From: Microbacterium sp. Leaf320
GTDB lineage: Bacteria; Actinomycetota; Actinomycetes; Actinomycetales; Microbacteriaceae
Assembly (NCBI RefSeq): GCF_001423485.1
Contig: NZ_LMOD01000002.1
Location: 26,539-90,538, forward strand
Reading direction: 5' to 3'
Length of the DNA stretch: 64,000 nt
Shown here piece by piece: positions 1-64,000 of this stretch. The position numbers and the translations under genes are program-made. The notes below the pieces were generated by a model. The model worked only from the letters and a program-made list of their open reading frames with translations. It was not told where the DNA came from and did not search any database. Position 1 is the stretch's first letter; each line of letters opens with the position of its first letter.

Positions 1-599
1 AACATCGACGCGAGATCCTCCGCAAGCGCCTTCAAGTCCTGCACCGTCGGCGCAGGCCCCGGCGCATCAGCCTCCCGATCGTCAGCATCTGCATCGTCAT
101 CGTCGGCCACGACACCGTGCCCGCGCGCGCAGCCCGCCAACGCGACATCCGCCGCCAACCGTTGATCGACCGTGAGGCGATCCCACACCTTCTCGATCGG
201 CGCGGTCGCCGCCAGGAACCCGGTCACCCCGACTACCCCGTCGAGCAGCGCGAGCCGCAGCTCCGACCAGCGGGCCGGCATCCGCTCCCCCGAAAGGGTC
301 GTCGGGCGCCGCACCAGATCGACGACCCTGTCGACCCGGGTCGCACCGCGCACATCCACCCGCACCGTCCGCTGCAACAACTCGTTCAACCCCCGACACC
401 CCGCGGAGTGCGGGAAGTCACCCGGATCCCCCGTCGCGACGGTCTCGACGATCACCGCTTCGACCCGACGGAAGACAGCCCCGGCACCCTGCAACACCGT
501 GACCCGATCCGCGTCCGAAAGCCCGGCCAGCGCGTCGTCGGACAGCACCGTGTCGAGGTCGGCGATGACCCAATCCAGAAGCTCCACGGTGCTGTTCAT
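1..599 (-). CDS. DUF222/HNH endonuclease family protein, N-terminal part
   Basis: The gene starts at ATG 597-599 and runs off the left edge, leaving 199 codons of an open frame. The visible part begins MNSTVELLDWVIADLD and contains SAGCRGLNELLQRT, LPARW-like ERMPARWSELRLALLDG and DRLTVDQRLAADVALAGCARGH, then an acidic linker. This pattern is typical of the DUF222 region that precedes a C-terminal HNH nuclease domain in Actinobacteria. The HNH motif itself would lie outside the window, so nuclease function is inferred from the family. These genes are often multicopy in Microbacteriaceae and the cellular role is unknown. Confidence 0.75.
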   Translation of the reverse strand, partial: MNSTVELLDWVIADLDTVLSDDALAGLSDADRVTVLQGAGAVFRRVEAVIVETVATGDPGDFPHSAGCRGLNELLQRTVRVDVRGATRVDRVVDLVRRPTTLSGERMPARWSELRLALLDGVVGVTGFLAATAPIEKVWDRLTVDQRLAADVALAGCARGHGVVADDDDADADDREADAPGPAPTVQDLKALAEDLASM

Positions 600-748
600 A
601 CCCGTCAGTCAACCGGCAACCACCGACATTCAAGACCCGAAACCACACCGAATTACCCCAGATCAGAGTCGTATTCCAATCTCCCAGAATGACGCAGATC
701 CGTCCACTGAGAGGGCACATAGGGTGGCGGCGCTGAGGCGGCCCCGGA

Positions 749-915
749 AGAGATGAACAATCCCCGGAGAGGCAAACCCCAGGAGAGAAGAACAGCCCCC
801 GGAGGCAAGCCCCCGGAGAGAAGAACAACCCTCGAGAGGCAAGCCCCCGGAGAGAAGAACAACCCCCGAGAGGCGCCCTCAGAAGAGAAGAACAAGCCCC
901 AGGGAGGCGAACCCC
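749..915. repeat. Degenerate purine-rich tandem repeat (~33 bp unit)
   Basis: About five imperfect copies of a unit containing GGAGAGAAGAACAACCCC and GAGGCAAGCCCC lie head to tail. The + strand is strongly purine-rich. Both strands have short open frames here, but none has a ribosome site or a recognisable product. The rest of the 431-bp gap (600-748 and 916-979) shows nothing I can name. Confidence 0.6.
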
Positions 916-979
916 AGGAAAGCCGAGAGCGCGAGACAGACAACAGCGAGAGGACAACAGCCCCTCCCCGAACGCAGCG

Positions 980-1006
980 GTGGCCCCGCTCGAAGAACGG
1001 GGCCAC
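980..1006 (-). terminator. Stem-loop terminator after alcohol dehydrogenase
   Basis: A perfect 9-bp stem (GTGGCCCCG / CGGGGCCAC, 980-988 and 998-1006) encloses a 9-base loop, 24 bases beyond the stop codon of the minus-strand dehydrogenase gene. No long T-run follows, as is common in high-GC Actinobacteria. Confidence 0.65.
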
Positions 1007-1030
1007 CTCTTTCACACAACCGCGGCGATG

Positions 1031-2077
1031 TCAGTCCGCGATGGTCTTGGCGTCGATGACGAAGCGGTAGCGCACGTCCGAGGCGAGAACGCGCTCGTAC
1101 GCCTCGTTGATCTGCGAAGCCGTGATGACCTCGATCTCCGATGCGATGCCGTGCTCGGCGCAGAAATCGAGCATCTCCTGCGTCTCGCGGATGCCGCCGA
1201 TGTTCGATCCGGCGAGCGAGCGGCGTCCGCCGATCAGCGAGGAGACATTGACGGCGAGCGGCTCGGCCGGCGCACCGACGCAGACCATCGACCCGCCCAC
1301 GTCGAGGAGGCCGAGGTAGGCGCGCAGGTCGACCACTGCGCTGACCGTATTGAGGATCACGTCGAACGACCCGCGCAGCGAGCGGAAGGTCTCGGGGTCG
1401 CTGGTCGCGAAGTAGTGGTCGGCGCCGAGGCGGATCCCGTCGTCCTTCTTGTTGAGGGTCTGCGACAGCACGGTCACCTCGGCTCCGAGAGCATTCGCGA
1501 TCTGGACGCCCATATGGCCCAGTCCCCCGAGCCCGACGACGGCGACGCGGGTGCCGGGTCCGACATTCCAATGCCGCAGCGGCGAGTACGTGGTGATGCC
1601 GGCGCAGAGCAGAGGCGCGGCGACATCGAGGGCGAGAGCATCGGGGATGCGCACGGCGAACGACTCGGTCACGACGACCTGCTCGGAGTAGCCGCCCTGG
1701 GTGATGGTGCCGTCGCGGTCGGTGCTTCCGTAGGTGAAGACAGCACCGTTCGAGCAGAACTGCTCGTCTCCGCGCAGGCAGTTGCGACATTCACCACAGG
1801 AGTTCACGAGACATCCGACGCCGACGCGGTCGCCGACCGCGTGCTTCGTGACCTCGGAGCCGACGGCGGCCACGATTCCGGCGATCTCGTGCCCTGGTGC
1901 GAGCGGATAGCTCTGCGGGCCCCAGTCGCCGCGCACCGTGTGGATGTCGGAGTGGCAGATCCCCGCGAACGCGATGTCGATCAGGATGTCGTTCGCACCG
2001 AGCTCTCGGCGCTCGATCACGGTCTTCTCGAGCGGCGCGGCTTCGCTCGGTGCGGCGTAGGCGTGGACACGGGTCAT
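1031..2077 (-). CDS. Zinc-dependent NAD(P) alcohol dehydrogenase
   Basis: A 348-residue medium-chain dehydrogenase/reductase. The catalytic zinc motif CHSD and GHEIAGIV lie in the N-terminal third, the four-cysteine structural zinc lobe reads C..C..C.......C ([14 protein letters not shown]), and the nucleotide-binding GLGGLG follows. This is the cinnamyl-alcohol-dehydrogenase/YahK-like subgroup, which reduces aldehydes to alcohols, usually with NADPH. The start at 2075-2077 is chosen because GAGGAG lies eight bases upstream; the frame stays open further upstream without a ribosome site. The substrate cannot be read from the sequence. The gene is divergent from the next membrane protein gene. 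Confidence 0.88.
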
Positions 2078-2189
2078 CGAAGACTCCTCGGGTCGGTTCG
2101 GGTGGGGCAGATCGACACTACGGGGTGAACCTGTGTCGTTCCGGCACTCGGATCGGTAGCGTGGGGCTACGACTCCGGAGGGAAGTCCT

Positions 2190-3272
2190 ATGCGCCGATC
2201 ATCTTTGACCGCCCGCCTGATCACGATTCTGATCGCTCTCATACTGACGCCGATCGCCCTGATACTGCTGTCCGTCGGCGGACAGACGGTGAACCTCACG
2301 CTCCTCGCCTATGGATTCGACGGCTACCTGGCGCCCCTGGTCGGGTCGTTGCTTCTTCAGGCTCTCGGTCTCGCGCTGCTCATCCTGGTCGTGCTCACCG
2401 GCATCTGGAGTTCCGCCGGCCTGATCGTCGTCGGCATCTCCAGCATCGTTCCCCTGATCGTCGCGGTGTTCCCCGTGACGCTGTCGTGGATCATCCGGAT
2501 CCTGCCACGGGACTGGGGCGACGGACTCGTCTATGGAGTGCCTCTCGTCGTGCTCGCGCCCCTCGGGGCGATGGGATTGGTGCTCGCTCTCGTCCGCCGA
2601 GACCCGCGACCGAGGGGCACCGCCCTGAGCGTGATCGGCATCGTCGCCGCGCCGCTGCTGCTGACCGCCGGCGCCTGGGCGCTCACCTGGGGCATCGCCG
2701 ACGGAGCGCTCTTCGCCCTGCAACGATTCGAGTTCGACCTCCGTCCCGGTGCGGCATCGGCGGTCTTCGCCGGCGTACTGCTCGTGATCGCGGGCATCGC
2801 CGTGACGAGGTGGTCTCCCTTCGCGCTCGTGCTTCCGGCACTCGCGCTGCTGGTCGCCAGCATTCTGCTGATCGCCGCTCCCGAGACCGCGTTCCCGCTG
2901 CTGTTCGAGCTGCCGCGCGGACTGAACACCGTGGTTCCGACCCTGCTCCTCTACGGCGGCGGGGCAGCGGCTGGGCTGCTGTATCTCGTGTTCACCGTCG
3001 TGCTGCTGCGCGTCCGAACCCAGCCGCGGCTCACTCCCGACGGTTCAGCGCACTCGGGAGACGCCTCGTCCGCACAGGCACAGTACTCGACGGGGCAGTA
3101 TGCGGACGTGCAGTATCCCGGCGCACAGTATCCCGGCGCACAGAACGCTCAGAACGCTCAGACGCAGTACCCGCCAGCGCAGTTCCCACCCACCGCGATG
3201 CAGCATCCGTACCCGCCGTCTCCCGGACAGCAGCCGCCTCCCGCACCGTACCCGCCTCAGCCCGGGCCCTGA
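2190..3272 (+). CDS. Multi-pass membrane protein with Pro/Gln-rich cytosolic tail
   Basis: A 360-residue protein whose first ~275 residues form about eight hydrophobic segments. The last ~80 residues are low-complexity and rich in Q, Y, P and A (repeats such as QYPGAQ). The start is supported by GGAGGGAAG seven bases upstream. I do not recognise a functional family. The layout resembles the many actinobacterial integral membrane proteins with disordered Pro-rich tails that may dock partner proteins, but no role can be assigned. Confidence 0.7.
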
Positions 3273-3285
3273 GCGCGCACCCAGA

Positions 3286-3350
3286 CAGACGACACCGGCA
3301 GACGACACGGGTACACGACACCGACAGACCACACCGACAGACGACACCGG
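3286..3350. repeat. Five 13-bp tandem repeats running into a terminator
   Basis: Five consecutive 13-bp units close to CAGACGACACCGG start at 3286, 3299, 3312, 3325 and 3338. The last unit forms part of the left arm of the following terminator stem, so the array looks like local duplication of a terminator arm. Confidence 0.6.
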
Positions 3351-3380
3351 CCGGGATCCCACGATCCCGGCCGGTGTCGT
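3341..3380. terminator. Bidirectional terminator between convergent genes
   Basis: A perfect 18-bp stem (3341-3358 and 3363-3380) with a 4-base loop (CCAC) sits between the convergent membrane protein and acyl-CoA oxidase genes, and can serve both. Confidence 0.85.
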
Positions 3381-3399
3381 CGCAGTCGCGAACTCCGCG

Positions 3400-5469
3400 T
3401 CAGCGCTTGGCGTTCTTCTTCAGCACCTTCTCGAGCACCGGAGCCTCTCCGGATGCAGCGAGCGCCGCGTAGTACTCGCGCGCTTCGTCCTGACGCTCGC
3501 GCTCGGCACCGGAGGCGATGGGTGCGCGCACGTGCTCCGGCTCGTAACCGAACGCGTCGACGAGATCGAGCGCGTACGGGCGGAGCCGCGTGCACAGCCG
3601 ATCGATGTACCGCGACACCGCTGCGGCGCGCTGCGTCGACAGGCGCCCGTTGATGAGGTGCCACGCGAGGTGCTTCTCGATGAGCTGCAGTCCGAACAGG
3701 TCACGCAGCCAGGTGAGCACCTTCTTGGTATCGGCGTCCTCGACGCGGCGGACAGCATCGGTGAACGCCTCCCACTGCAGGAGTTCACCGTGCGCACGTG
3801 CCGCCTCGATCAGCTCGGCCTGGTTCTCGTTGAACAGCCGGGCACCGAGGACCTTGTCCTTGCCCGCCGGACGCAGTCGACCGGCGACGTCGGCGACCAT
3901 CTGCTGCACGCGCTCGGCGAGCAGTTGGTGCTGCTGCTCCTCACGCAGACCGTTCTCGACCGAACGCGCGACCTGCCCGAGGTCGACGACCGACTGACCG
4001 AACTGGCGCAGCCCCGCGCCGTGGAACACCTTGCCCGCGGTCATCCCGACGGCGAACTTCGCGAGCGCCGCAGCATCCTTGCCTGTGAACTGCTTGGCGT
4101 AGTCGGTGAGCAGACGCTTGCCGACGAGCTGCAGCAGAACGTTGTTGTCGCCCTCGAACGTGACGTAGATGTCGAGGTCGGCGCGGAGCCCGACGAGGCG
4201 GTTCTCGAACATGAATCCCGCCCCGCCGCAGGCCTCACGAGCCTCCTGCAGCGTGTCGAGCGCATGCCAGGTCGACAGCGGCTTGAGCGCCGCAGCCAGC
4301 GTCTCGAGGTCTTCGCGGTCGTCGGGGGTGTCGGTGCGACCCGAGAACACTCCGTCGAACTTCTGCAGGAACTCGTCGTGCGCGAAGATCTGCGCATACG
4401 TCGTCGCGAGGCGCGGGAACAGTCGGCGCTGGTGCTTGCCGTAGTCCAGCAGCACGACTTCCTGCCCGTCGGCTCCGTCGAACTGGCGACGCTGGGTGGC
4501 GTAGGTGATCGCGATCTTCAGACCGAGAGCGGATGCCCAGGAGGCAGCACCGTCGAGCGAGACGCGCCCCTGCACCAGCGTGCCGAGCATCGTGAAGAAG
4601 CGACGACCCGGGCTGTCGATCGCGCTCGAGTACGTGCCGTCGGCGGCCACGTCGCCGTACTTGTTCAGCAGGTTCGTGCGGGGGATGCGGATGTGGTCGA
4701 AGCTCAGGCGCCCGTTGTCGATTCCGTTGAGACCGCCCTTGAGTCCGTCGTCCTCCCGGCCGATGCCCGGCAGGTCGACTCCGTCTTCTCCGCGCAGCGG
4801 CACATAGAAGCAGTGCACGCCGTGGTTGACGCCGTTCGTGATGAGCTGCGCGAACACGGTCGCCGCGATCCCGTGCAGAGCCGCGTTGCCGAGGTATTCC
4901 TTCGTGGCGCCGCGGAACGGCGTGTTGATCACGAACTCCTCGGTCTCGGGGTCGTAGGTCGCGGTCGTGCCGACGGCGGCGACGTCGGATCCGTGTCCGA
5001 TCTCTGTCATCGCGAAGGCGCCGGGGATCGAGAGGTCCATGACACCGGGCAGCCACTTCTCGTGGTGCTCTGTGGTGCCGAGCTGCAGGATCGCGGAGCC
5101 GAAGAGCCCCCACTGCACGCCCGACTTGATCTGCAGGCTCGGGTCGGCGACGACCAGTTCCTCGAAGCCCGCGATGTTGCCGCCGTTGTTCTCCTCGCCG
5201 CCCAGCGACTTCGGGAACGCGCGATGCACAGCCTTGTTCTCGACGAGCAGGTGCAGCTGGCTGAGCACGCGCTCACGGTGCTCGTCCTTGCCCAGTTCGT
5301 CCTTACGCCAGAACGCCGAATCCTTGATCATCTCGCGCGCCTCGCGGCGGGTGTCGGCCCAGGTGCCCATCAGCAGATCGGTGACCCTGGCGACGTCGAA
5401 CGTCAGGTTCGCGTCTGCGTTGTCGGTGTGGGGGCGAGTCGTCTTCGGACGGACGGCGGCGTCGACCAT
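3400..5469 (-). CDS. Acyl-CoA oxidase / dehydrogenase-like flavoprotein
   Basis: A 689-residue protein with the acyl-CoA oxidase layout: N-terminal helical domain, the FAD/substrate loop (AFAMTEIGHGSDV, then TYDPETEEFVINTPFRGATKEYLGNAA), a middle beta domain, and two C-terminal helical domains (RRQFDG, EARESCGGAGF-like EAREACGGAGFMFENR). Its length suits acyl-CoA oxidases (~650-700) better than dehydrogenases (~380). It should catalyse the first oxidation step of fatty acyl-CoA degradation using FAD. Of two nearby ATGs, 5467-5469 is preferred because GAGAGG then lies seven bases upstream. It is monocistronic between terminators. Confidence 0.85.
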   Translation of the reverse strand: MVDAAVRPKTTRPHTDNADANLTFDVARVTDLLMGTWADTRREAREMIKDSAFWRKDELGKDEHRERVLSQLHLLVENKAVHRAFPKSLGGEENNGGNIAGFEELVVADPSLQIKSGVQWGLFGSAILQLGTTEHHEKWLPGVMDLSIPGAFAMTEIGHGSDVAAVGTTATYDPETEEFVINTPFRGATKEYLGNAALHGIAATVFAQLITNGVNHGVHCFYVPLRGEDGVDLPGIGREDDGLKGGLNGIDNGRLSFDHIRIPRTNLLNKYGDVAADGTYSSAIDSPGRRFFTMLGTLVQGRVSLDGAASWASALGLKIAITYATQRRQFDGADGQEVVLLDYGKHQRRLFPRLATTYAQIFAHDEFLQKFDGVFSGRTDTPDDREDLETLAAALKPLSTWHALDTLQEAREACGGAGFMFENRLVGLRADLDIYVTFEGDNNVLLQLVGKRLLTDYAKQFTGKDAAALAKFAVGMTAGKVFHGAGLRQFGQSVVDLGQVARSVENGLREEQQHQLLAERVQQMVADVAGRLRPAGKDKVLGARLFNENQAELIEAARAHGELLQWEAFTDAVRRVEDADTKKVLTWLRDLFGLQLIEKHLAWHLINGRLSTQRAAAVSRYIDRLCTRLRPYALDLVDAFGYEPEHVRAPIASGAERERQDEAREYYAALAASGEAPVLEKVLKKNAKR

Positions 5470-5515
5470 GAGCATTCCTCTCAGAGGGAAGTAAAGATGC
5501 TTCCATGGTAGGTCT

Positions 5516-5545
5516 GCCACAACCAGGGGCGAACTGCCCTGTGGC
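5516..5545 (-). terminator. Possible terminator after the HTTM gene
   Basis: GCCACA (5516-5521) pairs with TGTGGC (5540-5545), with a partly paired GC-rich interior, about 75 bases beyond the HTTM stop codon. The stem is imperfect. Confidence 0.4.
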
Positions 5546-5620
5546 CATCCTCCAATGCCGAGCGGGCACGCCGCCCCACCGCGTTGTCGTCAGACCACAG
5601 TCGGCACCACGCGAGACTCG

Positions 5621-6856
5621 TCAGGCCCCGACGGTCGCTCCGGGCGGAGGTGCCGTCTTCGTCTGCTCCCACCGCCTCTTGGTCCCGGAACTGAGCCGAG
5701 CCCATGTGCGGTCACGGATGAAGATCGAGTCGATCGCGATCATCGTGAGCGAGAACCACGGCAGCCCCATGAGCACGCCGATGCCGATGTGGAAGGAGAG
5801 GATGCCGATCAGGCCGATCAGACGTGTCGGTCGGGTCAGCAGCATGAGCGGGAACGCGACCTGCAGGATGATCGACCCCCACGTCGCCGCGACGACCATC
5901 GGCCCCCACGTCGTGACGAGGTCGCTCAGCACCGGCCAGGTGCCGAACCGCGCGGTCTGCAGCGGGTTGTAGACCGCGTACCCCTCCTCCCAGGGAGCAC
6001 CGCCCGCCTTGTAGAGCGCACCTGACGCGTACACGAAGCACACCTGTGCGGTGAGCGCCACGAGCGCCAGGTTGTGGAACACCGTGCCCAGCAGCGCCGG
6101 CTGGCTGTTCGGAGCGAACCATTCGCCGCTCTTCGCTCGACGCTTGGCATCGAGCGACCAGCGGGCGGCGGGGTCTGCGAAGAACAGCAGCAGCAACGCG
6201 ATGCGGAACATGTTGTCGCCCTGATCGCCCACCATGTCATTGGCCTCGATGAACCCCACCCAGAGGCAGAAGAAGACAGGCAGCACGATGCGGAAGCGCC
6301 ATCCGAGCACGAACAGCACCGCGAGGACGCCGAGGAGCAGATACAGCGCCGTGTACAGGACGTCGTTGCCCATCGCTGCGTGGAAGGCGCTGAAGATCCA
6401 GATCTTGGGGAACTCGCTGACGGGCCCAGCCATCTCGCCGTTCCACGCGGACCCGGATCCGAACGTGTACAGACGAGTGCCGAAGTTCGCCACGAGCAGG
6501 CCGATCGCCGTGACACCGAAGAGGATCCGCGTGACCGCGAGCCCGTAGAGCGCCTTCTTGCCGTTGAAGAGCCAGTCGCCGACGAACGCCGAGATGCGGT
6601 CGATGGCCGAGAGCACCATCGCCCAGAGCCCCGCGATCATCGACGACGCGAAAGTCAGCAGTCGAGTGACGAAGGACTTCGGCGGCGCGGAGGCCGGAGC
6701 GGGTGCCGGTGCCGGCGCCCGCTCCGGGGTCGAGGGTGCGGATGCCGGAGCAGGGGCCGTGGTCGTCGCGCGAGCGGCCGCCGCATCGTTCTTCTTCGCG
6801 GCATCCTTCTTCTTCGCGTTCGCCCGGGGCGCCGCGGTCTTGATCGGCGCGCTCAC
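5621..6856 (-). CDS. HTTM domain (vitamin K-dependent carboxylase-like) membrane protein
   Basis: A 411-residue protein. A cytosolic N-terminal stretch of ~90 residues is rich in Ala, Pro and Lys. It is followed by a multi-span domain with GLAVTRILFGVTAIG, FRIALLLLFFADPAARWSLDA, YKAGGAPW and FHIGIGVLMGLPWFSLTMIAID, typical of HTTM proteins, the bacterial relatives of the gamma-carboxylase membrane domain. The GTG start at 6854-6856 overlaps the stop of the upstream DUF5819 gene as GTGA, indicating translational coupling. The reaction performed by bacterial HTTM proteins is not established. Confidence 0.8.
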   Translation of the reverse strand: MSAPIKTAAPRANAKKKDAAKKNDAAAARATTTAPAPASAPSTPERAPAPAPAPASAPPKSFVTRLLTFASSMIAGLWAMVLSAIDRISAFVGDWLFNGKKALYGLAVTRILFGVTAIGLLVANFGTRLYTFGSGSAWNGEMAGPVSEFPKIWIFSAFHAAMGNDVLYTALYLLLGVLAVLFVLGWRFRIVLPVFFCLWVGFIEANDMVGDQGDNMFRIALLLLFFADPAARWSLDAKRRAKSGEWFAPNSQPALLGTVFHNLALVALTAQVCFVYASGALYKAGGAPWEEGYAVYNPLQTARFGTWPVLSDLVTTWGPMVVAATWGSIILQVAFPLMLLTRPTRLIGLIGILSFHIGIGVLMGLPWFSLTMIAIDSIFIRDRTWARLSSGTKRRWEQTKTAPPPGATVGA

Positions 6857-7668
6857 GGCTGGATCCTCTCGAACTGTGCGCGGAAGGTGTCGGCGAAGTT
6901 CTCGCGACTCTGGCCTTCCTCTTCTATAGGCAGCCGCCAGCCCGTGGTCGAGAACGTCGGGTCGGGGCGCTGCGCGCCGGGGTCGTTGCGATCCGCATAG
7001 GGGACCACGTTCTGCCTGCTCACGCGGTACTGCACTTTGATGACGGCGTCGGCGCCCCAGATCGCATAGGCGACCTGAGTGGCGTAGGCGGTCGAGAGGT
7101 GCTCCTCCGCCATGTACGCCTCGGTCGACGGATTGTCCCCTTCGAGCTCGTCGAAGGAGCGCACCATCCACTCCTCCCAGTCGCCCTCGGCGAAGTCGAG
7201 CCCGACCACGGCCTTCTGGTCTTCGTTCAGCTTGTTGAACGCGTTCATCTGACCGCTGGCGACCTCGCTGGACTGGATGCCGGCGCGTGGCGGCATGAGG
7301 TTGTACCGGATCATCGAGAGCTCGACGTCGGTGGCGCTGACCCATCCGGTCTCGATCTCCTCGCCGTCCTTCTCTATGACGGCGCGGACGTTGAAGTGGT
7401 AGTCCCCGTTGATCGGCTCGGGAGCGAAGACGCTCCACGACTGACCGAACATCGGCAGCATGTAGCCGGCGAGCACCTCCTGAGTGGGGATCTCCCGCAG
7501 CGCCGAATAGGGCGCGATCCACAGGAACGACGCTCCGACATGCCACAGGGTCAGCAGGCACGCCGCGAACGCGATGAGCTTCACCCACCAGGTCGGGCGG
7601 GGTCGCGCCTGGGCGACGGAAGCCGAAGCCGCCTGCTCTTCCGGTGAGGTCTCAGTCATCGTGCTCAT
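6853..7668 (-). CDS. DUF5819 family protein
   Basis: A 271-residue protein with one N-terminal membrane segment (KLIAFAACLLTLWHVGASFLW) and an extracytoplasmic remainder containing PMFGQSWSVFAPEP and GWRLPIEEE. This pattern matches DUF5819, a family typically encoded next to HTTM genes, as here. AAGGA precedes the ATG at 7666-7668. The four-base overlap with the HTTM gene suggests the two products form one membrane complex. Its biochemical role is unknown. Confidence 0.75.
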   Translation of the reverse strand: MSTMTETSPEEQAASASVAQARPRPTWWVKLIAFAACLLTLWHVGASFLWIAPYSALREIPTQEVLAGYMLPMFGQSWSVFAPEPINGDYHFNVRAVIEKDGEEIETGWVSATDVELSMIRYNLMPPRAGIQSSEVASGQMNAFNKLNEDQKAVVGLDFAEGDWEEWMVRSFDELEGDNPSTEAYMAEEHLSTAYATQVAYAIWGADAVIKVQYRVSRQNVVPYADRNDPGAQRPDPTFSTTGWRLPIEEEGQSRENFADTFRAQFERIQP

Positions 7669-7684
7669 TCACATCCTTCTCACC

Positions 7685-7728
7685 GCTGAAGGTCGGAGCC
7701 GCCTCATCGACGGCTCCGACCTCTCAGC
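7685..7728 (-). terminator. Terminator of the large surface protein gene
   Basis: GGTCGGAGCCG (7691-7701) pairs with CGGCTCCGACC (7711-7721), extended by GCTGA/TCAGC flanks. It lies 17 bases beyond the surface protein stop codon and separates that gene from DUF5819. Confidence 0.8.
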
Positions 7729-7744
7729 GTTCGTGCACTGCGTT

Positions 7745-10700
7745 CTACTCCGCCTGGACCATCGGCCGGCGAGATCGTGCGATCCGCGTAGCCCCCAGTC
7801 CGAGCATCAGCAGCAGGGCCGCCAGAGCGATCCATCCGCCCTGGATCTCCCCGCCGGTGGTGGCGAGGCCCGAGGCCACGACCTGGAACGTGGCCGCAAC
7901 GCTGCCGGAGCTCACTCCGGTCAGGGTCACGGTGTGGGTTCCGAGATCGGTGCTGGACGGGACCGTCCAGGTGAAGGTGACCGTTCCCTGGGCGTTGGCG
8001 ACCTGGGTCCCCAGTGCGATCGGGGCGGAGGTCATCACACCGCTGACGGATTCACCCGGCGCGAACCCGGTGCCGACCGCGGTCTGCTGGGAGCCGCGCT
8101 CGAGAACCGGGACCTTGATCGCGATGGCGATCTTGCCGGTCGGATCGGCCGCTGCATCCGCAGAGGCCGAAGCCTCAGCCGTCGCCGAGGCCGAAGCCTC
8201 TGCGGCGGACTCAGCCGAGGCGTCAGCGGCAGCCGACGCGGAGGCCGTTGCGGACGACGAGGCGTTGGCCGCCGCGGCCGCCGACGCGTTCGGGTCGGCG
8301 TCGGCCGAAGCCGACGCGTCAGCCGCACTCGTCGAGGTCGCATCGGTCTGCGCCGCAGCCTGAGCCGCAACCGCCGCGGAGGCATTCGCATCCGTGGTGG
8401 CCGTGGTCGAGGCATCCGTAGAGGCGTCGTCGGTCGCCGCGGCCGAAGCCGCTGCATCCGCCGTCACGTCCGCAGCCGCCGAGGCGGTGCTCGTCGCATC
8501 GGCGAGTGCCGCAGCGACTGCCGCCGCCTCCACAGAGGCGTTGCTGTCGTCGTCGGCCTGAGCCGATGCCGACGCGGATGCCGAGGCGTTGGTGTTGACC
8601 TCAGCGGACGGGTCGGCCGCTGCCGATGCGTCCGCCGTGGCGACCGCATCGGAGGAGGCATCGGTCGAGGCGCTGGCGATCGCCGCCGCGCTCGCGTTCG
8701 ATGCCGCACTCGTGCTGGCGTCCGACGTCGCCGAGGCCTCGGCCGCGGTGTCCGTCGACGCGTCTGCCAGCGCCGCCGCCTGAGCCGCGATCGCCGCGCC
8801 GGCGTTCGCCTCGGAGGTGGCGTCCGCGGTGGCCGCGGTCGACGACGTCGCCGTCGCAGCCGACTCCGCCGCCGCTTCCGCTGACGGATCGGCCGCGGCC
8901 GAACCCTCAGCCGTGGCGTCGGCGAATGCCGCAGCCTGAGCCGCCGCCTCCGCGATCGCATCGGTCGAGGAGTCTGCATCGGCCGATGCGGATGCCGAAG
9001 CCGCCGCGTTCGTGTTGGCCGAAGCCTCGGAGGAGGCATCCGTCGACGAATCCGCCGTCGCCGCCGACTCCGACGATGCCGCCGAGTTCGAGTCCGCCGC
9101 CGTCGAGGCATCCGCGTTCACGTCGTCCGACGCATCCGCCTGAGCCGCCGCCTGTGCAGCCACCGCCGCAGAGGCGTTGGCCGTCGAGGTGACGTCGGTG
9201 GATGCGGTGGTCGATGCGTCCGACGTCGCCGCGGCCTCAGCCGCAGACGTCGCATCGGCCGTCGCCGCCGCGGAGGCGGTCGACGTCGCGTCGGAGAGAG
9301 CGGCGGCCTCTGCCGCGGCCTGAGCCGACGGGTCGCCATCTGCGGTCGCGTCAGCCGAGGCGGATGCCGAAGCAGCCGCGTTCGTGTTGACATCGCCCGG
9401 GTCGCCCGCGGTCACCTCTGTGGTGTCCGTGTCGCTGAACGCACCCGACGTGGCCGTGAGCGTGTAGCCCGTGCCCGGAACCGCATCGGCGGGAACCGGG
9501 TAGTTCGCCGTGAACGCACCGAACCCGTCGGTCGACGCGGTCACCGGACCGCCGACGTTCGCGCCACCACCCGGCGCCGTCAGCTGCAGCGACACTGTGG
9601 AGTTCACAGGCCAGCCCGTTCCGGTGACGCCCAGATTTGTGCCCGCGGGGACGGATGCGGCCGCGTCGACGACGACCGGAGCCGCCGTGACCTCGGTCGT
9701 GTCGGTCGCCGTCTGGGCGCCCATGCTCGCCGTCACGGTGTATCCCGTGCCAGCGGGGGTGCCGGCGGGCACCGGGTACTGCAGCGTGAAGCCGCCGAGC
9801 CCGCCCGTCGTCACCACCTGAGGAGTGCCGATCACCGCGCCCCCCGGAGCGGTCAGCTGCACTGTGACTTCGGTGTCGGCCGGCCAGTCGGTGCCCGAGA
9901 CCGCGAGGTTCGTGCCCGCTTCGACGGTCGCCGCCGCATCCACCGTCGCCGCAGCCGTGACCGCGGTCGTGTCGGTGGCCGTCTGAGTGCCCACGCTCGC
10001 CGTCACGGTGTACCCCGTGCCGGGTGCCGCCGAGGCGGGAACCGGGTAGTCCAGCGTGAAGCCGCCCGTCCCGTCCGTCGTCACCGTCTCAGGCCCTCCG
10101 ACGTTCGCGCCGCCACCGGGTGCGGTCAGCTGCACCGTCACCTCGGTGTTCGCCGGCCAGCCGGTGCCCGTGACAGGAAGGCTGGTGCCCGCCTGCACGG
10201 TGTCTGCGGCATCCACAGCGGCTGCAGCCGTCACCTCGGTCGTGTCGGTCGCCGTCTGCGTGCCCACGGTCGCGGTGACCGTGTAGCCCGTGCCGGGAGC
10301 CGCCGAGGCCGGTACCGGGTAGTTCAGCGTGAAGCCACCGGTGCCATCCGTCGTCACCGTCTCAGGACCGCCGACGTTCGCGCCGCCACCGGGCGCGGTC
10401 AACTGCACCGAGACCTGGGTGTTCGCCGGCCAGTTCGAGCCCGTGACAGGAAGGCTCGTGCCCGCTTGCACGGTGGCTGCGGCATCCACTGCCGCAGCGG
10501 CCGTCACCTCGGTCGTGTCGATCGCCGTCACCGCACCTGCGGTCGCCGTCACCGTGTACGCGGTGCCCGGAGCCGCCGAAGCGGGAACCGGGTAGCTCAA
10601 CGTGAAGCCACCGGTGCCATCCGTCGTCACCGTCTCAGGACCGCCGACGTTCGCGCCGCCACCTGGCGCGGTCAACTGCACCGAGACCAGGGTGTTCGCG

Positions 10701-12970
10701 GGCCAGTTCGTGCCGGAGACCGCGAGGTTCGTGCCGGCCTGCACCGTCGCCGCCGCGTCGATCGACGCGACCGGAGCGGCCGTCACCTCGGTCGTGTCGG
10801 TCGCCGTCTGCGTGCCCACGGTCGCGGTGACCGTGTAGCCCACAGCGGCAGGGGTCCCTGCCGGCACCGGGTAGTCGAGCGTGAACGAGCCGGCTCCGTC
10901 GGTCGTGACGAGCTCGGGGCCGCCGATGTTCGCGCCGCCGCCGGGAGCCGCGAGCTGCACCGAGACCTGCGTGTTCGCGGGCCAGTTCGTGCCGGAGACG
11001 CCGAGGTCGGTGCCCGCCTGCACAGCGGGTGCCGCGTCGATCGTCGCCGCAGCGGTGACCTCGGTGGTGTCGGTCGCGGTGCTCGTGCCGTCGGTCGCCG
11101 TGACGATGTAGCCGGCGCCCGGCGCCGTGGCAGCGGGGATGAACACGCTGCCGGTGAAGGCACCGGACGCATCCGTCGTCACGGTCACTGGGTCATTGAC
11201 GATACCGCCGCCAGCGGTCGTCACCTCCACCTCGACATCGGTGTTCGCAGGCCATCCCGAGCCTGTCACGGGAAGGTTCGTGCCCGCCTGCACGGTGTCA
11301 GCCGCGTCGATCGCAGCGACAGCGGCCGCAGCCGCCTTCACCGTGGATGAGGCGAGGTCGAGCTCGACCCCGCCGCCGACGGCCGGGAGAAGATCGATGC
11401 CGAGCGCACGCACGGTGAAGCTGTCACCGGGGATGTCACCGGGTTCGGACTGCTCGTTGATCGTGATGGTCGCCACCCCGGACAGCACGCCCTGGAGAAC
11501 CGGGTCGAGTGTCGAGAGCAGAGGACCGGTCAGCGCGGCGAGCGCCGGCTGCACGAGCGGGATGACGCTGTTCAGCGCGGTGTCCACCAACGGCCCCGTC
11601 GTCGTGGCGACGGCCGTCGTGACGGCGCTCACCACCGGGTTGAGCAGCACGCCGATGTTGAGCCCGGCGAGCGTGATGTCGGTGGTCACTGCCGGAGCCG
11701 GAGCCGCCGTGCCCGCGAACTGCGCGAGGGTTCCGGCGACCGTGACGTCACCTGAGACGAGGTCGATTCCGGTGAGCGGGTTGGTGAGGTCCACCCCGAC
11801 CGTCAGCGTGACCGCCAGCGAGTCCAGCGTCGAGGCGAGGATCGTGGAGACCTTGCCGTTGAGGCTGTTCGGGTGCGTCCCGGTGAGCGCCGTGGTGATG
11901 CCCTGCTGGATGGCCGCGATCGTCGTCGCGGACAGCACCGGCGTGTTCGCCGGGAGCGAGTTGAGGTCCGCACCGGCTCCCGTCTCGACGAGGATCTGCG
12001 CGAGGTCGACCGAGATCGTCCCGTCGCTCAGGTCCACGAGGACCGATCCGGTGGTGTTCTCGACGGGTTCCGTCAGCAGTTCGGCCACGACCGTGTCGCC
12101 GACCGTGTCGATGCCGTCGATCGCGACGGTGCCACCGGTGGCCTCGAAGGCCGCGACCAGCGGGACGTCGGGGATCGCGTTGATCGTGTTCACCAGAGTC
12201 GTGACGAGCCCCGTGAGCGCTCCGCCGGGGCCGGCGAGGTCGCTGACAGGCGTCACAGTGCCCTGGATGGTCGAACCCAGAGTCGTCGCGAGGCCGGCGA
12301 CCAGGTTGCTGTGCAGGTCGAGGTTCAGATCCGCGATGCGGTACTCCGACGCGACCGTTCCGGCCGTCGACTCGGCGCGCGAGGCGAGTGCTCCGATGCC
12401 GACGGATGCCTCATCGAGGACAGCGTCGGTGAGGCCGGCGACCGCGAGCTGGTCGAAGAGATCCGTGAGTTCGAGGGTCGCAGGGTTCGTGCTGCCGTCG
12501 ATGGCGCCGGTGTCGATCGCGCCACCCGAGGTGATGACACCCGATGAGGCGATGGACTGCGTCTGCAGGGGCGAGGAGCTGAAGCTCTGCGCCGCACCCA
12601 GATCGCCGAGCTGCAGGAGACCGGGTGTGGTGCCGTCGGTCAGCAGCGCGATGTTCAGTGTCCCGACATCGATGTTGAGCGCTTCGAGCAGACCGACGTC
12701 CAGCCCTCCGAGCTCAGACCCCGGGGCGGCGGGGTTGCTGGTGATCGTGTGACCGAGCGCTGCGATGTCCAGGCCGCCGAGCAGATCGGCGGGCAGCTGG
12801 ATGATCTGGCCCTGCGCCACCGACGGATCGGTGGGCTCCGCCGCATCCAATGCATTCGCCGCTGTGGGCACCAACGCGCTCGCGAGGATCACAGCCCCGG
12901 CGGTTGCGCCGGCGATCCCCCCTCCGATGGCTCTGCGTCGCCGCAGAGTCTTCCCCCTCAGAAATTCCAT
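7745..12970 (-). CDS. Large cell-wall-anchored surface protein (choice-of-anchor G-like) with Ig-like and Ala/Ser/Asp repeats
   Basis: A 1741-residue secreted protein. Residues 1-40 form a signal peptide (RRRR, hydrophobic core, ANA cleavage). Residues ~41-545 resemble the choice-of-anchor G head region of actinobacterial surface proteins. Seven Ig-like repeats of ~91 residues follow (each with VQAGT, GWPANT and TATDTTEVTA). Next is a stalk of ~415 residues made almost only of Ala, Ser, Asp and Thr, then one more beta domain. The C terminus has LATTG at ~1700, a membrane helix and RSRR, a class E sortase (LAXTG)-type signal. GGGAGAGG precedes the ATG. The gene has its own terminator. The binding target is unknown; a stalked adhesin is the likely role. 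Confidence 0.88.
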   Translation of the reverse strand: MEFLRGKTLRRRRAIGGGIAGATAGAVILASALVPTAANALDAAEPTDPSVAQGQIIQLPADLLGGLDIAALGHTITSNPAAPGSELGGLDVGLLEALNIDVGTLNIALLTDGTTPGLLQLGDLGAAQSFSSSPLQTQSIASSGVITSGGAIDTGAIDGSTNPATLELTDLFDQLAVAGLTDAVLDEASVGIGALASRAESTAGTVASEYRIADLNLDLHSNLVAGLATTLGSTIQGTVTPVSDLAGPGGALTGLVTTLVNTINAIPDVPLVAAFEATGGTVAIDGIDTVGDTVVAELLTEPVENTTGSVLVDLSDGTISVDLAQILVETGAGADLNSLPANTPVLSATTIAAIQQGITTALTGTHPNSLNGKVSTILASTLDSLAVTLTVGVDLTNPLTGIDLVSGDVTVAGTLAQFAGTAAPAPAVTTDITLAGLNIGVLLNPVVSAVTTAVATTTGPLVDTALNSVIPLVQPALAALTGPLLSTLDPVLQGVLSGVATITINEQSEPGDIPGDSFTVRALGIDLLPAVGGGVELDLASSTVKAAAAAVAAIDAADTVQAGTNLPVTGSGWPANTDVEVEVTTAGGGIVNDPVTVTTDASGAFTGSVFIPAATAPGAGYIVTATDGTSTATDTTEVTAAATIDAAPAVQAGTDLGVSGTNWPANTQVSVQLAAPGGGANIGGPELVTTDGAGSFTLDYPVPAGTPAAVGYTVTATVGTQTATDTTEVTAAPVASIDAAATVQAGTNLAVSGTNWPANTLVSVQLTAPGGGANVGGPETVTTDGTGGFTLSYPVPASAAPGTAYTVTATAGAVTAIDTTEVTAAAAVDAAATVQAGTSLPVTGSNWPANTQVSVQLTAPGGGANVGGPETVTTDGTGGFTLNYPVPASAAPGTGYTVTATVGTQTATDTTEVTAAAAVDAADTVQAGTSLPVTGTGWPANTEVTVQLTAPGGGANVGGPETVTTDGTGGFTLDYPVPASAAPGTGYTVTASVGTQTATDTTAVTAAATVDAAATVEAGTNLAVSGTDWPADTEVTVQLTAPGGAVIGTPQVVTTGGLGGFTLQYPVPAGTPAGTGYTVTASMGAQTATDTTEVTAAPVVVDAAASVPAGTNLGVTGTGWPVNSTVSLQLTAPGGGANVGGPVTASTDGFGAFTANYPVPADAVPGTGYTLTATSGAFSDTDTTEVTAGDPGDVNTNAAASASASADATADGDPSAQAAAEAAALSDATSTASAAATADATSAAEAAATSDASTTASTDVTSTANASAAVAAQAAAQADASDDVNADASTAADSNSAASSESAATADSSTDASSEASANTNAAASASASADADSSTDAIAEAAAQAAAFADATAEGSAAADPSAEAAAESAATATSSTAATADATSEANAGAAIAAQAAALADASTDTAAEASATSDASTSAASNASAAAIASASTDASSDAVATADASAAADPSAEVNTNASASASASAQADDDSNASVEAAAVAAALADATSTASAAADVTADAAASAAATDDASTDASTTATTDANASAAVAAQAAAQTDATSTSAADASASADADPNASAAAAANASSSATASASAAADASAESAAEASASATAEASASADAAADPTGKIAIAIKVPVLERGSQQTAVGTGFAPGESVSGVMTSAPIALGTQVANAQGTVTFTWTVPSSTDLGTHTVTLTGVSSGSVAATFQVVASGLATTGGEIQGGWIALAALLLMLGLGATRIARSRRPMVQAE
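8140..9395. repeat. Ala/Ser/Asp-coding long repeat region (three ~130-residue units)
   Basis: Three diverged copies of a ~400-bp block each begin with codons for NTNA/S-ASASASA and share AAVAAQAAA-like segments. They encode the stalk of the surface protein and produce very long spurious open frames on the other strand. Confidence 0.7.
9396..11330. repeat. Seven ~275-bp Ig-like domain repeats
   Basis: Tandem copies encode ~91-residue domains. Copies three to five are nearly identical over long stretches (GGGANVGGPETVTTDGTGGF recurs), implying recent duplication or gene conversion. Confidence 0.85.
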
Positions 12971-13215
12971 TCGCCTCTCCCGTGATGCAGATGTTCCGCG
13001 TCACAAGGCCCTCCCCAGGCGTCGACACGAGTCGACCGAGCGCATGTCCAGACAGTATTGCGGGATGTGGATTGTTAAGTCCAGCCAACGTCCAGACTTC
13101 GTTCCTGAATCGTCGTGTGCCGAGACATTTCGTCGACAGTTTGTGGAACCGTCCCACAGGCGTGTTCATCGGAGCGGTTCCGAAGGACGAATCGACCACC
13201 GCCCAGCACACGCGA

Positions 13216-13249
13216 AAACGCCCCGCAGGTCGATGCCTGCGGGGCGTTT
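13216..13249 (-). terminator. Terminator of the MFS-GH3 operon
   Basis: A perfect 14-bp stem (AAACGCCCCGCAGG / CCTGCGGGGCGTTT) with a 6-base loop, 19 bases past the GH3 stop codon; on the minus strand it ends in TTTT. The adjoining 12971-13215 gap is the upstream region of the surface protein gene and is AT-richer than its surroundings, but I cannot place a promoter firmly. Confidence 0.88.
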
Positions 13250-13267
13250 CCGTGCGCGGTCGGGTCG

Positions 13268-15022
13268 CTAGAGCGTGAGGCCGTGCCCGAAACGGAAGAG
13301 CGGATCGGCGGTGTCGAACGGGACGTCGGGGCGTGAGGCTTCAACCGCCGCCATCGACCTCGGCAGGTCGAACGGCAGCGTGCCCTGCGCGCTCACGACG
13401 CCGCTCAGGACATCGAGCAGGGCAGCCGCGGAGACGCCCCAGTTGACCGTGACGGCTGCCACGGCATCGGTGATCGGCTGGAGGATCGGCGGACGATCCG
13501 CGAGCACGTCGACGACGGTCGGCACCGCGCGCGCCACCTCGCCCACGTGGGCGATCACGTCGTCTGCGAAGTCGAGCGAGCCCGCGTGGAAGAAGTTCTC
13601 GAACATGGTCTCCCGCTGCTCGAACGGCGCCTGCAGCCGGATGATCGCGAGATCGGCCTCCTCGGGAGTCGCGACGACTGTGCCGTAGGCCGCCGCGGCC
13701 TCGGCATCGATCCCCTCGACGTACAGCTTGAGCCCCCCGGCGAAGGGCAGCGATCCGTCGTTCGTCAGCACCGTGACGGATGCACGCTGAGCCGCTTCGC
13801 CGGCGGCGCGGAACTCCGCCCGTCCGACGATCTCGTCTGCGGCGTCCTCATCGACGTAGGGGTTCTCGAAGAGCCCCAGTTCGAACTTCTCGCGAAGGAT
13901 GCGGCGGGCGGAGACGTCGAGACGCTCCTCCGACACGGAGCCGTCCGCGACGAGCTCGAGCAGCAGCTCGGGGCAGTCCTCGCCGCCGAACTGATCCGCG
14001 CCCGCATCGAGCACCTTGAGCATCCGCTCGCGCGGCGTCAGGTCTTCGACGCCCCACGCCCGTGCAGGGAAGGGCTGGCCGAAGATCTCGGAGTCGTTGA
14101 TCAGCCCCCAGTCGGTGCACACCAGGCCGTCGAAGCCGTAGCGCTCACGGAGCAGCCCGGTGATGACGGACCTGTTGAAGCCGAATCCGACCTCCTCGTA
14201 CTCGGTGCCGACGGGCATGCCGTAGTACGGCATCATCTGCCGCGTGCCCGCCTCGAGGGCATCCTCGAACGGCTTGAGGTGCAGCTCGAACTGGCCACCC
14301 GGGTACACCTGCTCGCGACCGTACGGGAAGTGCGGATCTTCGCCGTCCTTCTGCGGGCCACCCCCGGGGAAGTGCTTCGTCATGGTCGAGACGGAGCCCG
14401 GCCCGAAGGTCTCGCCCTGGAAACCGCGAATATATGCCGCCCCGAGAATACCCGAGAGCTCGGCGTCCTCTCCGAAGGTCGCGGTCTGGCGAGCCCAGCG
14501 CGATTCGGTGGCCAGATCGACCTGTGGATGCAGCGCGACGCGCAGCCCCACAGCCGTATATTCCTGACGCGCGATATCCGCGAAGCGCTCGACCAGCTCG
14601 GGGTCGCGCGTAGCAGCGAGCCCCAGCGTCTCGGGCCACTGCGAGAAGGGGCCCGCGAGGATCGATGCACCCGGGTTCTCGCTGAACGAGTGGCGAGGAT
14701 CGGTCGACAGCGTCACCGGGATTCCGAGCCGAGTGTCTGCTGCGAGACGCTGCAGGGCGTTCTGCCACGCGGCGATCTCGCGTCCGGTCGGTGCCGCACC
14801 CAGCAGGTTGAAGTGCGTCATGTTCTTGACGTGCACGAACTCGCGCGCGCTCGGGGTCGCGAAGACCGGGTTCGCCTCATCGAGGTCGCCGATCGCGATC
14901 ATCGTGTGGAAGAACAGCCCCGCCTTCTCCTCGATGCTCATCTCGTCGAGAAGCAGCTGCACACGGTCGTCAACGGGAAGGCTCGTGTCGAGCCAGGGTC
15001 GGGCGGTGGTCACGTCTGTCAT
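13268..15022 (-). CDS. Glycoside hydrolase family 3 protein
   Basis: A 584-residue enzyme with the two-domain GH3 fold. KHFPGGG lies near residue 217. The nucleophile aspartate is in GLVCTDWGL near residue 302. A C-terminal alpha/beta domain ends in FDTADPLFRFGHGL. The family hydrolyses beta-glucosides, beta-xylosides or related non-reducing ends. No signal peptide is visible, so it probably acts on imported oligosaccharides. The ATG at 15020-15022 is used; an alternative GTG at 15026-15028 overlaps the MFS stop as GTGA. It is co-transcribed with the MFS gene and probably controlled by the adjacent double TetR. Confidence 0.88.
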   Translation of the reverse strand: MTDVTTARPWLDTSLPVDDRVQLLLDEMSIEEKAGLFFHTMIAIGDLDEANPVFATPSAREFVHVKNMTHFNLLGAAPTGREIAAWQNALQRLAADTRLGIPVTLSTDPRHSFSENPGASILAGPFSQWPETLGLAATRDPELVERFADIARQEYTAVGLRVALHPQVDLATESRWARQTATFGEDAELSGILGAAYIRGFQGETFGPGSVSTMTKHFPGGGPQKDGEDPHFPYGREQVYPGGQFELHLKPFEDALEAGTRQMMPYYGMPVGTEYEEVGFGFNRSVITGLLRERYGFDGLVCTDWGLINDSEIFGQPFPARAWGVEDLTPRERMLKVLDAGADQFGGEDCPELLLELVADGSVSEERLDVSARRILREKFELGLFENPYVDEDAADEIVGRAEFRAAGEAAQRASVTVLTNDGSLPFAGGLKLYVEGIDAEAAAAYGTVVATPEEADLAIIRLQAPFEQRETMFENFFHAGSLDFADDVIAHVGEVARAVPTVVDVLADRPPILQPITDAVAAVTVNWGVSAAALLDVLSGVVSAQGTLPFDLPRSMAAVEASRPDVPFDTADPLFRFGHGLTL

Positions 15023-15024
15023 GG

Positions 15025-16323
15025 TCACTTGACTCCCTTGATGCGGTAGACGAGGACGGCGCCGGCGAGTGCGACGAGCGCACCGAACAGGTACCAGGTG
15101 GTGTACCCGCCGAGTGGCGTGGCAGCACCCAGGGCGATGATGCTCGGAGCGATCGCGGGGGCGATCGACTGCGGGAGGGCGTTGGCGATGTTGAGCACGC
15201 CGAGGTCCTTCGCCACGTCGTCAGGGTTGGGCAGCACCTCGGTGGCGAGGGCGAGATCGACGGACAGGAACGACCCGGCGCCGAGGCCGATGATGGCCTG
15301 AGCGACGATGACGACAGCGATCGACGGCGCGAGGGCGAGGATCACGAGCCCGACGACCATGATCACTCCGGCGATCGCGACGAACGGGCGACGCTTGCCG
15401 ATCTTGTCCGACAGGAAGCCGCCGAGCGGGGCGGAGATCGCCATGGCGGCCATCGACGCGAGGTTCGCGATGAGGATCGTGCCGACGGCGCCCTGCTCGT
15501 CCAGCTCGAACTTGTTGACGAGGTAGAGCGGCAGGAAGGTCGCGATACCGGCGTAGCCGAACATCACGAAGAACTTGGTCAACCACGTCCAGCCGAAGTC
15601 GGGGTGCTTGCGGGGGTTGAAGACGAACGAGCCGAAGAACGTACCCACCGTGAAGCGCGTGGCCGGCTTCTCGGTGAGGCGGCGGTCCTTGAGCGTCAGC
15701 ACGAACACGACGACAAGGATCAGGGCGATCGCACCGGGCACGAAGAAGCGCTCGAAGTCACCGGGCAGGAAGTTCACGATGAAGCTTCCGGCGAGGATGC
15801 CGATGGGCGTCGTGATGCCGATGACGCCCGAGACCTTGCCACGGCTGGTGACGGGGACCTGGTCGGGCAGAGTCGCGTTGGCGGCGGCGAGCACCGCGTT
15901 CATCGATGCCTGCACGAGGCACCAGGCCAGCATGACCACGAGCACCGAGGTGGCCATTCCGATGATCGCGAACCCTCCGAGCCCGACGATCGCGCCGCCC
16001 AGGATCCACGGGCGACGCATGCCCCACTTGGAGGTGGTGCGGTCGGAGAGGCGTCCGACCAGCGGGTTCGCGATGAGGGCGAAGGCGGCGCCGACACCCA
16101 TCACGAGGCCGAGACTGCCCTCGGTGTTCACCGGGTCGAGGCGCTGGATCTTGAACGCCATCGACACCATCACCGGGGTGAGCAGCGCCAGGTAGACGCC
16201 GAAGTTCACGGCGGCGAGTCCGGGGGTGTAGCCGCGCGGGGTCTTGAGAGGCGTGGTGCCGGGGGTTTTGAAGCCGGTCGTTCCGACGGCCGCCGCAGTG
16301 GCGGCCGATGACAGCTCTGTCAT
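15025..16323 (-). CDS. MFS transporter, probably glycoside/oligosaccharide uptake
   Basis: A 432-residue protein with twelve predicted membrane helices. It has MFS loop motifs (GRLSDRTTSKWGMRRPWILGG after helix 2 and GFLSDKIGKRRPF after helix 8). Its coupling to a cytosolic GH3 enzyme suggests import of a glycoside that the enzyme then cleaves. AAAGGA precedes the ATG at 16321-16323. A promoter with TTACCA (16406-16411) and TATCGT (16383-16388), 17 bases apart, overlaps the first TetR operator. Confidence 0.85.
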   Translation of the reverse strand: MTELSSAATAAAVGTTGFKTPGTTPLKTPRGYTPGLAAVNFGVYLALLTPVMVSMAFKIQRLDPVNTEGSLGLVMGVGAAFALIANPLVGRLSDRTTSKWGMRRPWILGGAIVGLGGFAIIGMATSVLVVMLAWCLVQASMNAVLAAANATLPDQVPVTSRGKVSGVIGITTPIGILAGSFIVNFLPGDFERFFVPGAIALILVVVFVLTLKDRRLTEKPATRFTVGTFFGSFVFNPRKHPDFGWTWLTKFFVMFGYAGIATFLPLYLVNKFELDEQGAVGTILIANLASMAAMAISAPLGGFLSDKIGKRRPFVAIAGVIMVVGLVILALAPSIAVVIVAQAIIGLGAGSFLSVDLALATEVLPNPDDVAKDLGVLNIANALPQSIAPAIAPSIIALGAATPLGGYTTWYLFGALVALAGAVLVYRIKGVK

Positions 16324-16382
16324 GGGGGGGTCCTTTCGGGCAAAGGGTGCGCCGGTCCTCCGCGACTCGGCGTCGAGAGATG

Positions 16383-16433
16383 ACGATACACGAATCTCGA
16401 CCGTTTGGTAAGTGAATATCGACCGATTGGTAA
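16383..16433. promoter_or_regulatory. Promoter with two direct-repeat TetR operators
   Basis: TCGACCGTTTGGTAA (16397-16411) and TCGACCGATTGGTAA (16419-16433) differ at one base and lie 22 bp apart, two helical turns. Each holds an imperfect palindrome of the form ACCnATnGGT. The first overlaps the -35 element of the MFS-GH3 promoter. The adjacent double-headed TetR regulator is the obvious ligand-responsive repressor. Confidence 0.7.
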
Positions 16434-16463
16434 TGAGAGAGAATGGGAGGGAAGGGGGCGGCG

Positions 16464-17744
16464 ATGACGACTGCGGCGACAGGCTCCCGTCAGGCGCGCG
16501 CGGCCGAAACCCGACGGCGGATCGTGGACGCCGCCCGCGAGCTCTTCGTCTCGAACGGCTACCGCTCGACGTCTCTGCGTGACATCGCGGCGGCAGCCTC
16601 GGTCAGCCACCCCGGCCTCCTCGGCCACTTCGCGTCGAAGGACGACCTGCTCGCAGAGGTGGTGGCCGGGTTCGAGGACGACAACGAGAAGGCCTTCGAC
16701 CTGATCGCCGCGGCATCCGAGCCGGGTGGCCTGATCTTCGCCGATGTCGCACGCCGCAATGCCCGCACACCGGGCTACCTCGAGCTCTTCGCCGCGCTCA
16801 CGGGCGAGGCCTCCGCGCCCGAGCACCCCGCCCACGAGCGGATGCGCAAGCGCTACGCCCGGCTGCGGGCGCTGAGCTCCGACGTCCTCGAGGATGCGGC
16901 GCTGCACGGCACCATCGAGTCCGACCGCGACGTGTCGGATGAGACCACCCGGCACATAGCCGGTTGGGACGGCCTCCAGCTGATCTCGCAGTACCTCCCC
17001 GATCGCGTCGATGTCGTGCAGATGCTCGAGGAACGCGAGTCTCTCTGGGCACTCCCCGTCGGCTGGCGCGATGCCGATCAGCCCTCCCCTGCCGCAGACG
17101 CAGCCGGGCCCCTGCCCGCGCTCGACGCCACGGCGGTCGAAGGCGCGCCCGAGATCGACCCGGGCTACGCCGTCGGCCGACGGCGCAGAGCACAGATCCT
17201 CGCGGACGCGATGCGGCTCTTCTCCCGCACCGGCTACGGCGACACGAGCCTGCGCGACATCGCCGCGGCCGTCGGGGTGTCGAAATCGACGCTGCTGCAC
17301 CACTACGCCTCGAAGGAGCTGCTGCTCAGCGCCGTGCTCTCGGAGCGCGACCGGTCGATCCAGGAGCGCACAGCAGCGCATCGCGCAGAGCGAGCCGCCG
17401 ACGTGCTGCGCGCGATCCACGACGGTGCCCGAGTGAACGCCCTCGACGAGCCCGGACTGATAGAGGTCTACGCAGTGCTCTCGTGCGAGGCTGTGCCGGC
17501 CGCGCACCCCGCCCACGACTACTTCACCGAGCGGTTCCGCCGGGTGATCGATCACTTCGCCGAGCTGTTCCGACTCGCGCAGGTCGACGGAGATCTTCCG
17601 GATCATCGTGACCCCGAGCACGAGGCCGTCTGGCTGCTCGCACTGTGGGATGGGCTGCAGTACCAGTGGCTCTACGACCGCGATGCCGTCGACGTCGCGG
17701 CTCACCTGCGCGCGCATCTCGAGGACGTGCTTCCTCGGGTGTGA
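16464..17744 (+). CDS. Double TetR-family regulator (two TetR units in one chain)
   Basis: A 426-residue protein with two complete TetR-like units. Unit 1 (about 10-185) has the helix-turn-helix ETRRRIVDAARELFVSNGYRSTSLRDIA. Unit 2 (about 235-420) has RRRAQILADAMRLFSRTGYGDTSLRDIA. Both carry C-terminal helical regulatory domains with a similar DGLQ motif. A single TetR is ~190-210 residues, so this is a fusion or internal duplication. The ATG at 16464 is chosen because GGAGGGAAGGGGG precedes it; an in-frame ATG at 16443 is upstream of that site. It faces the MFS-GH3 operon across twin operators and likely represses it and itself. Confidence 0.88.
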   Translation: MTTAATGSRQARAAETRRRIVDAARELFVSNGYRSTSLRDIAAAASVSHPGLLGHFASKDDLLAEVVAGFEDDNEKAFDLIAAASEPGGLIFADVARRNARTPGYLELFAALTGEASAPEHPAHERMRKRYARLRALSSDVLEDAALHGTIESDRDVSDETTRHIAGWDGLQLISQYLPDRVDVVQMLEERESLWALPVGWRDADQPSPAADAAGPLPALDATAVEGAPEIDPGYAVGRRRRAQILADAMRLFSRTGYGDTSLRDIAAAVGVSKSTLLHHYASKELLLSAVLSERDRSIQERTAAHRAERAADVLRAIHDGARVNALDEPGLIEVYAVLSCEAVPAAHPAHDYFTERFRRVIDHFAELFRLAQVDGDLPDHRDPEHEAVWLLALWDGLQYQWLYDRDAVDVAAHLRAHLEDVLPRV

Positions 17745-17757
17745 GCGTCGCGCGCGA

Positions 17758-19788
<2,031 letters not shown>

Positions 19789-19794
19789 CCCTCC

Positions 19795-19800
19795 AGCGTA
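19795..19800 (-). promoter_or_regulatory. Candidate leaderless -10 element of recQ
   Basis: TACGCT (matching TANNNT) lies exactly six bases before the ATG. Confidence 0.5.
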
Positions 19801-19879
19801 ACGACCCCCGCCGACCTCGGCCCGCCCGTCCACAACTCAGCGGGCGTAGGTTGGACGCAGACACCCGAAGGAGCGCTCG

Positions 19880-20197
19880 ATGACCGATATCACCGTCACC
19901 CGCAACGACGACGAGTCCCGCTATGAGATCCGCACGGATGGCGCGCTCGCGGGCTACGCCGAGTTCCAGCTGCGGCCCGGGGCGATCCGCTTCATCCACA
20001 CCGAGCTCGACCCCGCCTTCCAGGGTCAGGGCCTCGCGAGCATCCTCGCAGAGCGGGCGCTGACGGATGCCGCGGCATCCGGCGACGCGATCGTGCCGCT
20101 CTGCCCGTACATCGCGAAGTACCTCACGACCCATGAGATCGCAGGAGCCGAGATCCGGTGGCCGAAGCGGCCGGGCACCGCGCCGACCGAGGCCTGA
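19880..20197 (+). CDS. Small GNAT-family N-acetyltransferase (YjdJ-like)
   Basis: A 105-residue protein of the short GNAT type. It contains GYAEFQLRPGAIRFIHTELDPAFQGQGLASILAERAL, in which QGQGLA is the acetyl-CoA pyrophosphate loop. A conserved CPYIAKYL segment follows, seen in this compact family. AAGGAG is eight bases upstream of the ATG. It probably acetylates a small molecule or protein amine; the substrate is unknown. It is read away from recQ and converges with a lipoprotein gene. Confidence 0.85.
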   Translation: MTDITVTRNDDESRYEIRTDGALAGYAEFQLRPGAIRFIHTELDPAFQGQGLASILAERALTDAAASGDAIVPLCPYIAKYLTTHEIAGAEIRWPKRPGTAPTEA

Positions 20198-20223
20198 GCA
20201 CCGGGCCCGATCGTCCTCGACTG

Positions 20224-20601
20224 CTACTGCATGCAGGTGCCGTTGTAGTAGTCGAAGAGCGCCTCGCCCGCCGCCTTGACGTCGTCGTCGTACGCGGTGA
20301 TCATCGCCGTGACGTCATCGGTGATGGACTCCGACGCCACCGTCAGGTATCCCTTCCACGTCTCGAGGTCGTCGGCGAGCTCGGGCGTCGGCTCGACCTT
20401 CTCCATGAGCGCGAGCCGCGCCGTCACGTCTCCCTCGGTGTTCATCCCGGGGATCAGCGGCGAGAAGGCGGCCGCCGACGTCTGGGTGTCATCGATCAGC
20501 GGGCCGCAGAAGCCGGCGTCTCCACCGGTGGCGCATCCGGACAGCAGCACCGCCGATGCGCCGAGGGCGAGCAGGATAATGGGAGAGCGTCGAGCGTTCA
20601 T
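20224..20601 (-). CDS. Small lipoprotein of unknown function
   Basis: A 125-residue protein with a lipoprotein signal peptide (RRSPIILLALGASAVLLSGC; the lipobox cysteine is residue 23). The rest is mostly helical and acidic, with Cys32 and Cys123 available for a disulfide. I do not recognise a family. The start is supported by TAGGCT six bases upstream, consistent with a leaderless transcript. It converges with the GNAT gene. Confidence 0.75.
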   Translation of the reverse strand: MNARRSPIILLALGASAVLLSGCATGGDAGFCGPLIDDTQTSAAAFSPLIPGMNTEGDVTARLALMEKVEPTPELADDLETWKGYLTVASESITDDVTAMITAYDDDVKAAGEALFDYYNGTCMQ

Positions 20602-20607
20602 CCGCCG

Positions 20608-20613
20608 AGCCTA
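20608..20613 (-). promoter_or_regulatory. Candidate leaderless -10 element of the lipoprotein gene
   Basis: TAGGCT ends exactly six bases before the ATG of the lipoprotein gene. Confidence 0.5.
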
Positions 20614-20665
20614 TGAGTCCGCTCGCGCGACCGTGCGCAGACGCACCCCAGCGAAGGAGAATCGG

Positions 20666-21625
20666 ATGACCGAGATCGCGAGCGGATCCGCCCACGGCGC
20701 CGCACCGACGATCGGCGAACGCCGACTCGTGCTCGAGCCGCGAGAGGTTCCGCTCGGCGGAGTGCGGGGGATGAACGTGCTGCGCGTGCTCCCCCATCGC
20801 AACCTGCCGACGATCGGCGCCTGGTGCTTCCTCGACCGCTTCGGACCGGCGGACACCAGGATGCGCGTCGAGCCGCACCCGCACATCGGGTTGCAGACGG
20901 TCACCTGGCCGCTCGTCGGCGAGATCCGTCACCGGGATTCGCTCGGCAGCGACGCCGACCTCCGTCGGGGCCAGTTGAACCTGATGACCGCCGGCAATGG
21001 CATCTCGCACTCGGAGTACTCGATCGGCGATGACCCGATCCCGCTCGACGCCCTGCAGTTCTGGGTCGTGCTCCCCGACGGTGCACGTCAGGGGGCCGGC
21101 GGTTTCGAACGGCACACAGATCTCCCGACTGTCGCCCTCTCGGCCCACCGGGGTGCGGATGCCGCGGCCACCGTCGTGCTCGGCGAGTTCGCCGGCACGA
21201 CCTCGCCGGCGACCGTGCACACCCCGATCGTCGGCGCCGAGATCGTGATCCCCGCCGGCGCCCACGTGCGACTGCCTCTGCGGGAGGACTGGGAGCACGC
21301 GATCATGCTCGTCGAGGGCGACGTCTCGGTCGCAGAACATGAGATGACGCAGAACGACATGCTCTACCTCGGCGATTCGAGGGAGGGCATCGAGGTCGCC
21401 AGCACCCAGGGCGCACTGGTCTTCCTGATCGGCGGCGAGCCGTTCGACGACGAGATCGTCATGTGGTGGAACTTCGCCGGCCGCACGCACGAGGAGATCG
21501 TCGAGGCGCGCACCGAGTGGGAGGCGGCCTCCGCCCGGTTCGGAATCGTCGAGGGGCACGACGTGCGCATCCCCGCTCCGCCCCTGCCCGACGTGCGCCT
21601 GATGCCACGGGGCCGGAGGATCTGA
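20666..21625 (+). CDS. Pirin family protein
   Basis: A 319-residue bicupin. The N-terminal cupin has the metal-binding HPHIGLQTVTW and GNGISHSEY motifs (His, His, His, Glu), with DALQFWVVLP between domains. The C-terminal cupin contains the pirin C motif GGEPFDDEIVMWWNFAGRTHEEI. Members bind iron or copper; some are quercetin dioxygenases or redox regulators. AAGGAGAA lies upstream of the ATG at 20666. The gene stands alone and converges with the subtilisin gene across a palindromic repeat. Confidence 0.88.
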   Translation: MTEIASGSAHGAAPTIGERRLVLEPREVPLGGVRGMNVLRVLPHRNLPTIGAWCFLDRFGPADTRMRVEPHPHIGLQTVTWPLVGEIRHRDSLGSDADLRRGQLNLMTAGNGISHSEYSIGDDPIPLDALQFWVVLPDGARQGAGGFERHTDLPTVALSAHRGADAAATVVLGEFAGTTSPATVHTPIVGAEIVIPAGAHVRLPLREDWEHAIMLVEGDVSVAEHEMTQNDMLYLGDSREGIEVASTQGALVFLIGGEPFDDEIVMWWNFAGRTHEEIVEARTEWEAASARFGIVEGHDVRIPAPPLPDVRLMPRGRRI

Positions 21626-21638
21626 TCCGCCCATCCCC

Positions 21639-21735
21639 GGTCGTTGAGCGAGGACGACGGAGTCGACCGAGACGAAACGCGGTGAGCTGATCCTGCATGC
21701 CCACCGCGTTTCGTCTCGCTGCTCGCTCAACGACC
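21639..21735. repeat. Palindromic repeat, copy 1 (GTCGTTGAGCGAG / GAGACGAAACG family)
   Basis: GGTCGTTGAGCG (21639-21650) pairs with CGCTCAACGACC (21724-21735). CGAGACGAAACGCGGTG (21668-21684) pairs with CACCGCGTTTCGTCTCG (21702-21718). It lies between convergent genes and could act as a terminator for both. Confidence 0.8.
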
Positions 21736-21753
21736 CGAGCGGCGCGTAGACCG

Positions 21754-24700
21754 CTACTGCGCGTCGACCGTGACGATCGTCCGCACATCCGACTCGCCGT
21801 ACTGCACGAGTCCCAGGTAGCGGGTGCCGGCGGTCAGGCCGGTCCAGCTGAGCTCGTAGCTCGTCGCCTGACCGCGAACAGCGTCGATCGGGTTCGGGGT
21901 CGCGGTCAGCGATCCCTCGCCTGCGGGCTGCACGTTGGCGTAGGTCATGTCCCACGTCATCGGCGCCGACGTCGAGTACACGTTGGCGACGACCAGATAC
22001 GTGCCGGCCGTCGGAGCCGCCAGCGTCACCTGCTCGTCAGCCGACCCCGTCGCCGACTGCCAGCGCTCGTAGTAGCGCAGGTCGTCGGCGCTCACGACCC
22101 GATAGACCGTCAGGTCGAGGTCGCTGCCGGTGTCATCAGACGAGTCGAGGTCGAAGCGCGAGAGCGTCGTGCCCTCCGGCACGTCGACGATCCACGACAC
22201 GTCCTTGTTCGCGTCTCCCGATGCCTCGTCACCCGAGTGGCCGACGACGCGTCCGTCCGGGTCCTCCAGCAGCGAGAACGGCGTGAGACCCGACAGGGCG
22301 AGAGCGAGTGCTCCGTCGACGCCGGGAGTGATGTCGACCGTGGTCGATCCGTCGACTCCTGTGCCCTCGACCTCGGCAGGGGCATCCGCCGTGACCGGGA
22401 ACACCGCGATCGGCGACCTCACCGTGTTCTTCTTGCTCGTCCAGGTGAGCGATCCGGTCGCCCACTGCTCGACCGGTGCGCTCTGGTTGTCGAACGTGAC
22501 CGTGTAGGTCGCCGTCTGGCCCGGCTTGTCGAAGGTCAGCGTCGACGGCTGCACCGTCACGGCGACGCCGGGCAGATCGACGGATGCCGTGAACGTGCCC
22601 TTCTCGGTCGCGGTGACCGTGCGGGTGACGGTCTGCGCACTCGCCAGCGATCCGATCGAGAACGATGCGACGTTCAAGTCGCTGCCGTCGATCGGCTCGA
22701 CGCCGTCGAACTCCGCCAGGCCCTTGCCCTCGAGGAACGCCGCCCAGTCGGGCACGTCGTTCAGGTAGAGCAGGCCAGGGCTGAAGTAGCGCTTCGGATC
22801 GACCTGACCGGCACCCTGCTGGAACGGATCCTTGTTCGCAGAGCCGTCGGCGTTCACGGTGTCGTACGCGGTCGTCATCATCGCGGACTTGATCTCGGCG
22901 GGCTTCGCGTTCGGGCGCTCACCGAGGTAGAGCGCGGCGAGGGCGGCGATGTGGGGCGAGGCCATCGACGTACCCGACAGGATGCCGAAGGTCGGTGCTT
23001 CGCCCGGAGCGTTCTGCGTCGCCGCGAGGATCGCCACACCGGGGGCCGCGATGTCCGGCTTCATGATGTCACTGCCGTCGGCGAGCATCGGTCCGCGACT
23101 CGAGAATCCGGCGATCTGCGGCACCGGCGTCACGACACCGGTGGTGTTCTCGCCCACGAGCGTGATCGGACGGTCGGTGCCGCCCTGCACGTAGGCCAGC
23201 ACCGCGGCGCGGTGCACCGAGGCGAGGTGCACGGTCGGAACGGCGTGGAAGTCGTTGTCGAGCGAGTCCGCGCCACCGGGCACGTTCACGAGCACGACGC
23301 CCATGCCGCCGGCATCCTTCACGACCTGCGACTTCTCGGCGCGGGCGTTGCCGCCGCGGTCGCAGACCACGATGTGGCCGGTGACCTTGGCCGGATCGAT
23401 GCTGCCCGGAAGGCACAGCGCCGCGTCGGCGGCCGCCTGACCGGCGGCGGGTACGTCACCGGCGTAGATCGAGGGACCCGTGACGGTGGTGCCGAACGGC
23501 ACGCTCACCGATGCGCCGGCCTGGGCGAAGCCGTCGAACTGCACGGTGCCCTCCCAGGTCGGGATCGTGGATGCCGCGACCGTCGTGTACCAGGGTGAGG
23601 CGTGGTCGGCGGTGACGGAGTCGGGTCCGTCGTTGCCGGCGCTGGTGGCGACGAAGACGCCGGCCGCTGCCGCGTTGAAGAACGCGATGTCCTCGGGGGC
23701 GAGCACGGTGGAGGCCGCACCGCCGCCGATCGAGTAGTTGATCACGTCGACGCCGTCGGCCACCGCCTGGTCGATCGCGGCGATCAGGTCGCTGCCCGCA
23801 CAGATGTCGTCGGTCGTGACGGCCTCGTCGGGACCGACGTAGCAGGCCTTGTAGGCCGCGACCTTGGCACCGGGCGCGACGCCCGAGACCTTGCCGAAGT
23901 CGACGTCCTCGATCGAGGCCTTCACGCCGAAGTTGCCGGCCGCGGTGCTCGCGGTGTGCGAACCGTGACCGTCGCCGTCGCGCGGCGAGAGGTAGTCGTA
24001 CTGGAAGTCGAAGCCTGCCGCTTCCGCGCCGGTGTAGAAGTACTGGGCTCCGATCAGCTTCGACGAGTAGTCGCCCTTGTCCCACTCCTGGGCCTCGACC
24101 ATCGTGCCCCGGAACTGACCGCCGTCCGACTTGTCGAAGTAGACGAAGGTGCCGTCGGTGTAGGGCTGGCCGCCCTTGTGGCGCTTGTCGTTCTTCGGCT
24201 GCTTCTTGAGCTTCTTGCCCTCGAACGACGGATGCTCGGGAGCGATGCCGGTGTCGATGACACCGACGACGACGCCCTCGCCGGCCTTGTCGACCCCGCC
24301 GGTCTGCTGCCAGACTCCGCCGCGACCCTTCTTGTCGTCACCGAGCCCGAGAAAGTCCGTCGATGTCTGCGCGTCAGGGTGTCGGATGAAGTCGGGGTAG
24401 ACGCCGTAGACGTCCTTCGAGGCACGGAGCTTGTCGACCTGCTCGCCCGAGAGCTCGGCGCTGAAGCCGTTGAGCACCACCTGATACGTGTTCTCGGGAG
24501 TGACGCCTGCCTCTTGGGCGACCGTCTGCTGCTCGGTCTCGAGATGCTGCACATAGCGCTGCGAGTCCTGCGACTGCGTCTCGAGTTGCTCGCCCTCGGC
24601 GGGCTTCGTGGCTTTGAGTCCGTTGACGTCGCCGGTGTAGCTGGCCAGAGGATCGGACTTGAGCACGACGATGTAGTGCCCGGGCGTGCCTTCGACCGGA

Positions 24701-24810
24701 GTGGGGTGTGTCACCTCCTCCGTGCCTGCGTAGCCTGCGGTTGCCGTCGATGCGATGAACAGCGTTGCCAAGGTGGTGGCCGCTGCCATCCGGAGGGGTG
24801 TTCGACCCAT
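21754..24810 (-). CDS. Secreted subtilisin-like serine protease (peptidase S8)
   Basis: A 1018-residue exported protease. Residues 1-30 are a signal peptide. An inhibitor I9 propeptide (YIVVLKSDPLASYTG to ~140) follows. The catalytic domain has Asp in GVIDTGIA (~186), His in GHGSHTAS (~283) and Ser in GTSMASPH (~616). A PA-domain insertion (~440-560) separates His from Ser, and C-terminal Fn3-like and jelly-roll-like regions end the chain. No sorting motif is visible, so it is probably released. GGGAGAAG precedes the ATG at 24808-24810. The last ~110 residues resemble a pre-peptidase C-terminal domain. Confidence 0.92.
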   Translation of the reverse strand: MGRTPLRMAAATTLATLFIASTATAGYAGTEEVTHPTPVEGTPGHYIVVLKSDPLASYTGDVNGLKATKPAEGEQLETQSQDSQRYVQHLETEQQTVAQEAGVTPENTYQVVLNGFSAELSGEQVDKLRASKDVYGVYPDFIRHPDAQTSTDFLGLGDDKKGRGGVWQQTGGVDKAGEGVVVGVIDTGIAPEHPSFEGKKLKKQPKNDKRHKGGQPYTDGTFVYFDKSDGGQFRGTMVEAQEWDKGDYSSKLIGAQYFYTGAEAAGFDFQYDYLSPRDGDGHGSHTASTAAGNFGVKASIEDVDFGKVSGVAPGAKVAAYKACYVGPDEAVTTDDICAGSDLIAAIDQAVADGVDVINYSIGGGAASTVLAPEDIAFFNAAAAGVFVATSAGNDGPDSVTADHASPWYTTVAASTIPTWEGTVQFDGFAQAGASVSVPFGTTVTGPSIYAGDVPAAGQAAADAALCLPGSIDPAKVTGHIVVCDRGGNARAEKSQVVKDAGGMGVVLVNVPGGADSLDNDFHAVPTVHLASVHRAAVLAYVQGGTDRPITLVGENTTGVVTPVPQIAGFSSRGPMLADGSDIMKPDIAAPGVAILAATQNAPGEAPTFGILSGTSMASPHIAALAALYLGERPNAKPAEIKSAMMTTAYDTVNADGSANKDPFQQGAGQVDPKRYFSPGLLYLNDVPDWAAFLEGKGLAEFDGVEPIDGSDLNVASFSIGSLASAQTVTRTVTATEKGTFTASVDLPGVAVTVQPSTLTFDKPGQTATYTVTFDNQSAPVEQWATGSLTWTSKKNTVRSPIAVFPVTADAPAEVEGTGVDGSTTVDITPGVDGALALALSGLTPFSLLEDPDGRVVGHSGDEASGDANKDVSWIVDVPEGTTLSRFDLDSSDDTGSDLDLTVYRVVSADDLRYYERWQSATGSADEQVTLAAPTAGTYLVVANVYSTSAPMTWDMTYANVQPAGEGSLTATPNPIDAVRGQATSYELSWTGLTAGTRYLGLVQYGESDVRTIVTVDAQ

Positions 24811-24943
24811 GTGCTTCTCCCGATGATCTTCGTGCGACTGCGTTGCCGCACCGCCGCTCAAGCTACGCCGGGCTTCCGTCTACACACCAGAGTCAGGGAT
24901 TTTTCCTGGCCGAACGGCCAGCCGACTCGCCAATGGTCGACAG

Positions 24944-24949
24944 TAGGCT
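24944..24949 (+). promoter_or_regulatory. Candidate leaderless -10 element of the first ECF S gene
   Basis: TAGGCT lies exactly six bases before the GTG start at 24956. Confidence 0.5.
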
Positions 24950-24955
24950 GGAGGA

Positions 24956-25498
24956 GTGGCATCCTCCCCCGTCCTGACGACCCGCGTGCTGCTGGTCTGC
25001 GCCGCGATCGGCGTCGCCACGGGCATGCTCGGGGGGATCGCCGGCCTCATCACTCCCGGTGTGATCCTGCTCACGCCTTATCTGTACGGACTCGTTCTCG
25101 GATCGCACGTCCTACCCGGGATCATCGCGCAGGAGGTGCTGCGCCGACCGCTCGTGGCACTCGTCACGCACGTCATCGCCGCTCTCATCTCGAGCGCGTT
25201 CAATCCGGCCTGGACACTGCGATTCATCGGCACCGCGCTGCTGTTCGGGGCGATCCAGGAGGGCATCGCCGCGCTCACCCGCTACCGCTCCTGGGGCCCT
25301 TGGCGCTTCTTCATCTCAGCCGGCGTGATCGGCCTGATCGTGGCCGTCGTCGTCTTCTTCGCGGTCGACCTGGCGACGTTCGCACCGTGGGTGCAGATCG
25401 CCTATCTCCTGATCGCCGTGCTCGGACCCATCGCCTGGACAGCCGTGGGGCTGGCGATCGGCAGCGCCCTGAGCCGTGCGGGCGTTGCCCGCCGTTGA
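24956..25498 (+). CDS. ECF transporter substrate-binding (S) component, YkoE-like, copy 1
   Basis: A 180-residue integral membrane protein with five to six helices and an EVLRRPLVALVTHVIAALISS segment. Its layout resembles the YkoE/ABC_cobalt S-component family (~180-190 residues). The fused ATPase and T component that follow match the ykoE-D-C order of ECF importers. It is paralogous to the S gene at 29065 (shared RRPLV/QRPLV, WGPW/WGTW and C-terminal RRAGV-like motifs). The GTG at 24956 has no properly spaced ribosome site but fits the leaderless pattern. Substrate unknown; the context points to iron or an iron chelate rather than thiamine. Confidence 0.7.
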   Translation: MASSPVLTTRVLLVCAAIGVATGMLGGIAGLITPGVILLTPYLYGLVLGSHVLPGIIAQEVLRRPLVALVTHVIAALISSAFNPAWTLRFIGTALLFGAIQEGIAALTRYRSWGPWRFFISAGVIGLIVAVVVFFAVDLATFAPWVQIAYLLIAVLGPIAWTAVGLAIGSALSRAGVARR

Positions 25499-25530
25499 CG
25501 CCGATCACCCGGAATCCGGCGCGTGGTGAA

Positions 25531-25549
25531 TCAGGTAAGGCTCAGCTAA
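25531..25549. promoter_or_regulatory. DtxR/IdeR-like iron box
   Basis: TCAGGTAAGGCTCAGCTAA fits the DtxR/IdeR 19-mer consensus TWAGGTWAGSCTWACCTWA at 16 of 19 positions. It lies 39 bases upstream of the GTG of the ATPase gene. It would place the transporter and the siderophore-interacting protein under iron repression. Confidence 0.6.
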
Positions 25550-25587
25550 GTTAGAACGGTACCGATCCGCTGAACCGGGGTTATGCC

Positions 25588-27366
25588 GTGCGCTCATCCG
25601 CGCCTCTTCTCCGCGTGCGTGACCTCTCGATCACGCACGCCGATGCCGCGCACCCCTCACCCGAAGAGGTCTCGTTCGACATCCACCCCGGCGAGGTCGT
25701 GCTGCTTCTCGGCCCCTCCGGTTCGGGAAAGTCCACGCTGACGCTCGCACTCAACGGACTGATCCCCCATGCCGTGCCCGCGACCATGACGGGGTCGGTC
25801 GAAGCCGGTGGGCTCGACACCGCCGACACCCTCACCGCCACGCTGAGCACCCACGTCGCGATGGTCTTCCAGGATCCGGATGCGCAGATCGTCACGGGCA
25901 GCGTGTACGACGAGGTCGCGTTCGGCCCCGAGAATCTGCTGCTGACGCTCGACGAGGTGGGCGCGCGAACGGAAGACGCCCTGTGCCGCGTCGGCCTGTG
26001 GGACAGGCGCCAGGAGAACCCCGACCGTCTCTCGGGGGGCGGGCGTCAGCGTCTCGCGATCGCCTGCGCGCTGGCGATGGGATCCCCTCTGATCGTGCTC
26101 GACGAGCCGACCGCGAACCTCGATCCCCAGGGCATCGACGACGTCTACGCCGCGCTCACCGACGTGGTCGCCGCCGGCGACCGGTCGATCCTGCTGGTGG
26201 AGCACAACCTCGACGCGGCGATGGGGTTCCTCACCCGCACGATCGTCATCGATCACGCGGGTCGCGTCGTCTTCGACGGGCCGCCAGCCGACGTCATCCG
26301 CACGAATGCCGCAGAGCTCGTCGCAATGGGGGTCTGGTTGCCTGCAGCGACGCTCGCCGCACTCCGGATGCAGGATGCCGGCGCGCACTTCGACGAGCTG
26401 CCCCTCACGCCGGACGAGCTCGCCGCCGCGCTGGCCGCAGCCACTGTCCACTCCGTTTCGACTCGCTCCGCTCGCTCAACGACCGAGGAGAACACCCGCC
26501 CGACGACCGGCGACAGCACCCGCCCGACGACCGAGGACAGCACTCGTTCGTTGAGCGAGGAGCGCAGCGACGAGACGAAACGTCCCGGCTCTGCCCCGGC
26601 CGTGAGCACACCGATCATCAGCGCCCGTGGTCTGACCGTCCGCCGCCACCGTACCGAGATCCTGCACGGCATCGACCTCGACATCGCGCCGGGAACCCTC
26701 ACGGCCATCGTCGGCACGAACGGTGCGGGCAAGACGACGCTGCTGCAGTCGCTCGCCGGGGTCGTTCCGCCGCCGAAGCGGCAGGTGAACGTCGACGGCG
26801 TCGACCCGGGGGCGGCGTCACCGAGAGAGCTCGCGAGCCGCATCGGCTTCGTGTTCCAGAATCCCGAGCACCAGTTCATCGCCCACACGGTCTTCGACGA
26901 GCTCGCCCACGGACTGCGACTGAGACACACGCCGGATGTCGAGGTCACCGAGCGCGTCGATTCGATGCTCGCGCGGTTCGGGCTCGAGGCCAAAGCCGAC
27001 GTGCATCCGTTCCTGCTCTCGGGCGGAGAGAAGCGACGCCTCTCGGTCGGCACGGCGCTGATCACCCGCCCGCAGGTGCTCGCGCTCGACGAGCCGACGT
27101 TCGGACAGGACCGCGCCAGAGCATCCGAGCTGCTCGCGCTGCTGCACGACCTGCGCGACGAGGGCACGACGATCCTGATCGTGACGCACGACCTGCAGCT
27201 CGTCGCAGAGCATGCCTCGCACACCGTCGTCCTGAAGGACGGTCGCGTACACGCCGCGGACAGAACCGACGTGCTGTTCCGCGACGAGACGCCCTTCGTC
27301 GAGGCCGGGCTCCGGCTCCCGGCGCTCCAGCGCGTGCTCGCCGCCGCAGGGCGGGCGATCGCATGA
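25588..27366 (+). CDS. ECF transporter energizing ATPase, two fused ABC domains
   Basis: A 592-residue fusion of two ECF-type ATPases. Domain 1 has GPSGSGKST, Q-loop FQDPDAQIVTGSV, signature LSGGGRQR and Walker B LIVLDEPTANLD. Domain 2 has GTNGAGKTT, FQNPEHQFIAHTV, LSGGEKRR and VLALDEPTFGQD. The linker (about 289-332) is encoded by a genomic palindromic repeat and reads as 8-residue repeats (TEENTRPT, TGDSTRPT, TEDSTRSL). The start is GTG 25588, downstream of an iron box. It overlaps the T-component gene as ATGA and powers uptake for one or both S components. Confidence 0.9.
   Translation: MRSSAPLLRVRDLSITHADAAHPSPEEVSFDIHPGEVVLLLGPSGSGKSTLTLALNGLIPHAVPATMTGSVEAGGLDTADTLTATLSTHVAMVFQDPDAQIVTGSVYDEVAFGPENLLLTLDEVGARTEDALCRVGLWDRRQENPDRLSGGGRQRLAIACALAMGSPLIVLDEPTANLDPQGIDDVYAALTDVVAAGDRSILLVEHNLDAAMGFLTRTIVIDHAGRVVFDGPPADVIRTNAAELVAMGVWLPAATLAALRMQDAGAHFDELPLTPDELAAALAAATVHSVSTRSARSTTEENTRPTTGDSTRPTTEDSTRSLSEERSDETKRPGSAPAVSTPIISARGLTVRRHRTEILHGIDLDIAPGTLTAIVGTNGAGKTTLLQSLAGVVPPPKRQVNVDGVDPGAASPRELASRIGFVFQNPEHQFIAHTVFDELAHGLRLRHTPDVEVTERVDSMLARFGLEAKADVHPFLLSGGEKRRLSVGTALITRPQVLALDEPTFGQDRARASELLALLHDLRDEGTTILIVTHDLQLVAEHASHTVVLKDGRVHAADRTDVLFRDETPFVEAGLRLPALQRVLAAAGRAIA
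26454..26582. repeat. Palindromic repeat, copy 2, inside the ATPase coding sequence
   Basis: CGTTTCGACTCGCTCCGCTC (26454-26473) and the inverted arm GTTCGTTGAGCGAGGAGCGC onward to GACGAAACG (26582) flank three 24-bp units. The element keeps the reading frame open and encodes the interdomain linker. Confidence 0.8.
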
Positions 27367-28181
27367 GCGCGCAGACGTTCGACCCGTATGCCGCGGTCAC
27401 CGCGTCCTCTCCCCGCCAGTTCCTCTACGCCCTGAATCCGCTGGCCAAAGTCGCCGGCGTCGCGCCGGCCATGCTGGTGCTCATCTTCGTGAGAGACCTC
27501 GCCACCCCGGCCGCCTTCCTGGTGCTGTCGCTCGCTCTGATCATCGTGGGGGCGCGGCTCACGGTGCGCACCGCAGCGCTGCTGTTCGTCGCACTGCCCG
27601 TGGGCATGCTCGCGATCGGTCTCGGTTTCTCGCTGTGGGTCGACGCGGGCATCGTCGGCGACACCCCGCCGGCCCTGCAGATCGGCGACTGGACGCTGTA
27701 CCAGGGGGCGCTCGCGATCGGCTTCGCCACAGCCCTCCGCCTCGGCGCGATCATCTCCCTGGCGCTGATCGGCGGCCTCACCACCACCGGACCCGACCTC
27801 GTGCGCGCGAGCGTGCAGCAGCTGCGGGTACCCTATCGGATCGGATACACGGCGCTCGCCGCCTTCCGGTTCGTGCCACGGTTCGGGCATGAGCTGTCCG
27901 TGATCCGAGCAGCGCACCGTGTACGCGGTCATCATGGCGGCAGCGGACCGTTCGCGAGGATCGCCCGAGGATGGGGCTACATCGTGCCGCTGCTCGCTGG
28001 AGCCATCCGCCACGCCGAGCGCGTCGCTCTCGCGATGGACTCCCGCGCCTTCGGCGCCCACACCACGCGCACCGAACGCCACCTCGTGCCGTTCCGCACG
28101 CGCGACACCGTCTTCGTCGCCGCCTCGATCGCCGCATCCACCGCGATCTTCGTGTTGTTCTTCCCCTGGCAGCTGCCCTGA
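27363..28181 (+). CDS. ECF transporter transmembrane (T) component
   Basis: A 272-residue EcfT-type protein. Hydrophobic helices are followed by a long cytosolic coupling region containing the two Ala-Arg-Gly type motifs that dock onto the ATPases (AHRVRG and SRAFGA). RIGYTALAAFRFVPRF is a typical family segment. The ATG overlaps the ATPase stop codon (ATGA), so stoichiometric synthesis is likely. It scaffolds the S components and the fused ATPase in the membrane. Confidence 0.88.
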   Translation: MSAQTFDPYAAVTASSPRQFLYALNPLAKVAGVAPAMLVLIFVRDLATPAAFLVLSLALIIVGARLTVRTAALLFVALPVGMLAIGLGFSLWVDAGIVGDTPPALQIGDWTLYQGALAIGFATALRLGAIISLALIGGLTTTGPDLVRASVQQLRVPYRIGYTALAAFRFVPRFGHELSVIRAAHRVRGHHGGSGPFARIARGWGYIVPLLAGAIRHAERVALAMDSRAFGAHTTRTERHLVPFRTRDTVFVAASIAASTAIFVLFFPWQLP

Positions 28182-28192
28182 AAGGCGCCCGC

Positions 28193-29068
28193 ATGGCATT
28201 CAGCAAACTGGTCAAGCCCGAGTCGGCCGAGCTCATCCACCTCAGCGTCGTGCGCACCGAACGGCTCGCCCCGCACTGGATCAGGGTCACGCTCGGCGGA
28301 GGCGAGATCGAGAGGTTCCGACCCATGGGCTTCGATCAGTGGTTCCGGCTGTTCCTGCCGATCGGCGGAGACGCCGGCCTCGACCGGGTGCCCGCGAAGG
28401 CGAACAAGATGTTCGGCTACCTGAAGTTCCTGCGCATCCCCGACGGCGAGCGTCCGGTGATGCGCAATTACAGCGTGCGGGCGTATCGCGCGGCGACCGC
28501 GGAGGCCGGCGCCGAGATCGACGTCGACTTCGTACTGCACGGATCCGCCGCCGACGGCACGGCCGGCCCGGCATCGCGGTGGGCCGAGACGTGCGAACCC
28601 GGCGAGCACGTGCTGATCATCGACGAGGGACTCACGTTCAATCCACAGCGCGGCACCGAGCGGGTCGTTCTCGTGGGCGACGAGACGGCGCTGCCGGCGA
28701 TCGCCTCGATCTGCGCCTCGCTCCCTGCGGACTCGACCGGCACGGCGCTGATCGAGGTGCCCACTCGGGAGGATGCACTGGAGTTCCCGCACCCAGCCGG
28801 GATCGACGTCGTCTGGCTCGTGCGTCCGCATGAGTTCGCCCCCGGCACGTTCGCCCTCGCCCGACTCGGCGAGCTGTCGCTGCCCGATGCGCCGTTCCAT
28901 GCCTATGCCGCGGGCGAGCAGTCGCTCGCCTCGGGCGCCCGCAAACACCTCGTCGGCGAGCGCGGTGTCGACAAGAACGCCGTCAGCTTCTGCGGCTACT
29001 GGAAGATCGGCGCATCCTCCCCCGCCTCGAAGACCGCCCGCGACGCCGCTGCCGAGCCCCTCGCATGA
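28193..29068 (+). CDS. Siderophore-interacting protein (ferric-chelate reductase type)
   Basis: A 291-residue flavoprotein of the ViuB/SIP family. The FAD-binding barrel contains RVTLGGGEIERF and the RxYSVR motif (MRNYSVRAYR). The NAD(P)H region has VVLVGDETALPAIASI. A conserved C-terminal GVDKNAVSFCGYWKIG segment follows. These enzymes reduce ferric siderophores in the cytosol to release iron. AAAGG lies eight bases upstream of the ATG. Being sandwiched between ECF genes, it argues strongly that the transported substrate carries iron. Confidence 0.88.
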   Translation: MAFSKLVKPESAELIHLSVVRTERLAPHWIRVTLGGGEIERFRPMGFDQWFRLFLPIGGDAGLDRVPAKANKMFGYLKFLRIPDGERPVMRNYSVRAYRAATAEAGAEIDVDFVLHGSAADGTAGPASRWAETCEPGEHVLIIDEGLTFNPQRGTERVVLVGDETALPAIASICASLPADSTGTALIEVPTREDALEFPHPAGIDVVWLVRPHEFAPGTFALARLGELSLPDAPFHAYAAGEQSLASGARKHLVGERGVDKNAVSFCGYWKIGASSPASKTARDAAAEPLA

Positions 29069-29826
29069 GCGGGGCGGATGACGCGCGCCCGAACCCCTAC
29101 GCGGGGTCGCCGGCCAGTGCGGGGTCAGAAACACACCCGGCGCCCGGTGCGGGGTCGCCCGCCGGCGCGGGGTCAGAAACACACCCGACACCCGATGCGG
29201 AGTCGCCCGCCGGCGCGGGGTCAGAAACGCACCCCGAATCTCCCTCCGCGATGCAGAATCGACCCCGCAGCGGCGGCGGTCGCTCGCGCTTCCGATTCCC
29301 GACCGCGATCCTGCTGACGTGCGCCGCGCTCGGCGTCGCCGGCGGCATCCTGCTGGCACCCGCCAACTGGATCTCGACGCTCCTGTTCCTCGGCCTCCCG
29401 TTCGTCAGCGTGGGCTTGGCCGGGCTCTGGCTGCTGCCATCGGTGATCGCCCTGCGCCTGTTGCAGCGCCCGCTGGTCGGGCTGCTGGTGGGGCTCCTCG
29501 CCGGCCTCGTGATCGTCCCGTTCTCGGGATACGGCTTCAGCAGCGTGGCCACGAACGTCTGGTGGGCGGCATTCACCGAGCTCCCTTTCCTGTTCGTGCT
29601 CTGGCGGTACTGGGGAACCTGGCTGCACTACCTCGGCGCGGCGATCGTCGGCATCGTCTATCCGATCCTCGCGTGGACGTCTTTCAACCTCGGTACCTTC
29701 GACCTGGGCCTGCAGATCACGTTCTTCGCGATCACGCTCGCGAGCTGCCTCGGCGGCACCGCCCTCGGCATCCTGATCGCCGACCGGCTGCGCCGCGCGG
29801 GTGTCGGCGCCCGTCTGCCCCGCTGA
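29065..29826 (+). CDS. ECF transporter S component, YkoE-like, copy 2, with repetitive N-terminal extension
   Basis: A 253-residue protein. The last ~185 residues form a YkoE-like membrane domain paralogous to the S gene at 24956 (LRLLQRPLVGLL, ELPFLFVLWRYWGTW, DRLRRAGVGARL). The first ~65 residues are a disordered extension with three 16-residue repeats containing AGSETHP. The ATG overlaps the SIP stop codon as ATGA. An internal ATG at 29251-29253 would give a protein without the repeats, but coupling favours the upstream start. It could provide a second substrate specificity for the same ECF module. Confidence 0.72.
   Translation: MSGADDARPNPYAGSPASAGSETHPAPGAGSPAGAGSETHPTPDAESPAGAGSETHPESPSAMQNRPRSGGGRSRFRFPTAILLTCAALGVAGGILLAPANWISTLLFLGLPFVSVGLAGLWLLPSVIALRLLQRPLVGLLVGLLAGLVIVPFSGYGFSSVATNVWWAAFTELPFLFVLWRYWGTWLHYLGAAIVGIVYPILAWTSFNLGTFDLGLQITFFAITLASCLGGTALGILIADRLRRAGVGARLPR
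29104..29247. repeat. Three 48-bp in-frame tandem repeats
   Basis: Three units encode GSPASAGSETHPAPGA-like 16-mers at the N terminus of the second S component. The core GGGGTCAGAAACACACCC is nearly identical between units. Confidence 0.8.
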
Positions 29827-29915
29827 CCCGGCGATCGGCCGGCCTTCCCCGCAGCTGCGCGACCGCCCGCCTGCCCGGGCTTCTGTTCCTCAGTTCGGCC
29901 CCGTGACTATCGACG

Positions 29916-29947
29916 AAGGGCCCAGGATGACGGCATCCTGGGCCCTT
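29916..29947. terminator. Bidirectional terminator between convergent ECF and acyl-CoA dehydrogenase genes
   Basis: A perfect 14-bp stem AAGGGCCCAGGATG / CATCCTGGGCCCTT with loop ACGG, between stops at 29826 and 29962. Confidence 0.88.
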
Positions 29948-29961
29948 CTGCAGACGATGCG

Positions 29962-31125
29962 TCAGCGCTTGCCGACGATCTGACGACCGACGAGGTCGCG
30001 CATGATCTCGTTCGTGCCGCCGTAGATGCGGTGCACCCGGGCATCGGTGAAGGCGCGGGCGATCGGGTACTCCATGATGTAGCCGTAGCCGCCGTGAAGC
30101 TGCACACCCGTGTCGAGCACCTCCCACTCGCGCTCGGTAGCCCAGAACTTGACCTTCGCGGCATCCTCGGCGGTGAGCGTGCTGTTCTTGTAGGCGAGCA
30201 GCGCGCGGTCGATGTACGCCCACATCGCGTCGGTGGTCGCGGCCATGTCGGCGAGCCGGAAGCGGGTGTTCTGGAAGTCGGCGATGCGCTCGCCGAACGC
30301 CTCGCGGTCCTTCGTGTAGGCGACGGTCCAGTCGAGGGCGGCCTGCGCGGCCGCGGCCGCGGCGACCCCGATCGAGAGGCGCTCGAGAGGCAGGTTGAGC
30401 ATCAGCTGGATGAATCCCTGACCCTCCTTGCCGCTGATGAGGTTCTCGTCGGGGATGAACACGTCGGTGAAGCTGAGCTCGGCCGTGTCCCAGCCGTGGA
30501 AGCCCATCTTGCTGAGCTTCTTGCCCTGATCGAAGCCCTCCATGCCCTTCTCGACGAGCAGCAGGCTGAACGCGTCGGGACGGTTGCCCTCGCCGGTCTT
30601 GACGAAGGTCACCACGACGTCGGCGGTCGTACCGGAGGAGATGAACGTCTTGGCTCCGTTGAGGATGTAGCCGCCGTCGACCTTCTTGGCGTTGGTCTTG
30701 ATGCCGCGGAGGTCCGAGCCCGCACCCGGGTCGGTCATCGCGAGAGCGCCGAGCACTTCACCCGTGGCCATGCGGGGCAGCCACTTCTCCTTCTGCTCCT
30801 GCGTGCCCATGTGCACGAGGTAGGGCACGGCCAGGTCGTCCTGGATGCCGAAGGCGCCCGCCAGCGAACCCGCGCCCGAGGCGATGACCTCCTCCATCAC
30901 GATCGTGCGGAAGCGGTAGTCCTGCAGCATGCCGGCACCGCCGAACTCCTCGGGGACGGACAGACCGATCAGGCCCGCTTCGCCGGCTGCCAGCATGGTC
31001 GCCCGGTCGATCTCACCCGCGGCGTCCCACCCCTCGATCGCCTCATTGGTCACGTGGCGCTTGACGAAGTCCTTGACGAGGTCGCGGAATGCCTCGTGAT
31101 CCTCTTCGTAGATGTCGCGTTCCAT
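29962..31125 (-). CDS. Acyl-CoA dehydrogenase
   Basis: A 387-residue enzyme of standard acyl-CoA dehydrogenase length. The flavin/substrate loop is GALAMTDPGAGSDLRGIKT and the C-terminal signature is QLHGGYGYIMEYPIARAFTDAR followed by IYGGTNEIM. The position that holds the catalytic Glu in medium-chain enzymes is Gly here (YGGT). The Glu in NLPLERLS matches the base used by long-chain/isovaleryl-type enzymes, suggesting a long or branched substrate. CAGGAGGA precedes the ATG at 31123-31125. No partner flavoprotein genes are nearby. Confidence 0.9.
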   Translation of the reverse strand: MERDIYEEDHEAFRDLVKDFVKRHVTNEAIEGWDAAGEIDRATMLAAGEAGLIGLSVPEEFGGAGMLQDYRFRTIVMEEVIASGAGSLAGAFGIQDDLAVPYLVHMGTQEQKEKWLPRMATGEVLGALAMTDPGAGSDLRGIKTNAKKVDGGYILNGAKTFISSGTTADVVVTFVKTGEGNRPDAFSLLLVEKGMEGFDQGKKLSKMGFHGWDTAELSFTDVFIPDENLISGKEGQGFIQLMLNLPLERLSIGVAAAAAAQAALDWTVAYTKDREAFGERIADFQNTRFRLADMAATTDAMWAYIDRALLAYKNSTLTAEDAAKVKFWATEREWEVLDTGVQLHGGYGYIMEYPIARAFTDARVHRIYGGTNEIMRDLVGRQIVGKR

Positions 31126-31289
31126 TGCGTCCTCCTGAACGTTCGTGCGTCATTGCTCCGGCGATTCTATGCCGGTTCACCGACACCGGGACAGCCCGTT
31201 GTGAGAATGCATCCCACAATCAGTGGGACTGGGTACCGCGATTGTCGGATGCCGCAATGCGACCGTCCAGACGACGTTCGGCCCTGCGT

Positions 31290-32225
31290 TCAGTGCGTGT
31301 AGTCGGGTGCTGCGGGGAGCCCGAAGAACTCCTCGAGCGTGTGATATCCACCGTGGTGGTACGCGGCTGCGAGGTCTCGCCCGAGGTACCGGAGGTGCCA
31401 GGGCTCGGGTTTGTATCCGGTGATGCCGGAGCCGACCTGCTCGTAGCGGACGATGAATCCGTACTCCCAGGCGTTCGCCGCGATCCACTCCCCCTGCGCC
31501 GTGGAGCCGAACGCCTCGATCGCCCCGCACCGGGCATCGCAGGCGACGAGATCGATGGCGAGCCCGGTCTGATGCTCGCTGTGCCCGGCCCGCGCCGACG
31601 ACGCATCCGCACCGGCCTGCCCGCTGTTGCGCACGTGCGAGGCATGGGTCGCCACCTGGAGATCGTACGAGCGGTAGCCGTTGTTCGCCCCGATGCGCCC
31701 CGCACCCTCGGCTGCCGCGGCAGCGGCCATCTCACCCACCGCCGAGGCGACATCGGCGCGCGCCTGACCGGACGCGGTCGTCATCTGCAGCGGGATGTCC
31801 GCGAGCGACTGCGGGGCGAAGGCGACGGGTGCGAGCGGACGCGCCTTGTTCACGACCACCCAGACATGGGCGGGGTCGTCGAGCGCCACGCACGGCGCAT
31901 TGCCGGCGATGACGGCTGCGCGGAAGCTCTCCGCACCGCCGAAGCCGGCGATGATCGCCGCATCATCGGCCACCGCGATCGCCTCCAGCACGCTCGGTTC
32001 CGAGCACGGGTCGGCCGCCGTGGTCGCGCCGACCTCGACCGAGGGAACCTCCTGAACGACGAGCGGTTGCGGCATCGCCGCCTCCTCCGCCGCCGAGTTC
32101 GCGATGGGCGCGCCGGCGATCGACAGCAGGATGCCGACGGCGGTCACCGCAAGACCGATGGGCAGCGCGGGTCCGCGAATCGGGGAACGCGGCGCCGCAT
32201 GCTGAGGCTGCGGCGCGAAGTACAT
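31290..32225 (-). CDS. M15B D,D-carboxypeptidase (VanY/DacB-like)
   Basis: A 311-residue exported or membrane-tethered peptidase. One membrane segment lies at ~22-42. The C-terminal M15B zinc peptidase domain has RSYDLQ, SEHQTGLAIDL (SxHxxGxAxD zinc motif) and PEPWHLRYLG (third zinc ligand). The family trims the terminal D-Ala from peptidoglycan stem peptides. Two cysteines in VACDARCG may form a disulfide. No other cell-wall gene is adjacent. GACAAT sits six bases before the ATG, so a leaderless start is possible. Confidence 0.85.
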   Translation of the reverse strand: MYFAPQPQHAAPRSPIRGPALPIGLAVTAVGILLSIAGAPIANSAAEEAAMPQPLVVQEVPSVEVGATTAADPCSEPSVLEAIAVADDAAIIAGFGGAESFRAAVIAGNAPCVALDDPAHVWVVVNKARPLAPVAFAPQSLADIPLQMTTASGQARADVASAVGEMAAAAAAEGAGRIGANNGYRSYDLQVATHASHVRNSGQAGADASSARAGHSEHQTGLAIDLVACDARCGAIEAFGSTAQGEWIAANAWEYGFIVRYEQVGSGITGYKPEPWHLRYLGRDLAAAYHHGGYHTLEEFFGLPAAPDYTH

Positions 32226-32283
32226 GCTCCCATTGTCCCTTAAGTCCGATAGAACATATATCCCAGCCGGGTTGACGCCACTG

Positions 32284-32299
32284 TCGTTTCTATGTTCGA
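32284..32299. promoter_or_regulatory. Degenerate LexA-box-like palindrome
   Basis: TCGTTTCTATGTTCGA matches the actinobacterial SOS box TCGAAC-N4-GTTCGA at 9 of 12 positions, nine bases before the chosen start of the radical SAM gene. The right half is perfect, the left half poor. Confidence 0.3.
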
Positions 32300-32308
32300 A
32301 TGTCTGTC

Positions 32309-33370
32309 ATGCGGTGGCAGGGACAGAAGCTCGGTGACGTCGATGCCGCAGCGCTGCCCGGACTCGAGAACCGCTCGAACGTCCTCCGCACGGTGACGAC
32401 GCCCGATTTCGCGGGCATGACCTTCCACGAGGTGCTGTCGAAGTCCGCACTCAACCACGTTCCGGGCGCTTCGCGCATGCCTTTCGCGTGGACCATCAAT
32501 CCCTACCGCGGATGCAGTCATGCATGTGTATATTGCTTCGCTCGCGGAACGCACGAGTATCTCGACCTCGACGGCGGATCGGACTTCGACTCGCAGATCG
32601 TCGTGAAGGTCAACGTCGTCGACGTGCTGCAGAGAGAGCTGCGCAAGGGCAGTTGGGAGCACGAGACCGTCGCGCTCGGGACGAACACGGATCCGTATCA
32701 GCGCGCCGAGGGGCGCTACACGCTGATGCCGGGGATCATCGACGCCCTCGCCGCCTCGGGCACGCCGATGTCGATCCTCACGAAGGGCACGCTGATCAGG
32801 CGCGACATCCCCCTGCTGGTGAAGGCCGCGCAGCGGGTGCCCGTCGACATACAGATGTCGATCGCGATGTACGACGACGAGCTGCAGAAGGCGATCGAAC
32901 CCGGCACCCCGACGACACAGGCGCGGCTCGACACCGTGCGAGCGCTGCGGGATGCGGGCTTCCGGGTCACCGTCTTCCTGATGCCGATCATGCCGCACAT
33001 GACCGACTCGGTCGAGGCGATCGACGCCGCTCTGCGCCGCATCAAAGAGGCCGGAGCGAGTCGCGTGATCTACGGCGCGCTGCACCTCCGCGCCGGCGTG
33101 AAGCCCTGGTTCATGCAGTGGCTCGGCGAGTTCCGACCCGATCTCGTCTCGTCGTATCGAGGGCTCTATCCCGGTGTCTCGGCCGAGGCGCCGAAGGGAT
33201 ATCGGCAGTGGCTCGCGAAACGGGCCCGGCCTCTGATCCGGATGCACGGGCTCGACGGGCAGCACGAAGACGACTACCCGGTGCGGGGCATCCGGGCTTC
33301 CGCCCCGCACGGACGCCCGGCGCCCGCGTTCGCTCCTGCGCCCTCCCCGGCGCAGCCGATGCTGTTCTGA
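32309..33370 (+). CDS. Rv2578c-family radical SAM protein
   Basis: A 353-residue radical SAM enzyme. The iron-sulfur motif is CSHACVYC (CxxxCxxC) followed by FAR, and the middle carries TDPYQRAEGRYTLMPGI and SILTKG as in SplB/Rv2578c relatives. The mycobacterial homologue is a known LexA-regulated gene, implying a DNA-damage role. The C terminus ends in QPMLF, resembling a sliding-clamp-binding pentapeptide. MRWQG at ATG 32309 is chosen as start because family members begin this way; an ATG nine bases upstream (32300) is possible. It is divergent from the carboxypeptidase. Confidence 0.88.
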   Translation: MRWQGQKLGDVDAAALPGLENRSNVLRTVTTPDFAGMTFHEVLSKSALNHVPGASRMPFAWTINPYRGCSHACVYCFARGTHEYLDLDGGSDFDSQIVVKVNVVDVLQRELRKGSWEHETVALGTNTDPYQRAEGRYTLMPGIIDALAASGTPMSILTKGTLIRRDIPLLVKAAQRVPVDIQMSIAMYDDELQKAIEPGTPTTQARLDTVRALRDAGFRVTVFLMPIMPHMTDSVEAIDAALRRIKEAGASRVIYGALHLRAGVKPWFMQWLGEFRPDLVSSYRGLYPGVSAEAPKGYRQWLAKRARPLIRMHGLDGQHEDDYPVRGIRASAPHGRPAPAFAPAPSPAQPMLF

Positions 33371-33455
33371 CCGCCGATCGGCGCGTTCGGCGAGGCGCCG
33401 AGTGCGAGCCGGCGAGGTTCGTACGGTGCCTCCGGGGCGCGTAGGCTCGGACGTT

Positions 33456-33995
33456 ATGGCTATCGGCTCCACAATGCACACGTTCGAGGTCCAGTTGGCC
33501 GACATGGATCGTGGTGTGTACGACGACTTCTCACTGCGCGTGGCACGGCATCCGTCCGAGACCGATGCGTACATGCTCACCCGCGTGCTCGCCTACGGGC
33601 TCGAGTTCACCGAGGGCATCACGTTCGGCGGTGGCATCTCGCAGACCGACGAACCGGCGGTTCTGGTGCGCGACCTCACCGGACAGACCACCGCGTGGAT
33701 CGAGATCGGAGCCCCCGATGCCGAGCGGCTGCACTATGGCAGCCGCCTCGCCGAGCGCACCGTCGTCTACACGCACCGCGACCCGGTGAAGGTCATGGCC
33801 CCGTGGGCCGACAAGCGCATCCACCGCTCCGAGGACATCCGCGTCTACAGCTTCGACCCCGGCTTCATCGACTCGGCTGCACCGCTCATCGAGCGCCGCA
33901 ACACCATGACCCTCACCGTCACCGAGCAGGTGCTCTACCTCGACCTCAACGGCACGACCCTGACCACGGCGATCCACGAGCACGAACTCGGCTGA
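33456..33995 (+). CDS. YaeQ family protein
   Basis: A 179-residue protein with typical YaeQ features: FEVQLADMDRGVYDDFSLRVARHPSET near the N terminus, EGITFGGGISQTDEPAV, and a repeated WIEIG/ERTVVYTH region. The family has a PD-(D/E)XK nuclease-like fold. Its biological role is unclear; E. coli YaeQ was once linked to RfaH suppression. The ATG at 33456 has no ribosome site; TAGGCT lies eight bases upstream, suggesting a leaderless transcript. Confidence 0.88.
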   Translation: MAIGSTMHTFEVQLADMDRGVYDDFSLRVARHPSETDAYMLTRVLAYGLEFTEGITFGGGISQTDEPAVLVRDLTGQTTAWIEIGAPDAERLHYGSRLAERTVVYTHRDPVKVMAPWADKRIHRSEDIRVYSFDPGFIDSAAPLIERRNTMTLTVTEQVLYLDLNGTTLTTAIHEHELG

Positions 33996-34200
33996 GTCGA
34001 GCCGCAGCCTGCGGCATCCGTAGCCGCGCAGCATCTGCCTCCTGCCGTCGCCTCTTCCCCGGTCCGCGCGCCTCTCCCCAGGGAGGAGAACTGCGCCTCG
34101 GGAGGAGATTCCGCGCCGAATCCTCCGCCTGAGGAGCAGATCTCCTCCCGAGGAGGTGTCGCACTCCGCGCGCTCCGACGCAGGGCTCCGAGATAGGTCG

Positions 34201-34316
34201 CATGCTCTGCAAGAGACCGCATACTCCGAAGGAGATCTCACGCTCTGCAGGAGATCTCACGCTCTGCAGGAGATCTCACGCTCTGCAGGAGATCTCACGC
34301 TCCGAAGGAGCGATCT
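34201..34316. repeat. 19-bp tandem repeat array
   Basis: Six 19-bp units (starts 34201, 34220, 34239, 34258, 34277, 34296). The central three are identical: CACGCTCTGCAGGAGATCT. Each combines the palindromes CTGCAG and AGATCT. The preceding 34070-34160 is rich in CTCCTC/GAGGAG inverted motifs. The 478-bp gap 33996-34473 otherwise contains only a terminator; an open frame across the repeats is not a credible gene. Confidence 0.8.
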
Positions 34317-34422
34317 CGCGCATCCGTCCTGCGAAGCGTGAGTTCTCCTTCGCACCGACCCTCCGATAAGAGCCAGCCCACGCCACGCCGAGCCAGCCCA
34401 CGCCGCGCCACGCGACGTACGA

Positions 34423-34462
34423 CGAAGGCCCCGCCCGCGCAGATGCGGGGACGGGGCCTTCG
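34423..34462 (-). terminator. Terminator of the RNA helicase gene
   Basis: CGAAGGCCCCG (34423-34433) pairs with CGGGGCCTTCG (34452-34462), with an inner CCCGC/GCGGG stem, 11 bases past the helicase stop codon. Confidence 0.85.
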
Positions 34463-34473
34463 AGCGTGACGGG

Positions 34474-36804
34474 TCAGGCCGTGAGGTCTGCCGCGGTCGG
34501 CACGCGACCGGCGATCTCTTCGATCAGGTCATCGTCGATGCGCGCGTTCTCGAACGGGGCGTCGATCTCGGCGCGCTCCAGCAGCTCGGTCATGCGACGC
34601 TGGCGCTGACGCGTGATCAGCGTCACGACGCGGCCCGAACGACCGGCGCGGCCCGTACGGCCCGAGCGGTGCAGGTACGTCTTGTACTCGTCGGGAGCAT
34701 CGGCCTGGACGACCAGGTCGATGTCGTCGACGTGGATGCCGCGGGCGGCGACGTCCGTCGCGACGAGCACGTTCACGCGCCCCGAGGTCAGACGCTCGAG
34801 GTTGCGCGTGCGCTTGGCCTGGTTGAGGTCACCGTGCAGCGAGACCGCGGGGATGCCGGCGTCGTCGAACTGCTCGGCGAGCATGTCGGCATACGCACGG
34901 GTGCGGGCGAAGACCAGAGTCTTGCCCTCGCGGTCGACGAGCGAGGTGAGGATGTCGGCCTTGTCGCGGTGCTCGATCACGAGCACACGGTGCTCGATGG
35001 TGCTCGAGTCCTGGTCCTCACCGGCGACCTCGTAGACGGCCGGGTCGACGAGGAACTCGTCGACGAGAGCCGCGACCTCACGGTCGAGGGTGGCCGAGAA
35101 GAGCAGCTTCTGGCTGCCGTCGGCGGTGTGACGCAGGATGCGCTGCACAGGCTCGACGAATCCGAGCTCGCACATGTGGTCGGCCTCGTCGAGCACCGCG
35201 ATGCGGCAGTCCGAGAGGTCGAGCTTGCCCTGGTTGATGAGGTCCTCGACACGACCGGGCGTGCCGATGACGATGTCGACACCCTTCTTCAGCGCACCCA
35301 CCTGACGGCCCTGCGGCACGCCACCGTAGATCTGCGTGGTGAAGAGGCCGACGCTGCGGGCGATCGGCTGGATCGTGCGGTCGATCTGCAGCGCGAGCTC
35401 ACGCGTCGGAGCGAGGATGATCGCGCGCGGCGACCGACCGAACTCACGACGCTTGCCGGCCTGCGACTGCAGCACGCGCTCGACGAGCGGTGCGCCGAAG
35501 GCGATGGTCTTGCCGGAGCCGGTGCGGCCACGAGCGAGGACGTCGCGCCCCTCCAGAACGGCCGGGATGCTGGCGGCCTGGATCGGGAACGGCGTCGCCG
35601 CGCCCATGCCGACCAGTGTCTCGACGATGTTCGATCCGAGACCGAGGTCGCCGAAGGTCACACCGTCGACCTCGACGGCAGCGACGGACTTCGCCTCGAG
35701 GCGCTCGTGCACGACGTCATCCGTCGGCTCGAACTTCTTGGCGGGTGCCGCGCTCGATGTGGCGTTCCAGTCGTTGCGGCTGGGTCGCTCGTTGCGCGCC
35801 GGTCGCCCGCGGGTGTCCGACGTCAGCGGGCGCGGACGCTCGGTGCGGTACGCGCCACCGGTCGAGGGACGCGAACGCTCGTCGCGGCCGCCCTCGATCG
35901 AACGCTGGGTGCGGTCGCGGTCGAAGGCACGACGCGCACGGTCGGCGTCGTAGGAGCGCTCAGAGCCACCGCGGTCATCACGACGCGGGCCTGCGCCACG
36001 GTCGTCACGACGAGGACGGTCGTCACGGTCGAAGCGGGGACGCTCGGATGCCGCACGGTCGAAGCGCGGACGCTCGGTGCGGTCGCCCGAACGGGCAGGC
36101 CGGTCGTCGCGGTTGAAGCGCGGACGCTCGGACGCGCCGCGGTCATCGCGCTGCGGGCGGTCGTCGCGGTTGAAGCGCTGGCCGCCGCGATCATCGCGGA
36201 AGCCACCGGAGCGCTGGTCACGACGGTCGTCACGGCCAGGGCGTCCGCCATCGCGGTGATCGTTGTCGCGGAAGCCCTGGCGCTGCGTGCCCGCACCGCG
36301 GTCGTCACGGCGCGGACGCTCGTCACGCTGGCCGCCGCGCTCGTCGCGGTACGTACCGGGACCGGTCGGACGCTGGCCGCCGCGGTCATCGCGACGCGGA
36401 CGGTCGAAGCCCGCGGAGGAGCGGTCGCTGTAGCGCGGGCGGTCGTCGCGATTGTGCGGTGCCTCACGGCGACCCGACTCGGCACGGTTGCGGATGCCGC
36501 GCGACTCGTCGCGACCCGCACGCTCCTGAGCGCTCCAGCGCTGCTTGGGCGCGCCCTCTTCGGCGGGACGGTAGCCGCGGTGGCTCGCGCTGCGGCTGCC
36601 TGGGCGACGGTCGAAACCGGAGGTCGCGGTGCGGCGCTCACCGGCATCCGCGCGTCCGCCGCGAACGTCGCGGGAATCGCGCGTGTCGCGACCGGCGTCA
36701 CGGCCGCCGGCGTGGCGATCGTGGAACGAGGTCTTGTTCGCGCCATAGCGCGGCTCGAAGTTGGCGGCGGGACGGCCGCCGCGCGGCTTCTTGTTCTTGG
36801 GCAT
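34474..36804 (-). CDS. DEAD-box RNA helicase with long Arg/Asp-rich N-terminal extension
   Basis: A 776-residue protein. Residues 1 to ~340 are intrinsically disordered and built from RDDR, RGG-like and ERPRF repeats. The helicase core (~370-740) has the Q motif (FPIQAASIP), GRTGSGKT, APTRELALQ, DEAD (AVLDEADHM), SAT (LFSATLD) and HRSGRTGRAG. In most DEAD-box proteins basic tails are C-terminal, so the N-terminal placement is notable. AGAAGGA precedes the ATG at 36802-36804. The gene is preceded by a long leader with a stem-loop. It likely remodels ribosomal or cold-structured RNA and may form condensates. Confidence 0.9.
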   Translation of the reverse strand: MPKNKKPRGGRPAANFEPRYGANKTSFHDRHAGGRDAGRDTRDSRDVRGGRADAGERRTATSGFDRRPGSRSASHRGYRPAEEGAPKQRWSAQERAGRDESRGIRNRAESGRREAPHNRDDRPRYSDRSSAGFDRPRRDDRGGQRPTGPGTYRDERGGQRDERPRRDDRGAGTQRQGFRDNDHRDGGRPGRDDRRDQRSGGFRDDRGGQRFNRDDRPQRDDRGASERPRFNRDDRPARSGDRTERPRFDRAASERPRFDRDDRPRRDDRGAGPRRDDRGGSERSYDADRARRAFDRDRTQRSIEGGRDERSRPSTGGAYRTERPRPLTSDTRGRPARNERPSRNDWNATSSAAPAKKFEPTDDVVHERLEAKSVAAVEVDGVTFGDLGLGSNIVETLVGMGAATPFPIQAASIPAVLEGRDVLARGRTGSGKTIAFGAPLVERVLQSQAGKRREFGRSPRAIILAPTRELALQIDRTIQPIARSVGLFTTQIYGGVPQGRQVGALKKGVDIVIGTPGRVEDLINQGKLDLSDCRIAVLDEADHMCELGFVEPVQRILRHTADGSQKLLFSATLDREVAALVDEFLVDPAVYEVAGEDQDSSTIEHRVLVIEHRDKADILTSLVDREGKTLVFARTRAYADMLAEQFDDAGIPAVSLHGDLNQAKRTRNLERLTSGRVNVLVATDVAARGIHVDDIDLVVQADAPDEYKTYLHRSGRTGRAGRSGRVVTLITRQRQRRMTELLERAEIDAPFENARIDDDLIEEIAGRVPTAADLTA

Positions 36805-36926
36805 GGGTGTGTCCTTCTGAGTTCTCGCACGAGAACGGCGCCGCGCACACGCGCGGTATCCCTGCGCGCGATCGGATGCGACCACGCGGGGTTGTCCGGA
36901 CTGTCAGCGGCCGGGGCCATTCATGT

Positions 36927-36960
36927 GATGGTTGATTAGCGTCGAGCGACGCTCACCATC
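36927..36960 (-). promoter_or_regulatory. Stem-loop in the 5' leader region of the RNA helicase
   Basis: AGCGTCG (36938-36944) pairs with CGACGCT (36947-36953) and outer GATGGT with ACCATC, 123-156 bases upstream of the helicase ATG. The 294-bp gap to the aldose epimerase gene contains no gene. DEAD-box mRNAs often have structured, temperature-responsive leaders, so regulation is possible. Confidence 0.45.
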
Positions 36961-37086
36961 GGCCCCTGGACTCACACTTCTTACACAAAAACGTCCGCGC
37001 ATTGCACGGGTGTCCGAAGCCGACCCATCAAGTGTAGCGGTCGCTCCTGAAAATCCGCCCAGTCCACTGGCACTCACACCTCGCCA

Positions 37087-37092
37087 TACGAT
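37087..37092 (+). promoter_or_regulatory. Candidate leaderless -10 element of the aldose epimerase
   Basis: TACGAT lies exactly six bases before the GTG start at 37099. Confidence 0.5.
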
Positions 37093-37098
37093 TGCGGG

Positions 37099-37995
37099 GT
37101 GAACTCCGCATCCCCCACCGGCACCCAGGTGCACCTCCAGCTCGGCGACGTCAGCGCCCAGATCGCCCAGGTCGGCGCATCCCTCCGATCGCTCCGCATC
37201 GGCTCGGTCGACCTGATCTCGCCGTATCCGGCCGACTCTCCGACGCCATCGTGCTCGGGAGTCGTGCTCGCGCCCTGGCCGAATCGCGTACGAGACGGCC
37301 GCTGGAACGACGAGGGCAAGGAGCGTCAGCTGGCGATCACCGAGCCGAAGTTCAGCAACGCGAGTCACGGGCTTCTGCGTTTCACCGCCTACGGCATCGA
37401 GGAGACCGCGTCTGCGACGACGCTGAGCGCCACGATCGTGCCGCAGACCGGCTACCCCTACCTGATCGAGACGAGCGTCACCTATGTGCTGCGCTCCGAC
37501 GGCATCGACGTCACGCACGCGCTGACGAACCTCTCGGCGACGGCGGCACCGGTCGCTCTCGGCACGCATCCGTTCGTCACCATCGGCGACGTCGACCCGC
37601 ACGATCTCGTGCTGCGCGTGCCGGCTCACACCCAGATCACGACCGACGAGCGGATGCTGCCCACGGGCGCGCAGCCCGCGGATGCCGCGCTGCGCGACGG
37701 CGCCCGCCTCGGAGACGTCGACCTCGACACCGGGTTCACCGACCTCGAGCGCGACCCCGACGGACTCGTGCGGCACTCGCTGACCGCCCCCGACGGCCGC
37801 CGCCTCACCCTCTGGCAGGGCACGGGCTTCGACTTCGTGCAGGTCTACACGACCGACAAGTACCCCGGGCAGTCCCTTGCGGTGGCGATCGAGCCCATGA
37901 CCGCTCCCGCCGATGCACTGAACAGCGGTGTCGGCCTGCGGCGCCTCGCCCCGGGCGAGACCTGGACCCTCGAGTGGGGCATCACGCTCGACTGA
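37099..37995 (+). CDS. Aldose 1-epimerase family protein
   Basis: A 298-residue galactose mutarotase-like protein. APWPNRVRDGRW, NASHGLLRFTAY (substrate-binding Arg and His), GTHPFVTIG (catalytic His) and VAIEPMTAPADALNSG (catalytic Glu) appear in family order. It interconverts alpha and beta anomers of a hexose or hexose phosphate in the cytosol. The GTG start has no ribosome site but a TACGAT element six bases upstream. It is monocistronic and ends at a strong terminator. Confidence 0.88.
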   Translation: MNSASPTGTQVHLQLGDVSAQIAQVGASLRSLRIGSVDLISPYPADSPTPSCSGVVLAPWPNRVRDGRWNDEGKERQLAITEPKFSNASHGLLRFTAYGIEETASATTLSATIVPQTGYPYLIETSVTYVLRSDGIDVTHALTNLSATAAPVALGTHPFVTIGDVDPHDLVLRVPAHTQITTDERMLPTGAQPADAALRDGARLGDVDLDTGFTDLERDPDGLVRHSLTAPDGRRLTLWQGTGFDFVQVYTTDKYPGQSLAVAIEPMTAPADALNSGVGLRRLAPGETWTLEWGITLD

Positions 37996-38085
37996 GCTCG
38001 GCCGCGCCCGCCCCGCTCTGCACCGACCCGGCCCCGGATCTCCGCGTTATGGCGCGCACCGCGTGCACAACTCAGCAGAAAACGG

Positions 38086-38124
38086 CTGACGCCCACCCGG
38101 AAAACGATTCCGGGTGGGCGTCAG
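38086..38124. terminator. Bidirectional terminator between epimerase and RND gene
   Basis: A perfect 17-bp stem (38086-38102 / 38108-38124) with a 5-base loop between convergent genes. Confidence 0.9.
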
Positions 38125-38160
38125 GCTCAGTCGTGCTGAGAACGGAACACGGGCAGGCGG

Positions 38161-41100
38161 CTACTCGCCGCGCTCGCGCATCTCCCGACGGGTCAGCTGC
38201 GGCGCGTGCGGCAGGCCGGACTCACCGGCACCGGCACCGACACCGGAACCCGCACCGACACCGGAACCGGCACCGGCACCGGAACCAGCACCGGCCGGCG
38301 CCAGAGCGCCCGCGGGCACAGGGCCGCCGGTCGGCTCGTCACCGTCGACCGGCGCAGAGCCGTCGCCACCCGAACCCGCCTTGCGCGCCTGCCGCCGCTC
38401 CTTCGCGCCCTCGACGAGGTTGTAGAGCGTCGGAAGCACGATCAGCGTGAGCACCGTCGACGAGAGCAGTCCGCCGATCACGACGATCGCGAGCGGCTGC
38501 GAGATGAAGCCGCCGTGACCTGTGATCCCGAGCGCCATCGGAGTGAGTGCGAGGATCGTCGCGAGCGCCGTCATGAGAATGGGGCGCAGACGCTTCTCAC
38601 CACCGGCCTTGACCGCGTCGAGGGTCGACAGCCCCTTCTCTCGGTATTGGTTCACCAGGTCGATGAGCACGATCGCGTTCGTGACCACGATGCCGATGAG
38701 CATCAGCACACCGATCAGCGAGGCCACCCCCAGCGGCACACCCGTGACGATCTGCAGCAGGATCGCGCCGGTCGCTGCGAACGGCACCGATACGAGCAGC
38801 AGCAGCGGCTGGCGCAGCGACTTGAACGTCGCCACCATCACGACGTAGACGATCAGGATCGCGGCGAGCATCGCGAGACCGAGCTGCGAGAACGAGTCGG
38901 CCTGCTGCGTCGCGACGCCACCGACCTCGGCGGACGCACCGTCTGGCAGGTCGACGGCGGCGAGCGCCTCGGTGACCGACTGCGTCGCCACGGCGAGGTT
39001 GTCGGATGCCGGGGGCACGGTGATCGTCGCGGTGCGGCGTCCCTGCTCGGTGGTGATCGAGGTCGGGCCGTTGCGTTCCTCGACCGTCGCGATGTCCTGC
39101 AGCTGCACGACGCCGAGCGCACTCGGGATCGTGAGCTCGCGCAGCGCCTGCGCGGTGGTCGGCGGCTCGGCGGCGGCGAGATAGATCGTCAGCGCGGTGT
39201 CGTCGATCTCGACCGTGCCCACCTGCTGGGGACGCATCGTGTTCGACACGAGTGCGCCGACGGCCACCTCGGACAGTCCACGCGCGGCTGCGGCGTCGCG
39301 GTCGACGACCACGGCCAGGTAGGGCAGCGCGGCCGCGAGGTTGTCGGTGACCTTGCCGATGCCGTCGCGTCCTTCGAGCTCGTCGACCACGGCGGTGGTG
39401 GCGGTCTGCAGGTCGTCGGCGTTCGACGCGGTGACCGAGATCTCGATGTCGCTGGAGCCGAGACCGGCTGATGCGGCGACCGACACCTCTCCGACATCCG
39501 TGAGGTCTTCGATCGCGTCCTGCACAGCTGTACGGAGCTTCTCCTGGTCGGCGTCCGCATCGGTGAGCACCGAGTAGGTCACGCCCGCTCCGCCCGAGAA
39601 CGCGTCGCGCAGTGCCGATCCGCTCGAGCCGATCGAGGCCTGCACGGTGGTGACGCCGTCGATCTCGAGCAGCGCGTCCTCGACGGCGACGGCAGCCTCC
39701 GACTTGGTCTCGAGGCTCGCGGTCGGACCGAGGTCCTGCGTGACGGTCATGGTGTTCTGGCCCGAGTCGCTGAGGAAGTTGACCTTCATCAGCGGGGCCG
39801 CGGCGAGCGTGGCTCCGAGCACCACGACGGCGAGGATCACGGTGAGACCGGAGTGCTTCAGCGTCCACCCCAGGATCGGGCGGTAGGCGCTCTGCAGGCG
39901 CGTCGGCGGAGCATCCGGGTGCTCGGGATCGATCTGCACGCCGTTCTCGTCAAGCAGCGGCTTGCCCGGGCGCAGGAACCAGTACGCGAGCACCGGGACG
40001 ATCGTCAGCGACACGAGCAGCGAGGCCACCATCGCGATCGACACCGTCATCGCGAACGGCCGGAACAGCTCTCCGACCATGTCACCGACGAACACGATCG
40101 GCAGGAACACGGCGACCGTCGTGATGGTCGACGACGTCACCGCCATCGCCACCTCGCGCACGGCGAGTCGGATGGCGTCACCCTTGTCGGCATCGCCGAC
40201 GTAGTGCCTCTTGATGTTCTCGATCACGACGATCGAATCGTCGACCACTCGTCCGATCGCGATCGTGAGTGCGCCGAGGGTGAGGATGTTGAGCGAGTAG
40301 CCGAAGGCCTGCAGCCCGATGAAGGTGATCAGCACGCTCGTCGGGATCGAGATCGCCGTCACGAGAGTCGAGCGGATCGACAGCAGGAAGACGAGGATGA
40401 CGATCACCGCGAAGACGAGCCCGAGCAGACCCTCGGTCGCGAGCGTCTCGATCGACTGCTGGATGAAGGGCGCCTGGTCGAAGATGATGGTGAACTTCGC
40501 GTCGGGGAAGGCCTCTTCGATCGTGTCGAGCGCGGCGATGACACCCTGAGACACCTCGACCGTGTTCGCGGCGGGCAGTTTGGTGATCGAGATCGAGAGG
40601 GCGTCCTCGCCGTCGACGCGCGAGATCGACGAGATCGGGTCGGTCTCCTGCACGACGGTCGCGACGTCCCCGACCGTGGCGGTCGTGCCGACCAGAGGAA
40701 GGGCTGCGATCTCCTCGACAGAGGTGATCTTCGCACCGGTCTGCACCGTCAGGGTCTGGCCGTCTTCGGTGATGTCGCCGCCCGGGAACAGCGTGCCGTT
40801 CTGCTCCAGGGCCGTGCTGATCGCCTGGGTGCTCTCCCCCACCGCGGCCAGCGCGGCCACGTCGGGCGTGATCGTGATGCGCTGTCCGACGCCTCCGATG
40901 AGCTGTGCGGCGTTGACGCCGTCGACGTCCTCGAGCTCGGGGATGGCCACGCTCGTGAGTTCGGCCTGCGCGTTCTCGGCGTCGTCGAATCCGGTCACAG
41001 CCACCTGGATCACGGGGAAGTCGTCGATCGACACCGCGAGCACCTGCGGACTCAGGTCGTCGGGCAGCTGACCCGAGATGCGGTTGATCGCCTGCTGGAT

Positions 41101-41424
41101 CTTCTGCTCGGCCGTCGCGAGGTTCGTGCCGTAGGCGAAGGTCGCCTGCACGATCGACGCGTTGGTCGTGCTCGTCGCGGTGGTCCCCTCGAGCCCGGGA
41201 ACACCCTGGATCGCCGACTCGATGGGCGTCGAGACGTCGTTCTCGACGACCTCGGGCGACGCACCGGGGTACGTCGTCATGACCATCAGGTTGGGCAGCT
41301 CGAGCGACGGGATGAGCTCCTGCTTGAGGTTCGTCAGAGCGAGTCCGCCGAACACGGCCGCGACGATCGTGATCAGTGCGATCAGGGCGCGGTTCTTGAG
41401 ACTCAGGACGGCGAGGTTCGACAA
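38161..41424 (-). CDS. RND-type efflux permease
   Basis: A 1087-residue HAE1/AcrB-like transporter. The first helix (SLKNRALIALITIVAAVFGGLAL) and a porter domain (VENDVSTPIESAIQGVPGLE) are followed by the helix cluster with GRVVDDSIVVIENIKRH (the proton-relay Asp pair), duplicated in the second half (GIVVTNAIVLIDLVNQYREKG). The C-terminal ~60 residues are Gly/Ala/Pro repeats. The start is a TTG at 41422-41424 after GAGAGAGA; no ATG or GTG fits. It is encoded 22 bases after a TetR gene. No membrane fusion partner is present, as is usual in Gram-positive bacteria. Confidence 0.87.
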   Translation of the reverse strand: MSNLAVLSLKNRALIALITIVAAVFGGLALTNLKQELIPSLELPNLMVMTTYPGASPEVVENDVSTPIESAIQGVPGLEGTTATSTTNASIVQATFAYGTNLATAEQKIQQAINRISGQLPDDLSPQVLAVSIDDFPVIQVAVTGFDDAENAQAELTSVAIPELEDVDGVNAAQLIGGVGQRITITPDVAALAAVGESTQAISTALEQNGTLFPGGDITEDGQTLTVQTGAKITSVEEIAALPLVGTTATVGDVATVVQETDPISSISRVDGEDALSISITKLPAANTVEVSQGVIAALDTIEEAFPDAKFTIIFDQAPFIQQSIETLATEGLLGLVFAVIVILVFLLSIRSTLVTAISIPTSVLITFIGLQAFGYSLNILTLGALTIAIGRVVDDSIVVIENIKRHYVGDADKGDAIRLAVREVAMAVTSSTITTVAVFLPIVFVGDMVGELFRPFAMTVSIAMVASLLVSLTIVPVLAYWFLRPGKPLLDENGVQIDPEHPDAPPTRLQSAYRPILGWTLKHSGLTVILAVVVLGATLAAAPLMKVNFLSDSGQNTMTVTQDLGPTASLETKSEAAVAVEDALLEIDGVTTVQASIGSSGSALRDAFSGGAGVTYSVLTDADADQEKLRTAVQDAIEDLTDVGEVSVAASAGLGSSDIEISVTASNADDLQTATTAVVDELEGRDGIGKVTDNLAAALPYLAVVVDRDAAAARGLSEVAVGALVSNTMRPQQVGTVEIDDTALTIYLAAAEPPTTAQALRELTIPSALGVVQLQDIATVEERNGPTSITTEQGRRTATITVPPASDNLAVATQSVTEALAAVDLPDGASAEVGGVATQQADSFSQLGLAMLAAILIVYVVMVATFKSLRQPLLLLVSVPFAATGAILLQIVTGVPLGVASLIGVLMLIGIVVTNAIVLIDLVNQYREKGLSTLDAVKAGGEKRLRPILMTALATILALTPMALGITGHGGFISQPLAIVVIGGLLSSTVLTLIVLPTLYNLVEGAKERRQARKAGSGGDGSAPVDGDEPTGGPVPAGALAPAGAGSGAGAGSGVGAGSGVGAGAGESGLPHAPQLTRREMRERGE

Positions 41425-41446
41425 GGCGGATTCTCTCTCGATCGGA

Positions 41447-42040
41447 TCAGGCGGATGCTGCGGCGGCGGATGCGGAGGGGGACGCCGGAGGAGGAGTGAG
41501 GATCCCGGCGAGGGCGTCGCGGATGAGCTCTTCGTCGAGCGGCTCGTCGTGGATCTGAGAGTGCCAGAGTACGCCGTCGATGAAGACGGCGGCGGCCCTG
41601 GCCCTGTCGACTCCGTGAACGGGGGCGATGAAGCCGACGATCTCGTCGGACCAGAGTCGTGCGAACTGTCGGACCCGCGGGTCGTGCACGGCGGCGGTGA
41701 CGACGGCACGGTCTGCCTGGATCGCCCGTGCATCTGTGAGGCCCCGATGCACCAGCTTCGCGAGGCCCGCGGGGGTGACGCCCTCGACCACCACCGCACG
41801 GCGGGTCTCGTCGATGCGCGCCTCGATCTCGGCGGCGAGCGCGCCGATGGCTGCCTCGCGCAGGTCGTCGAGCGTGGCGAAGTACTGCGTCGTCGCACCG
41901 AGCGGCACTCCTGCACGCGCGGCGACCTTGCGGTGGGTGAGCGCATCGACGCCGATCTCGATGATGAGCTCTGCGGCTGCGGTGACGATCTCCAGACGGC
42001 GCGCCTCAGGGTCGCGGCGGCGGCGTGTGCCCTCGCTCAT
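41447..42040 (-). CDS. TetR-family repressor of the RND permease
   Basis: A 197-residue TetR protein. The N-terminal helix-turn-helix is RRLEIVTAAAELIIEIGVDALTHRKVAARAGVPLGATTQYFATLDDL. The C-terminal helical domain binds a ligand and ends in a Pro/Ala/Ser-rich tail. AGGGGG lies upstream of the ATG at 42038-42040. It is transcribed just ahead of the RND gene and its promoter region carries a 28-bp near-palindrome, so autoregulation of the pair is likely. Confidence 0.88.
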   Translation of the reverse strand: MSEGTRRRRDPEARRLEIVTAAAELIIEIGVDALTHRKVAARAGVPLGATTQYFATLDDLREAAIGALAAEIEARIDETRRAVVVEGVTPAGLAKLVHRGLTDARAIQADRAVVTAAVHDPRVRQFARLWSDEIVGFIAPVHGVDRARAAAVFIDGVLWHSQIHDEPLDEELIRDALAGILTPPPASPSASAAAASA

Positions 42041-42065
42041 GCGGATCCCCCTGTGCTGTCATGCC

Positions 42066-42093
42066 TGTACGCACGTACATGTACGTTTGTACA
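42066..42093. promoter_or_regulatory. TetR operator upstream of the TetR-RND pair
   Basis: A 28-bp near-palindrome (two mismatched pairs) centred on the perfect 14-mer ACGTACATGTACGT (42073-42086), with outer TGTAC/GTACA arms, 26 bases before the TetR start. Confidence 0.7.
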
Positions 42094-42144
42094 TTCTGCT
42101 CGGTGAACCTGGAGATTCACCCGGCAGGGGATGCCGCATCCGAG

Positions 42145-43314
42145 CTACTCGACCTGACCGCGCTCGAAGTAGGCGACGAGGTCGTCGTCCAGCTGGGGGA
42201 CCGTGATCGCCGAACCGTCGCCGCGCAGGGACTCGGTGGCGAGGATGCCGGCGGCCACTGCCTCGCGAGCGGCCACGGGTGACGTCTCGGTGACTCCCCC
42301 GTCGCGCACGAACCGCAGGAACTCGGCGACGAGGAGAGCATCGGCGCCGTCGTGCCCTGCGCCCTCAGCCTCGGGAACGATGAACGTCTCGTCGGCCTCT
42401 GCCGCGCCCCGATGACGCCGGTTCCACAGCCTGACCTCGCTGCCGGCGGTGTCGCCGACGTTCTCGATTCGCCCCTCGGTGCCGATCACCGTGTAGTTGC
42501 GCCAGTAGTCGGGCGTGAAGTGGCACTGCTGGTACGACGCGAGGATGCCCCCTGACAGTCGCATGTTCACCATCGAGATGTCCTCGACGTCGATCACGGG
42601 GTTCAGGCCGGTGAGCGATGCGGGCGGCCAGTTGTCGACGCTGAACCAGTCGGGCATCCGCTCTCCGGTGCGATCGCGGCGGTCGGCGATGCCGCCGTAG
42701 ACGCTGAGCTCGCCCATGGCGGCGACCTGCTCGGTGTAGGAGCCTGCCAGCCAGTGGATGATGTCGATGTCGTGCGCCCCCTTCTGCAGGAGCAATCCCG
42801 TCGTGCGGCGACGGTCGGCGTGCCAGTCCTTGAAGTAGTAGTCGCCTCCGTGTCCGACGAAGTGGCGCACCCACACGGCCTTGACGTCGCCGATCCGCCC
42901 GTCCTGGATGAGCTGGCGCATCAGGGTGATCACCGGCATGTGGCGCATGTTGTGACCGATGTAGAGCCGGCTGCCGGTGCGCCGGGCCGTCTCGAGCATG
43001 GCGTCGGCGTCGGCGAGGTCGATGGCGAGGGGCTTCTCGCAGAACACCGCGACACCGGCTTCGAGGGCGCGGATGCTGAGAGCTGCGTGCGTGTCGTCGG
43101 GCGTCAGCACCATGACGGCGTCGACTCCTGAGGAGAGCAGCTCATCGAGCGAGTCGGTGACGAAAGCCTCGGGGAGCAGACGCCGGGCGTCGTCACGCGC
43201 ACGCTCCGACGGGTCGCAGATCGCGGTGATGCGCGACCCCTGGCCGGGGCGGTGCACCTCCTCGCGCAGTGTGGCGCGCGCGCCGAAGCCGATGATTCCG
43301 ATGGTGAGATCCAC
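42145..43314 (-). CDS. Gfo/Idh/MocA family oxidoreductase
   Basis: A 389-residue NAD(P)-dependent sugar oxidoreductase. It has a Rossmann segment (LTIGIIGFGARA), the family EKP motif (VFCEKPLAI), and a C-terminal alpha/beta domain with KGAHDIDIIHWLAG, in which the His/Asp are typical catalytic-site residues. It is the last gene of the sugar ABC operon, 45 bases after the LacI gene, and probably oxidises the imported sugar or a derivative such as an inositol or uronate. AAGGACC lies upstream of the ATG. Confidence 0.88.
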   Translation of the reverse strand: MDLTIGIIGFGARATLREEVHRPGQGSRITAICDPSERARDDARRLLPEAFVTDSLDELLSSGVDAVMVLTPDDTHAALSIRALEAGVAVFCEKPLAIDLADADAMLETARRTGSRLYIGHNMRHMPVITLMRQLIQDGRIGDVKAVWVRHFVGHGGDYYFKDWHADRRRTTGLLLQKGAHDIDIIHWLAGSYTEQVAAMGELSVYGGIADRRDRTGERMPDWFSVDNWPPASLTGLNPVIDVEDISMVNMRLSGGILASYQQCHFTPDYWRNYTVIGTEGRIENVGDTAGSEVRLWNRRHRGAAEADETFIVPEAEGAGHDGADALLVAEFLRFVRDGGVTETSPVAAREAVAAGILATESLRGDGSAITVPQLDDDLVAYFERGQVE

Positions 43315-43359
43315 GGTGGTCCTTCTGAGAGTCGAATCGTGTGTGCGCGGACGCCTGCG

Positions 43360-44424
43360 TCAGCGCGCGTGAGAGATGGGGGCGTCGAGGTCCGTCGACG
43401 CCCCGGGGAACAGCGACCAGGCGAACTCGTGCAGCTGCCCGGCAGAACCGTCTGCGGCGAGCGCTCGGTCGATGATGATGCGCGCCTGCCGGTCGTAGAA
43501 GTCGGTCGGGCCGACCGTGGTCAGGGTGGGTGCGATGAGCTGCGCGTCGGGGGTGTTGCCCACTCCGATCACCGCGACGTCGTGCGGCACGCGGAGTCCG
43601 AGCATGTGCGCCGCATTGATCGCCGCGATGGCCGCGAAGTCGGTCGTCGCGTAGATCGCATCCGGTCGATCGTCGCGCGAGAGCAGCCGCACCGCCGCGG
43701 CGAAGGCGCTCGCCTGCCCCTCGGTGTAGGTCACCGTCCACTCGGGATCGACCTCGAATCCGGCATCCGCCATCTTCTCGAGGTACGGCGTGTACCGGGT
43801 GATCTGCGTGGGCGCGAGGCGCACGGCGCCCTCGGCGGCCAGGCATCCGATCCGCACGTGCCGCTCGAGCAGGTGTTCCATCGCGAGCTCGCACCCCGGG
43901 ATCGCATCCGAGCGCACGACGTCGAAGCCGGCGGGTTCGAGATGCTCTGAGAACACGACGAGCCGCTGTCCGCGCTGCACGAGATCAGCGAGCTTGCGCT
44001 CGGCATCCTCGTCGATCCCCACACCGTCGAGATAGGCGACGTCGCTCTCGACGCGGTCGAGGGCTGCGTGCCAGTCTCCGTCGGCGAGGATGAGCGTCGT
44101 GAGGCCGTGCCTGTTGGCCTCGACGTTCACGGCGTCGGCCACCGCGAGCGACCACGGGTCGCTGAGCATGTGCAGCGAAAGCTGCACCATGCCGCTGCGC
44201 CCGGTGCGGATCGTCCGCGCCGCGATGTTGGGCCGGTAGTTGAGCTCGTCGGCGGCCGCGAGCACCCTGGCCGCGGTGGCCTCGGCGACGCCTGCCCCCG
44301 TCGCCGCACCCGAACGCCCGGAGAACACGTACGACACCGTGGCGGTCGATACGCCCGCGCGCTCTGCGACCATCCTGAGGGTCGGACGTCGTGAGGTCGT
44401 CGACTGCTGTCTGCGCTCTGCCAT
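43360..44424 (-). CDS. LacI-family repressor of the sugar ABC operon
   Basis: A 354-residue regulator. The N-terminal helix-turn-helix (TLRMVAERAGVSTATVSYVFSGR) and hinge helix (AARVLAAADELNYRPNIAARTIR) precede a periplasmic-binding-protein-like sensor domain with DAIYATTDFAAIAAI and VIGVGNTP. The gene lies within the operon it presumably controls, three bases after the permease stop. The duplicated CG-centred palindromes upstream of the binding-protein gene are its likely operators. Confidence 0.88.
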   Translation of the reverse strand: MAERRQQSTTSRRPTLRMVAERAGVSTATVSYVFSGRSGAATGAGVAEATAARVLAAADELNYRPNIAARTIRTGRSGMVQLSLHMLSDPWSLAVADAVNVEANRHGLTTLILADGDWHAALDRVESDVAYLDGVGIDEDAERKLADLVQRGQRLVVFSEHLEPAGFDVVRSDAIPGCELAMEHLLERHVRIGCLAAEGAVRLAPTQITRYTPYLEKMADAGFEVDPEWTVTYTEGQASAFAAAVRLLSRDDRPDAIYATTDFAAIAAINAAHMLGLRVPHDVAVIGVGNTPDAQLIAPTLTTVGPTDFYDRQARIIIDRALAADGSAGQLHEFAWSLFPGASTDLDAPISHAR

Positions 44425-44427
44425 CGG

Positions 44428-45321
44428 TCAGCCCTTCGATCCGCTGAAGGCGATGCCCTGGATGAACTGCCGCTGCAGGATCATGAAGGTCACCAGCATC
44501 GGCAGGGTCGCGAGCAGCGCTCCGGCCATCAGCACCGGGTAGTCGGTGCCGTGGATGCCGACGAGCTGCGAGAGCCCGACGGACAGCGGCATCTTGGCGG
44601 GGTCGGTCGTCACGATCAACGGCCAGAGCAGATCGTTCCAGGACCACAGCACAGTGAACACCACGAGAGCGATGATGCCAGGCTTCGCGAGCGGAACCAT
44701 GATCCGCCAGAAGGTCTGCCACGGATTCGCCCCGTCGATGCGGGCCGCCTCCTCGAGCTCCGCCGGCATCGACATGAAGAACTGACGCATCAGGAACGTG
44801 CCGAAAGCACTGAAGATCCCGGGCACGATCAGCGCCTGCAGGGTGTTGAGCCACCCGAGCGACTGGATGATCTCGTACTGCGGCAGCAGGTACAGCTGCG
44901 AGGGCACCATCAGCACCGACAGGAACACCACGAACAGCGCGTTGCGGCCAGGGAACGGGATGCGGGCGAAGGCGTAGCCGGCCATGGTGCACAGCACGAC
45001 CTGCCCGACCGTGCGCCCCACAGTGAGCAGCACCGAGTTGGCGAACATCTGCGCGAACGGCATCGAGTCGAAGACCTCGGCGAAGTTCGTGAACACCCAC
45101 TCGCGCGGCAGCAGGCTCGGCGGCACCTGCACCGAGTCTGACAGCGTCTTGAACGAGGTCAGCAGCTGCCAGATGAACGGGAAGACCATGAGGATGGCGC
45201 CGACGAGGAGCACCACATGGACGATCCAGAGCGCCCTGTTGCGAGGCTTGCCAGGGCGGCCGGGCGAGCGACCGGCCGGAGCGCCGACGACGGCGCGCGT
45301 GTCGAGCGAGACCTCACTCAT
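44428..45321 (-). CDS. Sugar ABC transporter permease (MalG/LacG-like)
   Basis: A 297-residue inner-membrane protein with six helices. The ATPase-docking EAA loop is ELEEAARIDGANPWQTFWRIMVPLAKPG. The short MalG-like C terminus (RQFIQGIAFSGSKG) is typical of carbohydrate uptake family 1. It overlaps the preceding permease gene by eight bases. No ATPase gene is in the operon, so a shared MsiK-type ATPase encoded elsewhere is expected. Confidence 0.9.
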   Translation of the reverse strand: MSEVSLDTRAVVGAPAGRSPGRPGKPRNRALWIVHVVLLVGAILMVFPFIWQLLTSFKTLSDSVQVPPSLLPREWVFTNFAEVFDSMPFAQMFANSVLLTVGRTVGQVVLCTMAGYAFARIPFPGRNALFVVFLSVLMVPSQLYLLPQYEIIQSLGWLNTLQALIVPGIFSAFGTFLMRQFFMSMPAELEEAARIDGANPWQTFWRIMVPLAKPGIIALVVFTVLWSWNDLLWPLIVTTDPAKMPLSVGLSQLVGIHGTDYPVLMAGALLATLPMLVTFMILQRQFIQGIAFSGSKG

Positions 45322-46273
45322 AGTGCACCCACTTCTTCTGCAGACGGAACTGCACGACCGTGAGCACCAGGATGATCACGAGCAGCAGGAAGGCGACGGC
45401 GGCGGCATAGCCCCGGTCGTTGTCGAGGAACCCGGCTTCGTAGAACAGGTAGACGACGGTGCGGGTGTTGGGCATGGCCGGATTGCTGCGTCCGAGCATC
45501 ATGTAGATGAGGTCGAACACCTGCAGCGCGCCGATCACGCTGATGACGCTGACGAAGAAGATCGACGGCGACAGCAGCGGGATCGTGATGGAGAAGAACT
45601 TGCGCACCGGACCCGCCCCGTCGAGGTCGGCCGCCTCCATGATCGTGTCGGGAATGCCCTGGAGGCCGGCGAGGAAGATCACGATGTTGGTGCCGAGACC
45701 CGCCCAGATGCCCACGACCGCGATGGCCACGAGCGCCGTGTTCGGATCGGTGAGCCAGCTCCGGCCCTCGATGCCCACAGAGCCGAGAGCGGCGTTGAGC
45801 ACGCCGTAGTCGCCGTTGTAGATCATGCGCCAGACCAGCGCGATCGCTGCGGGCATCGTGACGACGGGGATGAAGTACAGCGTCCGATAGGCGCTGCGCC
45901 CCTTGAGCCCCGCGGTGTTGAGCAGGGCGGCGATCCCGACGGCCAGCGGGATGCCGATGAGGGCGATGACCGTGTAGAGGGCGGTGTTGCGCAGCGCCCC
46001 GATCAGCTCCGGGTCCTGGAACAGGCGGACGTAGTTCTCGATCCCCACCCATTCCGCGCCGCCGAACGGCCCCGACTTCGTGAACGAGATGATGAGCGTG
46101 CGCACGGTCGGCCATAGGTAGAAGACGGCGATGCCGAGAGCGGTGGGTCCGATGAAGACCAGGGCCCACCACGGGGAGGCGCCCGGGTTGCGCCGGCGGC
46201 GGCGGATGCCGGGGCTCTTGGCCTCCGGCATCCGCTCCGCCTGCGCACGCGGGGGTGACGCGACGGCTGTCAT
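45314..46273 (-). CDS. Sugar ABC transporter permease (MalF/LacF-like)
   Basis: A 319-residue permease with six helices. Its EAA loop is TIMEAADLDGAGPVRKFFSITIPLLSP. A basic N-terminal cytosolic stretch (RRRRRNPG) precedes the first helix. It follows the binding-protein gene by six bases and overlaps the second permease gene, so the two should assemble as a heterodimer. Confidence 0.9.
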   Translation of the reverse strand: MTAVASPPRAQAERMPEAKSPGIRRRRRNPGASPWWALVFIGPTALGIAVFYLWPTVRTLIISFTKSGPFGGAEWVGIENYVRLFQDPELIGALRNTALYTVIALIGIPLAVGIAALLNTAGLKGRSAYRTLYFIPVVTMPAAIALVWRMIYNGDYGVLNAALGSVGIEGRSWLTDPNTALVAIAVVGIWAGLGTNIVIFLAGLQGIPDTIMEAADLDGAGPVRKFFSITIPLLSPSIFFVSVISVIGALQVFDLIYMMLGRSNPAMPNTRTVVYLFYEAGFLDNDRGYAAAVAFLLLVIILVLTVVQFRLQKKWVHYE

Positions 46274-46279
46274 GTCCGG

Positions 46280-47551
46280 TTACTCCTGCTCGGCATCGAG
46301 CGCCGTCTGCATCTGCTCGGCGAGGTCCTTCAGTCCCTCCGCCGGGGCGACGGCACCCGACCAGACCTGCGAGAGCACCTCGCTCTCGACGCTCGTCCAC
46401 GCCGAGGTGTTCTTCGAGACCGGGTAGGGCACGGCGGTGTCGAGGGCGTCGATGTAGACCTGCAGGTCGTACTGCGGCAGGGCGTCGACCCACGCCTGCT
46501 GGGTGCCGTTGAACGCGGGGATCACGGTGCCGGACTCGGCCTGGATCTTCGCCGCCTCCTCGCCGCTCGCGAAGGCGGCGAACGCCTGGGCCTCGGCAAG
46601 ATGCGGGCTCTTCGCGTTGGCGACGTTGCCGACGCCGTGGATCACGCTCTGGTTGCCCTCCGGCCCCTCGGGGAGCGGCGCGACGTTCACCCTGTCGGCG
46701 ATGTCGGCGTTGTCCCCGTAGGCGATGGCCGCCCACGAGCCGTTCTGGAACATCGCGACCTTGCCCGAGAGGAAGAAGTCCTCGGGGTTGGTGTCGGTCA
46801 TCTGCTGTGCGGTCGGAGACGACCCCGCCTCGATCAGATCGGTCCACAGCTCGATGCCCGCGAGCGCCTCGGGAGAGCCGTAGCCGCTCTCGGTGCCGTC
46901 GGCCGAGATGACCTCGCCACCGGCCTGCGCGATCGAGTTGTAGAAGTTCTCCTGGCCGTACTGGCTCGCCGCGACCCCGAACTGCCCGGTGGCCGGGTCG
47001 GTGAGAGCCGCGGCAGCCGCGGTGAAGTCGTCCCACGTCCAGCCGGCTGTCGGGTATTCGACACCGGCGGCGTCGAAGAGCTCCTTGTTGTACCAGAGGG
47101 CGACGGTGTCGAAGTCCTTGGGGGCCCCGTAGAGCTTTCCGTCGAAGGTATAGAGGTCGATGAGGCCCTGCGGGTAGTCGGCCGCTTCGATGCCGACGTC
47201 GTCGAGCGGGGCGAGCTGGCCGTTCGAGGCGTAGAGCGGGAAGTTCGGGCCGTTCATCCAGAACACGTCTGCGGCGGATCCACCGGTGGCCGCGGTCTGC
47301 AGCTTGGTGAAGTATTCCTTGTAGGGCGTCACCTGGATGTCGATCGTGACGTTCGGGTTCTCCTTCTCGAACGCCGCCGCGATGTCCTCCATCGCGGGCT
47401 TCTGGTTCTCGTCCCAGATGGCGTAGCTGAGGGTGACGTCTCCACCGGACGAGCTCTCACCTCCGCTCGAAGACGAGCAGGCGCTGAGCGCGAGGACGGC
47501 AGCCGCAGAGGCGGCGAGGGCGCCGAGGGCGCGACGGGAGGTGCGGGGCAT
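46280..47551 (-). CDS. Sugar-binding lipoprotein of the ABC importer
   Basis: A 423-residue family 1 extracellular solute-binding protein. The lipoprotein signal (ALAASAAAVLALSAC) is followed by a Ser/Gly linker and the mature domain (VTLSYAIWDENQKPAMEDIAAAFEKENPNV, then GSAADVFWMNGPN). AAAGGAGA lies eight bases upstream of the ATG at 47549-47551; an in-frame ATG 24 bases upstream lacks this spacing. It is first in the operon, under tandem LacI-type operators. The sugar cannot be identified. Confidence 0.92.
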   Translation of the reverse strand: MPRTSRRALGALAASAAAVLALSACSSSSGGESSSGGDVTLSYAIWDENQKPAMEDIAAAFEKENPNVTIDIQVTPYKEYFTKLQTAATGGSAADVFWMNGPNFPLYASNGQLAPLDDVGIEAADYPQGLIDLYTFDGKLYGAPKDFDTVALWYNKELFDAAGVEYPTAGWTWDDFTAAAAALTDPATGQFGVAASQYGQENFYNSIAQAGGEVISADGTESGYGSPEALAGIELWTDLIEAGSSPTAQQMTDTNPEDFFLSGKVAMFQNGSWAAIAYGDNADIADRVNVAPLPEGPEGNQSVIHGVGNVANAKSPHLAEAQAFAAFASGEEAAKIQAESGTVIPAFNGTQQAWVDALPQYDLQVYIDALDTAVPYPVSKNTSAWTSVESEVLSQVWSGAVAPAEGLKDLAEQMQTALDAEQE

Positions 47552-47601
47552 CGGTGTCTCCTTTGACGGGTGCAAGAGATCGTGGCAGCTGAATCGGGCG
47601 T

Positions 47602-47631
47602 GTTAAACGATTAGCAGTTAAACGATTAGCA
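47602..47631. promoter_or_regulatory. Tandem LacI-type operators (exact 15-bp duplication)
   Basis: GTTAAACGATTAGCA occurs twice in direct succession (47602-47616 and 47617-47631). Each holds the CG-centred palindrome TAAnCGnTTA, typical of LacI-family sites, 50-80 bases upstream of the binding-protein start. Confidence 0.7.
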
Positions 47632-47711
47632 GGAGACTAACCCGACAGAGGCGGAGCGCGCAAGCACCGATATGCGGGGGCCGATGTCGATCTGCGCGGG
47701 CGGGGTGCCGG

Positions 47712-48071
47712 TCAGAGCGCCGAGCCGAGCGCCAGCCCGAGGCCGGCAGCCCCGAGGCCGAGCAGCAGCATCCCGATCGCATCGAACGCGGATGCCGCGC
47801 GCTCGCCCTCCCGCCACAGCGCGACGGCATCGAGCATCGCGGTGCTGAACGTCGTGTAGCCGCCGAGGAGACCCGCCCCGAGGAGGAAAGCCTCTGCGGG
47901 CAGCGCCGTGGTCACGAGGCCGAGCGCGAACGATCCGCTGAGGTTGACCACGAGGATGCCCCACGGAAAGCGTCGGCCCGCGACCTTCGCGACCCCGAGG
48001 TCGACGACGTAGCGGAGCGCGGCACCCACCCCTCCGGCGAGTGCGGCCGCGACGAACAGCAGCGGGGTCAC
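47712..48071 (-). CDS. crcB: Fluoride efflux channel CrcB/Fluc, second subunit
   Basis: A 119-residue four-helix protein with GGVGAALRYVVD, NLSGSFALG and GGYTTFSTAMLD, the Fluc hallmarks (including the phenylalanine-box TTFST). The GTG start at 48069-48071 overlaps the stop of the upstream crcB as GTGA. Paired crcB genes form heterodimeric fluoride channels in many Gram-positive bacteria. I saw no fluoride riboswitch in the leader. Confidence 0.92.
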   Translation of the reverse strand: MTPLLFVAAALAGGVGAALRYVVDLGVAKVAGRRFPWGILVVNLSGSFALGLVTTALPAEAFLLGAGLLGGYTTFSTAMLDAVALWREGERAASAFDAIGMLLLGLGAAGLGLALGSAL

Positions 48072-48454
48072 GACGAGGCCCCTGCGAGAGACGTCGCGCG
48101 CGGTCGGCCGAGCCGAAGGCCCAGCGCTGCCGCGCCCAGGCCGAGCACGAGGCTGCCGGCGGCATAGGCGAAAGCGAGCACGGGAGCAGCGGTCCACAGG
48201 GCGACCGTTCCGGTCATGAACGCGCTGTAAGTGGTGAAACCGCCGAGCACACCCGTGCCGAGGAACAGCCGCAGGCCGGTGGTCTGCGGCAGACGCGCGG
48301 CGAGGATGCCGATCAGCAGCGACCCGAGCACGTTGACCACGAGGGTGGCGAACGGGATGCCGCCGGCATCCGGCATCCAGAGCCCGACCGCGAGTCGCGC
48401 GGCGGTGCCGATGCTCCCGCCGGCGAAGACGAGGAGCAGGCGGCGAGCGGTCAC
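48068..48454 (-). CDS. crcB: Fluoride efflux channel CrcB/Fluc, first subunit
   Basis: A 128-residue protein with GGSIGTAARLAVG, NVLGSLLIG and GGFTTYSAFMTG, again the four-helix Fluc pattern. The GTG start at 48452-48454 lacks a ribosome site; TAGAGT lies exactly six bases upstream, so a leaderless mRNA is likely. It is co-translated with the second crcB. Confidence 0.92.
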   Translation of the reverse strand: MTARRLLLVFAGGSIGTAARLAVGLWMPDAGGIPFATLVVNVLGSLLIGILAARLPQTTGLRLFLGTGVLGGFTTYSAFMTGTVALWTAAPVLAFAYAAGSLVLGLGAAALGLRLGRPRATSLAGASS

Positions 48455-48460
48455 GCCGCC

Positions 48461-48466
48461 ACTCTA
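48461..48466 (-). promoter_or_regulatory. Candidate leaderless -10 element of the crcB pair
   Basis: TAGAGT lies exactly six bases before the GTG start of the first crcB gene. Confidence 0.5.
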
Positions 48467-48540
48467 GTCTCGTCGTTGCGGTGCACCCGTCGAATGTCAA
48501 CCCGGTGTGGCTCAGCGCCGCCGAGGCGAAGACTGACGCC

Positions 48541-50070
48541 ATGAAGCCACTGTGGAAGCTCGACCGGACCCCGCCCACCGGCACGCCGTTCGACCCGGGA
48601 GCACGGCACGACGTCGTCATCGTCGGCGCAGGCCTCACGGGCCTGACCACCGCCGTCATGCTGACCCGAGCGGGTCTCGACGTCGCGGTGATCGAAGCGG
48701 GAGAGGTGGCCGAGCTCGCGACCGGCGGCAACACCGGCAAGCTGTCGCTGCTGCAGGGCAAGCGCCTCGCCGAGATCCGCGCGCACCACCCCGCCTCGCT
48801 CGTTCACGCCTACGTCGACGGCAATCGTGAGGGCATGGAGTGGCTGCTCGGCTTCGCCGATCACGCGGGAGTCTCGTATGAGCGGCGCACCGACCACTCC
48901 TACGCGCAGGAACCGAGCGGGCTGGACGCGGTGCGCGAGGTGCATGACGCAGCGCAGGAGGCGGGGCTCCGCACCCGGATGCTGACGCGTGACGAGCTCT
49001 CCTCCCTGCCGTTCCCGGTCTTCGGTGCGGTCGCACTCGATGAGCAGGTGACGATCGACCCCGCACTGGTGACGCAGGCGCTCGCCGAGGAACTCCTCGC
49101 CACCGGCGGGACGCTGCACACCGGGGTGCGCGTCACGGCGACCCACGTGCTTCCCGATCCCCGAGTCGAGACGCCTGTCGGACCGATGTTCGCAGATCAC
49201 ATCGTGATCGCCACGGGGTCCCCGATCCTCGATCGGGGACTGTATTTCGCGAAGATGCGGGCGTTCCGGTCGTACTGCGTCTCGTTCCGCGTGAGCGGCG
49301 ATCTGCCCACGTCGACGTTCATCTCGGTCGACGGCTCCACACGCTCGATCCGCCCCGTCTCCGACGCCGACGGACCCGGCGGCGACGCGCGACTCGTCGT
49401 GGGCGGCAACGGGCATCCGGTCGGGCGCTCCGACGGCGAGGGCGCCGCGGTCGACGGCCTCGTCGAGTGGACGAGGCAGTACTTCCCCGACGCCGAGGAG
49501 ACCCACCGCTGGTCTGCGCAGGACTACGAGTCGCACAACCAGATCCCGTTCGTCGGCGCGATGCCGCGCGGACTCGGCGTCATCCGCTTCGCGACGGGCT
49601 ATGCGAAGTGGGGGCTGTCGAACGCTCCGGCCGCCGCCCTGCGCCTGACTGCCGAGATCCTCGGTGCCAACTGGCACGACCGCCCGTCGTGGATGGTCAA
49701 GATCGGGACGAGGCTGACGGTCCCCGCCGACCTCGCGCGAGGAGCCGTCGAGGGCGCGAAGGTGGCGGCCGCGGCGACGACCGGATGGGTCGAGGCCGAG
49801 CGCCGACGCGTCCCCGTCCCGAAGCCGTCGGAGGGCGAAGGCGTTGTCGCGAACCGCAGCGGACACCCCGTGGCCATCTCGACCGTCGGCGGGGTCACCC
49901 GTGCCGTGTCGGCCGTGTGCCCGCACCTGGGCGGTGTGCTCGCGTGGAACGACGCGGAGTGCACCTGGGACTGCCCCCTGCACGCATCGCGATTCGAGGC
50001 GGACGGCACGCGCATCGAGGGCCCCGCGGTGGAGGATCTGAAGGTCCTCCCGCGCAAGAGCGGGGGCTGA
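48541..50070 (+). CDS. FAD-dependent oxidoreductase with C-terminal Rieske domain
   Basis: A 509-residue fusion. Residues ~20-380 form a DadA-like FAD domain (VVIVGAGLTGLTTAVMLTRAG, then IATGSPI and the C-terminal GYAKWGLSNAPAAAL). Residues ~415-509 form a Rieske [2Fe-2S] domain with CPHLGG and CPLHASRF providing the Cys/His ligands. The family is common in Gram-positives; electrons probably pass between flavin and cluster, but the substrate is unknown. The ATG at 48541 (MKPLWKLDR) is preferred over a GTG 60 bases upstream. It is divergent from crcB and converges with the nitroreductase. Confidence 0.88.
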   Translation: MKPLWKLDRTPPTGTPFDPGARHDVVIVGAGLTGLTTAVMLTRAGLDVAVIEAGEVAELATGGNTGKLSLLQGKRLAEIRAHHPASLVHAYVDGNREGMEWLLGFADHAGVSYERRTDHSYAQEPSGLDAVREVHDAAQEAGLRTRMLTRDELSSLPFPVFGAVALDEQVTIDPALVTQALAEELLATGGTLHTGVRVTATHVLPDPRVETPVGPMFADHIVIATGSPILDRGLYFAKMRAFRSYCVSFRVSGDLPTSTFISVDGSTRSIRPVSDADGPGGDARLVVGGNGHPVGRSDGEGAAVDGLVEWTRQYFPDAEETHRWSAQDYESHNQIPFVGAMPRGLGVIRFATGYAKWGLSNAPAAALRLTAEILGANWHDRPSWMVKIGTRLTVPADLARGAVEGAKVAAAATTGWVEAERRRVPVPKPSEGEGVVANRSGHPVAISTVGGVTRAVSAVCPHLGGVLAWNDAECTWDCPLHASRFEADGTRIEGPAVEDLKVLPRKSGG

Positions 50071-50076
50071 TGCCGG

Positions 50077-50898
50077 TCAGGCCCGCGGCGCGTCAGCGCC
50101 CGGCGGCGGCGCGTCCCAGCCCTGCTGGGGCTCGTCGCAGTTCTCACGGAACACGTACTGCGACGCGAGCTTGCGCTGGTGACTCGACCAGTCGATGGCC
50201 GGGCGGCGCTGTTCGGGCGGCAGGTAACCGAGGCGGTAGACGGCCATGAGCTCGAGGTCATCGGGCACGCGCAGCAGCTTGACGATCTCGTCCCAGCGCC
50301 CTGGGACCTCCATCGGGAACGAGATGAACTGGATGCCCATGCCGAGCTCGACGGTGCTCAGCCAGACGTTCTCCATCGCCGCGCCCATGCTGAACACCGA
50401 GTAGAACGACGACAGCTGGCCCGGCCGATACTCGCTGCGGTCGAGCATCACACCGAGCAGCAGCGGAGAACCGGCGACGAGCTTGTGGTTCTCCTCGCCC
50501 AGGGTCTTGGGCACCCCGAAGGTGTTCATCAGCTTCTGGCCGCGCTTGGTGAACACCTGGCTCGTGAACGGGCGAAGGGCTGCGGGAAGCTTGTCGAACA
50601 GCATCCCGCTGCGCTTCTCCTCCATCTCGGCCTGACTGAACCGGAAGTAAGGCTTGTAGCGCTCGAAGAACGTGCCGTTCGACATCGCCTCGGTCATGCT
50701 CTCGCCCGAGATGCGCGCGATCCTGTCGATGGTCTCGCGGTTCTCGATGACCACGAACCGCCACGGCTGGCTGTTCAGCTGCGAGGGTGCGCGACCGGCC
50801 GCCTCGAGCAGGATGCGCTGGTGCTCCTCCGACACGGCGTCGGGCAGAAAAGGCCCGTTGGTGGTCTTGCGGCGGCGGATGGCGTCGAGCAGTTCCAT
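50077..50898 (-). CDS. Nitroreductase family protein
   Basis: A 273-residue FMN enzyme. The N terminus is typical ([17 protein letters not shown], with the FMN-phosphate-binding Arg-Arg), followed by [15 protein letters not shown] and a C-terminal [15 protein letters not shown]. Members reduce nitroaromatics, quinones or flavins with NAD(P)H. It is four bases downstream of a small membrane protein gene with which it is probably co-transcribed. Confidence 0.87.
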
Positions 50899-50902
50899 GC
50901 GT

Positions 50903-51277
50903 TCACTTCCGGTCGGTGGCGAGGCGCGAGCAGATGAAGCCCGCGACGATGAAGGGGGCCGCGGCGAGCGCGACGATCGGATGCCGTCGGCTGTGCGTTC
51001 CCAGGTAGGGAATGGCGGCGAGCGGGGCGGCGGCCGGCGCGAGCGCCAGTGCGGCGCGGCGGCTCGCGAACCTCGGCCTGCCCCAGAGCACGGCGGAGAA
51101 CGCGGCGGCAGACGTCACGCAGGTGGCGATGTACATCGCGTGGTGCAGCCAGCGGTAGCTGCTCGTGTCGATGACCTTGGTCGCGACGGCTGTGCCCAAC
51201 GCGACGTTCGCGGTGTAGGCGACAGCTGCGGCGGCGAACAGCGGCGCGGCATCGGTGCGTCTGCGGCGGGGGGCCAT
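50903..51277 (-). CDS. Small integral membrane protein of unknown function
   Basis: A 124-residue protein with three to four hydrophobic helices, a basic N terminus (MAPRRRRT) and a cytosolic-looking basic end (RLATDRK). I do not recognise a family. The ATG at 51275-51277 has TATGGT exactly six bases upstream, fitting a leaderless start; the longer upstream frame runs into the palindromic repeats and is not credible. Confidence 0.6.
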
Positions 51278-51283
51278 GTCCCG

Positions 51284-51289
51284 ACCATA
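51284..51289 (-). promoter_or_regulatory. Candidate leaderless -10 element of the small membrane protein gene
   Basis: TATGGT lies exactly six bases before the ATG at 51275-51277. Confidence 0.5.
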
Positions 51290-51350
51290 CGCCCCGCCAC
51301 GGCATCCGATCTCGGTCTTGCCCTGGTGTCTGGAAGTGTGCGACGCACGG

Positions 51351-51510
51351 CGTTTCGTCTCGTCGCTGCGCTCCTCGCTCAACGACCGGGGAGGGCCCGG
51401 TCGTTGAGCGAGCGGAGCGACTGCCCGTCGTTGAGCGAGCGGAGCGACTGCCCGTCGTTGAGCGAGCGGAGCGACTGCCGGTCGTTGAGCGAGCGGAGCG
51501 AGACGAAACG
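51351..51510. repeat. Palindromic repeat, copy 3, with four 27-bp tandem units
   Basis: An inverted arm (CGTTTCGTCTCGTCGCTGCG from 51351, ending in CTCAACGACC) faces four 27-bp copies starting at 51400, 51427, 51454 and 51481, each with GTCGTTGAGCGAGCGGAGCG. The last ends in AGACGAAACG. Confidence 0.85.
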
Positions 51511-51523
51511 CCGAGGGAAGCGG

Positions 51524-52312
51524 CTACAGGTTGCCGTCCGCGTAGATGCGGAGCGCGTCGCGGACGAACTCGGCACCGTGCGTGCCGCCGGCCGACGTCG
51601 CGTAGTTCGCGCCGAAGCGCGGATCGGCGACATACATATCGCCGAGCCCGAGCACGTGCGCCTTGACGGCGCCGCCGGGTACGGCCGCGGGGGTTCCCGG
51701 GATGCCGGTCAGCCACTCGACGTGGCGACGGGCGACGTCCTGAGCCTCAGCTGATGCCGGGTCGATGCCACCCTCTGCGGCGGCGATCCAGTCCCGACCG
51801 AGGTCGGAGACACGCTGCTTCCACTCCGAGCGCTCGGCGTCGGTCATCCCGCGCCACCAGCGGTCGCTGTCGGCGTAGGCCTTGCGACCCCAACGCTGCT
51901 CGACCTCCTCCCGATACCGGGTGTGGTCGAAACCGTCGAACATGTTCTCTGCCATGAGTTCTTCACCTCCTCTCAATGCGTCGATGGTGCTCTCGACCGA
52001 CGCGATCTGTCGCGCCAGCCGGTTCTGCTCCTCGCGCAGCAGAGCGAGGTGCGTCTCGAGAGCGGACTCCTCGCTCTGCCGCGCGTTCGTCGGGTTCAGC
52101 ACCTCGGCGATCTGCGGCAGCCCGAGTCCCAGCTCGCGCAGCAGCAGGATGCGCTGCAGCCGCACGAGGGCGGACTCGTCGTAGTGGCGATAGCCGTTGC
52201 GCGCGATGCGTGACGGGCGCAGCAGTCCGACGTCGTCGTAATGGCGCAGTGTCCTGCTGGTTGTGCCCGCGAGTCGGGCGATCTCTTGGATCGACCAATC
52301 ACGACCGGTCAT
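51524..52312 (-). CDS. TipAL-like MerR-family regulator
   Basis: A 262-residue protein. The N-terminal MerR DNA-binding domain is WSIQEIARLAGTTSRTLRHYDDVGLLRPSRIARNGYRHYD, followed by a dimerising coiled coil (~75-112) and a TipAS-type antibiotic/peptide-binding domain (EVEQRWGRKAYADSDRWWRGMT onward). TipAS domains capture thiopeptides and related molecules. Its own promoter has the elongated 19-bp spacer with an inverted repeat expected for MerR control. It is divergent from the small peptide gene at 52479, which it may also regulate. Confidence 0.9.
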   Translation of the reverse strand: MTGRDWSIQEIARLAGTTSRTLRHYDDVGLLRPSRIARNGYRHYDESALVRLQRILLLRELGLGLPQIAEVLNPTNARQSEESALETHLALLREEQNRLARQIASVESTIDALRGGEELMAENMFDGFDHTRYREEVEQRWGRKAYADSDRWWRGMTDAERSEWKQRVSDLGRDWIAAAEGGIDPASAEAQDVARRHVEWLTGIPGTPAAVPGGAVKAHVLGLGDMYVADPRFGANYATSAGGTHGAEFVRDALRIYADGNL

Positions 52313-52351
52313 CGCGTCCTCCTTCCGTCAGCTCGGTCCGTCGATGACTCC

Positions 52352-52382
52352 AGCGTAGAAGTTGACGTAGCGTCAATGTCAA
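52352..52382 (-). promoter_or_regulatory. MerR-type promoter with 19-bp spacer
   Basis: On the minus strand TTGACA (52377-52382) and TACGCT (52352-52357) are 19 bases apart. The spacer contains the perfect inverted repeat TTGACGCTACGTCAA (52362-52376). Overlong spacers with a central dyad are the hallmark of promoters activated by DNA distortion by MerR proteins. Confidence 0.75.
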
Positions 52383-52478
52383 CCATTTGTGAATGTCGGC
52401 ATTCTGCACTCATATGACTAGCTTTAGTAGCCATCGGGTGACAGCCTCACCTTGTCACGAATAGATGGAGGTAGTTAT

Positions 52479-52721
52479 ATGTCCCTGATGGCGATGATCG
52501 AGCCGACGCTGATGAAGCGTCGCGCTCAGGATGCACTCGACGACGCGATCCTGCGGCTCGATGCCTGGTGGCTGGTGCTGATCGCAGCGATCCTCGTGTT
52601 CGGTGTCGCGTTCCTCGCGGCACTGGCGCTGTGGTGCTTCTTCAAGGCGGGCGGCAGGCGCTTCACCGGCAACTGGCAGTGGGGCAAGAGCGGCGTCTCC
52701 GTGTGGGTCGAATGCGTCTAA
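52479..52721 (+). CDS. Small single-span membrane peptide, candidate peptide precursor
   Basis: An 80-residue protein. An amphipathic N-terminal helix with many charges (MKRRAQDALDDAILRLDAWW) is followed by one strong membrane span (~36-61, ending WCFF), then KAGG and a short aromatic/polar C terminus (RRFTGNWQWGKSGVSVWVEC plus V). It has a well-placed GGAGG eight bases before the ATG at 52479. The palindrome after its stop, the ABC genes and the membrane peptidase downstream suggest a secreted or membrane-acting peptide. GNWQWG-x-SGVS loosely recalls the start of lactococcin 972-type peptides, but this is not enough for an assignment. Confidence 0.65.
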   Translation: MSLMAMIEPTLMKRRAQDALDDAILRLDAWWLVLIAAILVFGVAFLAALALWCFFKAGGRRFTGNWQWGKSGVSVWVECV

Positions 52722-52731
52722 GCCCACGTCG

Positions 52732-52761
52732 CGCCCGGACATCGACGTCGATGTCCGGGCG
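52732..52761 (+). terminator. Perfect 30-bp palindrome after the peptide gene (terminator or attenuator)
   Basis: Fifteen bases (52732-52746) are exactly complementary to the next fifteen, starting ten bases after the peptide gene stop codon and followed by TCTCGTT. Recognisable ATPase coding sequence begins immediately at its right edge. Confidence 0.75.
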
Positions 52762-52802
52762 TCTCGTTCGCGTACTCGAAACGTGCTCCGGCACTGCGCG
52801 AT

Positions 52803-53459
52803 GTGTCCTTCGTCGTGGAACGAGGCGAGAAGGTCGGCCTGGTCGGACCGAACGGATCGGGAAAGTCGACGCTCATCCGACTCGCGTCCGACCTGCTTCA
52901 GCTCACGCACGGGAGCATCCGCATCGCCGGTCGTTCTCATCAGGTCCGTGAATCGCGCGAGCGACTGGCGTTCATCGCCAGCAACGACTACCTCCCGCAG
53001 TTCCTGACAGGTCGCGAGTACGTCGATCTGATGCACCGGCTGTACCGACACAGCCCGGACGCCTCGCAGACCGACGAGCTCTTCGCCAGGTACCAGATGG
53101 AGGGACGCCAGTTCGACCTCATCGAGGACTACTCGCACGGCATGCGCAAGAAGATCCAGCTCATCTCGACGCTTCTCCTCGAGCGCCCTCTCACGATCAT
53201 CGACGAGACGCTCAACGGCGTCGACGTCGATGCGCTGTTCGAATTCGAGACCGACGCATCCCGATTCGGAGAGTCGCGAGGGCTGCTGCTGTGCAGCCAT
53301 GACTTCCGGCTCCTCGAGGCGGTCTGCGATCGCATCATCGTGCTGTGTGGCGGCGAGATCGCGTTCGACCTGCCGCTCTCCCGCATCCTTCACGAGTTCG
53401 GCTCAGTCGACGCCCTGGTCAAGCGCGCGATAACCCAGCGGTCGAGGGCGCGCGAATGA
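52803..53459 (+). CDS. ABC transporter ATP-binding protein with altered 5' end
   Basis: A 218-residue ATPase from GTG 52803: Walker A GPNGSGKST, signature-like YSHGMRKK, Walker B LTIIDETLNGVD and H-loop LLCSHD. This is the BcrA/ABC-2 exporter type. The same frame continues upstream of the GTG as VSFAYSKRAPALRD, the normal first strand and A-loop of such ATPases, back to about 52758. It contains no start codon there and meets the peptide-gene TAA at 52719-52721. Either translation starts late without the A-loop, or a frameshift or fusion damaged the 5' end. ATGA overlap links it to the permease. Confidence 0.75.
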   Translation: MSFVVERGEKVGLVGPNGSGKSTLIRLASDLLQLTHGSIRIAGRSHQVRESRERLAFIASNDYLPQFLTGREYVDLMHRLYRHSPDASQTDELFARYQMEGRQFDLIEDYSHGMRKKIQLISTLLLERPLTIIDETLNGVDVDALFEFETDASRFGESRGLLLCSHDFRLLEAVCDRIIVLCGGEIAFDLPLSRILHEFGSVDALVKRAITQRSRARE

Positions 53460-54877
53460 ACCCGTCTCTGCAGCTCGCATCGTTCCTCTCGGTGTTCCTG
53501 ATCCGGCGCATCGCCCGCCGCGGCGTGCTGCGGAGGCCGTCCGTCCGCTGGACGATCGGGCTGGCAGCCCTCGCCGCATTCATCGGGTTCTGCGGATTCG
53601 GGGTGATCGCGCTGCGTCAGCTCATCAGCGAACCCGAGCAGCTGTCACCCCTCCTGCGCGTCGTCGGGGTGTCCACTCCGCTGTGGGTCCTGACGGTGTT
53701 CACCGTCGTGCGAGTGCTGTTCCTGAAGTCCGGCGACCTGCTCGAGCTCACCTTCTCATTCCCCCTGACCAACAGGGCGCGAACACTCGGGTTCATGCTG
53801 TTCGAGACCCTGGTCGTGGGCATCGGCGCCACCGTCATGCTCGGAGCGCTGGTCACCGGGACCGTCGCGATCGGCGGCGTCGGCATCCTCGACGAGGTCA
53901 CCACCTGCCTGGTCATGCCCCTGGTCATCGCCTACCTGGCGGCGAGCGCCTACTACCTCGGCATGGAGCGACTGCTGCTGCGCCTCCGTCTCGCACGGCT
54001 GCGCGCCTTCCTCGTGCCGGTGGTCCTGGCCGCGACTCTGGTGGCCGTCTACCTCGGCGTGTCCTCGCAGTCGGAGCGCGTGCTCTTCGCGGCGATCGGC
54101 CAGGGCGACGACCACTTCGCGATCCCGCTGCTGTTCGCCGACATCGCCGCGCAGCACGGGATGATCGTCACGACGCTCGCCTGGCTCGCCACGATCGCGC
54201 TCCTGGTCGCAGTCGTCCTCGCGATGGCCCCTCGGCAGTTCGATCCGACTCGACGCTTCGCGATCGTCCCCCGCCTCTTCGGCGGCTCGGAGTTCGGCTC
54301 GTACTTCGCCGCACACATCCGAGGCATCGAGACGATCACGGTCTGCGGCATCTCCCTGGCCGGCTCCTACGCGCTCTTCCTCGCCGACATCCGGCTCCCC
54401 CCGCTCCTGCTGCTGGCCGTCACCGTGCAGTCGGTCTATGCCTTCGTCTCGACGGAGCCGCTGCGCGCGTGCGGGCCCCGCCGCCATGGCCCGACCCGAC
54501 GATACGTCCTGGTGCTCGCACCCCAGCTCGCCACTCTCGCGATCATCGCCGTGCCGATCAGCGCACTGTCGGCCCTGACGGGTTCGCAGGCCGCGGAGAT
54601 CATCTCCGTCGTCGGCTTCGCGGTGTCGAACATCGTCGTGCTCACGCTGGCGGGAATCGCGTTCCCGCCGGAGAAGGGCAACCCGTTCTCGGTGATCGCC
54701 GGGGCGGCTGTCGCAGGACTCGTGACCGGGACGATCATGCTCGGCACGAACCTCCTGGGCCTGCCCGCACTGTTCACGATCGGAGTGATGCTCATCCTCA
54801 CTCTCGTCGCCGCCGCTCTCTCCATCACCGGGATGGACAGGATAGAAAGGACCGCTCGTCATGAAGTGGTTGTTTAG
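53456..54877 (+). CDS. ABC-2-type permease
   Basis: A 473-residue membrane protein with about twelve helices in two halves. A central cytosolic region (APRQFDPTRRFAIVPRLFGGSEFGSYFAAHIRG) separates them. The ATG overlaps the ATPase stop codon (ATGA), so the two form one exporter or immunity transporter. The exact family is not recognised; size and partner fit multi-span permeases of peptide or bacteriocin transport clusters. Confidence 0.75.
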   Translation: MNPSLQLASFLSVFLIRRIARRGVLRRPSVRWTIGLAALAAFIGFCGFGVIALRQLISEPEQLSPLLRVVGVSTPLWVLTVFTVVRVLFLKSGDLLELTFSFPLTNRARTLGFMLFETLVVGIGATVMLGALVTGTVAIGGVGILDEVTTCLVMPLVIAYLAASAYYLGMERLLLRLRLARLRAFLVPVVLAATLVAVYLGVSSQSERVLFAAIGQGDDHFAIPLLFADIAAQHGMIVTTLAWLATIALLVAVVLAMAPRQFDPTRRFAIVPRLFGGSEFGSYFAAHIRGIETITVCGISLAGSYALFLADIRLPPLLLLAVTVQSVYAFVSTEPLRACGPRRHGPTRRYVLVLAPQLATLAIIAVPISALSALTGSQAAEIISVVGFAVSNIVVLTLAGIAFPPEKGNPFSVIAGAAVAGLVTGTIMLGTNLLGLPALFTIGVMLILTLVAAALSITGMDRIERTARHEVVV

Positions 54878-55175
54878 GGTCGCCGTCAGCGCGGTCGGAG
54901 CTCTCGTCCTCACCGCAGGATCCGCGGTGGCCACCGCGATCTGGCTGATGTTCGCGGGAGGTTCCACCGAGGGTCGCCGCCTCGGATTCTTCGATTCGGT
55001 CTTCGTCGAGGTCCGTCAGAGCGCCGACGGAGCGACCCAGCTCGGCACGGGGATCAACGACCCCCTCCCCCTGGTTCTCGCAGTCGTCGTCGCCACCGTC
55101 TTCATCCTCGCCGTGTTCGCGGTGCACGACAGTCTTCTCGAGCGGCGGAGGCACCTCCTCGCGCAGGCGGAATGA
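54861..55175 (+). CDS. Small two-span membrane protein
   Basis: A 104-residue protein with an N-terminal span (VAVSAVGALVLTAGSAVATAIWLMF), an extracytoplasmic loop of ~40 residues and a second span (LVLAVVVATVFILAVF), then a basic tail (ERRRHLL). GAAAGGACC precedes the ATG, which lies 17 bases inside the permease gene. No family recognised; position suggests an accessory or immunity subunit. Confidence 0.65.
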   Translation: MKWLFRVAVSAVGALVLTAGSAVATAIWLMFAGGSTEGRRLGFFDSVFVEVRQSADGATQLGTGINDPLPLVLAVVVATVFILAVFAVHDSLLERRRHLLAQAE

Positions 55176-55176
55176 C

Positions 55177-55698
55177 GTGTGGTCGGTCCGCACCTCGCAC
55201 ATCGACGCGGGACTCGTGTGCCGCTGGCTGCTGCTCGCCGCCTGGCCGATGCACGCCGCTTTCGCCGCCCTGAGCGCGGTCGTCGTCTCTGTCGCCGTCA
55301 TCACGGAGCAGGAGGCGATCCTCAGCGCGGTGGCGACGCTCGGCGCGCACTACGTCGTCGGGCTCGGCGGATCGTTCGCCGTGCACGAGCTCGGACACCT
55401 CATCGTGCTCTCGCGAGCACGAGGGGTGACGGCGCTCACTCTCGAACGCTCGACCTGGCGGATCTCGATCGCACCCCACGGGCGGATCACGCGCCGCGAC
55501 GCCGCGCTCGCGGCACTGGCAGGCCCTGGAATGTGCGCCGTCGCCGGCGGCATTCTCTGGCTCGTCATCCCCGAGCTGCAGGTGCACGGGTGGTATCTGG
55601 CGCATGCGGTGTTCCTCATCCCGCTCTTCAACGACGGCCGGATCCTGCTCACCGCCATGCGGGCCCGGAGCGCCACCCCATCCCGCCGACAGGAGTGA
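55177..55698 (+). CDS. Membrane-embedded HELGH metallopeptidase-like protein (M50/S2P-like)
   Basis: A 173-residue integral membrane protein. FAVHELGHLIVLSRARGV holds an HExxH zinc motif at residues 70-74 inside a hydrophobic stretch. A later LIPLFNDGRILL (Asn-Asp near the C terminus) fits the third-ligand region of M50 intramembrane proteases. The domain is shorter than standard site-2 proteases. The GTG start lies one base after the preceding stop. Comparable M50-like proteins occur with ABC genes in peptide clusters such as Bacillus yydFGHIJ, so processing of the 80-residue peptide is a reasonable inference. Confidence 0.65.
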   Translation: MWSVRTSHIDAGLVCRWLLLAAWPMHAAFAALSAVVVSVAVITEQEAILSAVATLGAHYVVGLGGSFAVHELGHLIVLSRARGVTALTLERSTWRISIAPHGRITRRDAALAALAGPGMCAVAGGILWLVIPELQVHGWYLAHAVFLIPLFNDGRILLTAMRARSATPSRRQE

Positions 55699-55748
55699 CC
55701 AACCGATATTCTTCATCCGCCTGTCACACGAATCAGCCCGGCTCTCGC

Positions 55749-55754
55749 TACGGT
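55749..55754 (+). promoter_or_regulatory. Candidate leaderless -10 element of glgP
   Basis: TACGGT lies exactly six bases before the GTG start at 55761. Confidence 0.5.
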
Positions 55755-55760
55755 CGTCAC

Positions 55761-58247
55761 GTGCCCGAATCACACTCTTCCCTGCACCCGCTCGCCCTCG
55801 CCCCCGTGATCGCCCCGCCGAGCACGGCAGACGAGTTCGCGAAGCGCTTCCTGCACAACCTCAACTTCGACCGGGGCGTCGCCCTGTCGGCATCCAGCGC
55901 GAACGATCGCTACCTGGCCCTCGCCCACACGGTGCGCGACTACCTGATGGCCCGCTGGCTCGAAGACGTACGGCACCAGAAGGAGGTGCAGGCGAAGGGC
56001 GTCTGCTACCTCTCGGCCGAGTACCTGCTCGGCCGTCAGCTCGACAACAACCTGCTCGCCGCCGATCTCACGGAGGTCGCGGCCGAAGCCCTCGCCTCGT
56101 GCGGCGTCTCGCTCGACGAACTGCGCGCCCACGAGGTCGAGCCGGGCCTCGGCAACGGAGGGCTCGGGCGCCTCGCGGCCTGCTTCATCGACTCGCTCGC
56201 CACGATGGCGGTGCCGAGCATCGGCTACGGCATCCGCTACGAGTACGGCATCTTCCGCCAGACGTTCGTCGACGGGCAGCAGGTCGAGCAGCCGGACGCC
56301 TGGCTCGCGCTCGGCTCTCCGTGGGAGTTCGCCCGGCCCGAAGACGCGCAGACCATCGCGTTCGGCGGCCACACCGAGAAGTACGACGACGAGGGCATCA
56401 CCCGCAGCCGCTGGGTGCCCGCCTGGAACGTGCAGGCCGTGCCGTACAACTACATGGTCCCGGGGTTCCGGAACGGCCGGGTCAACACGCTGCGCCTCTG
56501 GAGCGCGGTCGCCACCAGCGCCTTCGACCTGCGGATCTTCAACTCGGGCGACTACGAAGAGGCCGTGCGGGCGCAGACCTTCGCCGAGAATATCTCGAAG
56601 GTGCTCTACCCCGAGGACTCCACCCCGCAGGGCAAGGAACTGCGGCTGCAGCAGCAGTACTTCTTCGTCGCGGCCTCGATCCACGACTTCCTCGACAACA
56701 TGCTCGCCGACGGCTTCGATCTCGCGAACCTCCCAGAACGCGTGATCTTCCAGCTCAACGACACCCACCCCGTGATCGCGGTGCCCGAATTCATGCGCGT
56801 GCTCATCGACGAGAAGCACCTCGAATGGGACGCCGCGTGGGCGATCACCCGGCAGTGCTTCGCCTACACATGCCACACGCTGCTTCCCGAGGCGCTCGAA
56901 GTCTGGCCGGTCGAGCTGCTCGGCCGGCTGCTGCCCCGCCATCTCGAGATCATCTACCGCATCAACGACGAATTCCTCCTGGCCGTGCGCGAGCGTTTCG
57001 GCGACGACGAGATGCTCGTGCGCAACATGTCGATCATCGCCGAGCATCCGGTCCGCTCGGTGCGCATGGCGTATCTCGCGACGGTCGCCGGCGCGAAGGT
57101 CAACGGCGTCGCAGAGCTCCACTCGCAGCTGCTCCGCGACAAGGTGCTCCACGACTTCGACGCGTTCTTCCCCGGCAAGTTCACCAACGTCACGAACGGC
57201 GTCACGCCTCGGCGGTTCCTGCGTCTCGCGAACCCCGAGCTCTCGTCACTCATCACCGCGGCGATCGGAGACGGCTGGACGACCGACCTCGAACGGCTGC
57301 ATGAGCTCGAGCCGTTCGCCGAGGATGCCGAATTCCGCTCGGCGTTCGCCGGGGTCAAGGCGGCGAACAAGCGCCGCCTCAGCGAGGTGCTGCGCGAGCG
57401 CGACGGCGTCGAGATCAGTGACGGCCACATGCTCGACGTCATGGTCAAGCGCCTGCACGAGTACAAGCGCCAACTGCTGAAGGTGCTGCACATCGTCACC
57501 ACCTACGAGGGCGTCATCTCGGGGCGCATCGCCGTGTCGGACGTCATTCCTCGCACCGCGATCTTCGGGGCGAAGGCGGCGCCCGGATATGCGATGGCGA
57601 AGCGCATCATCCACCTGATCAACGCCGTCGGCGAGGTCGTGAACACCGACCCTCGCCTCGAGGGCAAGCTGAAGGTCGTCTTCCCGCCCAACTACAACGT
57701 CACTCTCGCCGAGCGCGTGATCCCCGCCGCCGACCTGTCGGAGCAGATCTCGCTTGCCGGCAAAGAGGCGTCGGGCACGGGGAACATGAAGTTCGCCCTG
57801 AATGGCGCTCTCACGATCGGCACGGATGACGGGGCGAACGTCGAGATCCGCGAACTCGTCGGCGATGACCACTTCTATCTGTTCGGCATGAGCGAGCCCG
57901 AGGTCGAGGCGCTCAGCATCCGTGGCTACCGCCCGCAGGAGTTCTACCAGGCTGACGAGGGCCTGCGTCGGGCGATCGATCTGATCGCATCCGGCGCCTT
58001 CTCACGCGGCGACCGCTCGGTGTTCGAGCCGGTGGTCTCGAACCTGCTCTACGAAGACCGCTTCATGGTGCTCGCCGACTACGCGTCGTATATCGAGGCA
58101 CAGCGCAGGGTGGATGCCGCGTACGCCGACCCGGATGCGTGGACCCGCTCAGCGATCCTCAACGTCGCCCGCACCGGGTTCTTCTCGTCCGACCGCTCGA
58201 TCCGCGACTACATCGACCGCATCTGGCACACCCCGCCCCTCATCTGA
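55761..58247 (+). CDS. glgP: Glycogen/alpha-glucan phosphorylase
   Basis: An 828-residue GT35 phosphorylase of normal length. YLSAEYLLGRQLDNNL, GLGNGGLGRLAACF, FGGHTEKYDDEG and QLNDTHPVIAVPEFMR occur in order, and the pyridoxal-phosphate lysine lies in EASGTGNMKFALNGALTIGT. It releases glucose-1-phosphate from glycogen or maltodextrin in the cytosol. The GTG start at 55761 lacks a ribosome site but has TACGGT six bases upstream. It is monocistronic and ends in a large nested hairpin. Confidence 0.95.
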   Translation: MPESHSSLHPLALAPVIAPPSTADEFAKRFLHNLNFDRGVALSASSANDRYLALAHTVRDYLMARWLEDVRHQKEVQAKGVCYLSAEYLLGRQLDNNLLAADLTEVAAEALASCGVSLDELRAHEVEPGLGNGGLGRLAACFIDSLATMAVPSIGYGIRYEYGIFRQTFVDGQQVEQPDAWLALGSPWEFARPEDAQTIAFGGHTEKYDDEGITRSRWVPAWNVQAVPYNYMVPGFRNGRVNTLRLWSAVATSAFDLRIFNSGDYEEAVRAQTFAENISKVLYPEDSTPQGKELRLQQQYFFVAASIHDFLDNMLADGFDLANLPERVIFQLNDTHPVIAVPEFMRVLIDEKHLEWDAAWAITRQCFAYTCHTLLPEALEVWPVELLGRLLPRHLEIIYRINDEFLLAVRERFGDDEMLVRNMSIIAEHPVRSVRMAYLATVAGAKVNGVAELHSQLLRDKVLHDFDAFFPGKFTNVTNGVTPRRFLRLANPELSSLITAAIGDGWTTDLERLHELEPFAEDAEFRSAFAGVKAANKRRLSEVLRERDGVEISDGHMLDVMVKRLHEYKRQLLKVLHIVTTYEGVISGRIAVSDVIPRTAIFGAKAAPGYAMAKRIIHLINAVGEVVNTDPRLEGKLKVVFPPNYNVTLAERVIPAADLSEQISLAGKEASGTGNMKFALNGALTIGTDDGANVEIRELVGDDHFYLFGMSEPEVEALSIRGYRPQEFYQADEGLRRAIDLIASGAFSRGDRSVFEPVVSNLLYEDRFMVLADYASYIEAQRRVDAAYADPDAWTRSAILNVARTGFFSSDRSIRDYIDRIWHTPPLI

Positions 58248-58260
58248 GGACCCCTGGCCC

Positions 58261-58335
58261 GTTTGCAGGACCGAAGCACGTCTGCAGGAGCATCCCGGCC
58301 TGCCGCTCCTGCAGACGTGCCGGGATCCTGCAAAC
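58261..58335 (+). terminator. Nested inverted-repeat terminator after glgP
   Basis: GTTTGCAGGA pairs with TCCTGCAAAC (58261-58270 / 58326-58335). Inside, GCACGTCTGCAGGAGC pairs with GCTCCTGCAGACGTGC (58276-58291 / 58305-58320). An alternative ATCCCGG/CCGGGAT pairing competes. Confidence 0.75.
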
Positions 58336-58356
58336 GGCACACCCACGCACCCCCTC

Positions 58357-58410
58357 TTGACAAAGTCGAGATATATCGTGTTACTGTGTCCACACACGAT
58401 ATATCGTGTT
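58357..58410 (+). promoter_or_regulatory. Promoter and PadR operators of the DUF4097-PadR operon
   Basis: TTGACA (58357-58362) forms a -35 element. The perfect 16-bp palindrome ACACGATATATCGTGT occupies 58394-58409, and its half ATATATCGTGTT recurs at 58371-58382, 28 bp upstream between the -35 and -10. CGATATATCG-type sites are expected for PadR regulators. Confidence 0.8.
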
Positions 58411-58433
58411 CCCTCAACACAGGAGAAGCAGAC

Positions 58434-59273
58434 ATGACCGAGAAGTGGCTCATCGCCCCGGGCGAAGAACGCGTGATCGACATCGAGAACGTCACCCGGC
58501 TGAAGATCGGTCTGGTCGGCGGCCAGGTCGATGTCATCGCGCACGACGAACCCGGCATCCGCATCGAGGTTCACGGCGTCACCACCAAAGACCTCCGCAT
58601 CGAGTCGAACGACGGCGAGGTCGAGATCGACCACCCGCAGCTCGGCTGGGACAACTTCCTCGAGGTTTTCCGCAACTTCGGCTCAGGCGGCCCCAAGGCC
58701 GAGGTGAGCGTCGCGGTCCCCCGTTCGATCGCCCTCAACCTCGGCGTCGTCAGCGCCGGCGCGCTGGTCTCCGGCATCCGCAACGACGCCCGCCTCAACA
58801 CCGTCTCAGGCGACATCATCGTCGACACCCTCATCGGCGATCTCACCGTCAACTCGGTCTCGGGCGACGTGCAGGTGCGCGGTCTCACCGGATCCATCAG
58901 CGCGAACAGCGTCTCGGGAGATGTGGCCGTCACCGGTACCGTCCGCCGCGCGACCGTCGACATCGTCTCGGGCTCTACGCTCGTCGATGCCACGGGAGAT
59001 GTGAACACCATCAACGTCAACTCGGTCTCGGGCGGCACCACCGTGCGCCTCGACGAGTCGCTCGCCGCCAACTACGTCGTGCGATCCCTGAGCGGGCGCC
59101 TGCTGATCGACGGCATCGAGCGCAGCGCCTCGGGCCCCAGCAACTACACCGGCTCCACCGGCGAGCTCGCAGGACGCTTCGTCGACCTGCGAGCGAACTC
59201 CGTCTCCGGCGGCGTCACCGTTCTGCGCCGCACCCCCGCCTCGATCACGAACGATGCGGAGTGGGAAGCATGA
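58434..59273 (+). CDS. DUF4097 family adhesin-like beta-helix protein
   Basis: A 279-residue cytosolic-looking protein without a signal peptide. The C-terminal two thirds form short beta repeats with a recurring NSVSGDV/NTVSGDI signature every ~18-20 residues, the DUF4097 pattern predicted to fold as a right-handed beta-solenoid. AGGAGA precedes the ATG. It is co-translated with a PadR regulator (ATGA overlap), a common pairing in Actinobacteria. Function is unknown; an envelope-stress or membrane-associated role is often proposed. Confidence 0.85.
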   Translation: MTEKWLIAPGEERVIDIENVTRLKIGLVGGQVDVIAHDEPGIRIEVHGVTTKDLRIESNDGEVEIDHPQLGWDNFLEVFRNFGSGGPKAEVSVAVPRSIALNLGVVSAGALVSGIRNDARLNTVSGDIIVDTLIGDLTVNSVSGDVQVRGLTGSISANSVSGDVAVTGTVRRATVDIVSGSTLVDATGDVNTINVNSVSGGTTVRLDESLAANYVVRSLSGRLLIDGIERSASGPSNYTGSTGELAGRFVDLRANSVSGGVTVLRRTPASITNDAEWEA

Positions 59274-59896
59274 GCCCCGCAGTCTTCTCCCACGGCGACC
59301 TGAGGCTGTACCTCCTGTCGTTGCTCGCCGAGGCTCCTCAGCATGGATACGGGATCATCCAGGCCCTGACCGACCGCACCGGTGGCACGTACACGCCGAG
59401 CGCCGGCACGATCTACCCCCGGCTTGCGAAGCTCGAGGAAGAGGGGCTCGTCTCGAAGACCATCGACGGCCGCACCACGATCTACGCGATCACGGACGCC
59501 GGACGCACCGAGCTCGCATCCCGCGAGGGCGATCTCGCAGGCATCGAGGCAGGGCTCACCGATTCGGTGCGCCTGATCGCCAACGAGGTACGTCAGAGCG
59601 TCAAGGAAGCGATGAAGAGCCTCCGCGCCGACCTCGCCACCGCCGAGAAGGACGACCGCGCGGCCTCCAAGTCCCGCCCCCGCACTGCGGGCGACGACGA
59701 GCGCATCATCACGCGAGAAGAGATGCACCGAGCGGATGCCGTCATCAACGCCTTCCGCGCACGGGTGCGCACCGACCTGCGCACGCACATCGCGAAAGGC
59801 GGCACGCTGCCGGCATCCGTGGTCACACAGCTGGAGGACGGACTGGATGCCGCCGCTCGCGGCATCACCACCGCGCTGGCGTCGCTCGGACGCTGA
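59270..59896 (+). CDS. PadR-family transcriptional regulator
   Basis: A 208-residue PadR protein. The winged-helix domain has LRLYLLSLLAEAPQHGYGIIQALTDRTGGTYTPSAGTIYPRLAKLEEEGLV. A long helical C-terminal region (~75-208) is larger than in minimal PadR proteins and may mediate dimerisation. It probably represses its own operon through the ACACGATATATCGTGT sites. Confidence 0.9.
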   Translation: MSPAVFSHGDLRLYLLSLLAEAPQHGYGIIQALTDRTGGTYTPSAGTIYPRLAKLEEEGLVSKTIDGRTTIYAITDAGRTELASREGDLAGIEAGLTDSVRLIANEVRQSVKEAMKSLRADLATAEKDDRAASKSRPRTAGDDERIITREEMHRADAVINAFRARVRTDLRTHIAKGGTLPASVVTQLEDGLDAAARGITTALASLGR

Positions 59897-59907
59897 CACA
59901 CCTCATA

Positions 59908-60048
59908 CGTTTCGACTCGCTCCGCTCGCTCAACGACCGGGAGAAACCGCTCCTCGCTCAACGACCGGGAGAAACCGCTCCGCTCGCTCAACGACCGGAC
60001 AGATCAACTCCGGTCGTTGAGCGAGGAGCGCAGCGACGAGACGAAACG
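59908..60048. repeat. Palindromic repeat, copy 4
   Basis: Three left arms (CGCTCAACGACCGG preceded by CTCGCTCCGCTCG or CTCCTCG) face one right arm (CGGTCGTTGAGCGAGGAGCG ... GACGAAACG). It lies between the convergent PadR and universal stress protein genes. Confidence 0.85.
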
Positions 60049-60054
60049 CGCTGC

Positions 60055-60597
60055 CTACTCGGTCCAGATCTCAGGCTGCGTGTCGGGCACAGGATCCTGC
60101 AGCGGAACGACCAGCACCGATCGATGCTGACGATGCGCGAGGCGTGCGGCGACCGACCCGGTGAAGAACTCGCGAATCGACTCCCCGATGCCACGCTTGC
60201 GCGTGCCGACCACGATCAGCTGCGCGTCGAGCTTGTTCGCGAGCGCCTTGATGGCGAGCGCAGGGTCACCGACCAGCTGACGGGCCGTCCAGGTGAGGCC
60301 CGTGCCGTCGAGCGCGGCGGATGCTTCGGCCTGCACGGCTTCGAACTCTGCCGTGCCGGCGTCGAAGTTGATGTCGATGGGCGCTGAATGCACGTAGCCG
60401 TCAGGATCTTCGTAGGTGACGAAGCGCGTGACATCGACATGGGCGACCACGAGCGGCACGCGCAGGAGTCGCGCGAACCGGGCTGCCTCTTCGATCACCC
60501 GCGCGGGCTGTCCTGGCTGCATCCCGACGATCACGGCTTTCTGCAGTGTCGCGTTCTGCGCGGCCTCGTCGGAGGGCGTCGAGGTGTTGTCGGTCAT
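60055..60597 (-). CDS. Universal stress protein (UspA family)
   Basis: A 180-residue single Usp domain. The ATP-binding signature G-x2-G-x9-G-S appears as GTRKRGIGESIREFFTGSVAARL, and the beta strand AVIVGMQPGQPARVIEEAARFARLL opens the fold. It probably binds ATP and supports stress or starvation survival. GGGAG lies nine bases before the ATG at 60595-60597. It is divergent from the DUF3073 gene; the shared gap has TATTCT and TACTCT boxes that could be -10 elements. Confidence 0.88.
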   Translation of the reverse strand: MTDNTSTPSDEAAQNATLQKAVIVGMQPGQPARVIEEAARFARLLRVPLVVAHVDVTRFVTYEDPDGYVHSAPIDINFDAGTAEFEAVQAEASAALDGTGLTWTARQLVGDPALAIKALANKLDAQLIVVGTRKRGIGESIREFFTGSVAARLAHRQHRSVLVVPLQDPVPDTQPEIWTE

Positions 60598-60746
60598 GAG
60601 GATCGCTCCCTTCACCAGCTGCCAACGGGCCAGTGCGGTCTGGCCGCGTGCTATTCTGAATGCTACTCTTACCGGCCCTCAGCCGGTGTCGTGAATGACT
60701 CGGGCCTGTCGTTGCCCGCAGCTTAACTCGTGAGGGGGTCTCAGGC

Positions 60747-60935
60747 ATGGGCCGTGGCCGTCAAAAGGCGAAACACACCAAGATCGCCCGCGAACTGAAG
60801 TCGTTCAGTCCGTCGGTGAATTACTCGGCGCTCGAGCGCGAACTCGCGCACCCGAGCGACTCTGAAGACGCATACGTCGACAAGTGGGCCGACGAATATG
60901 CAGACGAAGACGAGGACGAACTCGAAAAGGCCTGA
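60747..60935 (+). CDS. DUF3073 domain protein
   Basis: A 62-residue actinobacterial protein. It has a basic start (MGRGRQKAKHTKIARELKS) and an acidic end (DEYADEDEDELEKA), the standard DUF3073 layout with FSPSVNYSALEREL in the middle. It is highly conserved among Actinobacteria but functionally uncharacterised. GAGGGGG lies upstream of the ATG, and a strong terminator follows. Confidence 0.92.
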   Translation: MGRGRQKAKHTKIARELKSFSPSVNYSALERELAHPSDSEDAYVDKWADEYADEDEDELEKA

Positions 60936-60960
60936 CCGCCCTTTCGTTCGTCTGTCGTCT

Positions 60961-60985
60961 CCCCCGTGCACCGCACGGGGGTTTC
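60961..60985 (+). terminator. Terminator of the DUF3073 gene
   Basis: CCCCCGTGC (60961-60969) pairs with GCACGGGGG (60973-60981), followed by TTTCG. Confidence 0.88.
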
Positions 60986-61069
60986 GTCGTGTCAAGAATC
61001 CCGGAACACCGTGGCACGGTCTGAGTCGTCGACCGCGGTGCGTCGTCTCGCACCTGAGAGAATCGCCCC

Positions 61070-61891
61070 ATGGCACACGTCGTCTCGCTCTACCGGCATC
61101 CGATCAAAGGCTTCACGGCCGAGTCCGTCTCCGAGCTCGCGGTGCAGCCCGACGGCCGGATCGCGGGCGACAGGGTCCTCGCGTTCCGCTTCGCGGACGC
61201 GACGACGCCCGAGGAGCGTGACGGCCTCGACTACTGGCCGAAGGCGAAGGGCCTCTCGCTTCAGGACTTCCCGACGCTCGCCGCGCTGCGCACCCACTTC
61301 GATGACCGCGCCGGACGCGTGCGGATCGAGCATGACGGGTCCGTCCTCGTGGAGGCCGGACTCGACGACGACGGTCGCACGCAGCTGACGGATGCGGTGA
61401 CGGACTTCGTCCTCGCGAGCGCTGAGGGCCGCAGGCTCCGGCGCCCCGGGCGGCTGCCGCTGGTCCTGGTCGGAGACGGTGTGACCTCGAGATTCCAGGA
61501 TCGGCCGCGCGGCTACGTCTCCGTGCACAGCAGCGACAGCGTGAGCGTTCTGGGAGATGCTCTCGGCATGGATGTCGATGACCGTCGCTTCCGATCGAAC
61601 ATCGTCATCGACGATGCCGCTGCGTGGTCGGAGCTCGACTGGACAGGTGAGGTGACCATCGGGGACGTCTCGTTCGACGCGGCCGGCCCCATCGTGCGGT
61701 GCCTGGCGACGCACGCGAATCCCGACACCGGCGTGCGAGACGCCAAAGTGCTGACGACCCTCACCGCCGCGTTCTCGCAGGCCGAGCCCACCCTCGGGCG
61801 GCTGCTCCTCCCCGGCTCCTCGTCAGACGGCGGGCAGACCCCCTGGGCGGGCGGCACGATCCGTCTCGGAGATGCCGTCACGGCGCACTGA
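61070..61891 (+). CDS. MOSC domain protein
   Basis: A 273-residue protein. It has an N-terminal MOSC beta-barrel segment (VSLYRHPIKGFTAESV, GRIAGDRVLAFRFAD) and the C-terminal MOSC core (RFRSNIVID, and GPIVRCLATHANPDTGVRD with the conserved molybdenum/sulfur-binding Cys). It resembles the MOSC proteins that bind molybdenum cofactor and reduce N-hydroxylated compounds. GAGAAT lies six bases before the ATG, suggesting a leaderless start. Confidence 0.88.
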   Translation: MAHVVSLYRHPIKGFTAESVSELAVQPDGRIAGDRVLAFRFADATTPEERDGLDYWPKAKGLSLQDFPTLAALRTHFDDRAGRVRIEHDGSVLVEAGLDDDGRTQLTDAVTDFVLASAEGRRLRRPGRLPLVLVGDGVTSRFQDRPRGYVSVHSSDSVSVLGDALGMDVDDRRFRSNIVIDDAAAWSELDWTGEVTIGDVSFDAAGPIVRCLATHANPDTGVRDAKVLTTLTAAFSQAEPTLGRLLLPGSSSDGGQTPWAGGTIRLGDAVTAH

Positions 61892-61953
61892 GGTCACCTC
61901 ACGCTGAAGTCACCGCGCGCTGCGATGCTCCGTGCGCGACCCGTCCGACGAGC

Positions 61954-63273
61954 TCACCACCGACCGTGCCGGCGCTCCCAGTCCTCTTCGATCGTGCGGC
62001 GGCGACCCGCGATCCACCCTGCGGGGATCACGGCGATCAGCACGCCCACGAGCAGCCAGAGCGGGATCAGCCAGCTGTCGGTCGCGTCGTGGAGCAGTCC
62101 GATGAGCAGCGGGAACACCGCGGCCACCGCGTAGCCGATGCTCTGCACGAACCCGCTGAGCGCGACGGCGCTCTCAGGAGTGCGGGCACGGATGCTGAGC
62201 AGCACCAGCGCGAGCGGGAACAGCGCGGCCGCGAGGCCGAAGAACGCCACCCACAGCGGCATACCCACGGTCGGGAAGAACAGCATGCCCGAGAGGCCGA
62301 CGAGCCCGGAGGCGATCGCGCTGAAGAAGACCGGACGTGTCGCCTGGAAACGCACGATGAGGATCGGCACCAGCAGCGAGCACGGCAGACCCATGAGTCC
62401 GAACAGCGAGAGCAGCAGTCCGGCGTTGGCGGGCGACACGCCACCCACATCGATCATGATCGTGGGCAGCCAGGCGAACGACACGTAGGCGATGGTCGAG
62501 GAGGACGCGAAGACCAGCGCGATCGACCAGGCCATGGGCAGCCGCCAGAGCCGGCCGAAGACCCGGGGGTTCGCCGGGGTCGTGGCGATCGGTCCCGTCG
62601 CCATCGATGCCGCATCGAAAGACTCGTCCGCTGCCTCCGCGGCGTCGGAAGACCCGGGTGTGCGAGATGTGGTCGGCGCTGCGGCGACGGCATCCGTCCG
62701 ATGAGCGAGAAGCATCGCCACCCACGGCACCAGCGCGATCGCGGCGAACACGCCCCACAGACCCAGCGACACCCGCCATCCGGCGGAGTCGGCGATCGGC
62801 ACCGCGACCAGTGGCGGCACGAAGGTCGACACCGCCATGGTGGTCGAGTACACCGTCATCATCAGTCCGAGCCGATCGGGGAAGTACTTCTTCACCAACG
62901 GCGGGAGCAGCACGTTGCCCGAACCGACGCCGGCGAACACCACGGCGGTCGCTGCGAGCAGCGAGGTCGAATCGACGGCGAGGCCTCGCAGCAGCAGCCC
63001 GGCCGCGATGAGACCGATCGCGACGACCGCGACGCGTTCGAGCCCGAATCGACGCTCGAACATGGGGGTGAGCAGGCCGAACACCGCGAAGCACACCGGC
63101 GGGGCGGCGCCGATCAGTCCGACCACGACCGACGACACCGTGAACTCCTCGGCGATGTGATCGATGACCGGAGACAGCGATGCGACGGCGGATCGCAGCG
63201 AGAACGCGACCAGGACGATGCCGATCAGCGCGAGCGCACGTCCGCGCCAGAGCGGCTGCGCACGCGAGGTCAC
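61954..63273 (-). CDS. MFS transporter of the CynX/NimT type
   Basis: A 439-residue protein with twelve helices and a ~45-residue hydrophilic central loop. RSAVASLSPVIDHIAEEF, GSGNVLLPPLVKKYFPDRLGLMMTVYSTTM and ESAVALSGFVQSIGYAVAAVFPLLIGLLHD are characteristic of the CynX/NimT branch (cyanate, nitroimidazole and related solutes). The GTG start at 63271-63273 overlaps the purF stop as GTGA, so it is translationally coupled to purF, although its substrate is unknown. Confidence 0.87.
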   Translation of the reverse strand: MTSRAQPLWRGRALALIGIVLVAFSLRSAVASLSPVIDHIAEEFTVSSVVVGLIGAAPPVCFAVFGLLTPMFERRFGLERVAVVAIGLIAAGLLLRGLAVDSTSLLAATAVVFAGVGSGNVLLPPLVKKYFPDRLGLMMTVYSTTMAVSTFVPPLVAVPIADSAGWRVSLGLWGVFAAIALVPWVAMLLAHRTDAVAAAPTTSRTPGSSDAAEAADESFDAASMATGPIATTPANPRVFGRLWRLPMAWSIALVFASSSTIAYVSFAWLPTIMIDVGGVSPANAGLLLSLFGLMGLPCSLLVPILIVRFQATRPVFFSAIASGLVGLSGMLFFPTVGMPLWVAFFGLAAALFPLALVLLSIRARTPESAVALSGFVQSIGYAVAAVFPLLIGLLHDATDSWLIPLWLLVGVLIAVIPAGWIAGRRRTIEEDWERRHGRW

Positions 63274-64000
63274 GAGGTCTGCGACCCCTCCACCCACGCC
63301 AGGTACTCGTCCGAGACGGTTCCGGTGACGTACCGGCCGTCGAAGCAGCTCATGTCGAGATCGCTGAGCACGGATCCCTCGATGATCGCTGCCTTGAGGT
63401 CGTCGACCTCCTGATAGACCAGATGGTCGCAGCCCAGTTCCTCGGCGATCTCGGGGATCGTCCTGCCATGCGCGATGAGCTCATGGCGCGACGGCATGTT
63501 GATGCCGTAGACGTGCGGGTGTCGCACGGGCGGCGCCGCCGAGGCGAACGTGACCGAGGTGGCGCCGGCATCCCGAGCCATCTGGATGATCTGCTTCGAG
63601 GTCGTGCCGCGCACGATCGAGTCGTCGATCAGAAGCACGTTCTTGCCCTGGAACTCGGTCGACATGGCGTTGAGCTTCTGTCGCACGCTCTTCTTGCGCA
63701 CGGCCTGGCCGGGCATGATGAAGGTGCGGCCGACGTAGCGGTTCTTGTAGAAGCCCTCGCGGTACTCGATGCCGAGCTTCCGGGCGACCTCCATGGCAGC
63801 GGGCCGGGCCGAGTCGGGGATCGGCATGACGACGTCGATCTTGTCCATCGGCACGTGCTTGGCGATGGTGTCGGCGAGGCGGTCGCCCATGCGCAGACGC
63901 GACTCGTAGACCGAGACGCCGTTCATGACCGAGTCGGGACGCGCGAGGTAGACGTACTCGAACGCGCAGGGCGCGAGCGTGGTCTCGGTGGCGCACTGCT
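63270..64000 (-). CDS. purF: Amidophosphoribosyltransferase PurF, C-terminal part
   Basis: The last ~243 codons of purF; the glutaminase half lies beyond the right edge. The PRPP-binding loop is NVLLIDDSIVRGTTSKQII. Other conserved segments are FEYVYLARPDSVMNG, VMPIPDSARPAAMEVARKLGI, REGFYKNRYVGRTFI and the C-terminal YVTGTVSDEYL. The enzyme commits PRPP to purine synthesis. It is followed with overlap by an MFS gene. Confidence 0.95.
   Translation of the reverse strand, partial: QCATETTLAPCAFEYVYLARPDSVMNGVSVYESRLRMGDRLADTIAKHVPMDKIDVVMPIPDSARPAAMEVARKLGIEYREGFYKNRYVGRTFIMPGQAVRKKSVRQKLNAMSTEFQGKNVLLIDDSIVRGTTSKQIIQMARDAGATSVTFASAAPPVRHPHVYGINMPSRHELIAHGRTIPEIAEELGCDHLVYQEVDDLKAAIIEGSVLSDLDMSCFDGRYVTGTVSDEYLAWVEGSQTS

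Follow-up and report, generated by a model that had tools for sequence, protein, structure and literature searches.

Organisation and conservation of the cassette

The window analysed here, a 64,000-nucleotide stretch of contig NZ_LMOD01000002.1 from Microbacterium sp. Leaf320, carries on one strand a cassette of five genes for a small peptide, an ABC ATPase, a permease, a two-span (2TM) protein and a protein with an HELGH motif, as we confirmed in the sequence. Every item of a preliminary description of this DNA is present, namely the single-span peptide of 80 residues, a perfect palindrome, the ABC ATPase, the large permease, the two-span protein and the HELGH protein. The stop-start overlaps that it reported from the ATPase onward exist between ATPase and permease and between permease and 2TM gene, but not between the 2TM and HELGH genes, which lie one base apart.

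All 13 loci in Microbacterium keep the order peptide-ABC-permease-2TM-M50, and so do five more remote ones (L046, L047, L068, L071 and L090), which makes 18 of the 18 loci examined outside Bacillota plasmids; the 2TM genes of L047 and L068 were missed by tblastn and found by eye in the lists of open reading frames. Because this order is kept in 18/18 loci, the tight packing of the five genes is not due to chance. The co-occurrence of the small gene with the ABC and M50 genes, which had been proposed as a check, thus holds both within Microbacterium and in the five distant loci. Neighbour markers, tested in L046, L047, L068 and L071 (L090 stood outside this test), show that the Microbacterium surroundings are not shared there. 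L043 was dropped as a duplicate of L041, and a partial M50 match in G024 was left out.

Of 366 Microbacterium genomes, 13 carry the precursor peptide, the window genome among them. The family is sparse, since the window genome was the sole match among 396 genomes in a phylum-wide peptide search. Among the genes of the cluster the precursor is the most constrained, with a mean pN/pS of 0.29 against 0.35, 0.44, 0.45 and 0.60 for the others (the permease value comes from 12 of the 13 loci, the frameshifted L040 being excluded). Two of the 13 Microbacterium genomes have a damaged or wrongly assembled cluster, the fault lying at the ATPase start in the window and in a permease frameshift in G001 (locus L040).

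The precursor peptide and its predicted product

The gene names used below are those of the TMcins, a class of transmembrane-helix-containing bacteriocins with the genes tmcA, tmcB, tmcC, tmcE and tmcP, as set out in the available text of two reports (PMC12328743, 2025; PMC13252029, 2026). For TMcin-G1905 of Staphylococcus aureus these reports show cleavage, disulfide formation, export, escort and pore formation, and describe a leader of 45 residues and a mature peptide of 5.8 kDa with cysteines at C25 and C50.

The tmcA-like precursor gene of the window (52479..52721, + strand) has a GGAGG ribosome-binding site and encodes 80 amino acids with a single hydrophobic segment at residues 32-50. 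The helix has tryptophans at either end (W30/W31 and W52), as in the TMcins, whose helix is flanked by conserved Trp. The two cysteines of the class, about 25 residues apart at the helix end and the C-terminus, are likewise present: Cys53 and Cys79 occur in 22/22 aligned peptides, and W30, W52, C53, F62, G64 and C79 are invariant across 11 diverse ones. The Paraclostridium plasmids covered were L095 and L096, with a third (H9) outside the set, and the L096 peptide, near-identical to that of L095, was not counted. The AF2 model of the peptide (mean pLDDT 71) has a helix at residues 8-56 and strands at 62-69 and 72-79, the strand blocks having a pLDDT of 72-77 within a model whose overall pTM is just 0.43. 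This arrangement of a helix followed by two strands agrees with the published description of TMcins. A PDB fold search with the model returned nothing below E 3, and profile searches of PDB sequences with the peptide nothing below E 0.3.

If the cleavage point of TMcin-G1905 is transferred to the window, the leader would comprise residues 1-28 (52479-52562, +) and the mature peptide residues 29-80 (52563-52718, +), a 52-residue peptide with a predicted mass of 5800.8 Da including the disulfide. A mature peptide of residues 28-80 or 30-80 would instead weigh 5915.9 or 5729.8 Da. By TMcin precedent, we infer that the product is a helix with a disulfide-pinned beta-hairpin, of approximately residues 29-80 and 5.8 kDa. 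A shorter C-terminal product, released after KAGG, had been suggested earlier; we reject it, for the GG at that place is found in 13/13 Microbacterium peptides and in 0/9 other aligned peptides, conservation extends over helix and tail alike, and the cut that frees TMcin-G1905 from its leader lies N-terminal of the helix, according to the available text (PMC12328743; PMC13252029). By the same counts the peptides lack the conserved GG cleavage site of double-glycine class II bacteriocins.

The stem-loop and the exporter genes

Between the precursor and ABC genes lies a stem-loop (52731..52762, +; 14-bp stem, z -3.8) that contains the perfect 30-bp palindrome at 52732-52761. Read as RNA, the palindrome is a stem-loop that is conserved: uninterrupted stems of at least 12 bp occur at this site in 13 of 17 actinobacterial loci, and across nine of the 13 Microbacterium stem-loops, the four with different loop sizes having been dropped, 117 of 117 cells are paired. 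Shuffled controls also reach 8 pairs with two-sided changes (mean 4.8), so that the paired fraction alone distinguishes real stems, and the slid control is biased towards stems detected by folding.

The tmcB-like ABC ATPase reading frame (52722..53459, +; Pfam ABC_tran, 8e-23) is open from the stop codon of the peptide. Its first ordinary start, GTG at 52803 (218 aa), falls within the domain because 47 nt of the closest relative, L042, are absent and with them the normal N-terminus. This deletion starts within the 3' arm of the stem-loop and is found in the window genome alone among the 13. Since its ATPase is without a normal start, the window copy may not export. It is quite conceivable, though we would put it at somewhat under even chances, that the cluster of the window genome is in decay and has ceased to make the bacteriocin, a reading compatible with TMcin clusters in the relatives. 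The loss of the ATPase start, in a deletion that begins inside the stem-loop arm, points that way; the remaining reading frames, however, are intact, dN/dS between the window and L042 is 0.06 for the peptide and at most 0.42 (M50), and a gap of this kind at a perfect palindrome may have arisen in assembly, the genome being a draft of 9 contigs.

The tmcC-like permease (53456..54877, +; 473 aa) has approximately 11-12 predicted spans, with 11 peaks by simple hydropathy, and homologues in full clusters, so that the pairing of an ABC ATPase with a permease of about 12 spans (TmcB and TmcC) is found here also. No Pfam or NCBIfam family and no PDB sequence relative was matched at E 1. The permeases of L093 and of the Paraclostridium plasmid L096 show 14% and 12% identity in the alignment and may not be homologous.

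The putative escort protein and the protease

The tmcE-like putative escort protein (54861..55175, +; 104 aa) has two spans, as TmcE does, and is homologous to the staphylococcal 2TM protein, with E 1.2e-9 by hhalign of the 2TM profile against P0003 of plasmid pHOB2. The Paraclostridium protein P0006 is a weak match (16%). Against PDB sequences the 2TM profile found solely TMHC2_E (E 0.11), which we take to be a designed protein.

The HELGH protein, tmcP-like (55177..55698, +; 173 aa), is by motif, profile and model a site-2-type metalloprotease with HELGH and P-x3-DG motifs, corresponding to TmcP of the site-2 clan with its HExxH and distal Asp and Pro. Residues H70, E71, H74, P149, D153 and G154 are invariant in 12/12 aligned sequences. 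Its profile matches PDB 3b4r (E 5.3e-7), which the TMcin authors also give, in the text available, as the PDB match for TmcP. The AF2 model (pLDDT 85) finds S2P, SpoIVFB and RseP as best Foldseek matches, which are modest, the best being 6.5e-3 and none below E 0.001. The protein therefore falls among the site-2 proteases and not, as had been considered, in a non-protease family. Pfam DUF3267 (PF11667) does not match the window protease at E 1; it does match the related proteins P0008 (3.7e-19) and L092 (2.2e-5, below the cut-off). In the available text DUF3267 is reported for G1905 TmcP and is not used as a class criterion (PMC12328743; PMC13252029).

The neighbouring regulator and the upstream element

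A merR/TipAS regulator gene (51524..52312, - strand; Pfam TipAS, 2e-28) adjoins 12 of the 13 Microbacterium clusters, the exception being L062. By its distribution it is a resident neighbour of the cassette: the gene is present in 16/16 cassette-free loci examined, as is the operator TTGAC-N5-GTCAA, with the promoter pattern in 14/16. From the pattern in the cassette-free loci, merR's own promoter is placed at 52352..52382 (-), with the palindromic operator (52362-52376) in its 19-bp spacer. In L045 the operator pattern is unmatched. Upstream of the cassette, alignment of 13 upstream regions revealed a pair of direct repeats resembling TATG(A/T)C and spaced 21 bp apart (52393..52418, +), a possible promoter control site whose only mismatch-free match in the window genome is at the cassette itself.

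The regulator had been presented as a TipAL-like part of the system, and the peptide might accordingly be a pheromone or other cell-cell signal that the M50 protease cuts out and this neighbour senses. Strong conservation of the peptide, the direct repeats and the adjacency in 12/13 clusters would suit such a signal. We nevertheless consider it very unlikely and reject the gene as a partner, since it is not linked to the cassette: gene and operator occur in 16/16 loci without it, the operator sits in merR's own promoter facing away, no copy of the gene adjoins the cassette in L062 or in the further four actinobacterial loci checked (L046, L047, L068 and L071), and the staphylococcal class member kills bacteria, according to the available text (PMC12328743).

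Relationship to TMcins and other peptide systems

The combination of genes, which the preliminary description did not recognise, is that of a TMcin cluster, and on comparative grounds the window cassette is very probably a chromosomal TMcin biosynthetic cluster, the G1905 features being carried over to Microbacterium by analogy. The preliminary description was right in its general claim that the genes serve to process and export a peptide with the help of an M50-type protease, as the conserved unit and the protease family bear out. Alignment of Microbacterium profiles with pHOB2 proteins (hhalign) gave 2.5e-11 for the peptide (P0001) and 4.3e-6 for the protease, and the link to TMcin-G1905 runs through these pHOB2 proteins rather than through direct comparison with the G1905 sequence. 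Like the cluster on pCT545 of S. aureus G1905 (tmcB, C, E, P, A and tmcD), that of the window has a precursor with one Trp-flanked helix and two conserved Cys, a predicted beta-hairpin tail, an ABC pair, a two-span escort, a site-2-type HExxH protease and an equal predicted mature mass. Unlike it, the Microbacterium cluster is chromosomal, begins with the precursor gene and has a stem-loop behind it; its leader would be 28 residues rather than 45, and its inter-Cys spacing is one residue longer. Neither a DsbA gene nor an HTH regulatory pair was seen beside the window cluster, and no tmcD (DsbA) is present among its five neighbours scanned. By the available account tmcD is missing in non-staphylococcal clusters, so that it does not define the class (PMC13252029). 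Elsewhere the window genome has four Thioredoxin_4 (DsbA-like) matches over the cut-off and one VKOR.

On this model, the 80-residue precursor would insert into the membrane of the producer, where the two-span escort and the site-2-type protease would remove the leader from the N-terminus by a cut close to residue 28/29. General oxidoreductases encoded elsewhere would join Cys53 to Cys79, and the ABC transporter would extract the 52-residue peptide from the membrane and release it. The peptide would then enter Gram-positive target membranes, with helices ringing a beta-barrel pore. The stem-loop behind the precursor gene probably keeps precursor mRNA above exporter mRNA.

The likeness to yydFGHIJ (epeXEPAB), drawn earlier, holds at the level of function, for the epipeptide locus also has a peptide, an M50 protease and an ABC pair; and in the daptides of Microbacterium paraoxydans (mpa) an RRE-dependent intramembrane peptidase cuts the leader and ABC genes co-occur (PMC7026026, PMC10036551, each as far as the available text goes). 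An RiPP pathway of either kind, with enzymatic modification preceding M50 leader removal, could draw on these parallels and on a weak match (E 0.035) of the L090 protease to the NCBIfam daptide HExxH model, yet it is hardly credible here. According to the text available, the epipeptide locus encodes a radical SAM epimerase and yields a product of 17 residues (PMC7026026), and daptides have a C-terminal Thr that is decarboxylated, transaminated and dimethylated (PMC10036551). The precursor of the window ends in ECV, not Thr, and Pfam scans of six cluster proteins and five neighbours found no radical SAM, aminotransferase, dehydrogenase or methyltransferase family, nor any other modifying enzyme, as the preliminary description had stated.

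The window cluster adds a Microbacterium version to the already published TMcin class, ties a previously puzzling cassette to an antimicrobial class of 2025 and shows that in Microbacterium this class sits in the chromosome as a unit of five genes. With the 22 precursor sequences the set of invariant residues becomes narrower, and relatives with an intact cluster, Leaf159 among them, are possible TMcin producers outside Staphylococcus. A further proposal, which we think improbable, is that actinobacterial chromosomal TMcins are a subclass of their own, with a precursor-first operon, a dosage-setting stem-loop and chromosomal oxidoreductases for the disulfide, kept in Microbacterium at a fixed site between nitroreductase/merR and glgP/DUF4097, and that the constraint on the peptide relative to the exporter reflects a role beyond killing, such as immunity or a membrane-held precursor, from which an exporter-disabled strain would still profit.

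Distribution beyond Microbacterium

Plasmid pHOB2 of S. epidermidis 14.1.R1 (NZ_CP018844.1, L094) encodes a homologous peptide, permease, 2TM protein and protease and an annotated ABC ATPase. It differs in being a 9.3-kb mobilizable plasmid with an HTH gene pair and in the order ABC-permease-2TM-protease-peptide, with the precursor last. The TMcin-related cluster is the main cargo of pHOB2, and the available literature on the strain gives no proven cause for the anti-acnes activity of 14.1.R1, seen in a P. acnes overlay, for which its authors put forward a type VII hypothesis. The Paraclostridium bifermentans plasmids (L095 and L096) have a TMcin-like precursor first, an annotated ABC ATPase, a large membrane protein and a DUF3267 protease, and differ by an extra PqqD/RRE-M50 fusion (Pfam PqqD, 9.5e-13) and a DsbA-like thioredoxin. 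Both this RRE-protease fusion and the plasmid of TMcin type in S. epidermidis 14.1.R1, a strain active against Cutibacterium acnes, are testable variants.

An origin in phages or defence systems was rejected: searches of PADLOC and PHROG gave no family below E 0.01, and neither the protease of L090 nor the peptide of L093 had a match in phages. A plasmid search with the Microbacterium peptide consensus found no matches; the L090 peptide as query led to Roseburia and Peribacillus, and the Roseburia peptide in turn to Staphylococcus and Paraclostridium. L090 itself is an IMG/VR contig, on which the cluster adjoins genes that by eye resemble transposases.

Conservation of the cassette

Everything listed in the preliminary description is present in the window, and its idea of a peptide cassette proved a good one. 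On the forward strand, the gene for an 80-residue peptide (52479–52721) is followed by those for an ABC ATPase (frame 52722–53459), a large permease, a two-span membrane protein (2TM) and an M50-type protease with an HELGH motif; a merR gene with a TipAS domain (51524–52312) lies on the reverse strand. Pfam recognises ABC_tran (8e-23), TipAS (2e-28) and MerR in these proteins. The permease and the two-span protein have no Pfam match, the matches of the peptide and the HELGH protein lie below the curated cut-offs, and NCBIfam gives nothing significant for any of these four.

The window genome is a 3.87-Mb draft in nine contigs. A peptide profile search found the peptide in 13 of 366 Microbacterium genomes, this one included, the peptide of Microbacterium sp. 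Leaf159 being 99% identical to that of the window, and the order peptide, ABC, permease, 2TM, M50 holds in all 13 loci (12 loci and the window). Scanning of genome contigs also located loci in Pseudarthrobacter siccitolerans and P. sulfonivorans (L046 and L047), and class-wide samples, with the permease in 3 of 296 genomes and the peptide in 4 of 394, yielded genomes G671 and G730, respectively, each with the five genes in order. The peptide occurs in 1 of 396 genomes of a phylum-wide sample, the window genome alone; a contig from a viral database (L090) carries the same five genes. By Nei-Gojobori counting over the 13 loci (12 for the permease), the peptide is the most constrained product, with a mean pN/pS of 0.29, followed by the ABC protein (0.35), permease (0.44), 2TM (0.45) and M50 (0.60).

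Relationship to the TMcin bacteriocins

The cassette is very probably a cluster of the TMcin class of transmembrane-helix-containing bacteriocins; that the window copy itself functions we hold with less confidence. TMcin-G1905 of S. aureus is a 5.8-kDa peptide whose transmembrane helix lies between two conserved Trp and whose two-stranded sheet is pinned by a disulfide; it forms large pores, and three gene arrangements are described for its homologues, which belong to Bacillota and Actinomycetota (PMC12328743). A preprint describes TmcP, of the site-2 type and with 3B4R as its PDB match, as cutting off a 45-residue leader, TmcE as an escort, TmcBC as secreting and TmcD as forming the disulfide, the last being said to be missing from non-staphylococcal clusters (PMC13252029, preprint). 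The main text of neither paper contains the words Microbacterium, hairpin or epidermidis; Microbacterium may already stand in the published TMcin tree. By profile alignment the Microbacterium peptide, protease and 2TM protein are homologous to those of pHOB2, a staphylococcal plasmid.

Across 22 peptides the N-terminus varies and conservation runs from about residue 26–30 through the helix to the C-terminal end, with W30, A36, W52, C53, F62, G64 and C79 invariant in a diverse set of 11 rows. An AF2 model from seven sequences (mean pLDDT 71, pTM 0.43) has a helix at 8–56 and strands at 62–69 and 72–79. The product had been supposed to be released after KAGG; the GG of this motif is found in 13/13 Microbacterium peptides and at the same place in none of nine others, and the proposal is unsupported. 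By the spacing in G1905 (C25), the mature window peptide is instead predicted to begin near A29, with 52 residues and an oxidised mass of 5800.8 Da. The published pore model places Glu49 of G1905 in a salt bridge; its positional equivalent in the window peptide is E78, which is invariant in 18 peptides but Lys in the pHOB2 peptide.

In 12 aligned proteases H70, E71, H74, G124, P149, D153 and G154 are invariant, the inner letters of HExxH not being constant. At E 1 the protease profile has a single PDB match, the site-2 protease of M. jannaschii (3b4r, 5.3e-7). The four best Foldseek matches of the AF2 model (pLDDT 85) are 3b4r (E 6.5e-3), SpoIVFB, RseP and SpoIVFB again; none falls below 0.001 and the fold match alone is therefore modest.

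The stem-loop and the start of the ATPase gene

The palindrome (52732–52761) is a stem-loop immediately 3' of the peptide stop. Of 17 actinobacterial loci, 13 have an unbroken stem of at least 12 bp, as do 15 of all 22 loci; 20 of the 22 reach a z of about -2 or less against mononucleotide shuffles, by which L090 and L095, a Paraclostridium locus, have no significant structure after the peptide gene. The nine Microbacterium loci with a 4-nt loop have 117/117 cells paired; redealt 3' letters gave a mean paired fraction of 0.81 (maximum 0.88) and slid pairings 0.33–0.44. Two-sided changes fall at 8 of the 13 stem pairs, a count within the shuffle range (maximum 8). No T-run follows the stem-loop in the actinobacterial loci printed. 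The structure may protect or end the precursor transcript.

The distance between the peptide start and the ABC stop is 978 nt in the window, against 1025–1069 in the other 12 Microbacterium loci. In L042, its closest relative, the ABC frame starts at an ATG within the 3' arm of the stem; the equivalent ATG of the window is out of frame, and the sole possible starts, CTG 52794 and GTG 52803, both lie 3' of the VSFAY strand, the A-loop of the ATPase. The 47-nt difference from L042 may equally be a genuine mutation or an error of assembly. Elsewhere, a C run within the permease gene of genome G001 (near L040 8998) contains a one-base frameshift, through either error or decay.

The regulator and the site of the cassette

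The merR gene has its own promoter, whose 19-bp spacer bears a palindromic operator. It was found at E 1e-60 or better in 18 of 38 genomes searched, 16 of which gave no strong match to the peptide and count as cassette-free. These cassette-free loci keep the operator pattern TTGAC-N5-GTCAA (16/16) and the promoter pattern (14/16); the operator pattern is present in 11 of 12 cassette-bearing loci with merR, the exception being L045. In 13 of the 16 cassette-free loci, the next marker beyond merR (glgP in one, a DUF4097 gene in 12) lies within about 0.2–0.9 kb, a spacing that outlines the empty site; no marker was seen within the 1.5-kb flank in the other three. One locus (L062) has the cassette without merR. 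The cassette therefore occupies a constant position next to a regulator that is resident there, and the earlier pairing of the peptide with a TipAL-like partner finds no support.

A direct repeat occurs twice upstream of the peptide gene (52393–52418), at a distance of 21 bp, and is conserved in part across the 13 Microbacterium loci. Such spacing is reminiscent of the paired sites used by bacteriocin response regulators, but no regulator of this type was seen next to the window cassette. Just 3' of merR (51397–51528) are repeats built on GTCGTTGAGCGAGCGGAGCGA with 27-bp spacing.

Related clusters on plasmids of Bacillota

The L090 peptide as query retrieved peptides on Roseburia and Peribacillus plasmids, and the Roseburia peptide in turn matched Staphylococcus epidermidis and Paraclostridium bifermentans. 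Cluster content differs among these plasmids: pHOB2 has all five genes in an order unlike that of Microbacterium, the Roseburia plasmid groups peptide, 2TM and M50, and the Peribacillus plasmid has peptide, ABC and large membrane protein only.

The 9.3-kb pHOB2 (L094, NZ_CP018844.1) of S. epidermidis 14.1.R1 carries the TMcin-type cluster (728–3964) as its main cargo. This strain inhibits every P. acnes strain tested, a strong activity published without proven cause and tentatively credited to a type VII system, the substance having resisted purification (PMC5347227, PMC4770681). We hypothesise that the pHOB2 cluster is the cause; against this, 14.1.R1 inhibited almost only propionibacteria, whereas TMcin-G1905 is broad, and its active protein is heat-labile.

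On the Peribacillus muralis plasmid (L093 5959–8672), an unannotated TMcin-like precursor gene accompanies ABC and large membrane protein genes, with no 2TM or protease gene seen adjoining them. That of Roseburia sp. 831b (L092 5950–8621) has precursor, 2TM and M50 and then a protein with thioredoxin domains (sub-threshold DsbD_2 match), its nearest annotated ABC ATPase gene lying about 6 kb further, past an IS110 transposase. A P. bifermentans plasmid (L096 8512–10921; L095 is similar in these genes) encodes a TMcin-like precursor, a PqqD (RRE)-M50 fusion, a DsbA-like thioredoxin and a DUF3267 protease. The thioredoxin of the Paraclostridium plasmids contrasts with the absence of TmcD outside staphylococci reported in PMC13252029, and these clusters are possibly an RRE-guided TMcin variant.
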